Source of the DNA: Clostridia bacterium
GTDB taxonomy: Bacteria > Bacillota > Clostridia > Peptostreptococcales > Acidaminobacteraceae
Direction: 5' to 3'
Length of the DNA: 64,000 nucleotides
Assembly: GCA_014859095.1 (NCBI GenBank)
Contig: JACUUV010000005.1
Coordinates: forward strand, 44,065-108,064
Shown: positions 1-64,000 of the stretch, piece after piece
Numbering within the stretch: the stretch's first letter is position 1
How the letters are laid out: every line of letters starts with the position of its first letter
The notes under the pieces: model-generated
Seen by the model: only the letters and a program-made list of their open reading frames with translations
What the model was told of the DNA's origin: nothing
Database searches by the model: none
Made by a program: the position numbers and the translations under genes

Positions 1-433
1 CCTTATATAAAATATCAAATTCATAAATATCCCCAACAACCCTATATAAATCATTCACCGGGATCACTCTTAAGCTGTAAAGTCCTTCGGAATGCTGTAT
101 GGGTTCAACGAGCTCATAATGATCGCCTGTGATCAAATCTGTCAAAAAGAATTTTTCACGCTCTGTTGAAATCTCAAAGATACTTCTAAAAGACTCTGTG
201 GCCAATTTCACATCTTCAGAAGGATTTGACTTGTAAAATTCATCAAGAATGGTGACTCCGGTGGAATTCAGCGGGTGGTTGAAAACAAACCATTCCGTGA
301 ATCCAGTAATATCGCTTTCGTCTTTTTCATTGATGAAAAATCTTTTTGCAGCTTCCAGTTCTGGTTTATAACAATCAGAAATTGCGAATTCCACAAATTC
401 CGTATATAATTCTTCAAATTCATGTGCTTTCAT
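1..433 (-). CDS. Hypothetical protein, C-terminally truncated by window edge (MKAHEFEELYTEFVEFAISDCYKPELEAAKRFF...)
   Basis: Open frame from ATG at 433 to the window edge, preceded by AAGGAGAAG ribosome-binding site; absent from ORF track because incomplete. Confidence 0.75.
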   Translation of the reverse strand, partial: MKAHEFEELYTEFVEFAISDCYKPELEAAKRFFINEKDESDITGFTEWFVFNHPLNSTGVTILDEFYKSNPSEDVKLATESFRSIFEISTEREKFFLTDLITGDHYELVEPIQHSEGLYSLRVIPVNDLYRVVGDIYEFDILYK

Positions 434-515
434 ATTCTTCTCCTTTAATCCTACTGGTTAATATTATATACTATTATTAGAACACGTTAAAGATTTTAAT
501 GGAGGTAAGTTCTAT

Positions 516-1730
516 ATGAAATATTTAAACGATGCATATGTCAATGAATTCAGTACTGAAATCCTAGCCATTGAAAAATTGGAAAACAATTTTGGAATAG
601 TTCTCAACGAAACATATTTTTATCCAGAAGGAGGCGGTCAACCTGGAGATCGGGGTACTATTGATGCATTTGGTATAATAGATACCGTTGTCGCAGATGG
701 AAGAATTCTTCATATCACCAATGATTCTATCGGAATGGAAATAATTGGAAATAAAGTAAACTGCATTATCGACAGAAAAAGGCGATTTGCTTTGATGCAA
801 CAGCATACAGGACAACATATTCTATCATCATGTGCTGAGAAATTATTTGATGCCGCAACTGTCGGATTCCATATTGGCGAGGATTATGTGACCATTGATC
901 TGGATAAAAAAATATCCGCAGTTGAAGTTGAAGCCCTTGAAATTTTGGCAAACGCTACTATCTGGGCCAACATTGAAGTTGTGGCACATTATCCGACTGA
1001 AGACGAACTCAAGGGACTTCCTCTTCGCAAGCAACCCAAAGTCACAAAAGACATTAGAGTCATCGAAATCAAGGGTTTCGATTTTTCTCCATGTGGCGGT
1101 ACCCACACCAAGACTACTTCTGAAATCGGAATGTTAAAAATCAAAAGGGCTGAAAACTACAAATCCGGCGTCAGAATAGAATTTGTTTGTGGTCACTATG
1201 CACTCGAAGTATTTAAAAAGCAAAATCAAATCATTTCGGAATTGATGCAGGTTTACTCTGTACAAGAAAATGAAGTCGTAGATTTCGCAAAAAGCAATTT
1301 AAATCAAATCAAAACATTAAAAAAAGAAATTCTTCTTTTGGAAGAAGAACTTCTTGATCATTCAATAAATGCACTTCTCTCCAACTTTGAGGATTATGAG
1401 GGCATAAAAGTAGTGAAATTGTCAGAAGTCAACACTGGGATGAACAATTTGCGCAAAAAATGCGGTAAAATTTGCTCCAATCCGAATTACATTGTCATTG
1501 GTACAGCTTCAGATGCCCATAAAACACACATAGTCCTCAGTAAATCTCAGAATGTTCCGGTTGAAATCGATATGAACGGTCTCTTCAAATCCTACTTTGC
1601 ACCATTAGGTTGTAAAGGTGGTGGAAATACGACCTCTTCTCAAGGAGGCTTTGATGGTCAACTCGATACAGATTCGATTGTGGAAGAAATTGAATCCTAT
1701 ATTGAAAAAATAATAGAAAATATCAGTTGA
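516..1730 (+). CDS. AlaX-L-like alanyl-tRNA editing protein (AlaRS second additional domain plus DHHA1-like C-terminus)
   Basis: Motifs QQHTGQHILS and FDFSPCGGTHTKTTSEIG; C-terminal CKGGGNTTSSQGG resembles DHHA1; GGAGG upstream. Confidence 0.88.
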   Translation: MKYLNDAYVNEFSTEILAIEKLENNFGIVLNETYFYPEGGGQPGDRGTIDAFGIIDTVVADGRILHITNDSIGMEIIGNKVNCIIDRKRRFALMQQHTGQHILSSCAEKLFDAATVGFHIGEDYVTIDLDKKISAVEVEALEILANATIWANIEVVAHYPTEDELKGLPLRKQPKVTKDIRVIEIKGFDFSPCGGTHTKTTSEIGMLKIKRAENYKSGVRIEFVCGHYALEVFKKQNQIISELMQVYSVQENEVVDFAKSNLNQIKTLKKEILLLEEELLDHSINALLSNFEDYEGIKVVKLSEVNTGMNNLRKKCGKICSNPNYIVIGTASDAHKTHIVLSKSQNVPVEIDMNGLFKSYFAPLGCKGGGNTTSSQGGFDGQLDTDSIVEEIESYIEKIIENIS

Positions 1731-1731
1731 T

Positions 1732-2658
1732 TCAAACTACTGATAGCACCCAATCCATAAAATCTTGATAAACTTCAGTACGATTGATTTCGTTTAGCAT
1801 TTCATGGCGACCTTCCGGATATAATTTTACGGTCGTTATGAACCCGTTTTGTTTATAGATTTTCTCTGATTTGATAACGCCTTTGCCGTAATCGCCCACC
1901 GGATCCATATCTCCTGACATAAGCAGCATCGGAAGTTTCGATTTTTCATTTGAAACCACAGGATGATAAAAAATTCTGATTAGATTCTCAAAAAATTCAT
2001 AGTAAAAACCACTCGTGTGAACATTGCCACAATAAGGATCCTCCATATACGCTTTTACTTTTTCATCGTCACGGGACAACCAATCAAAAGGTGTTTTGGG
2101 GGTTTTGACATTTTTATTGTAACTACCAAATGACATTTTATCCAATAATTTTGAGCGATGTCTTGATCCAAGGATCTTGGATTCAATTCCAGCAATCAAC
2201 TTTCCAAGGGTCAGAACGGATTTAGGTTGAAATCCCGTACCAGAGAGTATGACGGCATCAATCTGATAACTGTAATCCAACAAATAATCTCTGACCAGAA
2301 ACGATCCCATACTATGGCCGAATAGCACGACAGGTACATTTGGGTAATCCATTTTGGCAGATTCAAGAACTCTCCTTAAGTCCTCTTTCATTTTCATCCA
2401 GCCATTGTCCCCGATAATCCCTAAATTCGCGTGATTTCCAGCGGTAAGTCCATGCCCTCTATGGGAATGACCATAGACAAAGATGTCATTACGTACCAAT
2501 GTTTCAGCGAAATCATCATATCTCTCAATGGTTTCTGCCATTCCATGTGCGATGACAACAATTGCCTTTGGGATAGAGTCCTTATACCATTTGTAGCCTT
2601 TGATTGTAAATTCACCAAATGAATCTTTCGAGAATGAATCGCGCATGATTACCTCCAA
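1732..2658 (-). CDS. Alpha/beta hydrolase (lysophospholipase / monoacylglycerol lipase-like)
   Basis: VVIAHGMAETIERY, GHSMGS nucleophile elbow, GDMDPVGD, GRHEMLNE. Confidence 0.85.
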   Translation of the reverse strand: MEVIMRDSFSKDSFGEFTIKGYKWYKDSIPKAIVVIAHGMAETIERYDDFAETLVRNDIFVYGHSHRGHGLTAGNHANLGIIGDNGWMKMKEDLRRVLESAKMDYPNVPVVLFGHSMGSFLVRDYLLDYSYQIDAVILSGTGFQPKSVLTLGKLIAGIESKILGSRHRSKLLDKMSFGSYNKNVKTPKTPFDWLSRDDEKVKAYMEDPYCGNVHTSGFYYEFFENLIRIFYHPVVSNEKSKLPMLLMSGDMDPVGDYGKGVIKSEKIYKQNGFITTVKLYPEGRHEMLNEINRTEVYQDFMDWVLSVV

Positions 2659-2763
2659 ATATTGAATTTTAATAATATTATTATAACACTTAAGTTTATT
2701 TATTTTAACTGATTTCTTTTTATGCTAAAATGATAATGCGCATATAAAACGACGGAGGCATAC

Positions 2764-3363
2764 ATGAATTTTTTAGAATGGATTTTAATGATCATTATAG
2801 GCTATATAATTGGCAGCATCCCATTTTCATATCTCATTCCAAAGTGGCTGGGGAGAATAGACATCAGACAACATGGTAGTGGCAACACTGGCACTACCAA
2901 TGTCGTAAGGACTCTAGGACTAAGAATCGGAATTGTAGCCTTCTTAGGGGATTTTATTAAAGGCATCATTCCTACAGTCATCGGATTTGTACTGTTTTCA
3001 ACCTTAGGTGGAATTGTTGGAGGAAGCTTTGCCATCTTAGGTCACTGCTATTCCATTTGGCTCAAATTCAAAGGCGGAAAAGGAATAGCTACTTCTGCAG
3101 GCGTCTTGGTCATCTTGATGCCACTCATTTTGATTATACTCCTGACAATTCAGTTTATTATTATTTTCGCGACAAAAATCATGTCTCTTGCATCGATTTC
3201 AAGTGCGATACTCTTGCCTATACTCACAGCTCTTTTGTACAGTAACGATGAACTTCTATATTTTTCATTTTTCCTTGCAATCTTTGTGATCTTCAAGCAC
3301 AAAGATAATATCAAACGATTGGTTAAAGGGGAGGAAAATAAACTTTCCATAAAGAAAAAGTAG
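2764..3363 (+). CDS. plsY: Glycerol-3-phosphate acyltransferase PlsY
   Basis: GSIPFSYLI, GSGNTGTTNVVRTLG, GHCYSIWLKFKGGKGIATSAG. Confidence 0.95.
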   Translation: MNFLEWILMIIIGYIIGSIPFSYLIPKWLGRIDIRQHGSGNTGTTNVVRTLGLRIGIVAFLGDFIKGIIPTVIGFVLFSTLGGIVGGSFAILGHCYSIWLKFKGGKGIATSAGVLVILMPLILIILLTIQFIIIFATKIMSLASISSAILLPILTALLYSNDELLYFSFFLAIFVIFKHKDNIKRLVKGEENKLSIKKK

Positions 3364-3382
3364 GCTATTAGCCTACTTTTTC
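3354..3382. terminator. Bidirectional intrinsic terminator between plsY and ybjQ-like gene
   Basis: aaaagtaggc-tatta-gcctacttttt, A- and T-flanked. Confidence 0.8.
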
Positions 3383-3386
3383 TGCT

Positions 3387-3707
3387 TTATTCAAGAACAA
3401 CCGCGGTCCCCGAAGCGGTTACCATAAGCATGTTGTTGCCTTGACCCAATACTTCATAATCGATGTCAATGCCTACAACGGCATCAGCACCCATCGCCTT
3501 GGCGCGTTTTTCAAGTTCATTCAACGCGGCTTCTCTGGCTCCGATCAATTCACCTTCATATGAACCGGATCTGCCTCCAAAAAAATTGGTCAATCCTGCT
3601 GCAAAGTCTTTTACGAAATCCACTCCATTCACAACTTCTCCAAAAACAATGCCTTTGTATTCTGAAATTTTTCTGCCCTCGACAGAGGGTGTCGTAGTCA
3701 ATATCAT
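3387..3707 (-). CDS. YbjQ family protein (putative heavy-metal-binding domain)
   Basis: [26 protein letters not shown]...[19 protein letters not shown], typical of the family. Confidence 0.9.
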
Positions 3708-3810
3708 CCTTACCTCCTACCCTTTTCATCATTATAAAATTGATGTGTTAAAAAACAATTAAAAATATATGAAAATAAGACTAAATCTGTTAGAATAGGT
3801 ATTGAGCCAT

Positions 3811-3907
3811 GGGGACAGATGGGTTCTGGTGTGCCTTCTGATCTTCAAAATCAGTACGGGGGGTTAAGAGCTTCCTGGGTGGGTTCGATTCCCACGTGTC
3901 CCCGCCA
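3811..3907 (+). tRNA. selC: tRNA-Sec (anticodon TCA)
   Basis: 97 nt; anticodon stem ctgat/atcag with loop CT-TCA-AA (TCA at 3845-3847), long variable arm, T-arm GTGGG-TTCGATT-CCCAC, GGGGACA/TGTCCCC acceptor, 3' GCCA. Confidence 0.95.
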
Positions 3908-3921
3908 ATAAAACACATAAG

Positions 3922-3960
3922 AAATCCCGCAATCATTAAATATGATCGCGGGATTTTTTT
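3922..3960. terminator. Terminator following selC (also overlaps 3' end of opposite gene)
   Basis: aaatcccgc ... gcgggattttttt. Confidence 0.8.
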
Positions 3961-5593
3961 AATAATTCAACATGATTTGATGCCATAAATCAAGAGTCGT
4001 TCCTTTATACGATGGGATAGTTCCCATACGCCAAACAGAAATACCTCCAAGGCCAAAATATTTGGAGAGATCTATTTTAGCTTGAATACTTCGTTGATTC
4101 TCATACCAGACAATATTTCTCGTATTGTCAATCTCATTTCTGAATATGATACTCGGACTATGATAACGGCTGGAATATTCTTTGATCGCACCTTCTTCGA
4201 TTCTGGATAATAGTGCTCCATAAGAAGGATTAAATGGTGTTGAATTTATTATTTTTCCATCAACCACTTTCCATTGAGCAGTATCCATTGAAAGTTGAAG
4301 TAATACTTTTTTGGGTTGATCCACGCCAGTTACGGAATCCAAAATGGAATCAATCGCATAATAGACTTCATCGATCGGTGTGAGTGGTGTTATCGTAAGA
4401 CCAGAACTCATCTCAGATTCAGTAAGTCTTTTTGCGTAATAGTCATGAGCCATTAAAATGACCAGGTCTGAAACCTCACCGATATGTTTGAAGTCATATC
4501 CATCATAATAAGACAACCCATTTGGACGAGAAGGGTGAACCGCAGTAGCGATTTTAAAATCTCCAGGGTTCAATGCCTCTTTCAATTGATCAAGAAACTT
4601 GTTGAGATTCAATGCCGAGCTGTTACCTCTCAAGCTTTCGAAGTCTATCAATACTCCAGTAAAGAAAGATTGCTGACTAAGAACCTTTTGTATTTCTTCT
4701 ATGGTCTTCTTCTGCAGTGAATCATTCTTTAAAATGTATTCCGATAAAGGAATACTTTTCTTAAGGTCGGAATCATAAATATTTTCTTCTTTTACAAATA
4801 CCATCAGATATCTGGAAAGATTGTCATGTTCAGTTGCATTCAGCGCATCTTTGAAACCAATCGGAATTCTATATTCATTGTTGTTTGCGGAAGTTGTATT
4901 CAAAATGACACTGGATTTATCCGGAGAAAGTTCCAGTCTGCTCCAACCATGTGCAATTTCAGTGAGTTCGCTGGAATATTCAGCTTGACTGTAGGAATTG
5001 ATGGCATAATAGCTTAATAAATGATCAAAGGAATCCCTTTGTTTGATATAAAGATTCTTTATCAAAACAGCAGCTTCTTCTTTTTTCAGCAAATCATTCG
5101 GTCTGAACAGCTTATTTTGATTTTCTGAAACAAGACCAAAATCTAGAGCCATTTTAACGTACCCCTTGTCTACAGTCACATCTGTAAAAGGAACAGAAGA
5201 AAGTTTCATCTGGTCCGCTACGGTACCAAAATCCAACAGTGAGATCATGAGCTTGAGTGCATCCAACCGAGTCAATTGCTTTGTTATGGATTTCTCTGTT
5301 GGAATATTTCCAATGAAGTCATTGGGAACTTTGTCATCAATGGATACAAGCCAATTTATAAGGTCAGATTCTGTAACCGCATTTCCCAGTCCGAAAACAT
5401 TGGAATTCACAAAAATTTTAGCCTCAACAAGTGTGCTAATGGTTGGATATGCCCAGTGATTTGAACTCACATCAGTATAATTAAGTGTATCGCCAAATGT
5501 CGGACTTACTATGAAACTTGTCAAAACAACAACAATACAAAAGCTTCTAATCCATTTTTTAATCATAATAAACTCCAATCTTCTAGTTGCCAT
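3959..5593 (-). CDS. SLH-domain, GH18-like (YaaH/chitinase-fold) secreted protein; likely start MIKKWIRS at 5566
   Basis: Signal-like N-terminus, SLH motif YTDVSSNHWAYPTISTLVEAKIF, GVLIDFESLRG GH18-like strand, C-terminal GGISVWRMG. Confidence 0.8.
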   Translation of the reverse strand: MATRRLEFIMIKKWIRSFCIVVVLTSFIVSPTFGDTLNYTDVSSNHWAYPTISTLVEAKIFVNSNVFGLGNAVTESDLINWLVSIDDKVPNDFIGNIPTEKSITKQLTRLDALKLMISLLDFGTVADQMKLSSVPFTDVTVDKGYVKMALDFGLVSENQNKLFRPNDLLKKEEAAVLIKNLYIKQRDSFDHLLSYYAINSYSQAEYSSELTEIAHGWSRLELSPDKSSVILNTTSANNNEYRIPIGFKDALNATEHDNLSRYLMVFVKEENIYDSDLKKSIPLSEYILKNDSLQKKTIEEIQKVLSQQSFFTGVLIDFESLRGNSSALNLNKFLDQLKEALNPGDFKIATAVHPSRPNGLSYYDGYDFKHIGEVSDLVILMAHDYYAKRLTESEMSSGLTITPLTPIDEVYYAIDSILDSVTGVDQPKKVLLQLSMDTAQWKVVDGKIINSTPFNPSYGALLSRIEEGAIKEYSSRYHSPSIIFRNEIDNTRNIVWYENQRSIQAKIDLSKYFGLGGISVWRMGTIPSYKGTTLDLWHQIMLNY

Positions 5594-5668
5594 AGCTTAA
5601 TTATATGCTTCAAAGCACGTTATGACCATAACAAACAGATTACAATTGGATAATGGTTGTCGGTCAGA

Positions 5669-6529
5669 CTAATCATCCAGCTCCACTCTATAGGAGCCCT
5701 CTTCCATAATGACATGCCATTTGTCGTAAAGTTGGATTTGAAAACCATCTCCCTCATAATCTTTAACAAATCTGATATATATATACCACTCATCTTCCAT
5801 TCGTTTCGTAAAGTATGTTGTTCTAGAAAACCCCTTTGTCTCCTCCATAAACTCGTTGGCATACTTAATGAAACCGGAATAATCCGTATTTGATTTTGTG
5901 TTTTCTGACAACAAAAAATAGGATAAATCATATCGACCTGAATTCATGTAATCAACGAAATCAATTGCGGCATCTGCCGCAGTCCGATCCTTGGCATAAA
6001 TCAGGCTCTCATCACGTGTCAAAGGTTTTGAGAGACTTTGTCCCAGAATCGGGTTGCTGATAGGATTGCCTTCCAACATGATTTGTACTCTTAGAACTCT
6101 TTTTAGTTCAGTAAGACTGTTGACCATTGACCATATATACAAACGAATGGATTCATCCTTCCATATTTCAGTCTCAGTGAAACTGGATGAAAAATTGATA
6201 TAACATGTATTATTTACATTTTCAACGGAAATGAGTTCTACATCTTTATCAAACAAAGTCTTGTAACTGGAATTATTCGAACCGTCAATCAATGCTTCCA
6301 CAATCGCTTGTTCATATTTCCCATCAACAACCTCAATCTGTTGTGTCTCATATCTCAATGCTTTATCATAGACATAATATAGTCTGCTGGTGATTTTTAT
6401 AGAACCTTGAGTAGGAGATATAAATGTTTCATCCGATAAGACAGAATAGGGCTTGTTCAAATTAAAAACAAATAAAACCATTATCATGACTATAGCGAGA
6501 AATATAAAGATTTTAATTGGAATTTTCAT
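5669..6529 (-). CDS. GerMN-domain lipoprotein-like/membrane-anchored protein
   Basis: N-terminal TM; GerMN-like RLYYVYDKALRYETQQIEV...AIVEALIDGSNNSSYKTLFDKDVELISVENVNNTCYINFSSSF. Confidence 0.7.
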   Translation of the reverse strand: MKIPIKIFIFLAIVMIMVLFVFNLNKPYSVLSDETFISPTQGSIKITSRLYYVYDKALRYETQQIEVVDGKYEQAIVEALIDGSNNSSYKTLFDKDVELISVENVNNTCYINFSSSFTETEIWKDESIRLYIWSMVNSLTELKRVLRVQIMLEGNPISNPILGQSLSKPLTRDESLIYAKDRTAADAAIDFVDYMNSGRYDLSYFLLSENTKSNTDYSGFIKYANEFMEETKGFSRTTYFTKRMEDEWYIYIRFVKDYEGDGFQIQLYDKWHVIMEEGSYRVELDD

Positions 6530-6538
6530 GTTGTTTCC

Positions 6539-7972
6539 CTACTTTCTCGGTAAGCTGATGGACACGGTCGTTCCTTCTCCCACATTGCTGGACACTTCTA
6601 TTCGCCCTTGATGCAACAAGACAATTTGTTGTGAAATTGCAAGCCCTAGACCGGTACCACCTGTCTTACGAGCACGGGCCTCATCCACTCTGTAAAAACG
6701 GTCAAAGATAAAAGGAAGATCCCTTTCTGGTATGCCGATGCCATTATCTATGATATTGATTAGAATTTGTTCCTTTTGTTCAATCAATTCTATACAAACC
6801 TTTCCATTTTCAGGCGTATACTTGACTGCATTTCCTATGATGTTCAGTAGACATTGTTGAATTTTCTCCTGATCCAGCTGAATCTGTATTTTACTGTTGG
6901 CGATCATTGCTACAGTGATATTTTTTGTATCCGCAATCGGTTTGATAGTCTTGATGACCCACTCCAGCAAATAGTTGACGTAAGTCATGTTGTAGTTGAG
7001 ATCCAAATCATCCTTTTCAACGCGGACAAGATAAAGTAAACTGTCAATGATCTTGTTCAATCGATCGATTTCAGAATTGATATCCTCCATGAATTCACGA
7101 TAAACAGCCTCATCCCATGATGGCGATGAAAGCAAAGTATCCGACACGATTTTCATTGAAGTCATAGGAGTTCTTAGTTCATGGGAGACATTGGAAACAA
7201 ACTTTTTCCTGCGCTCGTCCACTTGGGATAGCTTGGTAGTCATCATATTGAACGCGTCACCCAACTCACCGATTTCATCTTTACTGGAAATATCCACTTT
7301 GGTGTCATATTTCCCAAGTGTGATATGTTGTACGGAATCCGTTAGCTTCTCTATGGGTTTTGATATTATTTGTGCAAATAGAATGCTGATGAAAATTGAA
7401 ACTGCAACTGCGGCAGTAAAAATCAAAAGCAGTTTATCAATGATTTCTCCGACATCTGAGAAAATGTAGTCTGCTGATGAAGTAATGAATGAAGTCCCTA
7501 CAATTTCATTATGTTCGATGATTGGAACCGCGGCATAGAATACGTATTTTGAATCATGAACATATATATTGGCACTATCAAATCCCAAAAGGGCATCATC
7601 AATTTCTTCAGTACTGACCTTTTGATCATTCAATAAATCGTATGAATCCAAAAGCACTTTGGTCTGAGTATCAAGAACAATGATTCTGGAATTGTACTCA
7701 AAACTATGTTGTTTTATGATATCTTCCACATAACGGTAAGTATACTCATTGTCAACATTGCCAATAAAAGGGGCAATTTGATTGGCAACCTGGGTATTTT
7801 GAGAAAGAAGATTGTTTTCTGCCTCATCAATATTGCTTTTGGTCAGATAGTCTTCGACAAAAATAATTGTCAGAATCATAACAAAGGTTATCAATATTAA
7901 ATAGGTGGAAACAAGTTTCCACCTAATACTTTTAAAGAACTCTTTTCTTTTTGTTTTTAAAATAGTACCCAA
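6539..7972 (-). CDS. Two-component sensor histidine kinase (HAMP, HisKA, HATPase_c)
   Basis: FVSNVSHELRTPMTSMK H-box; IGNAVKYTPENG N-box; DNGIGIPERDLPFIFDRFYRVD; GGTGLGLAISQQI. Confidence 0.93.
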   Translation of the reverse strand: MGTILKTKRKEFFKSIRWKLVSTYLILITFVMILTIIFVEDYLTKSNIDEAENNLLSQNTQVANQIAPFIGNVDNEYTYRYVEDIIKQHSFEYNSRIIVLDTQTKVLLDSYDLLNDQKVSTEEIDDALLGFDSANIYVHDSKYVFYAAVPIIEHNEIVGTSFITSSADYIFSDVGEIIDKLLLIFTAAVAVSIFISILFAQIISKPIEKLTDSVQHITLGKYDTKVDISSKDEIGELGDAFNMMTTKLSQVDERRKKFVSNVSHELRTPMTSMKIVSDTLLSSPSWDEAVYREFMEDINSEIDRLNKIIDSLLYLVRVEKDDLDLNYNMTYVNYLLEWVIKTIKPIADTKNITVAMIANSKIQIQLDQEKIQQCLLNIIGNAVKYTPENGKVCIELIEQKEQILINIIDNGIGIPERDLPFIFDRFYRVDEARARKTGGTGLGLAISQQIVLLHQGRIEVSSNVGEGTTVSISLPRK

Positions 7973-8636
7973 CTCCCCATTTAGTTAAAATATAATCCGG
8001 TTGAGAAGAATTGCTTTCTATTTTTTCTCTCAATCTTCTGATGTGAACATCCACTGTTCTTACATCACCAAAATACTCATAGCCCCAAATAGTTTCAAGA
8101 AGTTCTTCTCTGGAATAGACCCTTTCCTCATTCATAATCAAAAGAAGCAATAAATCGAATTCTTTGGCAGTCAAGTTGACTTGTGTCCCGTTGATTGTAA
8201 CTTTTCTTCCCAAAGTATTGATATTGAAATCCCCAAGATTGATCAGATTTGAAGCAGTCTGCTGATCGCTGACTTGAACTCGTCTGAGTATTGCTTTTAT
8301 TCGTGCTTTAAGCTCAAGCATATTGAAAGGTTTTGTGATGTAGTCGTCAGCTCCATATTCAAGCCCCAAAACTTTGCTCGAATCATCATCTTTGGCTGTC
8401 AGCATCAAGATAGGCACCATTGATTTTTCTCTTACTTTTTTACACACTTCAAGTCCATCCATTCCAGGCAACATCAAATCCAAAATGACAGCATCATATG
8501 TGTTTTGCAGAATCTTGTCATAAGCTTCTTTACCATCAACAGCTGTTTCAACTTCATAGCCTTCCTGTTCCAAACTGAATCTTAAACCTTTTAGTAAAAT
8601 CGGTTCGTCATCGACAACTAAAATTTTCTCAGACAT
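7932..8636 (-). CDS. OmpR/PhoB-family response regulator
   Basis: ILVVDDEPILLKGL, DAVILDLMLPGMDG, winged-helix RTVDVHIRRLREKIE. Confidence 0.95.
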   Translation of the reverse strand: MSEKILVVDDEPILLKGLRFSLEQEGYEVETAVDGKEAYDKILQNTYDAVILDLMLPGMDGLEVCKKVREKSMVPILMLTAKDDDSSKVLGLEYGADDYITKPFNMLELKARIKAILRRVQVSDQQTASNLINLGDFNINTLGRKVTINGTQVNLTAKEFDLLLLLIMNEERVYSREELLETIWGYEYFGDVRTVDVHIRRLREKIESNSSQPDYILTKWGVGYYFKNKKKRVL

Positions 8637-8652
8637 GGTTTCACTCCAATCA

Positions 8653-10536
8653 TTATTTTATTAATATACGTGTGTTTTCAATACGTTTGGTTAAGTTCTC
8701 CCTATCAAAATGTTCAAGTATTTCTACACTCGCCTTCCGGGAAATATCAAGTAAATCCCTGAATTCGGCAACAGCAAGAAATTCATGTTTTTCAAAATGA
8801 TCCAATAAGCTTTTTCTGCACTTGGAATATGCATTCTTCGATAAAACGGCTTCTTCACTAATTTTAACAAGAATTTCACTATTAATCAAATGATATAATA
8901 ATTCTTCCTGTAGTTTTTTAGGATCGTTTTGAATGATGAGTTCATTGATGGCTGTCGGTTTAAGATCATTTTTTGTGACTTGTTGGATCTGTCTGTCCAT
9001 TATGTTCTTTTCACGAACACTATATTGAACCTTATGGTTAGGATCTTTGACCAACTGTCCTGTGATTTCAATCTTTTTCTCGTCTACAAGTTTAGATATG
9101 ATCTCACCATAATCCCCTTTTGAGATAGTATTGAACTTCAAAATGTGATTCAACTTCGACCGAAGTGTCTCACGGTCCATACCCGAGCGGAGTGCATTAT
9201 CTTTATGAAACTCCATCAAAATGGTCATGAACTGATTTTCAACCATCAGCCACCATTTTACTGTTGCATAAGAGTTTTCAGACATTCTTAAAAGTTCGCC
9301 ATTTTGGATGAGACGTTCAAAGGCATTCATGCATTGTTCCATAGTGAAAGGTAAACTATGATAAATCTCATCTTTTATTTCAAAGGGTTGGTCAATATTC
9401 TCAAGTATTTTAAGCACTTCTTCATCTACACTAGAATCCGCATCGGAAAGAGCATGCTTTTTCGCAAGTGTATTGACGATTCTTCCCCCACCCAATGTGA
9501 TGACCGGCGAGAAGTTTCGAATTATGATAGGATCATTGATTTTACAAAATAATGGCGATTCAAGTCTTAATTGAACAATGAGTTCCTCATTTTCTCCGAT
9601 AGATTTCTGATCCTTGATTGCGATTCTGCATAGAATCTCACGAGTTCCATGATATAATCGCAAACGTTGCCAATGTTTGATCGGTGCATCAATATCAACA
9701 TCTGTCTTTAGACGGACATCAACGATTTGAGTTTTCCTCATCTGATCGGAGGATGAAAGAACATCTCCACGTTCAATGTACTCCTTATCCACAGCGAGAT
9801 TAAGAGCCACTCTTTGTCCGAAACTTGCTTCTTCAACATTTTCACCATGCACTTGAATGCCTTTGACTCGAATATCTCTGTTAGATGGATAATGTTTGAT
9901 GATCTCACCTACACGGATTTTGCCTTCTATCAAAGTACCTGTCACTACCGTTCCGTGACCTTTCATAGAAAATACACGATCTACAGAAAGTCGTGACGAT
10001 GTATGAGTCACCTCCGTGTCAATGTCGATCATATAGGATTCCAGAGTTTCAACTAGGGCTCTCTTGCAATTATCATCTTTTATAGAGTATTCAACAATTG
10101 GCGCACCCGCCATAAAAGTATCCTGTAAAATGTCATGGATTTCCGCTTTTTTATATTCGATATCTTCTTTAGTGACAAGATCGCATTTGGTGATTACAAC
10201 AATTCCTTTTTTGACGTTCAAGTGGGATAATATATTCAAATGTTCATATGTTTGAGGTTTAAAACCTTCATCTGCAGCGACAACGAGCATGACAACGTCC
10301 ATTCCCATCGCGCCGGCCAACATGCTCTTTACGAATCTCTCGTGTCCTGGGACATCCACAAAGCTTATGAGTTGCTGATCATTCAGTCTCAAGTAAGCAA
10401 ATCCCAATTCGATTGTAATGCCTCTACGCTTTTCATCTGCAAGACGATCGGCATCGATTCCTGTCAGATGCTTGACCAACGATGTCTTTCCATGATCGAT
10501 ATGACCAGCGGTTCCTACGACTAAAGTATCACGCAT
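8653..10536 (-). CDS. selB: Selenocysteine-specific elongation factor SelB (start corrected to MRDTLVVG at 10536)
   Basis: [58 protein letters not shown]-terminal winged-helix region; GGAGGT upstream of ATG 10536. Confidence 0.95.
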
Positions 10537-11929
10537 GAGGACCTCCCGATACTGCGAATTCGATACCACTGACCAAATCTTCGAATTCGTATTCTGAAAT
10601 GGTTCTGAAATCAAAAATCAATTGATCATCAATGATCATTGCGATAATTGGAATAGCATAATTTCTTAACTGGATTTGAACTTTGTTCACAGACTTGTCG
10701 TGCTTCAAACAAATGCCATACGACGGCAATCTTTCAAGTGGCAAAGCGCCACCTCCCACTTCAGAAGTCGTATCAACACCACTGACCTTGACACCATGAA
10801 GTGAAAGACGATGTTCATAAGTCTCGATGAATTTTGAAACCTTTACCTTGATTTCCTGCTGTGAAAGCACGAGCATTTTTAGTGTTGGAATATGCTGCGC
10901 GGCAAATATGGGGTTAAAATAGAGATTTAATGTCCTGTCGATTATTGCCAATGAAAACTTGTCGATTCTGAACGCTCTCAACAACTGATTTTTTTTGATG
11001 GAGTCGATGTATCTCTTTTTTCCGATGATGAATCCTGCTTGTGCTCCACCGAACAATTTATCCCCCGAAAATGAAAGAATGTCGATTCCCTTTGCAATAG
11101 CATCCTGGACCAATGGTTCACTCGCAAATCCATAAGGTGTGAGGTCCACAATCAGTCCACTTCCCAGGTCCTCGTATAAAGGAATCTCATTAAGAGATCC
11201 AAGTTCGATGAGTTCCGACGCATCAACCGATGAGGTGAAACCTAGAATTTTATAATTGCTGGTATGGACTTTCATAAGCAATCCGGTGTTTTCATTGATT
11301 GAATTTACATAGTCCTTTAAATGGGTCTTATTGGTGGTGCCCACTTCACATAACATTGAATTACTGGCTTTCATCACATCAGGCACTCTAAATGATCCAC
11401 CGATTTCAACCAGTTCCCCACGTGACACTATGACTTCTTTATTTTGAGCGAACGTGTTGAGAACCAGCATGACAGCTGCCGCATTGTTATTGACAATCAG
11501 TGCGGCTTCAGCTCCGGTAATGGAACAAATCTTATCTTCGATATGTTGATAACGTATGCCTCTTCTTCCTGTCTCTACATCATATTCCAATGTGTTGTAA
11601 TGCGTCATCAGCGGAATCACTTCTTCAGCAATGGCTTCCGAAATAACAGCCCTCCCCAGGTTGGTGTGTAAGACTATGCCAGTTCCATTTATGACACGTT
11701 TAAATGTGGATTGAATCTTATTGTCAAGTTCGAATTCAATTTGTCGTAATAGGTCTGAACTCTCAAAAGTTTCAATTTGTCCAGATTGAATTTTCAATCT
11801 GAATTGATCCAAAACTTTTTCAATATTTGCTTTTAGATGGACGTTATCAAACCTGAGTTTATAGTGGTCTGACAAATCATTCAACAAAATATCCATTTTG
11901 GGTATTTTTCGTAATAAATTATTTTTCAT
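10529..11929 (-). CDS. selA: L-seryl-tRNA(Sec) selenium transferase SelA
   Basis: NGTGIVLHTNLGRA, LSFSGDKLFGGAQAGFIIG (PLP lysine), EVGGGALPLERLPSYG. Confidence 0.96.
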   Translation of the reverse strand: MKNNLLRKIPKMDILLNDLSDHYKLRFDNVHLKANIEKVLDQFRLKIQSGQIETFESSDLLRQIEFELDNKIQSTFKRVINGTGIVLHTNLGRAVISEAIAEEVIPLMTHYNTLEYDVETGRRGIRYQHIEDKICSITGAEAALIVNNNAAAVMLVLNTFAQNKEVIVSRGELVEIGGSFRVPDVMKASNSMLCEVGTTNKTHLKDYVNSINENTGLLMKVHTSNYKILGFTSSVDASELIELGSLNEIPLYEDLGSGLIVDLTPYGFASEPLVQDAIAKGIDILSFSGDKLFGGAQAGFIIGKKRYIDSIKKNQLLRAFRIDKFSLAIIDRTLNLYFNPIFAAQHIPTLKMLVLSQQEIKVKVSKFIETYEHRLSLHGVKVSGVDTTSEVGGGALPLERLPSYGICLKHDKSVNKVQIQLRNYAIPIIAMIIDDQLIFDFRTISEYEFEDLVSGIEFAVSGGPHA

Positions 11930-11947
11930 AGCCTTCCTTCTTTATGA

Positions 11948-12985
11948 CTAGAATACTTTGACGTATTTGGATTCGAACTCAACCACTTTACCAATGATTG
12001 AGTATGAAAAGGTATTGTTTATTTCCAGAGCACGTACAATCTCCTCAGCTTCTGATTCAGGAACCGAAACAAGTAAACCGCCAGATGTCTGTGGGTCACA
12101 GAAGAGATCATAGTAAACTTCTTGAATTTCCTGAGAAATTTCAAGGAATCTTGACACGTGGGACTGATTCTTGTAAGCTCCTGCAGGAATGATTCCCATC
12201 TCGGCGAGAGGGATGGCTTCCTTGATGATTGGCACTTTCAAGTGATCAATTTCTATTGATACATTACTGCCTTTGGCCATTTCAAGAGCATGTCCAAGTA
12301 GTCCAAAACCTGTGATATCAGTACATGCGTGCACTGTGTGATTGACGAGGACTTCATATGCAGACTTGTTGAGGCCGGCCATTATAGCAGTGATATATCT
12401 CAAAGTTTCAGGTTCCAACATATTTTCTTTGAGAGCGGTTGTCAGAACACCCGTTCCAATCGGCTTAGTCAATATCAGGACATCTCCTGCTTTTGCGCCG
12501 ACATTGGCCCATACTTTTAATGGTGAAACAAGTCCACTCACCGACAATCCATATTTTGGTTCGTTATCTTCGATGGAATGTCCTCCAACGAGCAATGCAC
12601 CGGCTTCCTTGACTTTATCAGCTCCACCTTTCAATATCTCCTTGAGAATTAACGGAGAAAGACAATTGGGAAAACCGACAATGTTCAGTGCCAGTACCGG
12701 TTTGCCTCCCATGGCATAAACGTCACTCAGTGCATTTGCAGCTGCAATCTGTCCAAAATCATAGGGATCATCAACAATTGGTGTAAAAAAATCCAGCGTT
12801 TGAATCAACGCTTGATCTTCATTCAATTTATAGACAGCAGCATCATCAGAAGATTCAAAACCAACAAGCAATTTTTCATCTTCAAATTTTGGTAAATCGC
12901 ACAAAACTTGTGCGAGGGTCTCAGGACCAATTTTAGCGGCTCATCCAGCGCTCGTTGTATATTCTGTCAGTTTTATGAATGACAT
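11948..12985 (-). CDS. selD: Selenide, water dikinase SelD, itself a selenoprotein (Sec encoded by in-frame TGA at 12941-12943)
   Basis: ATG at 12985 with GGAGGTGG; reads [52 protein letters not shown]..., with U at the catalytic Sec/Cys position of SelD. ORF track starts only after the UGA (12904). Confidence 0.93.
12897..12915 (-). promoter_or_regulatory. Candidate bacterial SECIS hairpin of selD
   Basis: Perfect 8-bp stem TCGCACAA-GTT-TTGTGCGA, loop 33 nt after the UGA codon, loop beginning with G. Confidence 0.6.
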
Positions 12986-13042
12986 TGATCCACCTCCTCA
13001 TCTATTTGTAGTTAACATTAATTATACCATCATTTGATTTAA

Positions 13043-13408
13043 TTATTTGGAATTTTCGAGAATTCCTTCGAGCTTTTTCTCCCCTATTCCTTTGATCTCA
13101 ATTAGTTCATAAAATGAACTCAGCTCCCTGTTTTCTCGGATATATTCGATGATAGAACTGGCAGTGACATCGCCAATGCCTTTGAAATGTTTGAGTTGTT
13201 CCACAGAAAGTTGATTAAATTCATCCAAACTATAATAGACTTGATCAACGGGATCATAAACCATGGAAATGGTATCTTGGGAATACATCTCTTTTTGAGG
13301 CTGGTCCACATTGATTTCTCTTTTGATATAGCTAGGTTCGTATCCGTATGATCGGATTAAAATAATCAGAATGATCATAATCGCCCATATATATTTGAAA
13401 TATTTCAC
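13043..13408 (-). CDS. ComEA-like helix-hairpin-helix protein
   Basis: N-terminal TM, tandem HhH: LNQLSVEQLKHFKGIGDVTASSIIEYI...FYELIEIKGIGEKKLEGIL. Confidence 0.85.
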   Translation of the reverse strand: MKYFKYIWAIMIILIILIRSYGYEPSYIKREINVDQPQKEMYSQDTISMVYDPVDQVYYSLDEFNQLSVEQLKHFKGIGDVTASSIIEYIRENRELSSFYELIEIKGIGEKKLEGILENSK

Positions 13409-13514
13409 AAAACCTCCTATATATTACCATATATTTGTTTGATTATAACACATTTTGGGGTTCCCACAACCCTCTCTTTTCATTATAATATAAATAACAA
13501 CCGAGGAGGACACT

Positions 13515-14816
13515 ATGAAGTATTTCACGACACTAGGGTTATTTTTTCTGATTTTATTTATGATTAACACTCCTACATTTTCTGAGATTGATCTGATAGC
13601 TGATGGTGCAATAATCATCAATGCCGAAACAGGGCAAATTCTTTATTCCAAAAATGAACACACACCACTTTTTCCTGCCAGCACCACAAAAATATTGACT
13701 GCAATTATAATACTGGAAGATATGAATTTACTCGATACCATTGTTGTCGATCCTGAATCTCCTTATGCCGGAGGCAGTCACATTGCACTCGAACCTGGTG
13801 AAGAAGTAACCGTTGAACAATTGCTGTATTCTTTGTTGATTGCAAGTGCCAATGATGCTGCTGAGGTCTTGGCGAGAAAGCACTCTGGATCAATAGAGGC
13901 CTTCTCTGAAGTCATGAATGCCAGAGCCGCTGAAATGGGTGCCTTGAGTTCAAACTTTGCAAACCCGCACGGTTTGCATAACAAAGATCACATCTCAACA
14001 GCATATGACCTTGCTATCATTGCACAATACGCCATGAAAAATAATACATTTAGAACTATCATTAAAACAAAACGTTATGAAATTCCACCTACAAATAGAA
14101 AAACAGAAACAAGGTATTTGAACAGTACAAATAGTCTGTATCAAGGTATAGCAGGCTCAACCCAAATAATTGATGTGAATGGCGAACGTGTCCCTATCGC
14201 TTACGAATTCGCCGATGGCATCAAGCGCGGATACACACCAGAGGCTCAATTTTGCTTTGTGGGCTCAGCAACGAAAGATGGCAGACAATTTATCACAGCT
14301 GTGTTAAAATCCCAAAGCACTGCCATGTACGAAGATACTCGCAAAATGATGGATTACGCTTTTTCAGGAACCACGAAGCATCTGATCGCCAAATCTGGAG
14401 ATCCTGCAAAGACACTTACACTTTCGAATAAAAAACAGACTTCCGTAACATCAATATACGCCGAGTCCGTTTCCATAGATTTACCCAATGATTATAAGCT
14501 CGAAGATATAGAGTCCAGAGAACTGATATCGAGTCATATTGAATTGCCACTTAAGAAAGGTGAATTCATGGGCACCAAGGAATTCTATCTGAATGATGCA
14601 TTACTGCACCAAGTTACTCTTGTTTCAGACGACAATTACATCGGGGAGGATTTGCTGAATGACATAACTCAATTCTTTTCCACCGAAAAAAGGTCTTGGA
14701 GTGTGGTTTTGGTCAAAATTCTACTTGCAATCCTTTTGTGGAGAACCATTATGACGATGTACAGAATCAACAAACTCAAAAGAAGACAACATCAGAAAAA
14801 AACCAGACTTGGATAA
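13515..14816 (+). CDS. D-alanyl-D-alanine carboxypeptidase (penicillin-binding protein, peptidase S11)
   Basis: FPASTTKILTAI (SxxK), ASANDAAE (SxN), KRGYTPEAQFCFVGSA (KxG-like), C-terminal TM. Confidence 0.93.
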   Translation: MKYFTTLGLFFLILFMINTPTFSEIDLIADGAIIINAETGQILYSKNEHTPLFPASTTKILTAIIILEDMNLLDTIVVDPESPYAGGSHIALEPGEEVTVEQLLYSLLIASANDAAEVLARKHSGSIEAFSEVMNARAAEMGALSSNFANPHGLHNKDHISTAYDLAIIAQYAMKNNTFRTIIKTKRYEIPPTNRKTETRYLNSTNSLYQGIAGSTQIIDVNGERVPIAYEFADGIKRGYTPEAQFCFVGSATKDGRQFITAVLKSQSTAMYEDTRKMMDYAFSGTTKHLIAKSGDPAKTLTLSNKKQTSVTSIYAESVSIDLPNDYKLEDIESRELISSHIELPLKKGEFMGTKEFYLNDALLHQVTLVSDDNYIGEDLLNDITQFFSTEKRSWSVVLVKILLAILLWRTIMTMYRINKLKRRQHQKKTRLG

Positions 14817-14828
14817 GTCTGGTTTTTG
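14799..14828 (+). terminator. Intrinsic terminator overlapping the stop codon of the carboxypeptidase gene
   Basis: aaaccagactt-ggat-aagtctggtttttg. Confidence 0.8.
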
Positions 14829-14829
14829 A

Positions 14830-15219
14830 TTATAAGTCTGTAACTTTGTAAGCGATCATCTCGATTTCCACTTCAGCGAGCAAGGGGAGATTAGCTACCT
14901 CAAATGCCGCCCTCGCGGGTTTGTGATCTGTGAAATATTCAGAATAAACACTATTCATATCCGCAAATTGCTTGATGTCGGCCAAAAATACGGTTACCTT
15001 GACTACATCGTTCAGTGTTGCTCCGGCAGCTTCAATAATCGCCTTGGCATTCTCAAGAGATTGTCTTGTCGATACCTTGATGTCCCCTTTGATCAATTCC
15101 CCGTTTTCAGGATTGATTGGCAATTGTCCCGATACATAAATGAAAGGGCCTGCTTTCATACCTTGTGAGTATGGTCCTACAGCAGCTGGTGCTTTTTCAG
15201 TTGCAATTGATTTCAACAT
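14830..15219 (-). CDS. ridA: RidA family reactive intermediate/imine deaminase
   Basis: [42 protein letters not shown] and [18 protein letters not shown] motifs. Confidence 0.94.
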
Positions 15220-15232
15220 AATACTTGTCCTC

Positions 15233-15874
15233 CTACTTTCCTTCTCTTATGCCATCTAAGTAATTGTATATCGTATAACGCGATACCTGAAGTGAGTTCG
15301 CGACGTAATCAATGGCACCTTTAATTAAAAATACGCCTTTATCCTCCAGATCCTTTACGATATTGACTTTCTCATCTTTTGTCAGATATATGACAGGGCG
15401 ACCAAATTTATGGATTGTGATCTCAACAATATCATAAAGAACGTCGTTCACCTTATTGATCTCACCAATCGCTTCAACTTCTTTTTCATCCACTTTACAG
15501 AGTTCATTGATCACGTTTCTGGCACTGAGCATATCAGTGATATCAAAGTTGATGCACATGCACCCTATTATTTCATTGTCAAAATTTCTTATGAAGGTCG
15601 TTGTGGATTTGAGTTCTCTTCCTAAAGTGCTTTTGCCGGTATAATTATAGACATCATGTCCATCTTGATGTTTGTTGATTTTATTAAGTATCGAGTCTGT
15701 CATTGATGTTTCAATAGTTCTCCCTGTCACATGTCCATTGAAAATGGCCACAATGGATTGCTCCATATTGCTGAAGTCATGAATGACCACTTCGCAATTG
15801 GAACCAAATGTCTCTGAAACCCCTTTAGCTATGGGAATTAATTTTTCTAAGATTGGATGAACAGATTTTTCCAC
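15233..15874 (-). CDS. YheO-like PAS / HTH transcriptional regulator (DauR-like)
   Basis: [30 protein letters not shown]-terminal [22 protein letters not shown]. Confidence 0.85.
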
Positions 15875-15893
15875 AAAATACTCCTTTCAAAAT

Positions 15894-16232
15894 TCATTCT
15901 ATTGTAATGACTTCAGCATCATTCCATATACGTTCGAGTGAATAATATTGTCTCATGTCATTGCTGAATATGTGAACAACAATATCTCTGAAATCGAGTA
16001 AAAGCCATCCGCCTTGCTGCTTGCCTTCCTTATGCTTCAAATTGTATCCAAAATCCTTCTCAAGATAATCGGATAGTGCATTCATATGCGTCGAGGAAGT
16101 ACCTGTGGCAATTATAAAATAATCGGCAATGGAACTGATGCCTTTTACTGAAAGTATGACAATATCCTGTGCCTTCTTATTACTGAGAATATCTGCCATT
16201 TTATAGACTTGTTGGGTTATATGATCCGCCAT
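15894..16232 (-). CDS. rsfS: Ribosome silencing factor RsfS
   Basis: DYFIIATGTSSTHMNALSDYLE...GGWLLLDFRDIVVHIFSNDMRQYYSLERIWNDA. Confidence 0.95.
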   Translation of the reverse strand: MADHITQQVYKMADILSNKKAQDIVILSVKGISSIADYFIIATGTSSTHMNALSDYLEKDFGYNLKHKEGKQQGGWLLLDFRDIVVHIFSNDMRQYYSLERIWNDAEVITIE

Positions 16233-17413
16233 CAGAAGCTCCTTGTGATATGATCGATCATCTCATGAGTATAGCTGTGTATGCCACGCTTGTTTTCGTT
16301 GAGATAGGAATTGTTGAGTTCATAATACGCTATCATGGTCTGATCCAAATCCTCATATGCGAGGTGTCTCAGTTTTGACAAACCTTCAAAATTTCTGGAG
16401 GGTTCAATGATATCTGCTACATAAATGATTTTGGAAAGTGTACTCATATGTTTATTGCCATAAGTATGCCAACGTATGGCATTAAGAATGGATTCGTCGT
16501 AAATTCCAAAATATTGTCTCAAAAGCTCTGCTCCAACTTCACCGTGTGCGAGATTTGGATTTTTTTGAATACACGGATCAAAATAGACCGTGAAATTTTC
16601 AATATGCTTGAGCATGCTTTCTCTATCGATTTCTTTTGCGAAATCATGACATAATCCGGCAAACTCCGCTTTCAATGGATCGGCACCATATCGAACTGCC
16701 AGTTTGCGTGCCATTTTTGATGTTTCAATGGTATGTTCATACCTGTGCAAACTCAAATTACGTCTAAGATAATCTTTCAATAAATCATATTGTGGGTGAT
16801 GCGATTTGTATAGTCCTTTGCTTTCGATATAGGATTCAACGGATTCAGGTAAAAGATAACGGATGCTCTTCTCATCATTAACACGATTCCTTATTTCTGT
16901 TGAACTTATAGCAAGCGCTGGAATATAACATATTTCAATCTTAGCGTTGTAATCCGCTATCAATTGCTTGACTTTATCATTTAATTTGTCCAGATCCACT
17001 CCCGGCCTGGTAGCTCCTACAAAAGTGACAAGTTGAATCAACTCATCATAGTTCTTCCATGTATCAAGCAAAATAATCGCATCCGCACCAGTGATAAAAT
17101 ACAATTGATCCTTGGGTGAAAGCGATTCCTTCAAACGTTTTATCGTATCAATCGTATAAGTCGTCCCATTACGTTTGGTTTCAATATCAGAAACGTGGAA
17201 ATATGGGTTTGTAATGGTTGCAAGCCTGGTCATTTCCAATCTTTGCTCTTTATCTGCACTATTGGCATGTGCTTTATGGGGTGGTTTCCCTACTGGGATA
17301 AATAAAATTTCATCAAGAAAAAAACTCGTTCGAATTTGTTCGGCAAGCATGAGATGTCCATAATGAATTGGATCGAATGTACCTCCCATGATGCCGATTT
17401 TCTTTCCAGGCAT
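16232..17413 (-). CDS. nadD: Fusion: nicotinate-nucleotide adenylyltransferase NadD (N-term) with YqeK-type HD phosphohydrolase (C-term)
   Basis: GIMGGTFDPIHYGHLMLAEQ, PPHK, ISSTEIRNRV (NadD); SLHRYEHTIETSKMA, AGLCHDFAKEI, RWHTYGNKHMSTLSKIIYVADIIEP (YqeK). Confidence 0.92.
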   Translation of the reverse strand: MPGKKIGIMGGTFDPIHYGHLMLAEQIRTSFFLDEILFIPVGKPPHKAHANSADKEQRLEMTRLATITNPYFHVSDIETKRNGTTYTIDTIKRLKESLSPKDQLYFITGADAIILLDTWKNYDELIQLVTFVGATRPGVDLDKLNDKVKQLIADYNAKIEICYIPALAISSTEIRNRVNDEKSIRYLLPESVESYIESKGLYKSHHPQYDLLKDYLRRNLSLHRYEHTIETSKMARKLAVRYGADPLKAEFAGLCHDFAKEIDRESMLKHIENFTVYFDPCIQKNPNLAHGEVGAELLRQYFGIYDESILNAIRWHTYGNKHMSTLSKIIYVADIIEPSRNFEGLSKLRHLAYEDLDQTMIAYYELNNSYLNENKRGIHSYTHEMIDHITRSF

Positions 17414-17898
17414 TACTTGCTTCTTCCTCTTGTTCTTGATTTGTTGACACTTGAGTTATCAACTTTCTCCAATTTTTCTTTTCTTGCTTTCGAACGTTTG
17501 ACTTGAAGCGGTTTAGAAATTTTACCACCCTTTTTTGAAAGCTTTTCTTCTTTTTTGACCGGAACAGCCTTTTTTTGACGATTGATGTATACTCTTTTGT
17601 TGTCTGCACCAGGTATTTCAAGCATTGGATTGGTTCTAGATTGTCTGTATATGATGAATTTATGGCCGATGCACTGAACAAATTCAGCATCCAGAAGTTT
17701 TACAACTTCCAGTGCAACCTCCTGCGCATCCTCAGAACTGTTGTCAAGAACGTTGACTTTAACGAGTTCATGTAGATCAAGCAGTTCACTGAGTTGATTG
17801 ATAAATCCGTCAGAAACACCATCTTTACCTAGTTGTGCCAATGGCTTGAGCGAATGCGCAAGCCCTTTCAAATAACCTCTTTGTTTTCCTGTCAACAT
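17413..17898 (-). CDS. yhbY: YhbY-like CRM-domain RNA-binding protein with basic C-terminal tail
   Basis: LTGKQRGYLKGLAHSLKPLAQLGKDGVSDGFI; HKFIIYRQS; Lys/Arg-rich C-terminus. Confidence 0.88.
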   Translation of the reverse strand: MLTGKQRGYLKGLAHSLKPLAQLGKDGVSDGFINQLSELLDLHELVKVNVLDNSSEDAQEVALEVVKLLDAEFVQCIGHKFIIYRQSRTNPMLEIPGADNKRVYINRQKKAVPVKKEEKLSKKGGKISKPLQVKRSKARKEKLEKVDNSSVNKSRTRGRSK

Positions 17899-17907
17899 AT
17901 TGTTCTC

Positions 17908-19185
17908 CTATGCATAGAATTCAAATTCAATTTCAAATATACGTACAGTGTCACCATCTTCAATACCCATTTCTCTTAAATGGTCAAAGACACCTCTTAA
18001 CTTAAGCACATTTTGAAAACGTCTCAGTGATTCTATGTCTGTTAAATCCGTTGAATATAAAATACGCTCTATAAATTGTCCCTCAACACAATAAACATCT
18101 TCATCCTTGAAGAATTTGATCTCGTTGACATCAGAGATGTCAAGATCTTCAACGAAGTAATCTTCTTCATCAATCAAAGGTTCATCCTCTATGGAATCCA
18201 GCATTGTAGTCACATAATTCAGAAGTGCATCAACACCTTCGCCCGTAGCCGCAGATATTGGAAATACAGGATACCCGTCAGCTTCAATTTTGGCTTTGAA
18301 TGCTTCATAGACCTCATTGTCTTCAAGCAGATCCATTTTATTGGCTGCAACGACTTGTTTTCTGGTTGAAAGTCGGTCACTATATCCGAAAACTTCCTTA
18401 TTTATGATACAGAAATCCTCATAAGGCTCTCTTCCTTCATGACCGGAAATATCTACGACATGAATCAGAATTTTCGTTCTTTCGACATGTCTTAAAAACT
18501 CAAGTCCAAGTCCAACACCTTCTTTTGCGCCTTCAATCAATCCAGGTATGTCTGCAAGGACAAAACTCTTTCCTTTGATTGCTTCAACTACACCGAGATT
18601 CGGTTGAAGTGTTGTGAAATGATAATTTGCAATCTTCGGTTTCGCTTTGGTAGTAGCCGCCAGAAATGTTGATTTTCCAACATTTGGGTAACCTAACAAA
18701 CCCACGTCAGCGAGCATTTTAAGTTCAAGTGAAATGGATCTTTCAACACCATTAAACCCTTTTTCAGCAAATGTTGGTGCCTGTCTTGTCGGTGTTGCAT
18801 AATGCCAGTTTCCTTTGCCGCCCTTGCCGCCTACTGCCAAAACGACACGTTGTCCAGGTTCTTTAAGATCCGCAATGACTTTACCAGTATTGAGATCTCT
18901 TATGATCGTTCCTTGTGGAACACTTATTACCAGATCCTCAGAAGTCTTGCCGGTCATTTTCTTTTTACCACCGTCTTCTCCTGGTTCTGCAAAATACTTC
19001 GTCTTATATCTAAAATCCATGAGTGTGCGCATGCTAGAGTCTACGTACGCAACGATACTTCCGCCGCGACCACCGTCGCCACCATCTGGACCTCCGTCAG
19101 GCACATATTTTTCACGACGGAAACTGACTCTACCATTCCCACCGTTGCCTGCCTTTATATGAATTTTCGCTACATCTACAAACAT
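17908..19185 (-). CDS. obgE: GTPase ObgE/CgtA (start corrected to MFVDVAKIH at 19185)
   Basis: Gly-rich Obg domain, GYPNVGKSTFLAA, DIPGLIEGA, C-terminal OCT domain. Confidence 0.96.
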   Translation of the reverse strand: MFVDVAKIHIKAGNGGNGRVSFRREKYVPDGGPDGGDGGRGGSIVAYVDSSMRTLMDFRYKTKYFAEPGEDGGKKKMTGKTSEDLVISVPQGTIIRDLNTGKVIADLKEPGQRVVLAVGGKGGKGNWHYATPTRQAPTFAEKGFNGVERSISLELKMLADVGLLGYPNVGKSTFLAATTKAKPKIANYHFTTLQPNLGVVEAIKGKSFVLADIPGLIEGAKEGVGLGLEFLRHVERTKILIHVVDISGHEGREPYEDFCIINKEVFGYSDRLSTRKQVVAANKMDLLEDNEVYEAFKAKIEADGYPVFPISAATGEGVDALLNYVTTMLDSIEDEPLIDEEDYFVEDLDISDVNEIKFFKDEDVYCVEGQFIERILYSTDLTDIESLRRFQNVLKLRGVFDHLREMGIEDGDTVRIFEIEFEFYA

Positions 19186-19234
19186 AATACACCTCAAATC
19201 AATCTTATATATACAATATAATGGTTTTAAATAA

Positions 19235-19262
19235 AAATGTCCATCATTGATGATGGACATTT
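19235..19262 (-). terminator. Terminator-like hairpin between rpmA and obgE
   Basis: On minus strand aaatgtccatca-tcaa-tgatggacatttttattt. Confidence 0.65.
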
Positions 19263-19265
19263 AGA

Positions 19266-19553
19266 CTAAGCTTCATAAACGCTTACTTGTTTTTTATCTC
19301 TGCCTTTTCTTTCAAATCTCACGACACCATCTACTAAAGCGAATAATGTGTCATCGCCACCTCTGCCAACATTGTTGCCAGGATGAACTTTCGTGCCTCT
19401 TTGTCTGATCAAGATGCTACCAGCGCTAACAGTTTGTCCGTCAGCTCTTTTTACCCCTAGTCTTTTCGACGCGGAGTCACGACCGTTTTTAGAAGAACCT
19501 ACACCTTTTTTACTTGCAAATAACTGTAAGTTAAACATTTTCAACATTTCCAT
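19266..19553 (-). CDS. rpmA: 50S ribosomal protein L27 with cleavable N-terminal extension
   Basis: [35 protein letters not shown]. Confidence 0.96.
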
Positions 19554-19881
19554 GCACCTCCTTATTTCTGTGCTTGACGTATTTTGGATACGTCATTTCT
19601 ATTCCTTCAATTCCGATCATTATCGTTTTAAAAGCTATATCAATTGTGTCGTTTAAATAACGCTCATCAATTACAAGCTCCAAATAACCATTGTCTATCG
19701 TACACTGAATTTGATCCTCAGGCACTTTGCCGATTTGCTCTACCGCGTTCACCAAGGTTTGAGCCAAAGTGGATACCGCCGCACACACCAAATCTTTGCC
19801 AGGCTCATCAGAATACGCATGACCAGTGACTTTAAGAGCTTTATAATGTCCCCTAGAAGTCGTGAAAACAATATTAATCAT
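19531..19881 (-). CDS. prp: Ribosomal-processing cysteine protease Prp
   Basis: [26 protein letters not shown] (catalytic His/Cys), located between rplU and rpmA. Confidence 0.94.
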
Positions 19882-19884
19882 TTC

Positions 19885-20193
19885 TTACAAACTGATACTT
19901 TCGATTTTTACTTTGGTGTATGGTTGTCTGTGACCTTGCTTCTTACGGTAATCTTTCTTTGACTTGTACTTGAAAATGATTACTTTGGGACCCTTGCCGT
20001 TTTTAACTACAGAAGCAGTAACTTTAGCTGCGGAAACAGTATCTCCGACTTGTAGGCCTTCTTCGTTTGAAATTGCTAAAATTTCAGTAAAATCAACAGT
20101 ATCGCCTTCATTTACGTCTAATTTCTCTACGAAAATCTCATCGCCTTGCTCAACTTTGTATTGCTTACCACCTGTTTTAATAATTGCGTACAT
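19885..20193 (-). CDS. rplU: 50S ribosomal protein L21
   Basis: [18 protein letters not shown]...[24 protein letters not shown]. Confidence 0.97.
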
Positions 20194-20197
20194 ATCG

Positions 20198-20286
20198 CAC
20201 CTCCTCTATCCTTTCTCGCCAAAAGACGGTATTTGTATATATACAAATTTAAAAAACCGTTTTCGTGCGGCTACCCGATAAATATT
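20198..20286 (-). promoter_or_regulatory. Probable L21-type mRNA leader / structured 5' UTR
   Basis: Structured intergenic segment (AAAACGGT...ACCGTCTTTT pairing around TTTGTATATATACAAA) directly upstream of rplU; position matches known Firmicutes L21 leaders. Confidence 0.5.
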
Positions 20287-20287
20287 A

Positions 20288-21718
20288 TCACAGAACACTG
20301 TCAATGTCAATGTTTTGTGAACTGATTCTGTAGAAATTATTGCTCGCTTTAAGCCGTTTTAATTTTATGGAAAGTCCGATATCGTCAAAAATATTGTGCT
20401 GACTCAGGAAGATGTAATAAGATTCGGAAACTTCGAGGATCATCTGTTTTGTATTGGTATGTTCTTTGATACGGATCAGCTCATAATACAACTTGTTCAA
20501 ATTCCAATACATCAGTTCTTCATCTTCAAAATCAAGGCTGACCTGATCTCTGATTGATGGTTTTTCACGCTTGCGGGTCATTTCAAAAAGACCCAGATTC
20601 GTGAACCCATATACCTGAAAACCATATTCTTTGGCAAAATACGATTCTGACACTTGATGGATGAATCGTTTTTTGTGTTCACTGGACATTTCGATCAGAT
20701 CCATGATGATGACACCGCTGATATTATTCAGGAGCACATGTCCATTCAACAAGTCGGCTGCAGTCAAATTGGCGACCAATGCGGATTCAGACTTTTGCGT
20801 ATCTGAGACGAAGAGTGCCGAATTGACGTCCACTATAGTAAACGCTTCGAGAACATCCACTGTTATTGATACCCCATTTGAGGCTTTCACTAACTTGGTC
20901 GAGAACAATTGGTCGACTGGAATATTCTTTTCGATCCATAAACCCAATGTTTTTTTGTGAAATTTGATTTTATTTTTGTCAATTTCAAATTTCAACAAAA
21001 AATCTCTAGTGCCTTCCGATGTGGTATGAAACTCATCGACAACATCGAAATCGATCTTGCTCATCAGCTGTTCATGAAAATCACTGGAACTGTAAATGCA
21101 TTTAACGGATTGTTCCAATTTGGCCAGTGTGACCATTTTTTCCCACATACCAGCCAAACGACTCATTTCTTTGGTCAAAGTCTCAACTGGTTTTGAAACA
21201 AGATTGATGGCACTACGGATGATGAAGCCACTCGTAATACCAAAATCCAGAGCCAAAGTCTTCAATAATTTTCTTTGATCCAATGTGGATTCTATTTTTT
21301 TTGAAAATTTGATGTCTTTTAAATTTGGAAGAAAAATCACATGCTTTCCCTGTATGGAAATGTCAGTCGTCAATTGGGCACCTTTAGATTGGTAAGGTTC
21401 CTTGGATACTTGCGCTATGATCATTTGACCACTCTTGACCAATTGATTAAGCGGGGTCTCCTTATGATCATACCTACTGATTCCCACAGCTCTGAGCAAG
21501 TCGTTACGACGTATGAAAGCATTTTGAGCTAAACCGATATCGACGAAAGCACCATCCAAGCTGTTCACGACATTTACAATTCTGCCATTATGGATTTGAT
21601 CGATGACATTATCTTTGAAATGATTTTCTATTATAATATCCATGATCCGTTTTTCCGACTCTTCATATAAAAGCCCGATTTTCATAACAGGAGAACTATC
21701 AATCACCAATGAAATCAT
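20288..21718 (-). CDS. Ribonuclease E/G family protein
   Basis: GRIVNVVNSLDGAFVDIGLAQNAFIR (S1), FTIVDVNSALF, ISGVIIMDLIEMSSEHKKRFIHQV, MTRKREKPSI. Confidence 0.88.
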   Translation of the reverse strand: MISLVIDSSPVMKIGLLYEESEKRIMDIIIENHFKDNVIDQIHNGRIVNVVNSLDGAFVDIGLAQNAFIRRNDLLRAVGISRYDHKETPLNQLVKSGQMIIAQVSKEPYQSKGAQLTTDISIQGKHVIFLPNLKDIKFSKKIESTLDQRKLLKTLALDFGITSGFIIRSAINLVSKPVETLTKEMSRLAGMWEKMVTLAKLEQSVKCIYSSSDFHEQLMSKIDFDVVDEFHTTSEGTRDFLLKFEIDKNKIKFHKKTLGLWIEKNIPVDQLFSTKLVKASNGVSITVDVLEAFTIVDVNSALFVSDTQKSESALVANLTAADLLNGHVLLNNISGVIIMDLIEMSSEHKKRFIHQVSESYFAKEYGFQVYGFTNLGLFEMTRKREKPSIRDQVSLDFEDEELMYWNLNKLYYELIRIKEHTNTKQMILEVSESYYIFLSQHNIFDDIGLSIKLKRLKASNNFYRISSQNIDIDSVL

Positions 21719-21719
21719 A

Positions 21720-22430
21720 CTATTCCTCTTCGCTTAATTCATATAAATTGGTCAATGTCCCATTTTTAGTAAAGTAAAGTCCTAAACGCTCCACGTCGAT
21801 GTTAACGGCCTTTTGATTCAATTTGTAATGGGAGCCAAAAATATCAACCAATTTTTCGGGATTGAGGCTGCCGTTGCTTCCGGTTTGAAGCATGACCCTG
21901 AAAACAACTTCATTATCAGCATTGTAAAGCAATTTCATATCATGTATTTGTCCAAGGGCATTCACTGCTTTCACCGTGCCACGTTTTGTCTTCTTTTCAT
22001 AAAATATCTCTTTTTCATTTAGAAACGATTCCACCCATTCTTCAAAAGGCAATTGTTCCACTTTGGAATCATACTCCACTTTTAGGATGTATTCGGCAAA
22101 TTCGAGTTTAGACATCAAGGAATGCTTGCAATTTATGAACTGTGCATCCAGCACTTTGATGCCGTTAGGGAATTTGATGTCCTTGACTTGCTGGATGGAT
22201 ATTTCAGAATTCAGGATTACTTCCATCACTTCAGCTTTGCTGGAATAACCAACAGATAACGGGGATGCAAAAGTCAACCTTGGAATCGGATTGAAACCTT
22301 CTGAAAATTTCAAAGGCAATTTATTGAAACGAAACACACGTTCAAATAATTTCATCAATTCAAGATGTCCGAGGAATCTCATATAAGAATCTTTGGTATA
22401 TAGAATCCTAAGCGTTTCCATAGCAATCAC
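21720..22430 (-). CDS. TIGR03936/DUF2344 family radical-SAM-associated protein
   Basis: YTKDSYMRFLGHLELMKLFERVFRFNKLPLKFSEGFNPIPRLTFASPLSVG. Confidence 0.9.
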   Translation of the reverse strand: MIAMETLRILYTKDSYMRFLGHLELMKLFERVFRFNKLPLKFSEGFNPIPRLTFASPLSVGYSSKAEVMEVILNSEISIQQVKDIKFPNGIKVLDAQFINCKHSLMSKLEFAEYILKVEYDSKVEQLPFEEWVESFLNEKEIFYEKKTKRGTVKAVNALGQIHDMKLLYNADNEVVFRVMLQTGSNGSLNPEKLVDIFGSHYKLNQKAVNIDVERLGLYFTKNGTLTNLYELSEEE

Positions 22431-24264
22431 CGCCTATAATTTGTACATTCACACCACAACCTGTGCAACTGTCTCTACAATCACCAGTGACCACAGCATT
22501 GAGTGCATTTTCATACTCTGATACCAGATAGCTTTTATGAATACCTGGATCAAGAATATCCCAAGGTAGGTACTCATCATATGCACGTTCCCTAGTGTTG
22601 TAAAAACCCATTTCAAGATGGGTCTCTTCAAAAGCTGTCCGCCACAGGTCATAACGGAAATATTCATGCCATCCATCAAATTTACAACCAAGTTCAAAAG
22701 CTCTTAGCAGTGCGGCACCGATTTTCCTGTCACCTCTTGCAAATACACCTTCAAGTAGACTTGTTTCAGGATCATGATAATTATAAACCACTTTCCTGTT
22801 GATCAATTTTGTTCTAAGATGTTGAATTTTCTGTCTGAAAGTCGGAATATCATCTTGGCCCATCCATTGGAACGGTGTAAAAGGCTTAGGCACGAAACAT
22901 GACGTGCTCACAGTCACTTGAACCGATTTCTTCACACCTTCCGGTTTTAACTGTTTGAATGTATAAGTGCCTAGGTTGGCTATTTCGCTGATTCCATCCA
23001 AATCCTCAGTGGTTTCAGTAGGAAGACCTATCATGAAATAAAGCTTTACCCTATGCCATCCCAGAGAAAAAATACTATTGAAAGTATCCGAAATATTTTG
23101 CTCGGAAACACCTTTGTTGATGACATCTCTTAGTCGTTGTGTTCCTGCTTCCGGTGCGAAAGTCAAACCAGTCTTTTTTATTTTCTGGATATCTTTGACG
23201 ACATCCACTGAAAAACTGTCCAACCTCAATGAAGGCAGTGATACTCCAATGTTGTCCATTTCGTATTTGCCAACCAGATCTTTCACGAGTGGTCCTATTT
23301 GACTGTAATCCATTGTGCTGAGTGAAGCCAATGACATCTCTTCAAATCCCGTGGAACTCATGATTTTTTCGACGTTATCCATAATGGTCTCCGGTTTTTT
23401 CTCCCGGACAGGTCTGTAGATCATGCCGGCTTGGCAGAACCTGCATCCTTTTGTGCATCCCCTGAAAATTTCAACCATTGCACGATCGTGAACAATATCC
23501 GCAAATGGCACAATCATGGACTCTAGTTGAAAACCTGAATCGAAATCTTGAATGATTCTTTTTTTGATGACTTTCGGAACATCCTCAGTCACTTTATAAC
23601 CACTCATTGTTCCATCTTCATTATATTCCGGTTCATAAAATTTAGGCACATATAGACCCTCAATGTTTGCGGCTTTGATCAGCAAATCATGTTTCGAGAT
23701 TTTTTTATCCTTGTAAAGTTTATAGACTTCTATGAATTCAAGCAAAAGTTCTTCTGCCTCACCGATAAAAAAAATGTCTATAAAGTCTGCAAGAGGCTCT
23801 GGATTGTATACGCACGGACCGCCGGCAACAATCAGAGGATCCTTTTCATTTCTGTTTTTTGAAAGCAACTCTATTCCTGCAAGATTGAGCATGTTGAGTA
23901 TATTGGTATAACTCAACTCATACTGCAAAGTGAAACCGAGAATGTCAAGATCGCCCAAAGCGGTTTTTGTTTCTAGAGTGACCAACTTAAGGTTGTTTGC
24001 ACGAAGCTCTGCCTCCATATCCACCCAAGGAGCGAATACGCGTTCACAATAGACGTTATCTTGCTCATTCAACAATCTGTAAATGATTTGCATTCCGAGA
24101 TGGCTCATCCCTACTTCATATATATCGGGAAAAGCAAAAGCGAAACGTATGGTGTTATCAGTGATCTCCTTTTGAAATGTGTTGATTTCTCCACCTATAT
24201 ACCTAGACGGTTTTTCCACATTTCGAAGCAATGCTTCTAAATTCATTATTCCTCCTAAAATCAA
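22408..24264 (-). CDS. TIGR03960 family B12-binding-domain/radical SAM protein
   Basis: FRGCTKGCRFCQAGMIYRPVREK (CxxxCxxC), paired with DUF2344 gene; C-terminal CRDSCTGCGVN. Confidence 0.92.
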   Translation of the reverse strand: MILGGIMNLEALLRNVEKPSRYIGGEINTFQKEITDNTIRFAFAFPDIYEVGMSHLGMQIIYRLLNEQDNVYCERVFAPWVDMEAELRANNLKLVTLETKTALGDLDILGFTLQYELSYTNILNMLNLAGIELLSKNRNEKDPLIVAGGPCVYNPEPLADFIDIFFIGEAEELLLEFIEVYKLYKDKKISKHDLLIKAANIEGLYVPKFYEPEYNEDGTMSGYKVTEDVPKVIKKRIIQDFDSGFQLESMIVPFADIVHDRAMVEIFRGCTKGCRFCQAGMIYRPVREKKPETIMDNVEKIMSSTGFEEMSLASLSTMDYSQIGPLVKDLVGKYEMDNIGVSLPSLRLDSFSVDVVKDIQKIKKTGLTFAPEAGTQRLRDVINKGVSEQNISDTFNSIFSLGWHRVKLYFMIGLPTETTEDLDGISEIANLGTYTFKQLKPEGVKKSVQVTVSTSCFVPKPFTPFQWMGQDDIPTFRQKIQHLRTKLINRKVVYNYHDPETSLLEGVFARGDRKIGAALLRAFELGCKFDGWHEYFRYDLWRTAFEETHLEMGFYNTRERAYDEYLPWDILDPGIHKSYLVSEYENALNAVVTGDCRDSCTGCGVNVQIIGGDCYGNA

Positions 24265-25373
24265 TAACTAATAAAAGTTCCCTTTTTTCGTCTAACAAAT
24301 ATGGATTCTGCTATTCCAAGAGCAATCATACTAGTGACAAGTGAAGTCGATCCATAGCTGACGAACGGCAAGGTGATTCCTGTAACTGGCATTTTGCCCA
24401 TTGTCATGGCAATATTTTCGATGATTTGAAACGCAAACATGAACACGAATCCTATAATGACATATGAACCGAAATCATCTTTGACTTTTCTGCTGATGTG
24501 AATCATTCTCATCAACAACAAAAAATACAGTGTGATTAAAAGTGCACCTCCTACAAAACCGGCTTCTTCCACAAAAACGGCAAAAATAAAATCACTTTCC
24601 TGTACAGGCAAGTAATCCAAGCGATGATAGACACCTTCAAAAATGCCTTTACCGTACATTTCACCCGAACCCATAGTTATTTTTGATTGCATGACCTGAT
24701 AGTTGCCAGGCAATGTCATATCATCAGGATTTAGAAAAGCGTCTATTCTTACCCTTTGATGAGGCTCAAGCCTTGGATAAGCATATGGCAATCCAATCCC
24801 CATCAGCACACCACCGAGTAAAATGTATCTATACTTCAAACCTGCGACGAACATCATTCCAAATGTGACAAATACAAAAACCAATGAGGTTCCAAGGTCA
24901 GGCTGCTTCATCACTATCAATAAAAATGGCGCCATGACCAAGAGCGACTTGATTATGTCTTTGATCCCCTTCACGCCATTCATCTTTTCCAAAAATTTCG
25001 CAAAGAATAGTATAAAGCCGATTTTTGCAAGTTCACTGGTCTGAATATCAATGGGACCAAGTCCAATCCATCTCTGAGAGCCTTGACGAGTAATGCCAAG
25101 ACCGGGAATATAAACCAATAGAAGCAAAAATATGCTAAGCGCATAAATCACCTTGTGGAATTCTCCAAAAACTTCATAATTGACCCATTGGAATATTATG
25201 ATTACCACAAGTCCCAATAAAAATGAAAAAGCCTGCATTTTTACTTCACGAGTCAGTCCTTCGTTGATTGCATCCGTGGCACTCGCAATGGACACAAGAC
25301 CGATTGCAAATATTATCATCACTATCAACATGAGCCAATAGTCAAAATTAGATAGAATTTTATTAATTTTCAA
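24261..25373 (-). CDS. rodA: Rod shape-determining protein RodA (SEDS glycosyltransferase)
   Basis: Multi-TM, LGITRQGSQRWIGLGPIDIQTSELAKIG, LPFVSYGSTSLVTSMIALGI. Confidence 0.94.
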   Translation of the reverse strand: MKINKILSNFDYWLMLIVMIIFAIGLVSIASATDAINEGLTREVKMQAFSFLLGLVVIIIFQWVNYEVFGEFHKVIYALSIFLLLLVYIPGLGITRQGSQRWIGLGPIDIQTSELAKIGFILFFAKFLEKMNGVKGIKDIIKSLLVMAPFLLIVMKQPDLGTSLVFVFVTFGMMFVAGLKYRYILLGGVLMGIGLPYAYPRLEPHQRVRIDAFLNPDDMTLPGNYQVMQSKITMGSGEMYGKGIFEGVYHRLDYLPVQESDFIFAVFVEEAGFVGGALLITLYFLLLMRMIHISRKVKDDFGSYVIIGFVFMFAFQIIENIAMTMGKMPVTGITLPFVSYGSTSLVTSMIALGIAESIFVRRKKGTFISY

Positions 25374-25389
25374 TATGTCACCTCTATTT

Positions 25390-25412
25390 AAAAAAGGTCC
25401 CTAAGGACCTCA
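25390..25412 (-). terminator. Terminator after minE
   Basis: Minus strand: AGGTCC-TTAG-GGACCTTTTTTA. Confidence 0.8.
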
Positions 25413-25413
25413 T

Positions 25414-25680
25414 TCAACGTTTAAGATTTTTAAGTGGTATACTGGCCACCAAAACGGGCTTGCCAGAAGCACTATCTTTGGTGCGAGTGATTTTTATATC
25501 CAAATCTTTTGGATCATAATCGACATGTTCCGAGATTGATGTCAATATATCACGTCTCAAAAGCTCCAACAACTCAGGAGAGCAATTAGATCGATCATGA
25601 ACCAGAACAAGTTTAAGTCTGTCCTTGGCAACGTTTTTACTTGTCGGTTTGCTATTTAAAAAGCCAAATAAATCGAACAT
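25414..25680 (-). CDS. minE: Cell division topological specificity factor MinE
   Basis: AKDRLKLVLVHDRSNCSPELLELLRRDILTSISEHV. Confidence 0.95.
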   Translation of the reverse strand: MFDLFGFLNSKPTSKNVAKDRLKLVLVHDRSNCSPELLELLRRDILTSISEHVDYDPKDLDIKITRTKDSASGKPVLVASIPLKNLKR

Positions 25681-25691
25681 AATACCTCCTC

Positions 25692-26504
25692 CTATTTACC
25701 AAAAGATAACGCTCTCTTTAGTTTATTGAAAAAACTTTCCTGAACATCAAATTCCATGAAAGGCACACTTTCACCGATTAATCTTTTGGAAACATTTCTA
25801 AAAGCCATTCCAGAAAGTGAATTTTCCTTGAATACAGCGGGTTCTCCCCTGTTTGTACTCATAACAACCTCTTCATCATCCGGTACGACACCGATCAGAT
25901 CAATTGCCAAGATATCTTCAATATCTTCCACATTCATCATGTCACCACGTCTCGCCATATCAATTCTGAGTCTGTTGACTATGAGCAAAGGATCATGAAT
26001 CTCTGCCGCTTCAAGCAAACCAATAATTCTATCCGCATCTCTTACTGCTGAGATCTCAGGTGTTGTCACTACGATTGCGCGATCAGCTCCTGAAATTGCA
26101 TTTTTAAACCCTTGCTCAATTCCAGCAGGACAATCCACGATAACAAAATCATGTGTTTTTTTCAAGTCCATGATCAAATCTTTCATTTGCTCAGGATTAA
26201 CAGCATTTTTATCTTTTGTCTGTGCTGCAGGTAAAAGGTATAAATTATCAAATCTCTTATCTTTGATTAAAGCCTGCTTAATTCTACAGACTCCGGTGAC
26301 AACGTCGACAATGTCATATACAATTCTATTCTCTAGACCAAGTACCAGATCCAAATTTCTGAGACCGATATCAGCATCGATCACAACCACTTTTTTGCCT
26401 TCCATTGCTAGTGCGGCTCCGATATTTGCGGTAGTAGTCGTTTTTCCTACGCCGCCCTTGCCGGATGTTATAACAATTGATTCACCCATATGGTTCCCCT
26501 CCAA
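25692..26504 (-). CDS. minD: Septum site-determining protein MinD
   Basis: ITSGKGGVGKTTTTANIGAALA deviant Walker A; C-terminal amphipathic FFNKLKRALSF. Confidence 0.96.
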   Translation of the reverse strand: MEGNHMGESIVITSGKGGVGKTTTTANIGAALAMEGKKVVVIDADIGLRNLDLVLGLENRIVYDIVDVVTGVCRIKQALIKDKRFDNLYLLPAAQTKDKNAVNPEQMKDLIMDLKKTHDFVIVDCPAGIEQGFKNAISGADRAIVVTTPEISAVRDADRIIGLLEAAEIHDPLLIVNRLRIDMARRGDMMNVEDIEDILAIDLIGVVPDDEEVVMSTNRGEPAVFKENSLSGMAFRNVSKRLIGESVPFMEFDVQESFFNKLKRALSFGK

Positions 26505-26526
26505 AAAAATATTTAAAGAACAAATT

Positions 26527-27240
26527 CTAATGACATTTTTCTATTTTGATGATACCGTTGCTCACTGAAGCCATTTCAGGAGATAGAGTATGCTCAGAAT
26601 GATCATCGTTAGGTGGTACCGATATATATTTTGCGATTCTGATTTGAGTCGGTTTCAATAAATTCGCAACAACAATTGCAGATTCGAGACCTGCCGACCC
26701 TGCGTGCACAAATCCTAAAATTCTACCCATCACAACTATATTACCTTCCGCAATGATTTCAGCACCGGGATTCACATCGCCGATCAAAATGACATTGCCT
26801 GGATAAAGCACAGAATTACCGGATCGAAGAGTGCCAAACACAAATTTCGTATCCGCTATTTTGGGGTGTACAATAACAGACTCCTTAAAAACCGGTGGTG
26901 GTTCGTTAGCTGGCTCGGGCACGTGTACCGGTTCAGGTTCAGGATTTTTTCTAATCTCGCTGATTTCTTCCTCGAGACTTTCAACTTCAATGCCGTATTG
27001 ATTGGATAAAAGATCTTCAATTTCAGCTTTTTGCTTATAAGTGAATCTTTGACCTGTGAGTCCGATGATTTTGGACCCTTTATAAAACGCACCTGATTCT
27101 TCCAAGATTTTTTTGAGATGTGTCATAATGCGTGTGTAACTTTCATTTGTGTCGACATTCAGATATAGGCCATTCAATTTGCCTTTAAACTCAGCTGGTC
27201 CCTTACGTGCCATAGCATCACCACCCGCTTTATTTTTCAA
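26527..27240 (-). CDS. minC: Septum site-determining protein MinC
   Basis: GTLRSGNSVLYPGNVILIGDVNPGAEIIAEGNIVVMGRILGFVHAG. Confidence 0.95.
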   Translation of the reverse strand: MKNKAGGDAMARKGPAEFKGKLNGLYLNVDTNESYTRIMTHLKKILEESGAFYKGSKIIGLTGQRFTYKQKAEIEDLLSNQYGIEVESLEEEISEIRKNPEPEPVHVPEPANEPPPVFKESVIVHPKIADTKFVFGTLRSGNSVLYPGNVILIGDVNPGAEIIAEGNIVVMGRILGFVHAGSAGLESAIVVANLLKPTQIRIAKYISVPPNDDHSEHTLSPEMASVSNGIIKIEKCH

Positions 27241-27288
27241 TCAACCTAACATTTCTATTGTAACTTATTTTGACTCATACTACAACAT

Positions 27289-30153
27289 TTAGTCTTTCAT
27301 CGGTGGTTCTAATTTGAAATATTCTGCATATACATCTCTGGCCACTGGTGCTGAATACATACCGCTTCCACCTTGTGGAATGAAAATCACAACAGCGATC
27401 TCCGGATTCTCATATGGCGCATAAGAAACATACCAAGAATAGTTGTCATAGGGCAATCTGAACTGATTGAGATCCTCATCCGTCAATTTTCCTCCAGACA
27501 GGGATTTTATTGCATCTCTCATTGCGTTGCCCTTGTTCAGATAATCCCTTTGCACTAAGCCGTTGAGTTTGACTTGGAGCATATCTCTTTCAACCTCGGT
27601 TTCAGCTTCGTTTTTTGCTTTTTCAAGAGCCACCATTTCTTCACTTCGTTGCTTGATGATCTCGAGCGTTTTCTCATTTACTTCTTCAATGTTGAGGGAT
27701 CGGTCAATCTCGGACAAATATTCGGTGAGATAAGCGACTTCGTCCAGCGGGGGCATCAATCCGGCTTTTTCAGCTGTACCAGTCTTACCGGCGATGGCAA
27801 TTGGAAATTTGTCAAATAAAGATCTTACAGAACTGGACGTGCCGTTGACCGCTTGACGCATACCCTTTTGAATATGTGGCAAAAGATTCAGCTCATCCAT
27901 TGACAATCGTTCTCCTGTATTTTTCTCCTTGACTTCATCGCCAATCTTTTTGATGAGTGTCAACTCATTTAAATACCCACCATTTGCAATTGTGGCGATA
28001 TATCTGGCAATTTGAATCGGTGTATAGGTATGATCGCCTTGTCCGATGGATAAGTTGAGGGTATCACTTTCATACCATTTCATTAAGTTGAAATAATCGT
28101 ATTTGATCAAGTCAGCAAGTCTTTCGGTCAAATTGGACTCCTTGATGCTACCCAATGCATACAGCTTGTTGATCAGTGCTCCTCTTGAAGGATTTTCGTC
28201 TGACCAACTAATGATTTCATCGACGATTGAATTCAAATTTTCCTCTTTGGCAATCAATTCTTCAGGAAAATAATCTTTGGCAATTCTTTTGAGCTCAGTT
28301 CTTAAAAGTGCTTGTATGGTTCTTTTCTTTCTTTCAGGTTCTGGAAGACCAGTTGCCACTTCATTGATTTCAATGCCAGTCTTGACATCGAGTCCGAATT
28401 GTCTTGAGGATTCTGTCATGATTGCAGGACCCATTTCAAAATTCAATGTTCTGCCGGCATTGAAATCTTTACCGGTGGCCACATTGAAGAAATAGTAGTT
28501 GCAAGATACCTCGATAGCCCTGAATAAATCTGTCGGACCATGAATTCCTCCATAATCATTCCATAACCAGCAACCAAATCTTTGGTTACCGATTTCAACA
28601 TACCCGGCTGAAAACAATTTCTGGTATGGATTCAGTCCTTGCTCCAGTGCGGAGTAACCTGTTACCATTTTGTATATAGAGCCCGGTTGAACTGCCATCA
28701 TGGTCACAATGTTATAAAGAGGCCTTGCAGCGAGCGGATTTCTTTTGTTGACTGGATTGAGTGCATTCCAATCTTCCTGACTGATCCCCGTAGAGAAGAG
28801 ATTGACATCATAAGAAGGATAACTTGCCATTGCAAGCACTTCGCCTGTATTCACATTGACGACAACTCCCGCTGCAGTTTCCACCTTTGGATAAGGTTTG
28901 TATTTGTAATCGCCCCAAGGACTTTCGTAGGTGCCTCCGACTCTAATTGCATCGAGTGCTTTTTCAAGACTGTCCTCAAGTACATATTGTAGGGGCAGAT
29001 CGATCGTCAAATATATATCGTCACCGGATTTGTTGGCCTTTGTATCAAGTCCATAGACTTCCTGATCCACTTCAGAAACAAATTTCCCATAAACATCCAC
29101 CTCAATATACTTGTATCCGTTCTCGCCGTGGAGAGTGGTTTCATAGACACCTTCAATCCCAATCTTTCCAATGACTTGATTCTGATTGTATCCCAGTGTT
29201 CTCACATAAGATTCAATTTCGGCATCAGTAGCGATCGGTCCTACATATCCCAGTATATGGGCAGCTGTTGATTTTTCCGGGTACAGCCTGACAGTCTGAT
29301 AAATCACTGAAAGTCCAGGAAACTCATAACCTTTTTCTTGAACAAGAACCGCTGTTTCTTGTGAAACCGAAGAAGCTATTGTGATAGGTTCATATTTAAG
29401 AAACCCTTTTTCTTTGATGGCATGTCTCAGCACTATAATTTTGTATGCATCATAATCGTCATATTTTGATGGAATCCTGAATTCATTTCGATTTCTAATG
29501 GCCTCAAAAGCATCTTTAGCACTGATGTTTTGATCTAGACCATACATTCTCAAGAAATTGAGTTTGTAAACCTCATCCATGAAAATCATTCTCGAGGTGG
29601 ATATGGGCATATATCGTCCTTGGTTGTAAAGGATTCTATAAGCTTCATAATTGCTGAGCTCAGGATTAATATAATTGGCACCTCTGACATCCATGAACAC
29701 CTCTTCAGCATTCCATGAGTCATCATAGCCATTGTCAGCAAGCCATTTGCTGATACTTTCATCAAAACGGTATTTGTACTCACCATTTTTAATGTAAATA
29801 GGAAACTCCAAGTGCTTCTCATTTTGTTTCTCAAGGAAATCATACATGGCAATGGCAATTTCCGAAAACGACTCCGCAGGGATTATGCTGCTGTTGAGCT
29901 CAAGCCCAAAACCGACTTCATTGGTCGCCAGCAAATTTCCGTTGCGATCAAATATCTCTCCACGTTTTGCCAACGTTTCAACCTTTTTGATCCTATTGCT
30001 TACTGACCTTTGATAATAGTATTCACCTTGAGTTATCGTCAAATCATAAAGACTGTGACCTAAGAATGCAAATACCAGTATAAAAACCAATATCACATGG
30101 TTTTTTCTATTCGTGATAAAATTAAGCATTGTAATCCCCCAACTTATATCCAT
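27289..30153 (-). CDS. mrdA: Penicillin-binding protein 2 (elongasome transpeptidase) with insertions in the transpeptidase domain
   Basis: PGSIYKMVTGY, VSCNYYF, AGKTGTAE motifs; located with mreBCD and rodA. Confidence 0.92.
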   Translation of the reverse strand: MDISWGITMLNFITNRKNHVILVFILVFAFLGHSLYDLTITQGEYYYQRSVSNRIKKVETLAKRGEIFDRNGNLLATNEVGFGLELNSSIIPAESFSEIAIAMYDFLEKQNEKHLEFPIYIKNGEYKYRFDESISKWLADNGYDDSWNAEEVFMDVRGANYINPELSNYEAYRILYNQGRYMPISTSRMIFMDEVYKLNFLRMYGLDQNISAKDAFEAIRNRNEFRIPSKYDDYDAYKIIVLRHAIKEKGFLKYEPITIASSVSQETAVLVQEKGYEFPGLSVIYQTVRLYPEKSTAAHILGYVGPIATDAEIESYVRTLGYNQNQVIGKIGIEGVYETTLHGENGYKYIEVDVYGKFVSEVDQEVYGLDTKANKSGDDIYLTIDLPLQYVLEDSLEKALDAIRVGGTYESPWGDYKYKPYPKVETAAGVVVNVNTGEVLAMASYPSYDVNLFSTGISQEDWNALNPVNKRNPLAARPLYNIVTMMAVQPGSIYKMVTGYSALEQGLNPYQKLFSAGYVEIGNQRFGCWLWNDYGGIHGPTDLFRAIEVSCNYYFFNVATGKDFNAGRTLNFEMGPAIMTESSRQFGLDVKTGIEINEVATGLPEPERKKRTIQALLRTELKRIAKDYFPEELIAKEENLNSIVDEIISWSDENPSRGALINKLYALGSIKESNLTERLADLIKYDYFNLMKWYESDTLNLSIGQGDHTYTPIQIARYIATIANGGYLNELTLIKKIGDEVKEKNTGERLSMDELNLLPHIQKGMRQAVNGTSSSVRSLFDKFPIAIAGKTGTAEKAGLMPPLDEVAYLTEYLSEIDRSLNIEEVNEKTLEIIKQRSEEMVALEKAKNEAETEVERDMLQVKLNGLVQRDYLNKGNAMRDAIKSLSGGKLTDEDLNQFRLPYDNYSWYVSYAPYENPEIAVVIFIPQGGSGMYSAPVARDVYAEYFKLEPPMKD

Positions 30154-30619
30154 TAGCTCTCTTAAATACTATTGAGTAGATAATAAGACCCAAAGCACTA
30201 TTATAGACAATCTCAGTGAGTATTTTATCAGCAATCAGATGAAAAGGAACGGTTGCCTGAAAAAAGAACATCACCACATAAAAAAGCAAATGATACAGTC
30301 CGGTGCTGAGCGCGATCAAAAATACCGGTGTCAGATAATTGCCTTTAAAAAGCACCCTGATCAACAATGTCGCAAGAAAGATGATTATGATATAAATCAT
30401 CAGATTCGTACCTAACATTCTCCCTAAAAACACATCTTGAAGCAATCCGGAAACAGCTGCAAAATAATAGGCATGTCTTTCAGAAAAGAGTGCCAAGAAA
30501 ACTATAGACAAAATGATGCAAAAATTAGGAATTGCATCATTGATTCTAAAAAGCTGTAAAATTGTACTCGATAGTATAAAGTTGGCAAATGCCAATAAGA
30601 ATACATATCTATATTTCAT
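30122..30619 (-). CDS. mreD: Rod shape-determining protein MreD
   Basis: Small polytopic membrane protein between mreC and PBP2; GLLQDVFLGRMLGTNLMIYI. Confidence 0.9.
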   Translation of the reverse strand: MKYRYVFLLAFANFILSSTILQLFRINDAIPNFCIILSIVFLALFSERHAYYFAAVSGLLQDVFLGRMLGTNLMIYIIIIFLATLLIRVLFKGNYLTPVFLIALSTGLYHLLFYVVMFFFQATVPFHLIADKILTEIVYNSALGLIIYSIVFKRANGYKLGDYNA

Positions 30620-31498
30620 TTACTCACCATCCAATTGGGTTTCATGGTTCATCATTTCCATGGCATTAGACTTATCATCTTCAGAAAACGGTATCACCAT
30701 GACCTTATCAATTTTCTTGAAATCCACAACAGGCATAACTTTGATTCTCTTTAAAAGTTGATCCCTGTCTTCGATGACTTCATAGATCTTTCCGACCAAA
30801 ATACCCTTAGGATACATCCCAAGTCCTGAAGTGACTATATATTCATCCACATTCACATTTGCTTTGGGATCGAACAGTTCACCAATCAATTCATAATTGG
30901 TTGTTCCACTTAAAGTACCTACGTAATCATTAGACACTCTTAACATTTCAAAACCGACAGATGACTTGTGATCTATGATTGCGATGACTTTTGACCACTT
31001 TTCACCGACTTCGTAGACGAGTCCCACAAGACCATTCCCATTGATTACAGTACTATTTTTTGTGACGCCCTGATTATAACCAACATCGATGGTGAACATG
31101 TTGTACCAATTGCCAATATCTTTCGCAATGACATTAGCGGATACTATCGAGTCAAGCTGTGTGCTGTCAACATATTTGAGCGCGGATTTGAGTTGACGTA
31201 ATTCCTCAATTTCCTTTTGTGACATTGTGAGCCCGACTATCTGCTCTTTTAGAAACTCATTTTCTTTGGTCAAATCCTCATTCAATTCTTTATAATTCAA
31301 AACATTGATAATCGGTTCAGTTTTTTCGTCTATATAATTTCCAATATTGGTCAAAAATCTTTGAACTGGAATAAATATAGAACCTAACTGACTCTCAATG
31401 ACAGTAACCCGATCTCTGCCGCCAAAAGATATGACCATGAGTAAAATCAAAATGATTCCGACAACCGTGATGATTACTTTTTTATAACGTTCATTCAT
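30620..31498 (-). CDS. mreC: Rod shape-determining protein MreC
   Basis: N-terminal TM, coiled coil, GNWYNMFTIDVGYNQGVTKNSTVINGNGLVGLV. Confidence 0.94.
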   Translation of the reverse strand: MNERYKKVIITVVGIILILLMVISFGGRDRVTVIESQLGSIFIPVQRFLTNIGNYIDEKTEPIINVLNYKELNEDLTKENEFLKEQIVGLTMSQKEIEELRQLKSALKYVDSTQLDSIVSANVIAKDIGNWYNMFTIDVGYNQGVTKNSTVINGNGLVGLVYEVGEKWSKVIAIIDHKSSVGFEMLRVSNDYVGTLSGTTNYELIGELFDPKANVNVDEYIVTSGLGMYPKGILVGKIYEVIEDRDQLLKRIKVMPVVDFKKIDKVMVIPFSEDDKSNAMEMMNHETQLDGE

Positions 31499-31526
31499 GT
31501 GATCACCAAAACCTTGTCGTATTTTA

Positions 31527-32552
31527 CTAGAATCCTCTCGAACTTATAAAAACCTCTTTTAGCTCATTAAAGCTTTCTACAGCCTTGCTCGTACCGATTG
31601 CTACACAATCTAGTGGATTTTCAGCGATTCTTACAGGCATTCCGGTCTCTTTGATGATAAGTTTATCCAAATCCTGGAGCAAAGCTCCTCCACCAGCCAG
31701 TACAATTCCTGACTCGTAAATATCAGATGACAATTCTGGTGGTGTTTTTTCAAGTGTGGATTTTATGCCTTCAACGATGGCCTGAATCGGTTCTCTGATT
31801 GCTTCATAAATTTCACTTGATTTCAACAGCAAAGTGTTTGGTAAACCTGTAACAAGATTACGTCCTGTTATCTGCATTTCTCTGTCCACTTCAGGTAACA
31901 TTGCGCATGCAATACTCATTTTGATATTTTCAGCCGTTCTTTCACCTATCAGCAAACTGTATTTCTTACGCACAAATGTGATAATGGATTCATCCAGTTC
32001 ATCTCCAGCGATTCTGATTGATCTACTTGTTACAATGCCTCCCAATGAGATTACTGCGATTTCTGTGGTACCTCCGCCTATATCGACAATCATACTGCCT
32101 ATTGGTTCGGTAATCGGCATATCAGCTCCAATAGCAGCTGCCATAGGCTCTTCAATCAAAAATGCGTCCTTTGCTCCAGCAGAAATCGCAGCTTCATAAA
32201 CCGCTCTCTTCTCCACTTCCGTTATTTGTGATGGAATACCGATCACGACTTTGGCACCAGTGAAGAAATTGATGTTCGGTACTGCTTTATTGATAAAATA
32301 TTTGATCATCTTTTGTGTGATATCAAAATCTGCAATAACACCATCTTTGAGTGGTCTGATCGCTCTGATTTGTCCTGGAGTCTTGCCAATCATTTCCTTG
32401 GCTTCTCTACCTACGGCAAGTACCTGTCCTTTATCGTTAATGGCAACTACTGAGGATTCTCTCACGACAATCCCCTTACCTTTTAAACAAACCAACGTGT
32501 TTGAAGTTCCTAAATCAATTCCTAACTGCTTGTAAAATAAACCAAATCTCAT
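31527..32552 (-). CDS. mreB: Rod shape-determining protein MreB (start corrected to [16 protein letters not shown] at 32552)
   Basis: [44 protein letters not shown]. Confidence 0.96.
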
Positions 32553-32574
32553 AATTATTGTTCCTTTCTCATGC

Positions 32575-33249
32575 CTATAGTTGATTTTCTTCCTTGAAAC
32601 TGTAGTAACCTGATTTTCCAATTATAATATGATCCACCAGTGGTATCCCAATCAAATTTCCCGCTTCAGAAAGACGTTTTGTGACATGTATGTCTTCTTT
32701 GCTTGGATTGACATGGCCTGATGGATGGTTGTGAACAACTAAAATGGATGCAGCGCTTCTCTTTATGGCTCTATTATAAACTTCACGAGGATGAACGATT
32801 GAAGCATTAAGACTTCCTATCGATACAACTTCCCAGTTAATAATCTCGTTTTTTGTGTTGAGTAGTACAGTTATAAATTTTTCAACTTTTAAATCCGAAA
32901 GCTGTGCCCTGAAATAATGGACGACTTCACTTGGTCCGGAAATCTTGATGCGTCGATTCAAATCGGAAGACTGGACGCGTTTTCCAAGCTCTATCGCCGA
33001 TAGGATTTGGCAGGCTTTTGATGCTCCAATTCCATTGAAATTGCATAATTCTTCAACAGTGATATTGGCGATTTCAGTAAAATCATCTTCAAATGAGTTT
33101 ACCAAGTCTTGACCAAGCTGCAATGCGGATCTTTTTTGAGTGCCAGTTCTGAGCAATATGGATAAAAGCTCCGAATTGCTTAAGTTGGTCACTCCTTTAG
33201 ACAAAAGTTTTTCTCTAGGTTGTTCACTGAGTGGTATTTGTTTAATCAT
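32575..33249 (-). CDS. radC: RadC family JAB-domain protein
   Basis: [27 protein letters not shown] motif; [16 protein letters not shown]. Confidence 0.95.
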
Positions 33250-33263
33250 TTAGGTTCTCCTGC

Positions 33264-33836
33264 TTATAAGAGGTCAATTTGAAAGTGCTTTCTCAACAAT
33301 TGACTTAATTTAGAGAGAGGCAATCCCATCACATTGAAATAGTCACCATCGATCTTCTTCACAAGCAGTGCGCCAATACCTTGTATACCATATGCGCCAG
33401 CCTTGTCGAGCGGTTCGTTGGTGTTCAAATAATTTTCAATTTGGTCATCGGATAAAATATTGAAAGTGACCGTTGTCTTTTCGTAATCCACAACGCAGAT
33501 GTTCTGATTTTTATAGACCAAGGCCAATCCAGTGTAGACTTCATGGACTTCACCATTGAGGGTATCCAGCATAACTTTTGCATCGGCCCTCGAGCTGGGT
33601 TTTCCAAGTATTTCATCCTTGTAAACCATGGTATCACTCGCGATAACGACAGCCTCTGGATACTTGTTCGCAACATCGATGGCTTTTTCAAAAGCTAGTG
33701 CCATAACGGTTTGTACTGGTGTTTCATGAGATCTGGTCACTTCTTCAATCTTACTTGGAATAACATCAAATTGAATGTTGAATTGGTCAAGAAGTTCAAT
33801 TCTTCTTGGAGAGCCGGATGCCAGTATTATTCTCAT
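33264..33836 (-). CDS. maf: Maf family nucleotide pyrophosphatase
   Basis: ILASGSPRRIELL, ASDTMV, DKAGAYGIQGIGALLV. Confidence 0.95.
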   Translation of the reverse strand: MRIILASGSPRRIELLDQFNIQFDVIPSKIEEVTRSHETPVQTVMALAFEKAIDVANKYPEAVVIASDTMVYKDEILGKPSSRADAKVMLDTLNGEVHEVYTGLALVYKNQNICVVDYEKTTVTFNILSDDQIENYLNTNEPLDKAGAYGIQGIGALLVKKIDGDYFNVMGLPLSKLSQLLRKHFQIDLL

Positions 33837-34081
33837 AATTTTTTATAAACCACAAATGCTATGATAATACCTATTATTCCTGCTAGGTTCAAACTCAGTT
33901 TAAGTCCAAATGTCAATATGATCACGTTCAAATCCACGACAAAAGGGTCTACTCCGATTGTTTTTCCATAATTGAGCAGTGGGATGGTATCACCAAAAGC
34001 TGAGCCAATCAGACTACCGAAAATGGCTCCAATGAGTAATAGTACAAGTAAAATAACGCTCTCATTGCTTTTAACTCTCAT
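33833..34081 (-). CDS. DUF4321-type small membrane protein
   Basis: 82 aa, two TM segments, GAIFGSLIGSAFGDTIPLLNYGKTIG; position upstream of maf. Confidence 0.75.
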   Translation of the reverse strand: MRVKSNESVILLVLLLIGAIFGSLIGSAFGDTIPLLNYGKTIGVDPFVVDLNVIILTFGLKLSLNLAGIIGIIIAFVVYKKL

Positions 34082-34251
34082 AACGACTCCTAAATTATAC
34101 CATATTTTTACAGTTAAACAGCCTTTTATTTAACCTACATAATAGTTTAGCATTATGTTCTTTCAAATACAAGACAAAGCGACCAATGTAAACATGAATT
34201 TAATTAAACATCCAATGGTTTCAATACAATATTGTTAAGGGTTAAAATAAG

Positions 34252-34277
34252 AAAAACCGCCATTGGATTGGCGGTTT
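34252..34277. terminator. Terminator of rnf operon
   Basis: aaaaccgcc-attggatt-ggcggtttt. Confidence 0.8.
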
Positions 34278-34288
34278 TAAATCAAGGA

Positions 34289-35107
34289 TCATTCCACTGT
34301 TCGTAGCGTCAAATCACCTTGAATGGCTTTTGTTGGACATTTTTCTACACAAATCATACAGTTTGTACATTTGTCATAATCTATTTCAGCAAGATTGTTA
34401 ATGACATGAATCGCATCGTGAGGACAGTTTCTTTCACAAATCCCGCAGGCTATACAAGCCACATTACAATTTTTCTTGACCATGGGACCTTTGTCATAGT
34501 TGTTGCACGCGACAATGGTGAGCTGTTCATAAGGCACGAGACTGATGACATTTTTAGGGCATATCACCACACATTTGTTACATGCTGTACATTTTTCAGG
34601 ATCCACTTCAGCGAGTCCTTTGTCATTGATGTGAATTGCATCGAACGGACATACTTGGACACATGAACCAAGACCCATGCAGCCGTATAAACATTTTTTC
34701 GGTCCACCGTTAAGTAAGTTGGCGGCCAAACAACTGTCAATTCCATCATAATCATAGCGATTGCCACAGTTTTCATCATGGCCTTCACATTTTACTCTGG
34801 CAACTTTCTTTACAGAATCTCCAGCATCAAGACCCATGATTTGAGCCACTGCCAATGCCGTATCGGCTCCACCGACAGGACACCCGTTAACTGGTGCGAC
34901 ACCTCTTACAACAGCTTGTGCAAATCCGTCACATCCTGGATAGCCACAAGCGCCACAGTTTGCACCTGGTACTGCTTCTCTCACAGCCACAACCCTCGGA
35001 TCTATTTCCACTGCAAATTTCTTTGATGCGAACGCGAGGCCGACACCAAACAACAGTCCCATGATCCCAAGAATCCCGGCAGCTATTATAATTGTATTAA
35101 TATCCAT
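34289..35107 (-). CDS. rnfB: Rnf complex subunit RnfB (multi-[4Fe-4S])
   Basis: CGACGYPGCDGFA plus several CxxCxxCxxxCP clusters. Confidence 0.95.
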   Translation of the reverse strand: MDINTIIIAAGILGIMGLLFGVGLAFASKKFAVEIDPRVVAVREAVPGANCGACGYPGCDGFAQAVVRGVAPVNGCPVGGADTALAVAQIMGLDAGDSVKKVARVKCEGHDENCGNRYDYDGIDSCLAANLLNGGPKKCLYGCMGLGSCVQVCPFDAIHINDKGLAEVDPEKCTACNKCVVICPKNVISLVPYEQLTIVACNNYDKGPMVKKNCNVACIACGICERNCPHDAIHVINNLAEIDYDKCTNCMICVEKCPTKAIQGDLTLRTVE

Positions 35108-35122
35108 TTAATCCACCCTTTC

Positions 35123-35704
35123 TTATACCAAGCCTGTAAAGCCGAGGAAGGCGATTGACATCAAGCTCGCTGTAATTAAAGCTATTGGAAATCCCTTGAA
35201 TGGCAAAGGCACATCTGATATTTCCAATTTTTCTCTGATTCCCGCAAACAAAACGATGGCCATGGAGAAACCAATTGCCGCAAAGAAAGAATGTACAATC
35301 GTTTGAATCAATCCAAAATCGTACTGGATGTTCAAAAGTGCCAAACCCAACACAGCGCAGTTCGTCGTGATGAGAGGCAAAAACACTCCAAGTGCCTGAT
35401 AAAGGGTAGGACTCATTTTCTGAAGAACGATTTCAACGAACTGAACCAGAGATGCGATGACAAGTATGAACGCCGCCGTCTGCAAGAATTCAAGTCCGAG
35501 TTTTACCAAAATATAATGATGAACAAAGTACGTCAATGTTCCTGCCATCGTCATAACAAATGTTACAGCCATTCCCATTCCAAACGCAGTTTCAACTTGC
35601 TTGGATACCCCAAGGAAAGGACAGATGCCAAGAAATCTCGATAGGACAAAGTTGTTAACGAGAATTGCACTGACCATGATTACAAAAATACTTGCATTTT
35701 CCAC
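35123..35704 (-). CDS. rnfA: Rnf complex subunit RnfA
   Basis: [39 protein letters not shown]. Confidence 0.96.
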
Positions 35705-35716
35705 AACAACCCCTCC

Positions 35717-36310
35717 TTATTTAGAACTTTTGATTTGAACCACATTATAAAGTGCCAACAATATTCCAAGAGCAAGGAAAGCTCCTGGAGGTAAGATCAT
35801 GATAAGTGCAGGCTTGTAGTTTGCGCCGAGCAAAGAAACATCAAAGATGGTTCCATTGCCGAACAACTCCCTTACGCTGCCCAGAACAAATAACGCGAGT
35901 GTGAATCCGAGTCCCATTCCCGCTCCATCCATCAGTGACGCAACAACACCATTTTTGGATGCAAAAGACTCTGCACGAGCGAGGATGATACAGTTTACAA
36001 CAATCAATGGGATGAATAGACCAAGCGCACTAAACAGTGCCGGTGTAAATGCTTCCATCAACATACCTACAATAGTAACGAAACTTGCGATGATGACAAC
36101 GAATGCAGGAATCCTTACTTTTGCAGGTATGAACTTTCTGAGTATTGATATCGCCGCATTTGAACTGATCAATACAGCTGTGGTCGCCAGTCCCATGCCG
36201 ATGCCGTTCACAGCTGAAGTAGTGACAGCAAGTGTAGGGCACATTCCCAAAAGTTGAACAAAAATTGGGTTTTCTTTAATCAAACCGTTAGTGAAATTTT
36301 TAATATTCAA
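35717..36310 (-). CDS. rnfE: Rnf complex subunit RnfE
   Basis: NPIFVQLLGMCPTLAVTTSAVNGIGMGLATTAVL. Confidence 0.96.
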   Translation of the reverse strand: MNIKNFTNGLIKENPIFVQLLGMCPTLAVTTSAVNGIGMGLATTAVLISSNAAISILRKFIPAKVRIPAFVVIIASFVTIVGMLMEAFTPALFSALGLFIPLIVVNCIILARAESFASKNGVVASLMDGAGMGLGFTLALFVLGSVRELFGNGTIFDVSLLGANYKPALIMILPPGAFLALGILLALYNVVQIKSSK

Positions 36311-36900
36311 TTTCCGACCCCTCCTTGTTCAATGATCATGTGAAATGCATCAATAGAAGCATTGGCGCCAACTGTTATAGCGTTAGAAGTAATAGTCGCT
36401 CCGGTAATCGCTTGAATATCATTGCCTGATGCGACCGTTTTAGATACACCTATCATTTCAGCTGCAGACTTCCCTGCGTATTGCTCGTAATAAGCTTCAT
36501 CTGTTCCTTTTGCTCCGAGTCCTGGAGTCTCTTGATGACTTCCGACTCTGAGTCCGGTGACTTCTGAATTCAAATTGATTCCAGTTACAACTTCCATAGG
36601 ACCGCCAAAACCAGTAGGTCTCGATTTGAACACATATCCTACGATTGAATCTGAGTTGTCATAACCTACATATGATTCCACTATAGGAGCAAAGTTTTCT
36701 GTGATTTCAATCGCCAAATCACCAGTAATGTCTTCAAATCTTATGGCCTCTGGTAAAACTTCCTTTTTGGCGAGCTCGTTGGCCATCGTTCTTTGCTCAA
36801 TGATTTTGTCCTTTGTGACTTCGTTTGTCAAAGCAAGAGACATTGCCGCAACAAAACTGATGACGAGAAGGATCAAACCTGTTTTTAAGATATCTTTCAT
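36307..36900 (-). CDS. rnfG: Rnf complex subunit RnfG (FMN-binding)
   Basis: SHQETPGLGAK; SGNDIQAITGATITSNA flavinylation motif. Confidence 0.95.
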   Translation of the reverse strand: MKDILKTGLILLVISFVAAMSLALTNEVTKDKIIEQRTMANELAKKEVLPEAIRFEDITGDLAIEITENFAPIVESYVGYDNSDSIVGYVFKSRPTGFGGPMEVVTGINLNSEVTGLRVGSHQETPGLGAKGTDEAYYEQYAGKSAAEMIGVSKTVASGNDIQAITGATITSNAITVGANASIDAFHMIIEQGGVGN

Positions 36901-37835
36901 TATTTCGCACCTCCAAACACACGAGGTTTTGTGTATTTATCAATCAATGGTGCCACTACATTCATTAACAGAATGGAGTACGACACACCTTCAGGGTATC
37001 CGCCATACACTCTTATGACCACAGTGATGACACCCATTCCAATCGCGTAGATGACTTGACCCTTCGCAGTTATTGGAGATGACGCATAATCCGTCGCCAT
37101 GAAGAAAGCACCTAAAATTAGACCACCAGCCAATACGTGAAGTATTGTTGTCTGAACATCAAATCCTGTGATTATAAAAGTCATTATTGCTACAGTTCCA
37201 ATATATAATCCCGGGATTCTGATGGAAATAATCCCTCTATAAATCAGATAAAGTCCACCCAACAGAAGCAATAATGCTGAAGTTTCGCCAATACTTCCTC
37301 CAATTGTTCCGAGTAAAGCATCCGTGATTGACGGTACCGGAACATTAAGACCTTCTTTTAGAATTCCAAGAGCAGTCGCATTTGTGACCGCATCGGCTTT
37401 TACTGCTGTCCATGTGGTCATTTCCACCGGCCAAGAGGCTACTAGCATCGCTCTTGCGGCTAGAGCAGGGTTCATGAAGTTGTGTCCCAATCCACCAAAT
37501 GCCTGTTTTACTATGATGATTGCAAACGCACTACCTACTACAGGCAACCAAAGTGGTACCGAAACAGGTAAATTCATACCAAGGAGAAGTCCTGTCACAA
37601 CAGCGCTAAAATCGTCCACTGTGATTGGCACTTTTCTGATTTTCTGACTTAATGCTTCCGCTGCCATTGCACTAACAATTGAAAGTAGCAATATGGTCAG
37701 TGCTCTAAGCCCGAAGTTGTACACCCCAAACGCCGCTGCCGGCAGCAAGGCAATTGTTACGTCCCTCATAATCTTTTGAGTCGTTTCAGTCGAACGAATA
37801 TGAGGAGAAGATGATACTGTTAATCTTGATTCCAT
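36900..37835 (-). CDS. rnfD: Rnf complex subunit RnfD
   Basis: Polytopic; MLVASWPVEMTTW..DAVTNATALGI (covalent FMN-type motif), ATDYASSPITAKGQ. Confidence 0.95.
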   Translation of the reverse strand: MESRLTVSSSPHIRSTETTQKIMRDVTIALLPAAAFGVYNFGLRALTILLLSIVSAMAAEALSQKIRKVPITVDDFSAVVTGLLLGMNLPVSVPLWLPVVGSAFAIIIVKQAFGGLGHNFMNPALAARAMLVASWPVEMTTWTAVKADAVTNATALGILKEGLNVPVPSITDALLGTIGGSIGETSALLLLLGGLYLIYRGIISIRIPGLYIGTVAIMTFIITGFDVQTTILHVLAGGLILGAFFMATDYASSPITAKGQVIYAIGMGVITVVIRVYGGYPEGVSYSILLMNVVAPLIDKYTKPRVFGGAK

Positions 37836-37849
37836 CGAATAAACCTCCC

Positions 37850-39163
37850 CTATTTACGTTTTTTAGCGATTATTTCTCTTTTAGCGACACGAATCGTCTG
37901 AAGCAATGGACGATTTGCAGGACAAACAAATGAGCACGAGCCACACTCGATACAATCCAGAGCATTAAACTCACTCGCCTTGTCATAATTATTGAGTAGC
38001 GCATAAGCACTGATTTGAATCGGCTCAAGGAATGCCGGACAAACAGAGACACATTTTCCACATCTGATACAAAGTGACGGTTCCGGCAACTTCGCTTCCT
38101 CAGGTGAAAATACCAGTACTCCTGAAGTGTTTTTCATAGCTGGAAGATTATCGGTCATTTGTGCAACACCCATCATTGGTCCACCAAGCAATAATTTCCC
38201 AGGTGTTCCATTGTAACCACCACAGAACTCAATCAAGGTTTTTACAGGTGTCCCCACTTTGAAACGAATGTTTTTAGGAGACTTGATGCCCTTGCCGGTC
38301 ACTGTGCATATTCTCTCTATCAATGGCATGCCGGTATTGAATAAATTGCCTATAGTGGCCACAGTAGCAACATTACTCACAATGACACCGATATCCATAG
38401 GAAGCCCACCTGAAGGAATTTCCTTTCCCGTACATGCATAAATCAATTGTTTTTCAGCACCCTGTGGGTACTTTGTTCTAAGTCCGACTATTTGGATTTC
38501 GGTGTCCACAGCGGCTTTGGTCATTGTTTCAATCGCATCTGGTTTGTTGTTTTCAATTCCAATATATCCGTACTTGACATTTAGCGCATGCATCAAGATT
38601 TGCAATCCTTTGATGATCAATTCTGGTGTCTCCAACATCAATCTGTGGTCGCAGGTCAAATAAGGCTCACATTCTGCACCGTTGAGTACGAGCGTGTCAA
38701 TCGGCTTTTCCGGTGGTGGTGACAGTTTCACATGTGTTGGGAAACCAGCTCCCCCCATACCGACAATGCCAGCATTTTTAATGATCTCAATGATTTCTTT
38801 TCCAGATAAGGTCTTGAAATCAGGCTGTGGAACCACACTTTCATGAATTGCATTCAAACCATCATTTTCGATGATGACACATACATCAAAGCCATACGCA
38901 GTATCTTGCTTTTTTACATCCAACACGGTTCCTGACACAGAACTGTGTACATTTGCTGATACGAATGAAGTTGCAGATCCGACCAGTTGACCCACTTTCA
39001 CATAGTCTCCCTTTTGAACAACGGGTTCACAAGGTGCACCGATGTGTTGTCTAAGTGGAATTTCAACTACTTTAGGATCCAAAAAATCAACGATAGGCAA
39101 ATGCTCCGTAGCTTTTTTGGCATGTGGCGGATGAATGCCACCTTTAAACGATAGAAGCCCCAT
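37850..39163 (-). CDS. rnfC: Rnf complex subunit RnfC
   Basis: FKGGIHPPHAKKAT, GMGGAGFPTHVKLSPP, CIRCGKCVSVCP, CIECGSCSFVCPANRPLLQ. Confidence 0.96.
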   Translation of the reverse strand: MGLLSFKGGIHPPHAKKATEHLPIVDFLDPKVVEIPLRQHIGAPCEPVVQKGDYVKVGQLVGSATSFVSANVHSSVSGTVLDVKKQDTAYGFDVCVIIENDGLNAIHESVVPQPDFKTLSGKEIIEIIKNAGIVGMGGAGFPTHVKLSPPPEKPIDTLVLNGAECEPYLTCDHRLMLETPELIIKGLQILMHALNVKYGYIGIENNKPDAIETMTKAAVDTEIQIVGLRTKYPQGAEKQLIYACTGKEIPSGGLPMDIGVIVSNVATVATIGNLFNTGMPLIERICTVTGKGIKSPKNIRFKVGTPVKTLIEFCGGYNGTPGKLLLGGPMMGVAQMTDNLPAMKNTSGVLVFSPEEAKLPEPSLCIRCGKCVSVCPAFLEPIQISAYALLNNYDKASEFNALDCIECGSCSFVCPANRPLLQTIRVAKREIIAKKRK

Positions 39164-39264
39164 ATACTCACCCCTTCAATTAATTTGACATTGTACTTGA
39201 CAATGTTTTAACTTTTATTAACAAAGAAATTATACTGTATACAATTTCTCGCATAACCATAACA

Positions 39265-39293
39265 ATTTTACTATAAAAGCAAAGTGAGGTCAA
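39265..39293 (-). promoter_or_regulatory. Putative sigma-A promoter of rnf operon
   Basis: Minus strand TTGACC (39293-39288) - 17 nt - TAAAAT (39270-39265). Confidence 0.55.
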
Positions 39294-39377
39294 TGCAAGA
39301 GTCCTTGAAATTTCAACATTTTTTTAAAATTACAAGTTAAATCTTTACCAATCTTTGACCTCGTCGTCTCTCATTAT

Positions 39378-40199
39378 CTATCGAGTCAGTTTCAATAATT
39401 GTACCGCATAAGCTCCACTAAACTTGCTTCCACTCGCTTTTTGATCTAACAAATTTTGATAGATGTTAAGGCTGTCTTCCACAAACTTTGTTAATTCCAT
39501 GTCAGCGTTTTCATCATAGGCACTCAATATTTCCAAAATTCTTTGAAGCGGTGCAATCTGTTTTTCGATAAGATCGGGATTCACTCCAGTTTCTTCACTC
39601 AGTTTCAACCAAAAATAATCCGATTCATAATAAAAATCATAAAAATCCTTTTTGACGCTCTCAATCTCTTCCAAGACAGCCCAAAATTCAAATGTCTTGA
39701 ACTCAACAGAGATGGAATCCACATAGGCATCCTGGTGTTCATTGTATTTCGTCACAAATGAACTTCTAAACGACCTTGCACTGCTTTCAGAAAAAGTCAA
39801 AGCCGTGAACACCTTATACTGAGTATTGAATTTGATCCATATTGCATATATGTTTTTATCCTCCAAATTCTCAGAGGCTGCTTCTGCGTTGGACTCAGCA
39901 TTGAAACTGCCTAATTGGACAAAAAAGAAGTCCGTTGACTCGAATTCGATTTTACCACTTACTGTTTGAACTTTCTCAACTGGAACCTCAATCACAGTTT
40001 CAGGAATCTCGTTCACGTCTTTTGAGGCTATACCAAATTTGCCTGTAGCCAGCAAAATGATTGCGGTCAAAATGAATCCGAATACAAATGTAATGAGTGG
40101 AATCAAAATCATCGCAACCCAAAATTTGTCTTTAATCTGATTGAAATAGTGTATCAATGGTTTCATACTGTGATTGCCTCCTATAAACTTCTTTTTCAA
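39378..40199 (-). CDS. SPOR-domain-like membrane protein
   Basis: N-terminal TM; FFFVQLGSFNAESNAEAASENLEDKNIYAIWIKFNTQYKVF...SESSARSFRSSF. Confidence 0.7.
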   Translation of the reverse strand: MKKKFIGGNHSMKPLIHYFNQIKDKFWVAMILIPLITFVFGFILTAIILLATGKFGIASKDVNEIPETVIEVPVEKVQTVSGKIEFESTDFFFVQLGSFNAESNAEAASENLEDKNIYAIWIKFNTQYKVFTALTFSESSARSFRSSFVTKYNEHQDAYVDSISVEFKTFEFWAVLEEIESVKKDFYDFYYESDYFWLKLSEETGVNPDLIEKQIAPLQRILEILSAYDENADMELTKFVEDSLNIYQNLLDQKASGSKFSGAYAVQLLKLTR

Positions 40200-40205
40200 T
40201 TATAA

Positions 40206-40252
40206 CAAAAAAAATACAAGTTGAGAAAGCTTAAATAAGCACAACTTGTATC
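40206..40252 (-). terminator. Terminator after cheY-like gene
   Basis: Minus strand ATACAAGTTG...CAACTTGTATTTTTTTT. Confidence 0.75.
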
Positions 40253-40260
40253 ACATCGTT

Positions 40261-40623
40261 TCAACCAATCAATTTAGAAATTTCGCTGATGACTTTTTCG
40301 GGGACGAACGGTTTGACAATAAACCCCTTTGCACCGGAACGCACCGAGTCAATCACCATGCTCTCCTGTCCCATCGCGCTGCACATGAGCACTTTGGCAT
40401 TCGGATCCACGGAGATAATCAATTTCAACCCTTCAATACCACTGACTTCAGGCATCGTTATGTCCATAGTGACCAAATCGGGGCTGACTTCTTTATATTT
40501 CTGGAATGCCTCACTGCCATTGCCCGCTTCTGCCACCACTTCATATCCCGCTTTCGTGACAATATCACTCAAAAGTTTTCTCATGAACATAGCGTCGTCG
40601 ACAATCAAAATTCTTTTACCCAT
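40261..40623 (-). CDS. CheY-like single-domain response regulator
   Basis: ILIVDDAMFMRKLLSDIVTKAG, DLVTMDITMPEVSGIEGL, GAKGFIVKPF. Confidence 0.93.
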   Translation of the reverse strand: MGKRILIVDDAMFMRKLLSDIVTKAGYEVVAEAGNGSEAFQKYKEVSPDLVTMDITMPEVSGIEGLKLIISVDPNAKVLMCSAMGQESMVIDSVRSGAKGFIVKPFVPEKVISEISKLIG

Positions 40624-40638
40624 AATTGTGCCACCCTT

Positions 40639-41349
40639 CTATAATAAATTGATTATACCCATAATCACCAACAAATTCAACACGATAGCCTTAAATTTTT
40701 CTTCATTGATCCTGCTTCCCAATGCAGTACCCACTAAAGTCCCAATGATCAGAAATGGTAAAACGATCAATTGATCCTTGAAGGTTTGAAATGTGATCAG
40801 TCCACTACCCGCATACAGGAAGACAGTGACGATGTTGAGCAATAAAAAATAAGTGGTCAGACTGCTTCGAAAATAGTCCCTGTTCTTATTTTCATTGGAC
40901 AACATCACCACTATAGGTGGACCACTCAGTGAAACAGAACCGTTGAGCAATCCGCTCAGAATACCCGCTATAAAATAAGATTTGTTCTGATTCTTCATAT
41001 GAATTTTGAATCCTCGTTTCATTGCTATGGCTATTAAAATCAAAACAATTCCGATGAAGATTTTCAAAGTATCCTCATTCGTGAATTTGAGCAGCAAAAC
41101 TCCAATTGGTGTAGTTAAAACTGCCATGACAAACATCAGTAAAAGCGATTTTATTTGAGGCACCATCTTTAACCTCATCAAAATGATGATGTTCATGATC
41201 AAGCTAAAAAAAACAAGCATGGGTACAATGGTTTTGAGATTTAAGAACAGACCAAGCAACGGTAATGCCAATAGTGAAAATCCAAAGCTGGTCGCACCTT
41301 GAACCATAGCCGAGAACAATATGATTATTCCTGTCAAAATAATTGTCAT
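40639..41349 (-). CDS. TSUP (TauE/SafE) family membrane transporter
   Basis: Multi-TM; GATSFGFSLLALPLL; GSVSLSGPPIVVMLSNENKNRDYFRSSLTTYFL. Confidence 0.88.
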   Translation of the reverse strand: MTIILTGIIILFSAMVQGATSFGFSLLALPLLGLFLNLKTIVPMLVFFSLIMNIIILMRLKMVPQIKSLLLMFVMAVLTTPIGVLLLKFTNEDTLKIFIGIVLILIAIAMKRGFKIHMKNQNKSYFIAGILSGLLNGSVSLSGPPIVVMLSNENKNRDYFRSSLTTYFLLLNIVTVFLYAGSGLITFQTFKDQLIVLPFLIIGTLVGTALGSRINEEKFKAIVLNLLVIMGIINLL

Positions 41350-41493
41350 TTCATATCTCCTTACTTACTAGACCTAAAAATCATTATACCATCATTCTTT
41401 TTAAATGGAAAAAATCCTTTGAAATTTATTTTTGAAATACCTATTGACTTTTTATTGCAATGTCACTATAATAAAAAAGTCGCAACAAGACAT

Positions 41494-41579
41494 GCGGATG
41501 TGGTGGAATGGCAGACACGCAGGCTTGAGGGGTCTGTGGTAGCAATACCGTATGGGTTCAAGTCCCATCATCCGCACCA
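41494..41579 (+). tRNA. tRNA-Leu (anticodon GAG)
   Basis: GCGGATG/CATCCGC acceptor, anticodon loop TT-GAG-GG in caggc/gtctg stem, class II variable arm, encoded CCA. Confidence 0.95.
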
Positions 41580-41582
41580 TTT

Positions 41583-41613
41583 TGAAAAAAGACTTGGTTC
41601 AAGTCTTTTTTTT
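41583..41613 (+). terminator. Terminator after tRNA-Leu(GAG)
   Basis: aaaagacttg-gtt-caagtctttttttt. Confidence 0.75.
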
Positions 41614-41633
41614 ATGCTTAAATTTTCAAAAGC

Positions 41634-41671
41634 GTCAATCTAACTCATAGGAGCTGGATTGACGCTTTTTT
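41634..41671 (-). terminator. Terminator after nicotinate phosphoribosyltransferase-like gene
   Basis: agcgtcaatc ... gattgacgcttttttt, symmetrical. Confidence 0.7.
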
Positions 41672-41680
41672 TACTTTTGA

Positions 41681-42718
41681 TTACTTTATTTTTTTTAGTT
41701 TTGGGTTTTCAACCACTCCAGGAATACGGCCACGTTTAGCAACAGCTTTTCCTGCAACCACTTTCAAATCCATTGTCATGTCTATCGGTGATGCGCCAGA
41801 AATGTAACTTCCAACTCCGAAAGAATCGGCACCGGCTTCACTGAGTAGTCTGATTCGATCTGGGGTCAAACCACCCGACACGAAAATCTTGACGTTACCA
41901 AAACCTTCCAGATCAAGTTTTGCTCTCATCTCTCTGACCAATCCAGGTGTCACCCCACCCCGTTCACTCGGAGTATCTAGTCGTACACCATACAAATTGC
42001 CGTTCAAAGCTTTCGCAATTCTGATGGCTTCTTCCACCTCATCTTTGTAGGTGTCCACTAAAACGATCCGGTTATGGTCTGGCGCTGCAATTTTATCATA
42101 TGCCAATGCGACAGGTAAGGTATCACCCACAACAAGCATAGCACTGTGGGGCACGGTACCAGATGGATTTATACCACTAAGTTTGGCCGCTAAAATACAA
42201 CTCGCACCACCGGCTCCACCGATTACAGCCGCACGTTCCATAACTGGTGCTACTGAAGGATGCACATGTCTTGCGCCAAAACACAAGAAGAATTTGTCGC
42301 CACAAGCCTCTTTGACTGTTCTTGAAGCGGTTGCCCAACCTGAGGCACTTGCAAGCATCCCTAAAATGGTCGTTTCAAAAATAGCGAACTCACTGTATTT
42401 CCCTTTAATTCTTAAAATAGTATCTTTTTTATCGAAAGTTTCTCCTTCATCAATAGCCCACAATTCAAGAGGTTTGTCTTTGAATAGATTGATGACCTCT
42501 TCCATACCGGCCATGACCCCAGGCTTTCTTGGGAAAATCTCTGCAATGACTTCAGAATCCGATAAATTCATATGGTTTAAAATGTCCAGAGTCCTTAAAA
42601 AATATACATCTGTCGTGTGTCCGCCAATAATTTCCTCATGGGTTGCACTATGCAATAGACGTTTTTCGGAGATCTCGATTTCATCAATATCCGACAACTG
42701 CTTAAGTTCTTTAATCAT
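41681..42718 (-). CDS. Nicotinate phosphoribosyltransferase family protein
   Basis: FGARHVHPSVAPVMERAAVIGGAGGASC; VRLDTPSERGGVTPGLVREMRAKLD; FVSGGLTPDRIRLLSEAGADSFGVGSYI. Confidence 0.9.
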   Translation of the reverse strand: MIKELKQLSDIDEIEISEKRLLHSATHEEIIGGHTTDVYFLRTLDILNHMNLSDSEVIAEIFPRKPGVMAGMEEVINLFKDKPLELWAIDEGETFDKKDTILRIKGKYSEFAIFETTILGMLASASGWATASRTVKEACGDKFFLCFGARHVHPSVAPVMERAAVIGGAGGASCILAAKLSGINPSGTVPHSAMLVVGDTLPVALAYDKIAAPDHNRIVLVDTYKDEVEEAIRIAKALNGNLYGVRLDTPSERGGVTPGLVREMRAKLDLEGFGNVKIFVSGGLTPDRIRLLSEAGADSFGVGSYISGASPIDMTMDLKVVAGKAVAKRGRIPGVVENPKLKKIK

Positions 42719-42784
42719 GGTTCTTCCTTCCTACCATTTAGTCCATTACATTATAAGTGATTTGAATGGTGGAATCAACGTTCG

Positions 42785-43396
42785 TTATTTATTTGTCGAA
42801 AAAGCCAAAGCTTGATTGATTTGGCTGAATAGGGACTCTTCATCAGTTGAATTATCAATGATCAAATCGGATACTATTTTTTTTTCATCAATGGGTATTT
42901 GAGCCCGTATCCTCAGTAAAGCTTCTCCCATACCGACTTTGTCCCGTTCGATGATCCGTTTCAAACAGATGTCTTCAGGTGCGTAAACAAGCCAAATCAT
43001 ATCAAACATGTACATGAGATCTGATTCGATCAATAGAGGTATATCTGCAAACAACACCTCATTATGATACGATAATTCGTGAAGCAGTTCTATCATCAGA
43101 CGTCTTACTTCCGGATGTACAATTTCGTTTAATTTCTTCCTGAGAGCAACATCATTGAATATTAGACCTCCGAGCATTTTTCTGTTGATGCTTCTATCGT
43201 TGTTCAAAATAGCTTCCCCAAATTCAGAGACAATATCAAAGTATGCTTTTTCACCGGGTTCAACAGCGTTTTTAGCCAGCACATCGGCATCAATGACAAT
43301 ATAACCTCTGCTCTTAAGGTACTCAGTCGCTGTACTTTTACCACTGCCTATGCCCCCTGTAAGTCCAATGAATTTGCATTTCTTATTTCGCATCAT
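42785..43396 (-). CDS. coaE: Dephospho-CoA kinase
   Basis: IGLTGGIGSGKSTATEYLKSRGYIVIDADVLAKNAVEPG. Confidence 0.95.
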   Translation of the reverse strand: MMRNKKCKFIGLTGGIGSGKSTATEYLKSRGYIVIDADVLAKNAVEPGEKAYFDIVSEFGEAILNNDRSINRKMLGGLIFNDVALRKKLNEIVHPEVRRLMIELLHELSYHNEVLFADIPLLIESDLMYMFDMIWLVYAPEDICLKRIIERDKVGMGEALLRIRAQIPIDEKKIVSDLIIDNSTDEESLFSQINQALAFSTNK

Positions 43397-46010
43397 ACCA
43401 ACTGCCTCCGGTATTCATATCCACATTTAAAGGTACACAAAGCTGGGTGGCGTTTTCCATACTGTCTTTAAGAATGGCTTTAACCTGATCGAGTTCATCC
43501 ATTGGTACATTCAATATCAGTTCATCATGTACTTGTAGGATCAACTTGCTTTTGAGATTGTTTTCATTTAATGCGTTATAGACCTTAATCATGGCAAGCT
43601 TGATGATATCTGCTGCTGAGCCTTGAATTGGCGTGTTTCTGGCTATCCTTTCCGCAGACGACCTCAACATGAAATTCTTGCTGTTAATATCAGGAACATA
43701 TCTTCTTCGATTGAGTAAGGTTTCAACATAACCTACTTCTTTGCAATTATCTATGATTGTATTCATAAAGCCTTGGACTTTTGGATAGCTTTCAAAATAA
43801 TTTTCAATATAAGCTTTTGCTTCTTTTCTGCTTATTCCCAAGCTTTCCGACAATCCAAAATCGCCCATCCCATAAACGATTCCAAAATTGACCTCCTTTG
43901 CACGGCTACGTTGCAAACTGCTCACTTCATTTTCAGGAATCTTGAATACTTGAGAAGCCGTGATTGTGTGGATATCCAGATTGTTGCTGAAGGCTTCAAT
44001 GAGTTTTTCATCACGTGACAGGTGTGCAAGTACCCTGAGTTCAATTTGAGAATAGTCAGCTCCCAGGAGAATACATCCGGGATCCGCAATAAAGAAACGT
44101 CTGATTTTTCTTCCGTAAGACAACTTGATCGGAATGTTTTGCAGATTTGGTTCTGTTGAACTTAATCTTCCAGTAACTGTAACTGTTTGATTGAGAGAAG
44201 TATGAACTCGTCTGTTTTCATAATCTATGACATTTCTTAGTCCGTCGATATAAGTCGATTTAAGTTTTGAATAGGTTCTATACTCCATAATTTCTGATAC
44301 GATAGGATGTTTGCCGATTAGTTTTTCAAGCACATCATGATTGGTTGAGTAACCGGTTTTGGTTTTTTTTAAAGTAGGAAGTCCCAACTTTTCAAATAAA
44401 ATCACTCCCAATTGTTTTGGAGAATTGATATTGAAGGTTTCTCCCGCCAATACATAAATATCTTTTTCTATTTGTGTCAATTTCTCGACGAGTTGACCGT
44501 CAATGGTATCAATTTGTTCCAAATCAACTCTGAACCCGACATTTTCTATATCGGATAGAATCTTGACCAGAGGTAATTCCACTTCACTAAATAGTTTTTC
44601 TACACCTGATGCTTTTATTTTTTCCGTAAGGATTGTACATAACTCGGTTATTACACTGACTTGCTCAGTGGCATATTCCAAAAACAATTCTGTTTCCACT
44701 GTATTGAGATCAATTTTTTTAGCTCCTTTACCGAAAAAAGAATCATTGGACTCGATATTTTGAGAAGCATACTCAAAATAAATCTCAGAAAGATCATAAT
44801 TTCTCCTTGATGGGTCCAACAGATATGCGGCAATGTATCCATCAAAATCCACACCGTCCAGATCAATTGCTTGAGCCATCAGATAAAGGTATTCATTCTT
44901 AACGTCATATCCTTTTTTGATTATGTTCTTATTTTCGAAAATTGATTTCAAAATTTTGATATCCTCTGAATTGTTAAGAGCATAGATCTGACTCCCAACT
45001 GAGAAAACAGCTGCTTTCAATTCTGTTTTCAAATCGGAATAGAAGAATTTGAAAGCAAAAGAACCGGTTTTTCCAATGATTTCTTGAAGCTCTTCACCAT
45101 CAATCCTTTTGTAGGATGTAATTGCTCTGGTTTCTTTCACATCGGTTTGACTTTTGAACTTTGTAAGGATGTTGTTGAGCTCATAATACTTCAGAATTTC
45201 AATGACGCTCTCGGTTTCAGGCGTCCTCAATTTGAAATCCTCCAATTCTATCTCAATTGGTACATTCAAGAATATCGTCGCCAATTTCTTGCTTAGAAGC
45301 GCCTGATCGGAATATTCTTGCACCAAGCCTCTGATTCTTTTATTCTCGATTTCATCGCTTTTTACAACAAGGTTTTCAACAGTCCCGAACATATCGAGCA
45401 ATTTGGCGGCAGTTTTGGGGCCGACACCTGGAATGCCTGGAATGTTGTCTGAAGCATCACCACTGAGTCCCTTATAATCAATCACCTGATTCGAATGCAC
45501 TCCAAGCTCTTCAAAGACATCTTGGTCCGCATACTCCTTAAGCTCGGATATGCCTTTTTTGGTGATATGAACCCTCACACCGAGATCGACAAGTTGAAGC
45601 GCATCCTTGTCTCCGGTGATTACGTTGACCTCAAAACCATCTATCCTACACAGATTTGACAATGTTCCAATCAAGTCATCAGCCTCGTATCCTTGTAATT
45701 CCATTCTAGGAATTTTCAGAACATCAAGCACTTCCTTGACGATCGGCATCTGCATAGCCAGTTCATCTGGCATGCCTTTGCGCGTACCTTTGTAGGCTTC
45801 ATAGGTTTCATGCCTTTTTGTGGGACCTTTCATATCAAAGGCGACACAAAAATAAGTAGGACCAAAATTTTCTATCAGGTTTAAAACCATATTGGTGAGT
45901 CCATAGACTCCACCCATGTATATGCCTTTTGAGTTTTTAAGTTCCGCCATAGCAAAATATGCACGGTTGATCAAACTATTGCCATCCACTATCACTATTT
46001 TACGAGTCAA
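43383..46010 (-). CDS. polA: DNA polymerase I
   Basis: 5'-nuclease YEADDLIGTL, DNIPGIPGVGPKTAAKLL; polymerase DYSQIELRVLAHLS, RSRAKEVNFGIVYGMGDFGLS, VHDELILNVP. Confidence 0.97.
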   Translation of the reverse strand: MTRKIVIVDGNSLINRAYFAMAELKNSKGIYMGGVYGLTNMVLNLIENFGPTYFCVAFDMKGPTKRHETYEAYKGTRKGMPDELAMQMPIVKEVLDVLKIPRMELQGYEADDLIGTLSNLCRIDGFEVNVITGDKDALQLVDLGVRVHITKKGISELKEYADQDVFEELGVHSNQVIDYKGLSGDASDNIPGIPGVGPKTAAKLLDMFGTVENLVVKSDEIENKRIRGLVQEYSDQALLSKKLATIFLNVPIEIELEDFKLRTPETESVIEILKYYELNNILTKFKSQTDVKETRAITSYKRIDGEELQEIIGKTGSFAFKFFYSDLKTELKAAVFSVGSQIYALNNSEDIKILKSIFENKNIIKKGYDVKNEYLYLMAQAIDLDGVDFDGYIAAYLLDPSRRNYDLSEIYFEYASQNIESNDSFFGKGAKKIDLNTVETELFLEYATEQVSVITELCTILTEKIKASGVEKLFSEVELPLVKILSDIENVGFRVDLEQIDTIDGQLVEKLTQIEKDIYVLAGETFNINSPKQLGVILFEKLGLPTLKKTKTGYSTNHDVLEKLIGKHPIVSEIMEYRTYSKLKSTYIDGLRNVIDYENRRVHTSLNQTVTVTGRLSSTEPNLQNIPIKLSYGRKIRRFFIADPGCILLGADYSQIELRVLAHLSRDEKLIEAFSNNLDIHTITASQVFKIPENEVSSLQRSRAKEVNFGIVYGMGDFGLSESLGISRKEAKAYIENYFESYPKVQGFMNTIIDNCKEVGYVETLLNRRRYVPDINSKNFMLRSSAERIARNTPIQGSAADIIKLAMIKVYNALNENNLKSKLILQVHDELILNVPMDELDQVKAILKDSMENATQLCVPLNVDMNTGGSWYDAK

Positions 46011-46050
46011 TTTTTCGCTCCTTTCATACGTTTATATAAAATTATAACAT

Positions 46051-46079
46051 AAAAAAGCTGCCCATAAGGACAGCTTTTC
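46051..46079 (-). terminator. Terminator after SIMPL-domain gene
   Basis: aaaaaagctg...cagcttttc. Confidence 0.75.
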
Positions 46080-46085
46080 AAAAGT

Positions 46086-46820
46086 TTAATAGTCGTATGA
46101 AACGCTTACATTTGCTGTGATTGTAATTTCTCCTGATTCGATTGGTGTTGCCATGTCAGCCGCCATCGTCTTCTCTGCGCCGTATCCATAAATAATAGGT
46201 GTGCTGCTGCTGGATTCAACCACTGCTTTTGGGAGTCCAGGTGTTTTCTCAAAAGTACCCATGATTGCAGTGGCTTTTGATTTGGCGCTTACCATTGCTA
46301 GTTTCAATGCTTCTTGATAGAATTCTGAATCGTCTTCAATCGAGAATTGAATACTGTTGACTGTATTTGCTCCGGCAACAGTAGCCAAATCGATGATTTT
46401 TCCAACTGAATCCACATCTTTGATTTTGACTCTGACAATATTGTTGGCTACGTAGTAAGGATCCTTTTTCGAGCCATCCGGTTGATAATCGTATGTCTGG
46501 TATAGACTGTAACCGGTGGTCTGTATATCTTTTTCATCAATTCCTGCTTTTTTGATGGCTTCAACAACCGCACTCATTAATTTTGCATTGTTTTGCTGAG
46601 CAACTGTGGCATCCTCATTTTTCGTTTGGACACCAAGTTCGATGTGAGCCACATCTGGAGTGACAACAATTTTTCCTTCTCCGCTAACAGTGACCATTCT
46701 ATCGCCAGCATTGGCTTCAGCTGCTTCGGAAACCGTAGCAGGATTGTAAAATGTTGCCGCTGTAAGAATTGCGATTGTCATCGCCATAATTCCCAGTCCT
46801 TTTAATAGTTTGATTTTCAT
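46086..46820 (-). CDS. SIMPL-domain (DUF541) secreted protein
   Basis: Signal peptide; MVTVSGEGKIVVTPDVAHIELGVQTKNEDATVAQQNNAKLMSAVVEAIKKAGI. Confidence 0.92.
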   Translation of the reverse strand: MKIKLLKGLGIMAMTIAILTAATFYNPATVSEAAEANAGDRMVTVSGEGKIVVTPDVAHIELGVQTKNEDATVAQQNNAKLMSAVVEAIKKAGIDEKDIQTTGYSLYQTYDYQPDGSKKDPYYVANNIVRVKIKDVDSVGKIIDLATVAGANTVNSIQFSIEDDSEFYQEALKLAMVSAKSKATAIMGTFEKTPGLPKAVVESSSSTPIIYGYGAEKTMAADMATPIESGEITITANVSVSYDY

Positions 46821-48106
46821 GATTTCCTCCGTTTCTTCGTATAGACGATTTTAGCGAGAATCGCTAATAATCCCAATATCGCAAGTATCGGTGATTTAGA
46901 GACCAACCAGATGAATACTTGCTCGACTGTCAATTTGATTGAATTGATTGTATGGATAAAACCCTCTTTGGCTTTTCCAAATAATGTGTCATCGATTGGT
47001 TCGATCATTGGCTTCAGACTTTTGACCTCGTTGAGTTCCACAGTGATGGTTGTCATGTCCGCAAGCGCTTCCCAATCCTTTAGTTGACGTTCATATGAGT
47101 TGATTTGGCCACGAATTCTTGTAAGTTCATTTTCAATGGCGAGGATATCTTTGATTTCTACTGCATCTGTCATGATTTCTCTGAGTCTTTCTTCAGTGAC
47201 TTTCAAATTCTCGACTTCTGATGCGGTATCCCTGTAGTTTTTTGTCACATCATAAGCATTGGCTGAATCATATGTGACATTGCCTAGTGATTTGATCTGG
47301 TTGATCATGGACTCATATCCGGTTGCTGGAACTCTAAGTGTCATATAACCATATTTCAGGTTTTCGCGCTCGGTGTAGTTTGTCTTATAGGAAGTGGATT
47401 CGTTTTCCACATAACCACCAGCCGCTTTGACCCAAATGGTAAGTTGCAGATAAACTTCATCATATTTTTCCACGTCCATTCGAAGATTGGCAGTTTGGAT
47501 AATCAAACGATCTTCTCTGTAGTCTCCATTGGTTGGTGTGCTTTGTGGGGTTTCAGCAAAACCGGTCACACCATATGACGAATCGAGTTGCTGATTGCTC
47601 ATTTCAAATTCAGCTGTAGATGCTGGAGCCTCAGCAAGGGCGACTGATTCATTGAATGATAATTTTCCCATGTCTCCATCAGATCCACGACCGTATTCCT
47701 CGCTTGATTCGGTATTAATCATAGCCGACTCATATTTAGGCTGAAACAGTATGTTCTTGCCTATGACAACAACCATGAGCAGTACTGCGGCTGTGGCCAC
47801 ATATCCGTAATATCTTTTCTTGATATGGATGTTTCTTATTTTTTTCAATAGAGTGTTCCCAGTTTTGACTGGTTCACTGTCGTGTTTCACATTCATTAAT
47901 TTCTCGTGCAATTCTTCTTCAAAACCAATTGGTAATGCCTTCAACTCCATCTCTCCCAGCATTTGAACAACATATTTGAGCTCTTCAAATTCAACTGTAC
48001 AGGCTTCACAGGAGTCTATATGTTGATCCAATTTGGAACGCTCATGTTCGTTGATGTCGCCATCAATTGCTGCGTTCATTAATATTCTTGCTTGTTCACA
48101 GTTCAT
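46817..48106 (-). CDS. Putative anti-sigma factor: zf-HC2-like N-terminus, TM, DUF4349 extracellular domain, C-terminal TM
   Basis: MNCEQARILMNAAIDGDINEHERSKLDQHIDSCEACTVEFEEL; DRLIIQTANLRMDVEKYDEVYLQLTIWVKAAGGYVENES (DUF4349). Confidence 0.85.
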   Translation of the reverse strand: MNCEQARILMNAAIDGDINEHERSKLDQHIDSCEACTVEFEELKYVVQMLGEMELKALPIGFEEELHEKLMNVKHDSEPVKTGNTLLKKIRNIHIKKRYYGYVATAAVLLMVVVIGKNILFQPKYESAMINTESSEEYGRGSDGDMGKLSFNESVALAEAPASTAEFEMSNQQLDSSYGVTGFAETPQSTPTNGDYREDRLIIQTANLRMDVEKYDEVYLQLTIWVKAAGGYVENESTSYKTNYTERENLKYGYMTLRVPATGYESMINQIKSLGNVTYDSANAYDVTKNYRDTASEVENLKVTEERLREIMTDAVEIKDILAIENELTRIRGQINSYERQLKDWEALADMTTITVELNEVKSLKPMIEPIDDTLFGKAKEGFIHTINSIKLTVEQVFIWLVSKSPILAILGLLAILAKIVYTKKRRKS

Positions 48107-48119
48107 AAACGTCCTCCTT

Positions 48120-48728
48120 TCATTGCTCGGCCAGCTGAATTTTTAATATTGACTTGAGTGAGGTTCTACTTCGATTTAATCTGGATCTCACCGTACCGAT
48201 AGGTATTTGTAGGATCTCACCGATTTCTTCATAGGAGTATCCCATTAGATCTTTGAGTATGACCACCGATTTACTATCATCAGAGAGATTGTTAAGCGCA
48301 TCGTTCAAGGTGGCTTTTAACTCTATTTGTTCATAGATCAAGATTGGATTTGCCTTATCGTCACTTATAATATCTTGTAAAGAGGCATTGTCCGCTATAG
48401 CTTCATCGAGTGATAGAACCTGTTCTTTTCTTTTTCTCAGTTCATCTTTACATGTGTTGATGACTATCCTGTAGAGCCAAGTCGAAAACCCGGACTCCAT
48501 TTTGAATTGTCCTATTGCCTTATATGCTTTGATCAATGCTTCTTGCGACATATCTTTTGCATCTTCTTCATTCCCCATCATTCGATATGCTATGTTATAA
48601 ACATACCGATTGTACTTAACAATGAGTTTTTCGAAGCTGGAAACATCGCCTTGAATACTTTTTTCTATGAGCGTAGATTCCATTTTTTCACTCCTCTCAT
48701 GAAAGGCTATAGTTATTAGACGGCACAC
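48120..48728 (-). CDS. ECF-family RNA polymerase sigma factor (likely start MESTLIEKS at 48683)
   Basis: VYNIAYRMMGNEEDAKDMSQEALIKAYKAIGQF; YSYEEIGEILQIPIGTVRSRLNRSRTSLK. Confidence 0.93.
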   Translation of the reverse strand: MCRLITIAFHERSEKMESTLIEKSIQGDVSSFEKLIVKYNRYVYNIAYRMMGNEEDAKDMSQEALIKAYKAIGQFKMESGFSTWLYRIVINTCKDELRKRKEQVLSLDEAIADNASLQDIISDDKANPILIYEQIELKATLNDALNNLSDDSKSVVILKDLMGYSYEEIGEILQIPIGTVRSRLNRSRTSLKSILKIQLAEQ

Positions 48729-48751
48729 CTTTCAATTTAGTTCCATTATAA

Positions 48752-48787
48752 CAAAAAAAAATGAGCTGAAACAAAAGTTTCAACTCG
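48752..48787 (-). terminator. Terminator after YdjM-like gene
   Basis: Minus strand GAGTTGAAACTTTTGTTTCAGCTCATTTTTTTTTG. Confidence 0.7.
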
Positions 48788-48795
48788 ATAATATA

Positions 48796-49761
48796 TTAAA
48801 TGGGAATCGCTTTGCTTAGACTGTAAGGATGCAAGAACGAAGAAATTATGTTGAATTCTTGATCAATTACAAGTGTGGCCTGATGTAAGAAGTCTTTTTT
48901 GATGTAGTAGCGAAGATCCACAATTCTTAGAGTGATCTGACCTTCCACTTCACTGGGAATCACTTTCACATGCAGGTTTGGAGAAAACGTGGAAAACTTT
49001 TCTCCGATTGGTGTTGTCCTAAAGAAATTGGTATAGATGGGTTCGTTGATTTCGAAAGTATTGGTCACTTTTATGACCGGGCAGCCCGAAACGAGTGAAC
49101 ACCACGAGTTATACTGGCCAACATAGTCATGAGTGTCTGTGTGCACAACAAAATCCCATTTGTAAAATGCTTTAAGAGCGGGAATGACATGAATGCTCAC
49201 ATATTTATGTTTATGTTTATTTGCGAAATATTTACTTAAATGTTGCTCCGCAATTCTTTTCATTGTATATCTCAGATACAGATACGCCCCTACAAGAACA
49301 ATCGATCCGACATAATCCATCCAATAGTTCGACCTATTGAGTATAAGATGAAAACCAACTAATGTGATCACTGGATCATACAAAGTCAAAATACTCAACT
49401 TGAGTTTCTTTTTTAGAAGTTTTGCACCATACGAATTCATGATATCAAGTCCTGTATGTGAGAGTGCCCCTAAAAAGGTCCAAAGTAAAATCTGTATAAA
49501 ACTGAATTCATGAAAAGGCATAATTGAAAGAGCTGTTGCAATAACAACGCTAAATCCTATAAGATAAGGTAAAGTATGTGTGGCACCTCTATGATGTTCA
49601 AGATATTTAGCGTCGTCTTTGAATAATTTTACCACAAAATCCAAATCAGGAGACATGGCGCCTAATATTGCGCCTATAGCAAGAGGATTATCAAGAGCAA
49701 CTGGATTTCCAGAAAAAGCTGAAATTGCCGCACCTACCAATCCATGAGTCAATGGGTCCAT
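48796..49761 (-). CDS. Membrane-bound metal-dependent hydrolase (YdjM/YbcI family)
   Basis: MDPLTHGLVGAAISAF; SPDLDFVVKLFKDDAKYLEHHRGATHTLPYLIGF; GALSHTGLDIMNSYGAKLL. Confidence 0.9.
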   Translation of the reverse strand: MDPLTHGLVGAAISAFSGNPVALDNPLAIGAILGAMSPDLDFVVKLFKDDAKYLEHHRGATHTLPYLIGFSVVIATALSIMPFHEFSFIQILLWTFLGALSHTGLDIMNSYGAKLLKKKLKLSILTLYDPVITLVGFHLILNRSNYWMDYVGSIVLVGAYLYLRYTMKRIAEQHLSKYFANKHKHKYVSIHVIPALKAFYKWDFVVHTDTHDYVGQYNSWCSLVSGCPVIKVTNTFEINEPIYTNFFRTTPIGEKFSTFSPNLHVKVIPSEVEGQITLRIVDLRYYIKKDFLHQATLVIDQEFNIISSFLHPYSLSKAIPI

Positions 49762-49935
49762 TTATAGTCCTTCTTTCTGCATTATGTTAACCAGTTTAAC
49801 ACAAATCACTATTGAATTCAACCTTTGTTACAATAAATTGAATATTCAAAATTATATTTCTTTTCCTATAAATAATTTTTTAGAAAAATTCTCTTGTCAA
49901 TTTAATCCACTTGTGGTAATCTAAAATAGTTCCGA

Positions 49936-50022
49936 GCCGAAGTGGTGGAACTGGCAGACGCGCCGGACTCAAAATCCGGAGAGGTAACACTCGTGCGGGT
50001 TCGAGTCCCGCCTTCGGCACCA
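49936..50022 (+). tRNA. tRNA-Leu (anticodon CAA)
   Basis: GCCGAAG/CTTCGGC acceptor, ccgga-CT-CAA-AA-tccgg anticodon arm, class II variable arm, encoded CCA. Confidence 0.95.
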
Positions 50023-50028
50023 TGGCAA

Positions 50029-50064
50029 GAAAAGTTGGATAAATATCCAACTTTTCTTTTTTTT
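50029..50064 (+). terminator. Terminator after tRNA-Leu(CAA)
   Basis: aagaaaagttggat-aaat-atccaacttttctttttttt. Confidence 0.85.
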
Positions 50065-50113
50065 GACCCTATTCAATTATTAGACCAAAGACCCGAAAGA
50101 TACATCATAAAAA

Positions 50114-51370
50114 TCAATTCATTTCAATATATTTCTGGTATTTTTGAAAATCCTGTTCTCTGCATTCAATATTCAAGACCGTACCGTCATTCTCATATTT
50201 GATCTCTTTGACACAAGCATTGTCATTCAAATATGAAACTAGCGCTCCTTCAGTAAAAGGAATCCGCATTGTACACTCAACATAGTCGGTAAAAACAAGA
50301 TCGGAAATCTTTTTTTCAAGTATATCAATTCCAATTCTCTCTTTAGCGGAGATGTATACACCTCGTTCATCAACATTTGGCAGCTCATCAAGTACCAGTT
50401 CCGACTTGTTGAAAACATTGATCACCGGAATCTGATCTGCTCCAATTTCTTTAAGTGTCTCAAGAGTAACTTTCATTTGTTCTTCGTAATTTGGATTGGA
50501 ATAATCCACCACATGAAGTAGAAGGTCTGCATGAATCACTTCCTCAAGTGTCGATCTGAAAGCCTTGATGAGTCCATGTGGCAGATTACTTACAAATCCA
50601 ACTGTATCGGATAAAAGAAATCTGCGTTTGTTTTTCATTACAATTTGTCTAACTGATGTTTCCAGTGTGGCAAACAACATATTTTTCTCAAGGACAAATT
50701 TTTCAGAGCTTCCATTGTTTTCTGATACGAAAGCGTTGAGAAGTGTTGATTTTCCAGAATTCGTGTATCCTACAAGTGCAATTGAAGGCAATTCTGAACT
50801 TACCCTTCTTTTTCTTTGCGTGGTTCTTTCATTTTGGATACTCTGCAAAGCCCTCTCCATCTCAACAATCTTTTGCTCGGCTCTCCTTCTATCGAGTTCC
50901 AGTTTCTTTTCACCGACACCTTTGTTTTTCGTGCCAACGCCTCCCGATTGCCTACCCAGCGCTGTATATGAGCCAATCAGTCTAGGCAACAAGTATTGAA
51001 CTTGCGCCATTTCAACTTGAAGTTTGGCCTCTCTAGTCCTGGCACGTTTTCCAAAAATCTCAAGGATGAGTGCCGTTCGATCAAAAACAGGCATATTGAG
51101 TGCGTTTTCAAGGTTTCTCAGTTGTGATGGAGACAATTCATCATTGAATATGACTTTTTCTGCATTCACAGCTTCAGCGTCCAGTTTGATCTCCATTATT
51201 TTTCCACTGCCAACATATGTGACAGAATGTTTGTTTCTCATATTTTGTTCAACCTGACCCACAACTGTATAGTTGCAAGCTTTAGCTAGATTTTTTAATT
51301 CTTCCATCGAATTTTTAAATTCGTGATTGTTACCGGCGTTTACGCCTACTATAAGTACTCTTTCGTTCAT
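50114..51370 (-). CDS. hflX: GTPase HflX (ribosome-splitting factor family)
   Basis: FNDELSPSQLRNLENAL, GRQSGGVGTKNKGVGEKKLELDRRRAEQKI, ALVGYTNSGKSTLLNAF, LSDTVGFVSNLPHGLIKAFRSTLEE. Confidence 0.96.
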   Translation of the reverse strand: MNERVLIVGVNAGNNHEFKNSMEELKNLAKACNYTVVGQVEQNMRNKHSVTYVGSGKIMEIKLDAEAVNAEKVIFNDELSPSQLRNLENALNMPVFDRTALILEIFGKRARTREAKLQVEMAQVQYLLPRLIGSYTALGRQSGGVGTKNKGVGEKKLELDRRRAEQKIVEMERALQSIQNERTTQRKRRVSSELPSIALVGYTNSGKSTLLNAFVSENNGSSEKFVLEKNMLFATLETSVRQIVMKNKRRFLLSDTVGFVSNLPHGLIKAFRSTLEEVIHADLLLHVVDYSNPNYEEQMKVTLETLKEIGADQIPVINVFNKSELVLDELPNVDERGVYISAKERIGIDILEKKISDLVFTDYVECTMRIPFTEGALVSYLNDNACVKEIKYENDGTVLNIECREQDFQKYQKYIEMN

Positions 51371-51451
51371 ATGGACCTCCCCTTTCTTTGATTGCGACAG
51401 CTCTTATCAAATACGCAAATGTTGCGGCATCTGGGAAAGGTTGTCGAACGG

Positions 51452-51496
51452 TTAGTGAATAATAATTACTCTACATAATTTGCATAACTTCAACAC
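51452..51496 (-). CDS. Candidate leader peptide uORF2 upstream of hflX (GTG start: MLKLCKLCRVIIIH)
   Basis: AAAAGGAGG SD 7 nt upstream of GTG 51496; stop TAA 51454-51452; ATG at 51502 also in frame but too close to SD. Confidence 0.5.
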   Translation of the reverse strand: MLKLCKLCRVIIIH

Positions 51497-51524
51497 GTTC
51501 ATACCTCCTTTTATTTTTTTGTTC

Positions 51525-51560
51525 AAAAAAAACAGCCTACAAGTCAACGAGGCTGTTTTT
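51525..51560 (-). terminator. Strong intrinsic terminator inside the hflX leader
   Basis: Minus strand AAAAACAGCCT-cgttgacttgt-AGGCTGTTTTTTTT. Confidence 0.8.
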
Positions 51561-51570
51561 CATATGCAAT

Positions 51571-51597
51571 AAAAATAGACGCGAAAGCGCCTATTTT
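51571..51597 (-). terminator. Second hairpin with T-tract in hflX leader
   Basis: Minus strand AAAATAGGCGC-TTTC-GCGTCTATTTTTATT. Confidence 0.6.
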
Positions 51598-51677
51598 ATC
51601 AATTATTTAATTACGGCTGTTCACATGATTGATGGGCACAAGAAAAAAACTGTTTCAGCCCCGATATTCAGTTGTAA

Positions 51678-51701
51678 TCAACTCAATCTCAATTTCATCA
51701 T
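51678..51701 (-). CDS. Candidate leader peptide uORF1 upstream of hflX (MMKLRLS)
   Basis: GAGGTG SD followed by ATGATGAAATTGAGATTGAGTTGA. Confidence 0.55.
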   Translation of the reverse strand: MMKLRLS

Positions 51702-51732
51702 GTTGGCACCTCGTTTACATTATTATACATAT

Positions 51733-51761
51733 ATACTACCACAAACCGCTCATTGCTTCAA
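51733..51761 (-). promoter_or_regulatory. Putative promoter of the hflX leader transcript
   Basis: Minus strand TTGAAG - 17 nt - TAGTAT (TATAAT also present at 51727-51722). Confidence 0.5.
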
Positions 51762-51764
51762 TAA

Positions 51765-52433
51765 TTATAAGAAAAATTCAACTTTGATGCACTTACCAAT
51801 CACTTTCACATCAATAGGATTGAAGACTTGTGGAGTATGATCATTAATACCTGTCAGCAGCTGCAACTTTCTATTTGAGTCCATTCTGACCATCCTGATT
51901 TGTCTGATACCACCGACTTCCAAATAATAGATGGAATCATTTTCCACAGTATTCATCATATGCACACTAATCACATCACTTTTTCTAATCCGAAGTCCTG
52001 GCAAATCAGATTGTTCTACTTTTACAAACATGATTTTCTCGAAATGAATACCATCTATTTTTTTGTGCACGATTGAAAGTTCCTTGTAATCCAGCACCTT
52101 ACCACTTGACGCTCCAGTTACAGGATATTTTTGAATAACCCCCGCGAGTACACTCTCCCACTGCGCATTTGGTGTTATCGGTTTGATAGCTTCTCTCACA
52201 GGTGCCGCCTTAACTTTGGTCTTTTCCGGCACAGGTTGATCGTCTGTGATGAACTGTATCTCCTCACCCATCACGCTAAGTATTTTCTCAGCCATATGTT
52301 CATTGATGACTTTTTTTCCTGATTCCACTTGGAGCAAGTAACTCAGCTGAATGCCAGCTTTCGCGGCCAGTTCCTTCTCGGTCATTTTTGCTTTGATACG
52401 AGCATCTTTTATTTTTTGTGCCAATCTATTCAT
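51765..52433 (-). CDS. XRE-type HTH regulator with C-terminal domain resembling a degenerate S24/LexA peptidase
   Basis: LAQKIKDARIKAKMTEKELAAKAGIQLSYLLQVESGKKVINEHMAEKIL; C-terminal GLRIRKSDVISVHMM...IYYLEVGGIRQIRMVRMD. Confidence 0.75.
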   Translation of the reverse strand: MNRLAQKIKDARIKAKMTEKELAAKAGIQLSYLLQVESGKKVINEHMAEKILSVMGEEIQFITDDQPVPEKTKVKAAPVREAIKPITPNAQWESVLAGVIQKYPVTGASSGKVLDYKELSIVHKKIDGIHFEKIMFVKVEQSDLPGLRIRKSDVISVHMMNTVENDSIYYLEVGGIRQIRMVRMDSNRKLQLLTGINDHTPQVFNPIDVKVIGKCIKVEFFL

Positions 52434-52481
52434 GATTCACCTCTATTTGTATTTAGTACTATTATATCAGAAATATGTATA

Positions 52482-52510
52482 TTGACTTATACCCCCAAAG
52501 GGTATATAAT
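52482..52510 (+). promoter_or_regulatory. copA promoter
   Basis: TTGACT (52482-52487) - 17 nt - TATAAT (52505-52510). Confidence 0.8.
52489..52505 (+). promoter_or_regulatory. CsoR-type operator 1 (ATACCCCCAAAGGGTAT)
   Basis: Palindrome with CCC/GGG arms lying in the spacer of the copA promoter. Confidence 0.75.
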
Positions 52511-52520
52511 TATATTAAAG

Positions 52521-52537
52521 ATACCCCATGTGGGTAT
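52521..52537 (+). promoter_or_regulatory. CsoR-type operator 2 (ATACCCCATGTGGGTAT)
   Basis: Second copy of the palindrome just downstream of the expected start site and before copA SD. Confidence 0.75.
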
Positions 52538-52551
52538 AGAAAGGAACTCAA

Positions 52552-55011
52552 ATGAAAACAGAAGTATTTCAAGTTGATGGAATGACTTGCGCTTCTTGCT
52601 CAAGTGCAGTAGAAAGAGCAACGAGAAAAATGGAAGGTGTCGATACATCAAATGTAAATCTATCCACTGAAAAATTGACCCTGACATATGATGAAGCGCT
52701 TATAGACGTAGCTAAAATTATGGAAACAGTAAAGAAAGCCGGCTACGAGGCTAAACCTATAAACAAAGACAAAAAAGTAAAATTACCGATTGAAGGCATG
52801 ACATGTGCCGCGTGTTCCCAAGCAATCGAAAGAAAACTTGGAAAAATGGACGGCATTGACTTTGTCTCGGTGAATTTGGCTACTGAAGCTGCTCAAATTG
52901 AATACAATCCGGATTTAGTACGTCTTTCTGAAATCAAACAAGCCATCTCTAAATTAGGTTATGTAGCAAAAGAAGCCGAAGTAAAACGTAATGTTGATGA
53001 AGACAAAATTCGAAAAGACAAGGAAATCAAAGAGATGAAGTTCAAATTGACTTTGTCTGTGATCTTTGCAATCCCACTATTTTATATTGCGATGGGACCT
53101 ATGATTCCGTTTGTAACTCTTCCACTACCAGGATTTCTTTCACCGGATCACAATCCACTTAATTTTGCTTTCGCTCAAATATTGCTGACACTACCAATCA
53201 TATGGGCTGGTCGAAATTTTTATACTGTTGGTTTCAGACAACTTTTTCACAGAAGTCCAAACATGGATTCTCTGATTGCCATTGGTACCTCTGCCGCACT
53301 TTTATATAGCTTTTTCTCAGTAGGCCAAATCATCACGGGTGACCACATGGCTGTTCATCATATGTATTTCGAAACAGCTGGAGTCATAATCGCACTTATT
53401 CTACTTGGTAAGACACTGGAAACCATATCAAAAGGGAAAACATCCGAGGCTATAAAAAAACTCATAGGACTCACTCCAAAGACCGCTATTGTCATTAATG
53501 GAGATGAAGAGATTGAAATGCCTGTCGAAGAAATCGAACTCGGTGACATATTGATTGTCAAGCCAGGAGGAAAAATTGCAGTTGACGGTTCAGTGATTGA
53601 AGGCTATTCCAGTATCGATGAATCCATGTTGACCGGCGAAAGTATTCCCGTAGAAAAAAATGTTGGAGACAAAGTTTATAGTGCAAGTTTAAACAAAACT
53701 GGTTCATTTAAATATAGGGCCGAAAAAGTCGGTGATGAAACAGCTCTTGCACACATCATAAAGTTGGTTGAAGAAGCACAAGGCAGTAAAGCTCCAATAG
53801 CTAGAATGGCTGATATTATATCTGGATATTTCGTACCGATCGTTTTCTTGATCGCTATTATTTCCAGCGCAATATGGTTTATATCAGGACAAGATATTGT
53901 TTTCACACTTAAAGTATTCATTTCAGTACTCGTTATAGCATGTCCATGTGCCCTCGGACTCGCAACTCCGACAGCAATCATGGTTGGAACTGGAAAGGGC
54001 GCAGAGCTCGGCGTACTCGTAAAAAGTGGTGGTGCTCTTGAAACGGCACATAAAATAGATACCATCGTTTTTGACAAAACAGGAACTCTTACAAAAGGTA
54101 AGCCTGAAGTAACAGATATTTATGCAGTCAATGGATTCAGCGATGCGGATATTATAACATATGCCGCCTCCGCTGAATACGGCAGTGAGCACCCTCTTGG
54201 AGAATCCATCGTCAAAAAGGGTCAAGAAATGAATATCCAGCGCTTCAAAACGGATGAATTCTTTGCAATTCCAGGTAGAGGCATCAAAGCAATGATCAAT
54301 CAAAGCGAAGTGCTTCTCGGCAACATTAAATTACTGCAGGATAATGGTATAGATCCTCTGGACCATCTCACTCAATTCGATCTTTATGCGGATGAAGGAA
54401 AAACGCCTATGCTACTGGCAATTGGCGGAAAAGTTGCAGGTATAATTGCTGCTGCCGATGTACTGAAAGACAATAGCATTGATGCGATAAAGAGATTGCA
54501 CAAGCTCAACATCAAAACCATAATGATTACTGGTGATCATAAAAAAACCGCCGGTGCAATTGCAAAATATGTTGGAATTGACGAAGTTTTAGCCGAAGTT
54601 TTACCTGGTGACAAAGCGGCTGAAGTCAAAAAGTTACAAGAAAGTGGTAGAAATGTCGCCATGGTCGGTGATGGAATCAATGACGCGCCTGCGCTGGCTC
54701 AAGCTGATATAGGAATAGCCATTGGATCTGGCACTGATGTGGCAATGGAATCAGCCGATATCGTTCTGATGAGAAGCGACCTTCTCGATGTTGTCACAGC
54801 CATTCAACTCAGCAGAAAAACGATCCGAAATATCAAACAAAACTTGTTTTGGGCGTTCATCTACAATATAATTGGCATACCTGTTGCGGCTGGAGTCTTG
54901 TATGCTTTTGGAGGACCACTTCTCAGTCCGATATTTGCTGCTGCCGCAATGTCCATGAGCTCAGTCTCGGTATTAACGAACGCTCTCAGATTGAAAACCT
55001 TTAAAATTTAG
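52552..55011 (+). CDS. copA: Copper-translocating P1B-type ATPase with two N-terminal HMA domains
   Basis: GMTCASCSS and [12 protein letters not shown] motifs, [53 protein letters not shown]. Confidence 0.96.
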
Positions 55012-55019
55012 GAGGAACC

Positions 55020-55358
55020 ATGAGTCAAGCTACTATCAAACCAAACACGTGTGACATCGAAGATCTATCTTGTGAGTGTGATCGCCAGACCATGAGGACA
55101 GAAAACGAGAAAAAGTTGCTTGCTAACCGCTGCAACAGAATTGAAGGCCAGATTAGAGGCATAAAAGGGATGATTGAACGGGACGTCTATTGTGATGATA
55201 TTTTAAATCAAATCGCCGCGGCTCAATCAGCACTGAACTCCATGGGAAGAATCATTCTCGAACAACATATGAATACATGCCTCATCGATAGAATCAAAGA
55301 TGGAGATTATGACGTCATAGACGAAATCCTCACAACAATTGGTAAGTTGATGAAATAA
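55020..55358 (+). CDS. csoR: CsoR/RcnR family metal-sensing repressor
   Basis: NRCNRIEGQIRGIKGMIERDVYCDDILNQIAAAQSALNSMGRIILEQHMNTCL; Cys-His-Cys copper ligands. Confidence 0.93.
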   Translation: MSQATIKPNTCDIEDLSCECDRQTMRTENEKKLLANRCNRIEGQIRGIKGMIERDVYCDDILNQIAAAQSALNSMGRIILEQHMNTCLIDRIKDGDYDVIDEILTTIGKLMK

Positions 55359-55361
55359 TAT

Positions 55362-55391
55362 AAAGCCAAGAGTGCTTGCACTCTTGGCTTT
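55362..55391. terminator. Perfect hairpin between csoR and lacI-like gene
   Basis: aaagccaagagtgc-tt-gcactcttggcttt. Confidence 0.6.
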
Positions 55392-55393
55392 CG

Positions 55394-56395
55394 CTATTTT
55401 TCCGTGGATTTTCTTTCAACAAGTTCAGTGCCTACAATAAAATGATTCACAGGATTTTCATTGTCCTTCAGTGATCTAATCAATAATTTTGCGGCATTAT
55501 AGCCGAGGTCTTCTGCTCTGATGTCTACAGATGTAAGTGGTGGATCCTGGTATTCCGATAAAGGCGTGTTATTAAAACCGGTTACTTTCACTTTCAAATG
55601 ATGCTCTTTAATATATCTGAGAACACCAAATGCCAGTAAGTCGTCCGTCGTTACTACAGCATCTGGAATCTTGTGTTCGCAAATCCTTCCCATTGCCTCA
55701 TATCCATATCCGTCAGTGAAGTCGTTTGTCTCAAAAATCAACCGTTCATCTACAGTAAGGTTTCTCAATTCAAGCGCCCTTTTATATCCGTCCAGTCGAT
55801 CTTTCGAGAAAATATATCTTTGGGGACCACCAATGAATGCGATGTCATGGAGACCATTTTGAATCAGTTTGTTGACGAGATTATATGTCGCCTGAAAGTT
55901 ATCATTGTCCACCCACATGATATCATGTACGTTATAGGGTCTACCAATAACAACAAAAGGAAATTTCTGCTGACTCAAATAGTCGATACAAAGGTCGTTT
56001 TCATAAGCCGTAAGAAGAATTATGCCATCCACCCATTTGGAGTGTACAAACTCTCTGACGTAATTGAGTTCGTCTTCAGGATTTTCGCTATAGTTAAACA
56101 TAATTTTATAATTCTTCTTTTGAGAATAAATACTTATGCCACGCATCGCTTGAATGAAAAAAGGATTCTTAAACAAGTTTTCTTCCTTATTTGGTATAAT
56201 AAGTCCAAGTGTTTTTGTAGATGCGTTTGCCAAATTACGTGCAATCGCATTGGGTTTGTATTTCAGTTCTTCCATTGCTGCGTAAACAATTACTTTAGTG
56301 GCCTCGCTGATTCTGGGACTCTTTGATATGACCCTTGATACTGTAGATGGTGAGACGTTGGCCAGTTTTGCGACATCTTTAATTGTTATTGCCAT
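55394..56395 (-). CDS. LacI-family transcriptional regulator (start corrected to MAITIKDVAKLANVS at 56395)
   Basis: ITIKDVAKLANVSPSTVSRVISKSPRISEATKVIVYAAMEELKYKPNAIARNLA. Confidence 0.94.
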   Translation of the reverse strand: MAITIKDVAKLANVSPSTVSRVISKSPRISEATKVIVYAAMEELKYKPNAIARNLANASTKTLGLIIPNKEENLFKNPFFIQAMRGISIYSQKKNYKIMFNYSENPEDELNYVREFVHSKWVDGIILLTAYENDLCIDYLSQQKFPFVVIGRPYNVHDIMWVDNDNFQATYNLVNKLIQNGLHDIAFIGGPQRYIFSKDRLDGYKRALELRNLTVDERLIFETNDFTDGYGYEAMGRICEHKIPDAVVTTDDLLAFGVLRYIKEHHLKVKVTGFNNTPLSEYQDPPLTSVDIRAEDLGYNAAKLLIRSLKDNENPVNHFIVGTELVERKSTEK

Positions 56396-56431
56396 TCTTG
56401 ATTCACATCCTTTATGATCTTTATGGTCCAA

Positions 56432-57520
56432 TCATTTATTGATTCTTAAACCTGTCTCCGTATCAAAGAAATGTATGGATTCAACATCGAAACCAAATGA
56501 GTGTTCCTCATTTTCAACATATTTATAATGACCCGGAGTAGAAATGATAAGTTCAGAATCATTTTTTAAACGAACATGAAGAATTTTTTCCTTGCCTAGC
56601 ATCTCTATGACATCAATTTTAGCTTTGAAAGTATCGCCAAATTCGCCACCACTTTCAAATCGCTCTGGTCTAATTCCGACTGATACGGATTTGCCTTCAA
56701 ATGCAAGCAATCGTTCAGTATCATGCAATGAAGGCGTTATAATAATCAACTCATCATTTGATACGAATTTACCTTTGATCATTTTTCCTTCAACGATGTT
56801 CATCGTTGGTGATCCTATGAATTTCGCGACAAAAATATTGGCAGGTTTGTTGTAGAACTCATCAGGAACACCTGCTTGCTGAATTTTCCCATCATTCATA
56901 AGTACTATTTTTGATGCCATAGTCATGGCTTCCGTTTGGTCATGTGTGACGTAAATCGAAGTTGTTCCCAGCGATTTATGCAAACGAACAAGCTCAACAC
57001 GCATATGTTCTCTAAGTTTTGCATCCAGATTGGAAAGCGGTTCATCCATTAGGAAAACTGCTGGATTCCTGACCATCGCACGACCTAAAGCAACTCTTTG
57101 TCTTTGACCTCCGGATATATCCGAAGGCTTGGAATAAAGATATTCCTTAATCTGCAAGAGTTCAGCGGCTTCCATAACCCTGTCATTGATTATTTTCTTG
57201 CGTTCTTTTCTCATGGATAATGAAAATGCCATATTATCATATACTGTCATATGAGGATAAAGTGCGTAGGATTGAAATACCATTGCAATATCTCTGTCTT
57301 TTGATGGTACTTTATTCATTCGTTTGTCGTTGAATAAAAGATCCCCTTCAGTGATGGAGTTCAGACCCGCAATCATTCTGAGCAGGGTTGTCTTTCCACA
57401 ACCCGATGGTCCTAGTATAACACAAAAATCCTTATCTTCAATTTCCAAATCAATATTTTTAAGGGTGAATTCTTCTCTCCCCTCATATTTCTTTCCAATA
57501 TCTTTCAGTGTGACTTTCAT
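56432..57520 (-). CDS. Sugar ABC transporter ATP-binding protein (MsmK/UgpC/MalK type; start corrected to 57520)
   Basis: GPSGCGKTTLLRMIAGL, DISGGQRQRVALGRAMVRNPAVFLMDEPLSNLDAKLR, C-terminal TOBE region. Confidence 0.94.
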   Translation of the reverse strand: MKVTLKDIGKKYEGREEFTLKNIDLEIEDKDFCVILGPSGCGKTTLLRMIAGLNSITEGDLLFNDKRMNKVPSKDRDIAMVFQSYALYPHMTVYDNMAFSLSMRKERKKIINDRVMEAAELLQIKEYLYSKPSDISGGQRQRVALGRAMVRNPAVFLMDEPLSNLDAKLREHMRVELVRLHKSLGTTSIYVTHDQTEAMTMASKIVLMNDGKIQQAGVPDEFYNKPANIFVAKFIGSPTMNIVEGKMIKGKFVSNDELIIITPSLHDTERLLAFEGKSVSVGIRPERFESGGEFGDTFKAKIDVIEMLGKEKILHVRLKNDSELIISTPGHYKYVENEEHSFGFDVESIHFFDTETGLRINK

Positions 57521-57551
57521 CTCAAATCCTCCTGTCTCTTGATCAACGTAA

Positions 57552-58445
57552 TTATCCCTTAACTGAGCCTTGAGCAAGGCCGGAAACCAATTGTTTTTGC
57601 AGCACAATGAATAGAATTACAATCGGTACTGCTGTCAGTAACCCTCCTGCCGCAAATGCAGGCTGATTAAGTGTTCTAAAGTCGCTGATCAGTGTAAACA
57701 GTCCAGCGGCGAGTGTAAAAGATTTCGGATTGGTCAAGAGAACTCTTGGTAGCAAATAATCCATAAAAGGACCTATGAAAGACCAAAGTGCAATGATTGC
57801 AAGCATTGGTTTAGCTATTGGCATAATAATCAATCTATAGACCTGCATACTGGAACACCCATCAATTCTTGCCGCATCGTCGAGCTCAGTTGAAATCGAG
57901 TCGATGTAGCCCTTTAAGATAAATGTATTTCCTGCGATGCCTCCACCAGAGTATATTAAAATGAGCATCATTTGCCTCGAAAACCAAGGCGCAAGCGAAC
58001 CGATGATGGAATGCATAGTAAAATATGCTGTAATCCCTGCAAAAGTTGGAATAGTTTGGATCAACATGATAGCCATCAATGAAGCTTTTCTTCCTTTGAA
58101 ACGGTACCTTGAATAAGCAAATCCAGTAAAAGACACGATGGTCAGTGTCAAAATAGCAGTGGATGATGCGATAAAAATTGTATTTTTAACCCAAGTCAGA
58201 TACAACGTTTCATTGAAAAGGTATTTAAAATGTTCAAATGAAAACTCAAAATTGTCATTGAGCATCAAATATTGTTCTTGTTTTCCATTAAATGCGGAAA
58301 CAACCATTTGAAACAGTGGCCACAAAATGGCAATGACCCAAGTGATAAGCACTACATAGGATAGTGCCAATCCAATCATACCAAGCGTGCTTAAAGGTTG
58401 TTTATCCGAGAGATACAGTTTGTTTTTTTTCTTAAACCATTTCAT
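57552..58445 (-). CDS. Sugar ABC transporter permease (MalG type)
   Basis: Six TM; YIDSISTELDDAARIDGCSSMQVYRLIIMPIAKPMLA EAA motif. Confidence 0.93.
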   Translation of the reverse strand: MKWFKKKNKLYLSDKQPLSTLGMIGLALSYVVLITWVIAILWPLFQMVVSAFNGKQEQYLMLNDNFEFSFEHFKYLFNETLYLTWVKNTIFIASSTAILTLTIVSFTGFAYSRYRFKGRKASLMAIMLIQTIPTFAGITAYFTMHSIIGSLAPWFSRQMMLILIYSGGGIAGNTFILKGYIDSISTELDDAARIDGCSSMQVYRLIIMPIAKPMLAIIALWSFIGPFMDYLLPRVLLTNPKSFTLAAGLFTLISDFRTLNQPAFAAGGLLTAVPIVILFIVLQKQLVSGLAQGSVKG

Positions 58446-60538
58446 TATAGTCTCTCCTCCTTAAACGCTTTGGAATTTTTGAATCCGATAAATGCAAAGA
58501 GCATAAGACCCATGGAAATAACAATAGTTATTGCAGCACCAATGGATTGATATTGATTTTCCATTGTCAGTTTATAGATATATGAGATCAAAAGATCCGT
58601 ACTTCCAGCCAGGTTACCATATTTGGACGGATTGAAAGGTCCACCGCCATTGAAAAGGTAAATGATTGAAAAGTTATTGAAATTGAATGTATATTGACCA
58701 ACTAGCAGCGGTGCTGTTTGGAATAATACAATCGGTAGAGTGATTCTCTTAAGCTTTTGCCAGGCAGTAGCACCATCGATTTGAGCGGCTTCATATAAAT
58801 CACCTGGAATGGCTTGCAGCACCCCTGTTGAAAGTAGGAACACATAGGAACTTCCGAGCCAAGTCTGAAGGAAAATCAAAGTGATTCTCGATAAAGTCGC
58901 ATCATTTTTAACTTGAACCTGTATATTGAATAAGTCATAGATAACCGTGGTTAGTGCGCCATTTGGTGAGAACATGATACTAAAAAACATGATAGTGATA
59001 AAAGCTGGTACCGCCCATGGCAACAGATATACAACTCTAAAAAATGTTTTCCCCTTGATTCGATCGTTGTTTGCAAGAATCGCAAGAAAAAATCCTGTGG
59101 CTATAGCGAGCGACGTGGCGACTACTGTCCATATAAGTGTCCATGACAAAATGGACCAGAACACCGAACCTGCAAGCCCTTGACCTAATGCTATGAGCTT
59201 ATAATTCTCAATGCCCACCCATCCAAATTTCGATTGATTTTGAGGATCCATTCCTGTAAAGGATAATAGTATCGCAGTGGTGATTGGAACAAGTACAATA
59301 AAAATTGTGAGTAAAAGAGCTGGAGCGGATACCATATATGGAAATCCCTCTTGTTCAATTTTACTTGCGGTCTCAAACCAGTTTCTGGGTCTTACACCTC
59401 TGATAATATTTTTCTCGGTTTTGCGAACATCATTAAATGATATCGCATATAGTCCAAGTGAAATCAATACAAGGAAAACCGCAACAATGCCCTCGATCAT
59501 GAAAATCAAAGACTTGTCTATTTTTTTACCACCTTCAGCCAAAGACAACAGTCCTGAAATACCATCTCCTTGATAGTTGCCATAACCAAGTGCATATGGT
59601 ATGGCAATAAAATAGATAAAAAGTGTCACAAGTGAGAACATTAAAGCTTTGAAATATTGTTTGTTGAGCAATTGTCCAAGTCCAGGTAATGGTATTGTCA
59701 ATAAAGAGTAAAACGGTATAGTCTTCTCGGTTTCAATGGGTGTTTTTCTTCTGACATCTGAAAGATTTGATTTTAGAATTTTTAGTTTCAATTTGATGCC
59801 TTTTGATAAAATGTACTTTTTGTTTTTAATAAGTTCGTTAACCGATTTTGATTCTATGCTATATGAGTTGAGCGTATTGGTTTCTTTGCGTTTGGCCTTT
59901 AATTCTATGATACCGTTTCTTAGAGCCTTCTCAGAAATCAGACCACTTTTTTTCTTTTCTTTTAATTTGACTTTGCCTTCTTTGAATCTATTTTGTTCAA
60001 TTTGTTTCAGTTCTGAATATTTCTTTTTAGCAAGTTGTTCTTTGTTTCGATCAATTGTCTTTCGTGATTCATATGCTGCACTTAGTTCCTGTCGAGTTTC
60101 AATAAGCAAATCGATAATTTCAGGTAAATAGGTTAACTCAATTAAGCTTTGTTCATATTGAAGCTCAGCATCGTAAGACAATTCTACATATTTTTTATAA
60201 AAATCAACTTTTTCTTTTGCTTTGAAGAGATCTGTTTTTAATGCTCTGAGCTTCCTGGAATCACTAGAGTCCATTTCGGATCTATACACCTTTGTTTTTG
60301 CATTCAAAGCTGAAAGAAAATTCTTTTCTTCCTTTTTAAAAATACCTAGTGCAATAATATGTGGATGGTTCTTTTTATTATTCTTTAAATTTTTAATTTG
60401 ATTTCGTATAATTTTTTTCCCATTAGGGTCGGCTTCCTGTATTTGCGCATTGAGTGTGTAGAGTTCCAGCAAATACTTGTTTTTTCTCTTGTATGAATTG
60501 CCGATGTCATCATACAAAAATATGCTTTTCTTTTCCAA
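58445..60538 (-). CDS. Sugar ABC transporter permease (MalF type) with ~270-residue Lys/Glu-rich N-terminal extension
   Basis: C-terminal permease with DLYEAAQIDGATAWQKLKRITLPIV EAA motif; long charged N-terminus without TM. Confidence 0.9.
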   Translation of the reverse strand: MEKKSIFLYDDIGNSYKRKNKYLLELYTLNAQIQEADPNGKKIIRNQIKNLKNNKKNHPHIIALGIFKKEEKNFLSALNAKTKVYRSEMDSSDSRKLRALKTDLFKAKEKVDFYKKYVELSYDAELQYEQSLIELTYLPEIIDLLIETRQELSAAYESRKTIDRNKEQLAKKKYSELKQIEQNRFKEGKVKLKEKKKSGLISEKALRNGIIELKAKRKETNTLNSYSIESKSVNELIKNKKYILSKGIKLKLKILKSNLSDVRRKTPIETEKTIPFYSLLTIPLPGLGQLLNKQYFKALMFSLVTLFIYFIAIPYALGYGNYQGDGISGLLSLAEGGKKIDKSLIFMIEGIVAVFLVLISLGLYAISFNDVRKTEKNIIRGVRPRNWFETASKIEQEGFPYMVSAPALLLTIFIVLVPITTAILLSFTGMDPQNQSKFGWVGIENYKLIALGQGLAGSVFWSILSWTLIWTVVATSLAIATGFFLAILANNDRIKGKTFFRVVYLLPWAVPAFITIMFFSIMFSPNGALTTVIYDLFNIQVQVKNDATLSRITLIFLQTWLGSSYVFLLSTGVLQAIPGDLYEAAQIDGATAWQKLKRITLPIVLFQTAPLLVGQYTFNFNNFSIIYLFNGGGPFNPSKYGNLAGSTDLLISYIYKLTMENQYQSIGAAITIVISMGLMLFAFIGFKNSKAFKEERL

Positions 60539-60551
60539 GATATTCCCACCT

Positions 60552-60779
60552 TTACTTTGATTTGCTGTCCTGAATAATTTGAAGCAAAGATAAAACTGTA
60601 AATAACAATACCAAATAGCCTATAATATAACCGTAAAAAAATATTGATCCATAATTCAAATCTGAAATATTATAACCAACTCCCCCAAGAATCAATACGG
60701 ACCACATAAAAACAAACAGATTGTTCAATCTGATTCTAGTGTAAGTGAAATGTGAAACTATTACCCCGAATTGATGCAT
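60552..60779 (-). CDS. Small two-TM membrane protein (75 aa)
   Basis: ORF in the transporter cluster; two hydrophobic stretches; no recognised family. Confidence 0.55.
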   Translation of the reverse strand: MHQFGVIVSHFTYTRIRLNNLFVFMWSVLILGGVGYNISDLNYGSIFFYGYIIGYLVLLFTVLSLLQIIQDSKSK

Positions 60780-60819
60780 TTAAACTTAAGAGCTATGCAA
60801 ATGTCAGCAAATGAACAAA

Positions 60820-60855
60820 AAAAACATACCGTTACCATAATGGTTTCCGGTATGC
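60820..60855 (-). terminator. Terminator after GHL10-amidase gene
   Basis: Minus strand CATACCGGAAACCATTATGGTAACGGTATGTTTTTTTTG. Confidence 0.75.
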
Positions 60856-60865
60856 TGAAGATGAT

Positions 60866-63769
60866 CTATTCCTTAAAATATTCGACAATCGCATTCGATA
60901 TGACTTTTGCAAACAACTTCTGTTCATTTGTGTCAGTCATCCATTCGTAATCAACCGGATTGGGCATGAATCCCGCCTCAATCAATACTGAAGGTGCCCA
61001 AGTTCCTCTGATCACAAAAAAATTTGCTGTCTTGACTTTTCTATCTTTTCTTGATAGTTCGGTCACAACTTTGGATTGCATGAGATTTGAAATTCTGAGT
61101 GCCAAAGGATCTTTGTAGAATACTGAAAATCCTGATATTTTACTGAGATCCGAATCATCACCCACACTATCGCCATGTAAAGATATATAAAGATCAATAT
61201 CGCTTTTTCTCGATGCGTTCAAACGATCTCCAAGTGATAGGTACAAATCATTACTTCGTGTCATTATGACAGTTGCACCAAGACTTTGAAGTTGATTCTG
61301 TAAGATTTTCGCCATACCAAGCACAACGCTTTTTTCCGGATATAGTGTTCCCATCAGTCCGATGGCGCCATTGTCTTTACCGCCATGTCCAGGGTCAATC
61401 ATGATTCTGCTGCCATATAATGGCAGGGTACTGTTTGATGCAACAAATTTTTTCTTGATGGCAAGAGTCAAAACACCATCGTCATCTATGAGCTCATAGC
61501 CACCCAACTCGGATGGATTGTTTAGCTCAAAGTCGATATGACTGTGACCATTTTCATACAAGACATTTATGCTTTTCACCGCTGATTGTTTGGATAAATC
61601 CATTGCATTGGAAATCATTGTGTTACTGACCATGACTCTAATAGTTTTTCCGTTGAATGAAGCACCCGAAACGGGCTTATGGTCTGTTACAAACTTAAAA
61701 AGGTCTAAATTGCCATCAACCTCATGACTCATTGTTGCCTTTTTGTCTTTTATAGTGTCCCAAGTTGTGATGTTCACATTTTCTTGCTTGACCCATATAT
61801 TGGAGGATAGTCTTACAAAGTCTCCTCGCTGTCCGGTGACATAATCTCTCATGCCTTTATGCAATATGAAATGTGATCCATTTGAAGTTGAAGCGGTTTG
61901 ATAGGAATCCACATGATTGTTGACTATTGTCGCTACGATAGGAGATTGGTTCATGATTGCATTGATCACTCCTTCAGCAGTCTTACTGACAACAACGCCT
62001 TTGTAGTTGAGGGTATAAACAGGTTTTCCAATAGGTATTTCTCTTGCAAAACCACTATATTCTGGTACCTTAAAATCGATTTTGAATGTCGTTGAGTACA
62101 TGCCATTGGTCGCAGTTCTCTCAGTAGCAGGCTTAAGTGCAATTTTTTGACCACCAATACTTACTGTCACATCGGCACCTATTGGCGCTTTACATGATAA
62201 AGTAATGGTTTCACCCGGGCTAACCCGTACAAGTGATTGAGGCCAAGCGGTACCTTCAACGATTTGAACACTTGTAAGAGGTTTTGCGGAAGAGTAGCCA
62301 ATTCTGGTCACCGTTCTGGTGACTGACTTTCCATTCTGTTCAAACTTGAATGTGTTGACTCCGATTCTAAGGGGTTGGTAACTGCCATAAAAACCTTTTG
62401 TGGTTCTCACAAGGACTTCCTTTCCATTAAGATAAAGTGGAAAGGTGCTATCTGATGATCCGCCAACAAAATAGAATGCGGAAGTGGTCGTGACATCTTT
62501 ATATGGACGTCCAACAATCAATTCATTCTCAGAGAAAACTGAATTTGATTTATTATATTGGGTGCTGAGAAGCATACGCAAACCTGAACTGGACTTGATG
62601 TGGGCATATCTGAAGAAAATGCTTCCGTTCACATTTCTCGCTGATTGATTCAGATTCAGCTGTCTTGAAATCTCATCCACACCATACCATGGGCTTTTTG
62701 GATCTGAATTTCCGGTACGATATGCCGCGTGACCTATATAAAGATTCACATCGGTCCCCTCCGCCACATCATCCCACCATTTGAGAAGTTTGCTGTAATC
62801 CGCAATGGAAAATCCGATGTTCCAATATATTTGTGGCGCTATATAATCAATCATACCTTCCTTGACCCATTTTCGAGTATCCGCATAATGGCTGGTATAG
62901 GATTCAAGCCCAGCTGTGTCACTACCCAAGCTATTTGTTTTTGAATTTGCCCAAATACCAAATGGACTTATTCCGAATTGAACACTTTCATCAATAGATT
63001 TGATAGCTGTATAAGTCTTTGATATTAAAAGATTGACATTATTTCTACGCCAATCGGCGACGCTAGAATAATTAACACCATATTCTGCAAATGTCGTGGC
63101 ATCTTCAAAACTGGAATCCGGATAAAAATAATCATCGAAATGGATTCCATCGATATCATAATTGGTGACTATTTCAGTTACACCATCTATGATCAGGTTC
63201 ATTGCCTCTGGAATTCCAGGATTGAAATACAAGTTGCCATCCTTGTGCTTGACGACCCACTCAGGGTGCAATCTTGCAGGGTGATTCTCTGCCAGCGAAC
63301 TTACATCATGGGATTTTTCTGTAGCTGTCTTTCTTGTGATTCTATAAGGATTGATCCATGCATGGACCGCAATATCCCTTTTATGTGCTTCGTCAATCCA
63401 AAACTTAAGCGGATCAAATGCATTCAGTGGTTGAACACCTTGTTTCCCAGTCAGATATTTGGACCATGGAAAAATCTCAGAAGGAAAAAATGAGTCTGCA
63501 GTAGGTCTGACTTGAAGAACTACAGCATTCAGTCCCAAAGCTTCCACCTGATTGAGGATTTCAATGGCTTCATTTTTCATTAACGTCTCCGATACGCCCT
63601 GTTTTGAAGGGTAGTCCAGATTTAGAACAGTCGCGACCCATAGTCCCCTAAAATCTTTGTTGATTTCTTCAAGCCTTTTTTCGCTTAATGACTCCGCATA
63701 TACTGTAGTATTGGATATGAAGATCAATACGAATGTCATCACTAAAATTGCAATTTTCCATTTTTTCAT
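60866..63769 (-). CDS. Secreted bifunctional protein: GHL10-type glycosyl hydrolase domain (DUF187) + C-terminal N-acetylmuramoyl-L-alanine amidase (Amidase_3)
   Basis: Signal peptide; FRGLWVATVLNLDYPSKQG, DGIHFDDYFYPD, YIAPQIYWN; C-terminal IMIDPGHGGKDNGAIG, YISLHGDS, VLIEAGFMPNPVDYEWM. Confidence 0.9.
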   Translation of the reverse strand: MKKWKIAILVMTFVLIFISNTTVYAESLSEKRLEEINKDFRGLWVATVLNLDYPSKQGVSETLMKNEAIEILNQVEALGLNAVVLQVRPTADSFFPSEIFPWSKYLTGKQGVQPLNAFDPLKFWIDEAHKRDIAVHAWINPYRITRKTATEKSHDVSSLAENHPARLHPEWVVKHKDGNLYFNPGIPEAMNLIIDGVTEIVTNYDIDGIHFDDYFYPDSSFEDATTFAEYGVNYSSVADWRRNNVNLLISKTYTAIKSIDESVQFGISPFGIWANSKTNSLGSDTAGLESYTSHYADTRKWVKEGMIDYIAPQIYWNIGFSIADYSKLLKWWDDVAEGTDVNLYIGHAAYRTGNSDPKSPWYGVDEISRQLNLNQSARNVNGSIFFRYAHIKSSSGLRMLLSTQYNKSNSVFSENELIVGRPYKDVTTTSAFYFVGGSSDSTFPLYLNGKEVLVRTTKGFYGSYQPLRIGVNTFKFEQNGKSVTRTVTRIGYSSAKPLTSVQIVEGTAWPQSLVRVSPGETITLSCKAPIGADVTVSIGGQKIALKPATERTATNGMYSTTFKIDFKVPEYSGFAREIPIGKPVYTLNYKGVVVSKTAEGVINAIMNQSPIVATIVNNHVDSYQTASTSNGSHFILHKGMRDYVTGQRGDFVRLSSNIWVKQENVNITTWDTIKDKKATMSHEVDGNLDLFKFVTDHKPVSGASFNGKTIRVMVSNTMISNAMDLSKQSAVKSINVLYENGHSHIDFELNNPSELGGYELIDDDGVLTLAIKKKFVASNSTLPLYGSRIMIDPGHGGKDNGAIGLMGTLYPEKSVVLGMAKILQNQLQSLGATVIMTRSNDLYLSLGDRLNASRKSDIDLYISLHGDSVGDDSDLSKISGFSVFYKDPLALRISNLMQSKVVTELSRKDRKVKTANFFVIRGTWAPSVLIEAGFMPNPVDYEWMTDTNEQKLFAKVISNAIVEYFKE

Positions 63770-63866
63770 TAAGCTTTCCCCCTTCTTCTAGATGGTTATC
63801 ATTCTATATGATTATCTGAATAAAATCTCAATTTTCATAGACTTTTAATCCGTTTGTAATCAAAAT

Positions 63867-63898
63867 AAAGCCAAGAGTGCTCTTGCACTCTTGGCTTT
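63867..63898. repeat. Perfect 14-bp-stem hairpin, near copy of that at 55362-55391
   Basis: aaagccaagagtgc-tctt-gcactcttggcttt. Confidence 0.8.
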
Positions 63899-63968
63899 CG
63901 CGTAGTTACAATGTTTTGTGAAACGAAACATTGGGCGTAGGTATGGTTCTCGCGAAGCGAAACTATAC
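63899..63968. repeat. Two diverged tandem ~34-nt units, each GCGTAG followed by a hairpin
   Basis: gcgtagttaCAATGTTTtgtgaaacgAAACATTG and gcgtaggTATGGTTcTCGCgaaGCGAAACTATA. Confidence 0.6.
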
Positions 63969-64000
63969 TAGCCACATATGTCTATGTTCTACATAGTACA

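Follow-up and report, generated by a model that had tools for sequence, protein, structure and literature searches.

A probable two-gate leader, altered in its second gate, upstream of an HflXr-type GTPase gene

In the stretch of DNA analysed here (the window, 64,000 nucleotides from an uncultured Clostridiales bacterium), an hflX-type gene on the minus strand is preceded by two short upstream open reading frames (uORFs), intervening terminator hairpins and a conserved spacer. We consider it probable that the leader senses ribosomes at two gates in succession, of which the second is altered here, and that it controls a ribosome-splitting GTPase of the HflXr type. The locus would then be a two-tier version of the known hflXr attenuator, with a second tier that is either retuned or decaying in this organism. 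A family of leaders in which one arrest-peptide uORF follows another would illustrate how bacteria stack a transcriptional and a translational gate on one rescue factor. The parts of the leader, their conservation and the clade of the GTPase were established from sequence (Table 1).

Table 1. Features of the hflX-type gene and its leader, listed from the promoter-proximal end
Feature	Position	Strand	Basis or remark
Probable promoter, TTGAAG (51761-51756), -10 TAGTAT or TATAAT	51720..51761	-	Read directly; putative
uORF1 Shine–Dalgarno (SD), GAGGTG	51712-51707	-	Read from sequence
uORF1, MMKLRLS, +X+ arrest motif K-L-R	51678..51701	-	Read from sequence; same in G001
Terminator-like hairpin T1, AAAATAGGCGC-TTTC-GCGTCTATTTT TATT	51568..51597	-	Folding, -9.9 kcal/mol
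Terminator T2, AAAAACAGCCT...AGGCTGTTTTTTTT	51525..51560	-	Folding, -13.3 kcal/mol
uORF2 SD, AAAAGGAGG	51512-51504	-	Read from sequence; strong
uORF2, GTG start, peptide MLKLCKLCRVIIIH	51496-51452	-	14 codons + stop; G001 counterpart MFKLCRLRRVMIIH
CGTTCG, 5′ arm of outer lock helix	51450-51445	-	Pairs with TGAACG 51369-51364
CGACA, 5′ arm of predicted anti-mask (ON) helix	51446-51442	-	Pairs with TGTCG
Anti-SD, ACCTTTCC	51441-51434	-	8 bp with hflX SD (OFF state)
Inner stem-loop including CGCAA-CAT-TTGCG	51407..51433	-	Present in both predicted states
Small hairpin, CGCAACATTTGCG	51426-51414	-	Noted in the initial annotation
TGTCG, 3′ arm of anti-mask helix	51399-51395	-	Neighbouring C51400 missing in G001
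hflX SD, GGGGAGGT	51382-51375	-	Read from sequence
hflX start, ATG	51370	-	Read from sequence
hflX-type GTPase gene, second copy, HflXr clade	50114..51370	-	TIGR03156, 423.7 bits; tree

The gene and its clade

An initial annotation of the locus had named the gene as hflX, encoding a ribosome-rescue GTPase. The TIGR03156 match, with Pfam domains checked alongside it, identifies the protein as HflX, and phylogeny refines the assignment. In a tree of 69 proteins, the bootstrap of which fell short of full convergence, the window protein and Listeria HflXr (lmo0762 type) form one clade with support of 99/96. The other hflX of the same genome (G000:C94), whose product is 46% identical to the window protein, falls in a different clade with the other HflX proteins of the same family. 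On this placement, the window gene is a member of the antibiotic-inducible HflXr clade and not the housekeeping copy. In Listeria, HflXr confers inducible resistance to lincomycin and erythromycin, and its expression is under the control of a terminator and a uORF that encodes RLR (PMC6310831); the RLR uORF, MRYIRLRFPKNLCN, was seen in the sequence of the Listeria hflXr locus. The window gene resembles this known antibiotic-inducible ribosome-rescue factor and, by analogy, may itself be inducible.

The two uORFs and their counterparts in relatives

From the promoter, the leader runs through uORF1, T1, T2, uORF2 and the spacer to hflX. The putative promoter lies at the 3′ terminus of the XRE/S24 gene upstream and is identical in sequence in G001, the only close sister (96% identical to the window); a consensus scan gave no match to it, and an Rfam scan of the window returned no riboswitch or leader family at the hflX leader. 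At the first gate, a ribosome bound by a macrolide or a related drug would stall at the K-L-R of uORF1, and by analogy with Listeria rli80 this stall would let transcription pass T1 and T2. Equilibrium folding predicts that both hairpins form at all ribosome positions on uORF1 (P = 0.87–0.94). Folding therefore leaves the first gate unexplained, and we infer antitermination solely from the Listeria precedent. A copy of AACAGCC near 51620 was considered as a first-tier antiterminator competing for the 3′ arm of T2, and folding gave no switch; inspection by eye of two relatives (L008 and L012) revealed no evident equivalent of this copy.

An SD-led uORF with the motif [KR][LIFV][KR] is found in 22 of 37 HflXr-like leaders versus 0 of 25 other hflX leaders (Fisher P = 3e-7, for loci that are not fully independent). 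The two-tier arrangement proposed in the initial annotation is borne out by five relatives (G001, G003, G011, G142 and G154), in which the order of +X+ uORF1, terminator, +X+ uORF2 and hflXr recurs with macrolide-type peptides in both uORFs. A locus from another family (L036) has a similar two-uORF layout with R-F-R and R-L-R. Two further loci were noted. One (L009, from G029, 5′ of hflX at 1501) has a single uORF, MLMIYFVKLRD, and a four-arm alternative fold like that of ermC, and its SD is predicted to be closed when naked (6.9 kcal/mol) and open with a ribosome at K-L-R (2.5 kcal/mol). The other (L072, 1303-1450) is an hflXr on the 25-kb Paraclostridium bifermentans plasmid pHD0315_2-5, where it adjoins an MFS transporter gene and rlmN; its uORF contains R-L-R and has FFLRLRG as its last residues.

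The second uORF, its SD and its 14 codons plus stop are all present on the minus strand, as had been described, and read GTG TTG AAG TTA TGC AAA TTA TGT AGA GTA ATT ATT ATT CAC TAA. A start at the ATG at 51502 is disfavoured because the SD is too near and because the ATG of G001 sits at the GTG position. Frame, SD, length and stop are retained in G001, which has ATG in place of GTG, and the C-terminus RV[IM]IIH is common to both peptides. At the +X+ site, the window has K-L-C versus R-L-R in G001 and R-L-K in G003, and the macrolide arrest motif, present in uORF2 of all five relatives named above, is absent. Given the R-L-R of G001 and the R-L-K of G003, the motif was probably lost on the window's branch. 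The window peptide instead has Cys at codons 5 and 8 (two Cys and three Ile codons in all), and cysteine-codon uORFs have been described beside uORFC-6-1 (PMC8632094), as would suit a cysteine or general translation-stress attenuator and not a drug sensor. We regard such a function as very unlikely, given that the uORF2-type peptides of relatives contain no Cys or one and carry R-L-R, R-L-K or K-L-R, and that the controlled gene is a ribosome rescue factor.

Comparison with G001 also separates the constraint on the spacer from that on the peptide. Only 3 of 81 spacer sites differ between the two, versus 48 of 165 four-fold sites of hflX (P = 5e-9), and the spacer is therefore under constraint. 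There are no differences among the 24 nucleotides of uORF1 and six among the 45 of uORF2, the latter comprising four amino-acid changes, one silent change and one start-codon change. Judged by these counts, the uORF2 peptide is freer than the spacer, yet its frame, length and C-terminus are kept. In a related genus (g9), the post-uORF hairpin has one two-sided change from A-U to U-A, and two mismatches at the same locus. With so few differences between their leaders, the window and G001 make a natural pair for testing directly what the loss of the arrest motif and the gain of a lock base do.

Predicted switching of the hflX Shine–Dalgarno sequence

In the predicted uninduced fold, the hflX SD (8 bp) and start codon (6 bp) are both sequestered. 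The first of these helices is the pairing of ACCTTTCC with GGGGAGGT, which includes two G-U pairs; it had been proposed in the initial annotation at 51442-51435, one nucleotide away from its actual position. The second is the outer lock, CGTTCG/TGAACG, which in folding covers the start codon. The small hairpin CGCAA-CAT-TTGCG, also singled out earlier, forms the apex of a longer stem, CAGATGC.GCAA/TTGC.GTATTTG, which can coexist with the SD mask. We rejected it as the masking element, as it belongs to a stem found in both states; the element predicted to compete with the mask is the CGACA/TGTCG helix, which buries the anti-SD. Pairing of uORF2 (51486-51478) with the ATTTGCGTA arm (51420-51412) can be drawn in the window and in G001, and the energies do not support it.

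The strength of the mask is ordinary for its composition: when the spacer is shuffled with its dinucleotides preserved, 107 of 300 and 145 of 300 shuffles cost at least as much to open as the real sequence at the two ribosome positions considered. That shuffled spacers mask the SD equally often would be expected if uORF2 and the mask were a chance product of the GGGGAGGT SD and a pyrimidine-rich spacer. We disfavour this origin as highly improbable, since the frame and the spacer are conserved and a like architecture with predicted switching occurs in nine relatives. The features that stand above chance are the conservation of the spacer, the uORF2 frame, SD, length and stop kept in G001, and the shift in SD accessibility with ribosome position.

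This shift was computed by folding the RNA 3′ of the ribosome for each codon of uORF2 and calculating the opening cost of the hflX SD and start; all folding energies are ViennaRNA estimates. The ribosome footprint (16 nt) and the definition of the stall, with X of +X+ in the P-site, were fixed ahead of the profiles; on ErmDL, the ribosome stalls with X in the P-site and the second basic residue in the A-site (PMC8298421). In all nine relatives modelled, moving the ribosome from the stop back to the +X+ codon lowers the opening cost of the SD by 2.4–8.0 kcal/mol. Differences as large arise in 0–12 of 300 spacer shuffles, and the combined P with one locus per genus is about 7e-6. The usual profile is an SD that stays open up to the last one or two codons and then closes. 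In most relatives this open state extends over all ribosome positions before the final one or two codons, so that the +X+ codon does not stand out; closing at the end of uORF2 is compatible with a co-transcriptional switch that is thrown when a ribosome on the stop codon occludes one anti-mask arm.

These profiles suggest how the second gate would work. A ribosome finishing uORF2 would, at the stop, cover CGACA, leaving ACCTTTCC to pair with the hflX SD and shut off translation. If the ribosome were instead held further upstream, the CGACA/TGTCG helix could form and bury ACCTTTCC, thereby opening the SD. The logic of a uORF followed by an SD-masking hairpin is corrected accordingly, with predicted closing at the uORF2 stop and opening by a ribosome held upstream. 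The likeness to erm-type attenuators drawn in the initial annotation holds in part: the SD and start are masked in the predicted fold, but K-L-C breaks the arrest motif and the mask lies within the range of the shuffles.

The window shows the same closing at the end of uORF2 as its relatives, with a different profile before it. Its SD is closed (about 7–8 kcal/mol) at most positions, with a minimum of 3.8 kcal/mol at codon 12 versus 6.7–8.4 kcal/mol, and predicted opening is limited to P-site codons 12-13. The end-minus-minimum statistic, in which every position is eligible for the minimum as a correction for post hoc choice, is matched in 2 of 240 shuffles. At the counterpart of the stall codon of G001 there is no opening (7.5 kcal/mol versus 6.7 at the stop), and 241 of 300 shuffles do better. 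Base 51449 is G in the window and A in G001, where the A weakens the lock, and swapping single bases in silico to the G001 state attributes about 3 kcal/mol of the lock to this position. We therefore predict, because K-L-C replaces +X+ and the CGTTCG/TGAACG lock is stronger, that the window SD would open only when the P-site of the ribosome is near codon 12, within I-I-I-H.

Such a profile can be read in more than one way. The first gate may be live and the second decaying, with a uORF2 that lacks its arrest motif, a partly masked SD and a lowered ceiling on hflXr expression. K-L-C where relatives have R-L-[RK], the roughly 3 kcal/mol of extra lock from base 51449 alone and the absence of opening at the homologous codon all argue for decay, which we hold to be a reasonable minority possibility; the retained frame, SD, length and stop of uORF2, the strong conservation of the spacer, the preserved closing at the stop codon and the significant minimum at codon 12 argue against it. 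Retuning of the second gate to another arrest signal, located towards the uORF2 terminus (V-I-I-I-H), with a drug or signal specificity unlike that of the first, is also conceivable, though we would not expect it. It is consistent with the confinement of predicted opening to codons 12-13 and with the C-terminus shared with G001. V-I-I-I-H matches no known arrest peptide, though it may loosely resemble the hydrophobic IFVI of ErmCL, and codon 12 was picked out after the profile had been seen, albeit with a statistic that corrects for this choice. In ErmDL, stalling with telithromycin is abolished when the second Arg is lost, and stalling with erythromycin is spared (PMC8298421), which fits a changed specificity; drug stalling on the window's uORF2 could therefore still occur. 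A more specific and rather unlikely proposal is a serial AND gate of two arrest peptides, one acting on transcription and one on translation, in which the second has diverged from +X+ to a new C-terminal signal and the two gates sense different conditions.

Known leaders and the gene neighbourhood

Among the nearest described counterparts of this leader is hflXr (lmo0762)/rli80 of Listeria monocytogenes (Duval 2018, PMC6310831), which shares with the window the protein clade, a promoter-proximal uORF with an R-L-R-type motif, a terminator ahead of the gene and a second, housekeeping hflX in the genome. The Listeria leader, however, is a transcription attenuator with one 14-amino-acid uORF, for which no second uORF or SD-masking gate is described. 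Upstream of hflX, uORFC-6-1 (PMC8632094) likewise combines an Arg-Leu-Arg uORF with structure 3′ of the uORF start, and it is resembled by the f3 relatives (IRLRG-stop and IRLRK-stop). It is a single uORF affecting transcription, mainly in Bacillales, whereas uORF2 of the window has no R-L-R and lies downstream of a further uORF and terminators.

The vmlR leader of Bacillus subtilis (PMC9226507) also serves a resistance factor and combines transcription attenuation with a hairpin that partly sequesters the SD, but it uses one three-codon uORF for both layers and its target is an ABCF ATPase. In the erm translational attenuators (ermC, ermD) and the two-leader ermB (PMC8274638), a drug-bound ribosome stalled on the leader similarly decides which hairpin holds the SD, and ErmDL uses +X+. 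Their products are methyltransferases, in contrast to the GTPase here, and the window leader has a terminator gate upstream and is predicted to close when a ribosome occupies the stop of uORF2. No two-gate, two-uORF hflXr leader was found in the open-licence papers searched.

The XRE/S24 (LexA-like) regulator gene lies directly upstream of the leader (51765-52433, minus strand). Homologues with 42–90% identity lie upstream of hflXr in G001, G003, G029 and G142, which suggests a link between the regulator and hflXr. Beyond it, the inverted repeats TATACCCCCAAAGGGTATA and ATACCCCATGTGGGTAT at 52488-52537, ahead of a copper-type P-type ATPase gene (52552-55011, plus strand), look like a candidate metal-repressor operator. 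Elsewhere in the window, a selenocysteine tRNA gene (3811-3903, plus strand; Rfam RF01852, 68.4 bits) indicates that the organism probably makes selenoproteins.

Follow-up and report, generated by a model that had tools for sequence, protein, structure and literature searches.

A putative tandem-uORF leader upstream of an HflXr-type gene in a Fusibacter relative: predicted attenuation of transcription and translation in series

Introduction

The window analyzed here, a 64,000-nucleotide stretch of contig JACUUV010000005.1 from a Clostridia bacterium, carries on its minus strand an hflX gene with a long, hairpin-rich leader. The question raised by this locus is whether the leader couples expression of hflX to ribosomes stalled by antibiotics and, if so, at which step of gene expression. 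Control of this kind has been reported for the Listeria hflXr gene lmo0762, whose leader, rli80, contains one 14-codon RLR upstream open reading frame (uORF) and acts by transcription attenuation (PMC6310831). A single-uORF motif, uORFC-6-1, is also known before hflX, mainly in Bacillales (PMC8632094).

An initial annotation of the window had proposed a ribosome-mediated attenuator before hflX. Comparison with related leaders supported the core of that proposal, but its pairing scheme had to be revised, and a second uORF (uORF2) and a helix able to hide the Shine–Dalgarno (SD) sequence of hflX, both omitted from it, were added. Based on sequence comparison and folding models, the locus is probably an antibiotic-responsive hflXr leader in which transcription attenuation, governed by uORF1, is followed in series by translation attenuation, governed by uORF2.

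Results and Discussion

The hflX gene and its surroundings

The hflX gene (50114..51370, minus strand) encodes a predicted ribosome-splitting GTPase of 418 aa. Its product matched TIGR03156 with 423.7 bits and PDB chain 8a57_D with an E value of 8.7e-120. We take 8a57 to be the Listeria HflXr complex, the structure title naming only GTPase HflX. A second hflX gene in the genome encodes a protein with 46% identity to that of the window. In a 55-row tree, the window's HflX and the Listeria 8a57 chain were placed in one clade (support 100/99), whereas the paralogue (L002) was placed in the other. The HD loop, the part of HflX that reaches the peptidyl-transferase centre, has 19 residues in the window's HflX and in 8a57_D and 17 in both E. 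coli HflX and the paralogue; lengthening of this loop is a reported hallmark of HflXr (PMC12493154). On the basis of the tree and the HD loop, the window's hflX is of the HflXr (antibiotic-resistance) type, and the genome carries a separate canonical hflX. The source genome is a Fusibacter relative with F. tunisiensis DSM 24436, F. bizertensis and MAG SMBSF52 bin_38 as neighbors, and the HflX of the last is 96% identical to that of the window.

The gene just upstream of hflX (51765-52433, minus strand) encodes an HTH plus Peptidase_S24-like protein. In three relatives (G021, G020, and G024), hflXr is preceded by a gene with a similar end (KVEFFL-like), and the two genes may therefore be functionally linked. 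Elsewhere in the window, an ECF-type sigma factor gene followed by one for a zinc-finger (zf-HC2) plus DUF4349 membrane protein (46817-48728, minus strand) is likely a sigma/anti-sigma pair. A P-type ATPase that carries two CxxC repeats for heavy-metal binding, and is of the copper type by sequence, is followed by a CsoR-family repressor (52552-55358, plus strand); the two are an ordinary metal-resistance pair.

Layout of the leader

The minus-strand leader spans 394 bases, separating the HTH/S24-like regulator gene, which ends at 51765, from the ATG of hflX (51370). A promoter TTGAAG-N17-TAGTAT (51733..51761) was read from the sequence, with TTGAAG at 51761-51756 and TAGTAT at 51738-51733. 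Its score in a generic promoter/terminator scan was sub-threshold; from the -35 element to the expected start, 35/36 bases are the same in the nearest relative (G022), and TTGAAx-N17-TATAxT-like pairs, judged by eye, occupy the equivalent position in F. bizertensis and two MAGs. The promoter is followed by the SD GAGGTG with uORF1, two intrinsic terminators (T1 and T2), a second SD with uORF2, an anti-SD segment and the SD of hflX. The letters and coordinates given in the initial annotation for the promoter, the first SD, uORF1, T1, T2, the AACAGCC repeat (51621-51615 and 51557-51551) and GGCTG (51660-51656) were all correct. Only sub-threshold Rfam matches were obtained for 50500-53000, none above the gathering score of a family, and no second copy of the leader was found elsewhere in the genome.

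Seven orthologues of the window's hflX within the family, the window (G000) included, were compared. The order promoter-uORF1-terminator-uORF2-hflX was observed in six of them (G000, G022, G024, G018, G020, and G019), and the seventh, G021, has the second uORF only (MLMIYFVKLRD) and lacks the first step. The two peptides are MKLRDYSMIKVNKRNYR and MNKFMRLKNSTLK in G024, MMKLRGNYDN and MLIKKTVNYIKLRA in G018, MFKLRVCVTTEY and MFTVKFTQNNRLRA in G020, and MRLRQNSQVKFNSIKA and MLSFIKLRRSTSL in G019. Among the 22 other, canonical-type hflX genes of the family, none has an SD-preceded +X+ uORF.

uORF1, the terminators and the antiterminator

uORF1 (51701-51678; 51678..51712 with its SD at 51712-51707) is ATGATGAAATTGAGATTGAGTTGA, that is ATG ATG AAA TTG AGA TTG AGT TGA, and encodes the peptide MMKLRLS of 7 codons, with the arrest motif K-L-R at codons 3-5. 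The presence of a +X+ uORF before hflX, proposed from the window alone, was borne out by the relatives: the reading frame is identical at 24/24 positions in G022, and all six tandem leaders, window included, begin uORF1 with M(x)[K/R]LR, while its length and remaining sequence have diverged. [K/R]LR lies inside the first five residues in 6/6 uORF1 peptides, against about 0.2% expected per random uORF. Macrolide arrest is known for the sequence MRLR (PMC8298421).

T1 (AAAATAGGCGC-TTTC-GCGTCTATTTTT; 51571..51597, minus strand; -9.6 kcal/mol) and T2 (AAAAACAGCCT...AGGCTGTTTTTTTT; 51525..51560, minus strand; -11.2 kcal/mol, 0/100 shuffles) were called by a purpose-made terminator scan. The generic scan had missed both because of its loop and tail limits. 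The stretch from T1 to T2 folds with z = -5.5, and in each of the six tandem leaders the best hairpin-plus-U-tract lying between uORF1 and uORF2 beat 100/100 dinucleotide shuffles. The two T-tailed hairpins noted in the initial annotation can thus be regarded as intrinsic terminators. Both are present in G022, as is uORF1: T1 is 27/28 identical there, and T2 is 31/34 identical, its hairpin surviving the base changes. T1 is missing from relatives more distant than G022; a terminator at the position of T2 is found in 6/6 tandem leaders.

In folds without a ribosome, the 5′ region of the window closes up by internal pairing, and one of its helices covers the start codon of uORF1 (z about -1.9 in the window and in G022). 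The best antiterminator pairs CGGGGCUG (51663-51656, minus strand) with CAGCCUCG (51555-51548), which comprises the 5′ arm of T2 plus loop. In masked folds, this competing structure can form before the 3′ arm of T2 is synthesized, and its helix is extended by pairing of a U-rich strand with GCAUAUGAAAAA. The 8-bp pairing is the same in G022, and its duplex energy differs from shuffles with p = 0.03 and 0.02 in this pair of leaders; in the more distant leaders, no duplex was significant singly. Mutually exclusive pairing had been anticipated before the comparison, and a structure competing with T2 is predicted, but the best one is not formed by the AACAGCC repeat or the AACTG/CAGTT pair named at the time. 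As a main switch, the AACAGCC repeat swap was rejected, with the pairing of GGCTG to the first copy reaching at most 0.55 in masked folds of the window and at most 0.20 in those of G022. The exclusive pair near the uORF1 stop (AACTG:CAGTT, then T7) did not hold up either: as a third hairpin terminator it fell short of detection by the terminator scan, and G022 has a shorter stem there and an interrupted T run. Separately, the seven-T run after uORF1 (51649-51643, minus strand) may instead serve as a NusG-type TTNTTT pause site, reading TTATTT in G022; such motifs are missing from 2/6 leaders.

When a ribosome stalled on uORF1 was represented by masked folding, the upstream pairing of the terminator arm rose from 0.04 to 0.80 in G022, from 0.12 to 0.69 in G018, from 0.22 to 0.74 in G020 and from 0.16 to 0.64 in G019 (p 0-0.05, 4/6 leaders). 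The change on the T2 arm of the window, from 0.53 to 0.63, was not significant (p = 0.20), and no change was seen in G024. Therefore, the evidence for the first step is strong for the class and weak for the window's own sequence. T1 was opened in none of the masked folds, including that with the proposed antiterminator, so T1 would have to be, and may be, leaky. The p-values are not independent, since the leaders share ancestry, and the folds model equilibrium. As a property of the leader family, transcription attenuation at uORF1 is very likely.

uORF2 and hiding of the hflX SD

uORF2 begins just past the stretch covered by the initial annotation, which missed both it and the anti-SD. The strong SD AAGGAGGT (51510-51503) precedes uORF2, which runs from a GTG at 51496 to a stop at 51452 (51452..51510 with the SD, minus strand) as GTG TTG AAG TTA TGC AAA TTA TGT AGA GTA ATT ATT ATT CAC TAA and encodes MLKLCKLCRVIIIH. 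The corresponding peptide in G022 is MFKLCRLRRVMIIH, with the frame retained through substitutions only and no indel. From uORF2 to the hflX start, 76/79 bases are the same in G022, as opposed to only 14/22 in the linker from T2 to the uORF2 SD. uORF2 with a good SD is retained in 7/7 orthologues. A +X+ motif is found at the same place in six of the seven (G022, G024, G018, G019, G020, and G021), while the window has KLCKLCR, without +X+, where its 96%-identical relative G022 has RLR. In the window's species, the uORF2 arrest motif has therefore decayed.

Behind uORF2, the anti-SD ACCUUUCC (51434..51441, minus strand) can form an 8-bp helix with the hflX SD GGGGAGGU (51375..51382, minus strand, read from the sequence) in the fold of 51452-51375 and thereby hide it. 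In the predictions, the hflX SD became less open when a ribosome sat at the stop codon of uORF2 but not when the ribosome was stalled before it; for the window, openness was 0.10 and 0.74, respectively (0/60 shuffles). Over 17 leaders, the stall-minus-stop difference averaged 0.21, against -0.01 for shuffled spacers, and was 0.64 in the window; the effect reached p ≤ 0.05 in 7/17 leaders, window included, and was reversed in 0/17. The idea of masking by a ribosome at the stop codon was derived from folds of the same leaders, so these values lend support but do not test it independently. On its own, the local SD-hiding fold is of unremarkable stability (z = -0.9), and without any ribosome the hflX SD of the window is predicted to be mostly open (0.71). 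Taken with the folding models, uORF2 and the helix able to hide the SD point to a further control step at hflX, at the level of translation. For the leader family, this step is favored, less firmly than the first; in the window's own species, which has lost the arrest motif, it is less likely than in the family.

Proposed mechanism and alternative explanations

In the proposed mechanism, RNA polymerase would start at about 51726 and ribosomes would translate uORF1. If they finish uORF1 and leave, the 5′ region would fold on itself, T2 (and T1) would form, and transcription would end before hflX. A macrolide-type drug would stall the ribosome at Lys-Leu-Arg and block the 5′ fold, and CGGGGCUG (51656..51663), thus freed, would pair with the 5′ arm of T2 and allow the polymerase to read through. 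On the read-through RNA, ribosomes would translate uORF2. A ribosome at the uORF2 stop would cover the segment behind the stop, leaving ACCUUUCC to mask the hflX SD by pairing, and a ribosome held upstream in uORF2 would favor a fold with the hflX SD open. The effects of the two steps would multiply and so keep a ribosome-splitting enzyme under tight control. Stalling by a drug, read-through, masking of the SD in the cell, resistance and the identity of the drug are elements that we infer.

A simpler account is that uORF1 and the terminators alone regulate, as in Listeria rli80, that uORF2 is a relic or a loading site, and that hflX, once transcribed, is translated freely. The KLCKLCR of the window in place of the RLR of G022, the z value of the local SD-hiding fold and the mostly open hflX SD in the ribosome-free prediction all agree with it. 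Such an account is nevertheless unlikely in view of the retention of uORF2 and its SD in every orthologue, with +X+ in six, of the near-identity between uORF2 and hflX in G022, and of a stall-versus-stop effect above shuffles in seven of the 17 leaders, the window among them.

The nature of the signal and the existence of sensing can also be questioned. HflX is also known to act when heat or other stresses stall ribosomes, and the leader might respond to translation stress not caused by macrolide-type drugs (another inhibitor class, heat or a shortage of tRNA), in which case the uORFs would sense ribosome speed in general; uORF1 is short enough for stalling by early-elongation inhibitors, and the uORF2 of the window has no classical motif. 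We consider this improbable, since the sole constant of uORF1 is [K/R]LR near the start codon, like the macrolide-arresting MRLR (PMC8298421). It is more improbable still that the terminators serve the upstream HTH/S24 gene and constitutively tune hflX down, with uORF1 and uORF2 as chance ORFs that sense nothing. T1 and T2 do lie 170-240 bases past that same-strand gene, and short ORFs are plentiful in AT-rich DNA, but uORF1 and its MKLR start are kept despite changing flanks, and +X+ uORFs are limited to HflXr-type genes, with 0/22 among the other hflX copies of the family.

Related leaders beyond the family

Among named HflXr-related loci, 34/79 have an SD-preceded +X+ uORF, against 7.3 expected. 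In Paenibacillus and other Bacillales, a single uORF M..(I)RLRF.ALCR is followed by terminators, and these leaders look like rli80 and the uORFC-6-1 motif. Tandem leaders were found in Clostridium tunisiense (MLIFFLRFRDLV, then MILKACIFSIRLRA), in Ruminiclostridium cellobioparum (MRIFFIRIRNLV, then MRIRITAFYIRIRI) and in G145 (MGYFFIRFRNLV, then MAYRFSFSHIRLRG), and the first peptide of these three is conserved across families. Further tandem leaders, in C. sulfidigenes and Peptostreptococcaceae, have first peptides of other types without a clear arrest motif. A first peptide FF[IL]R[FI]R[ND]LV is conserved across three clostridial families (L063, L082 (also L081), and L033) and sits far upstream of hflXr, at 430-640 bases; masked folds of the uORF1 step in L063, L033 and L082 gave no consistent signal. 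The RFR/RIR of this peptide recalls the RYR in the tlrB leader peptide MIIQFIRYR (PMC6851288).

A different arrangement was noted in Clostridioides difficile records (L088, L089, L092, L094; L045, 1319-1346), where a single RLR uORF (MIFYIRLRK or similar) ends about 140 bases before an HflXr-type hflX. A long hairpin follows the uORF, and its 3′ arm can alternatively pair with the hflX SD. This leader is probably a translation attenuator that lacks the window's upstream step.

Comparison with known attenuators

The window shares with rli80 the HflXr clade, a canonical second copy elsewhere in the genome, a short +X+ uORF before intrinsic termination and, in the proposed mechanism, an antiterminator and ribosome-dependent attenuation. 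The rli80 leader, however, has one 14-codon uORF and transcriptional control only, whereas the window has a 7-codon uORF1 and then a post-terminator uORF2 with an anti-SD. uORFC-6-1 likewise places a +X+ (RLR) uORF with structured RNA behind it before hflX, but this is one uORF, and the clostridial tandem layout is unlike that motif. Transcription and translation attenuation are joined, with R-X-R stalling as trigger, in B. subtilis tlrB (yxjB) (PMC6851288); there one uORF drives both steps, in contrast to two uORFs with terminators between them, one per step, in the window.

Other resistance genes are controlled by more than one leader element. msrD is under two drug-sensing leader peptides in series (PMC10314930), but the mefA gene separates them and both act on termination. 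Two leader peptides, ermBL and ermBL2, are needed ahead of ermB (PMC8274638), with translational control only and no terminator between them. The clostridial uORF leader of C. difficile cplR combines a terminator with SD hiding (PMC10201436); its uORF has three codons (MRI), the gene is of the ABC-F type, and the terminator and SD-hiding helix are one structure. Compared with an ermC-type translation attenuator, the second step of the window has the SD-hiding segment but is missing the arrest motif in uORF2. We found no description in the open-access literature of two uORFs with an intervening terminator before one resistance gene. The doubled layout most likely extends the known rli80/tlrB/erm-type switch in a form undescribed in that literature.

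A bolder reading, which we put forward tentatively and hold to be doubtful, is a two-sensor gate widespread in Clostridia, in which the first arrest peptide licenses transcription and the second licenses translation, full expression needs both stalls, and the response to drugs can be tuned independently at each. If true, the leader would act as an AND or multiplying gate whose second peptide has been retuned or relaxed in the window's species, and the layout would have emerged, or been reassembled, with several first peptides that are unrelated to one another.

Resistance through ribosome splitting by HflXr is recognised but little studied, and its control was known mainly from one single-uORF Listeria leader. 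Conservation of the tandem layout would mean that bacteria stack two checks on a single costly enzyme, one on transcription and one on translation, and equip each with a drug-sensing peptide of its own. The layout would offer a clean test of whether both sensors see the same or different drugs, and it predicts inducible hflXr across many Clostridia.
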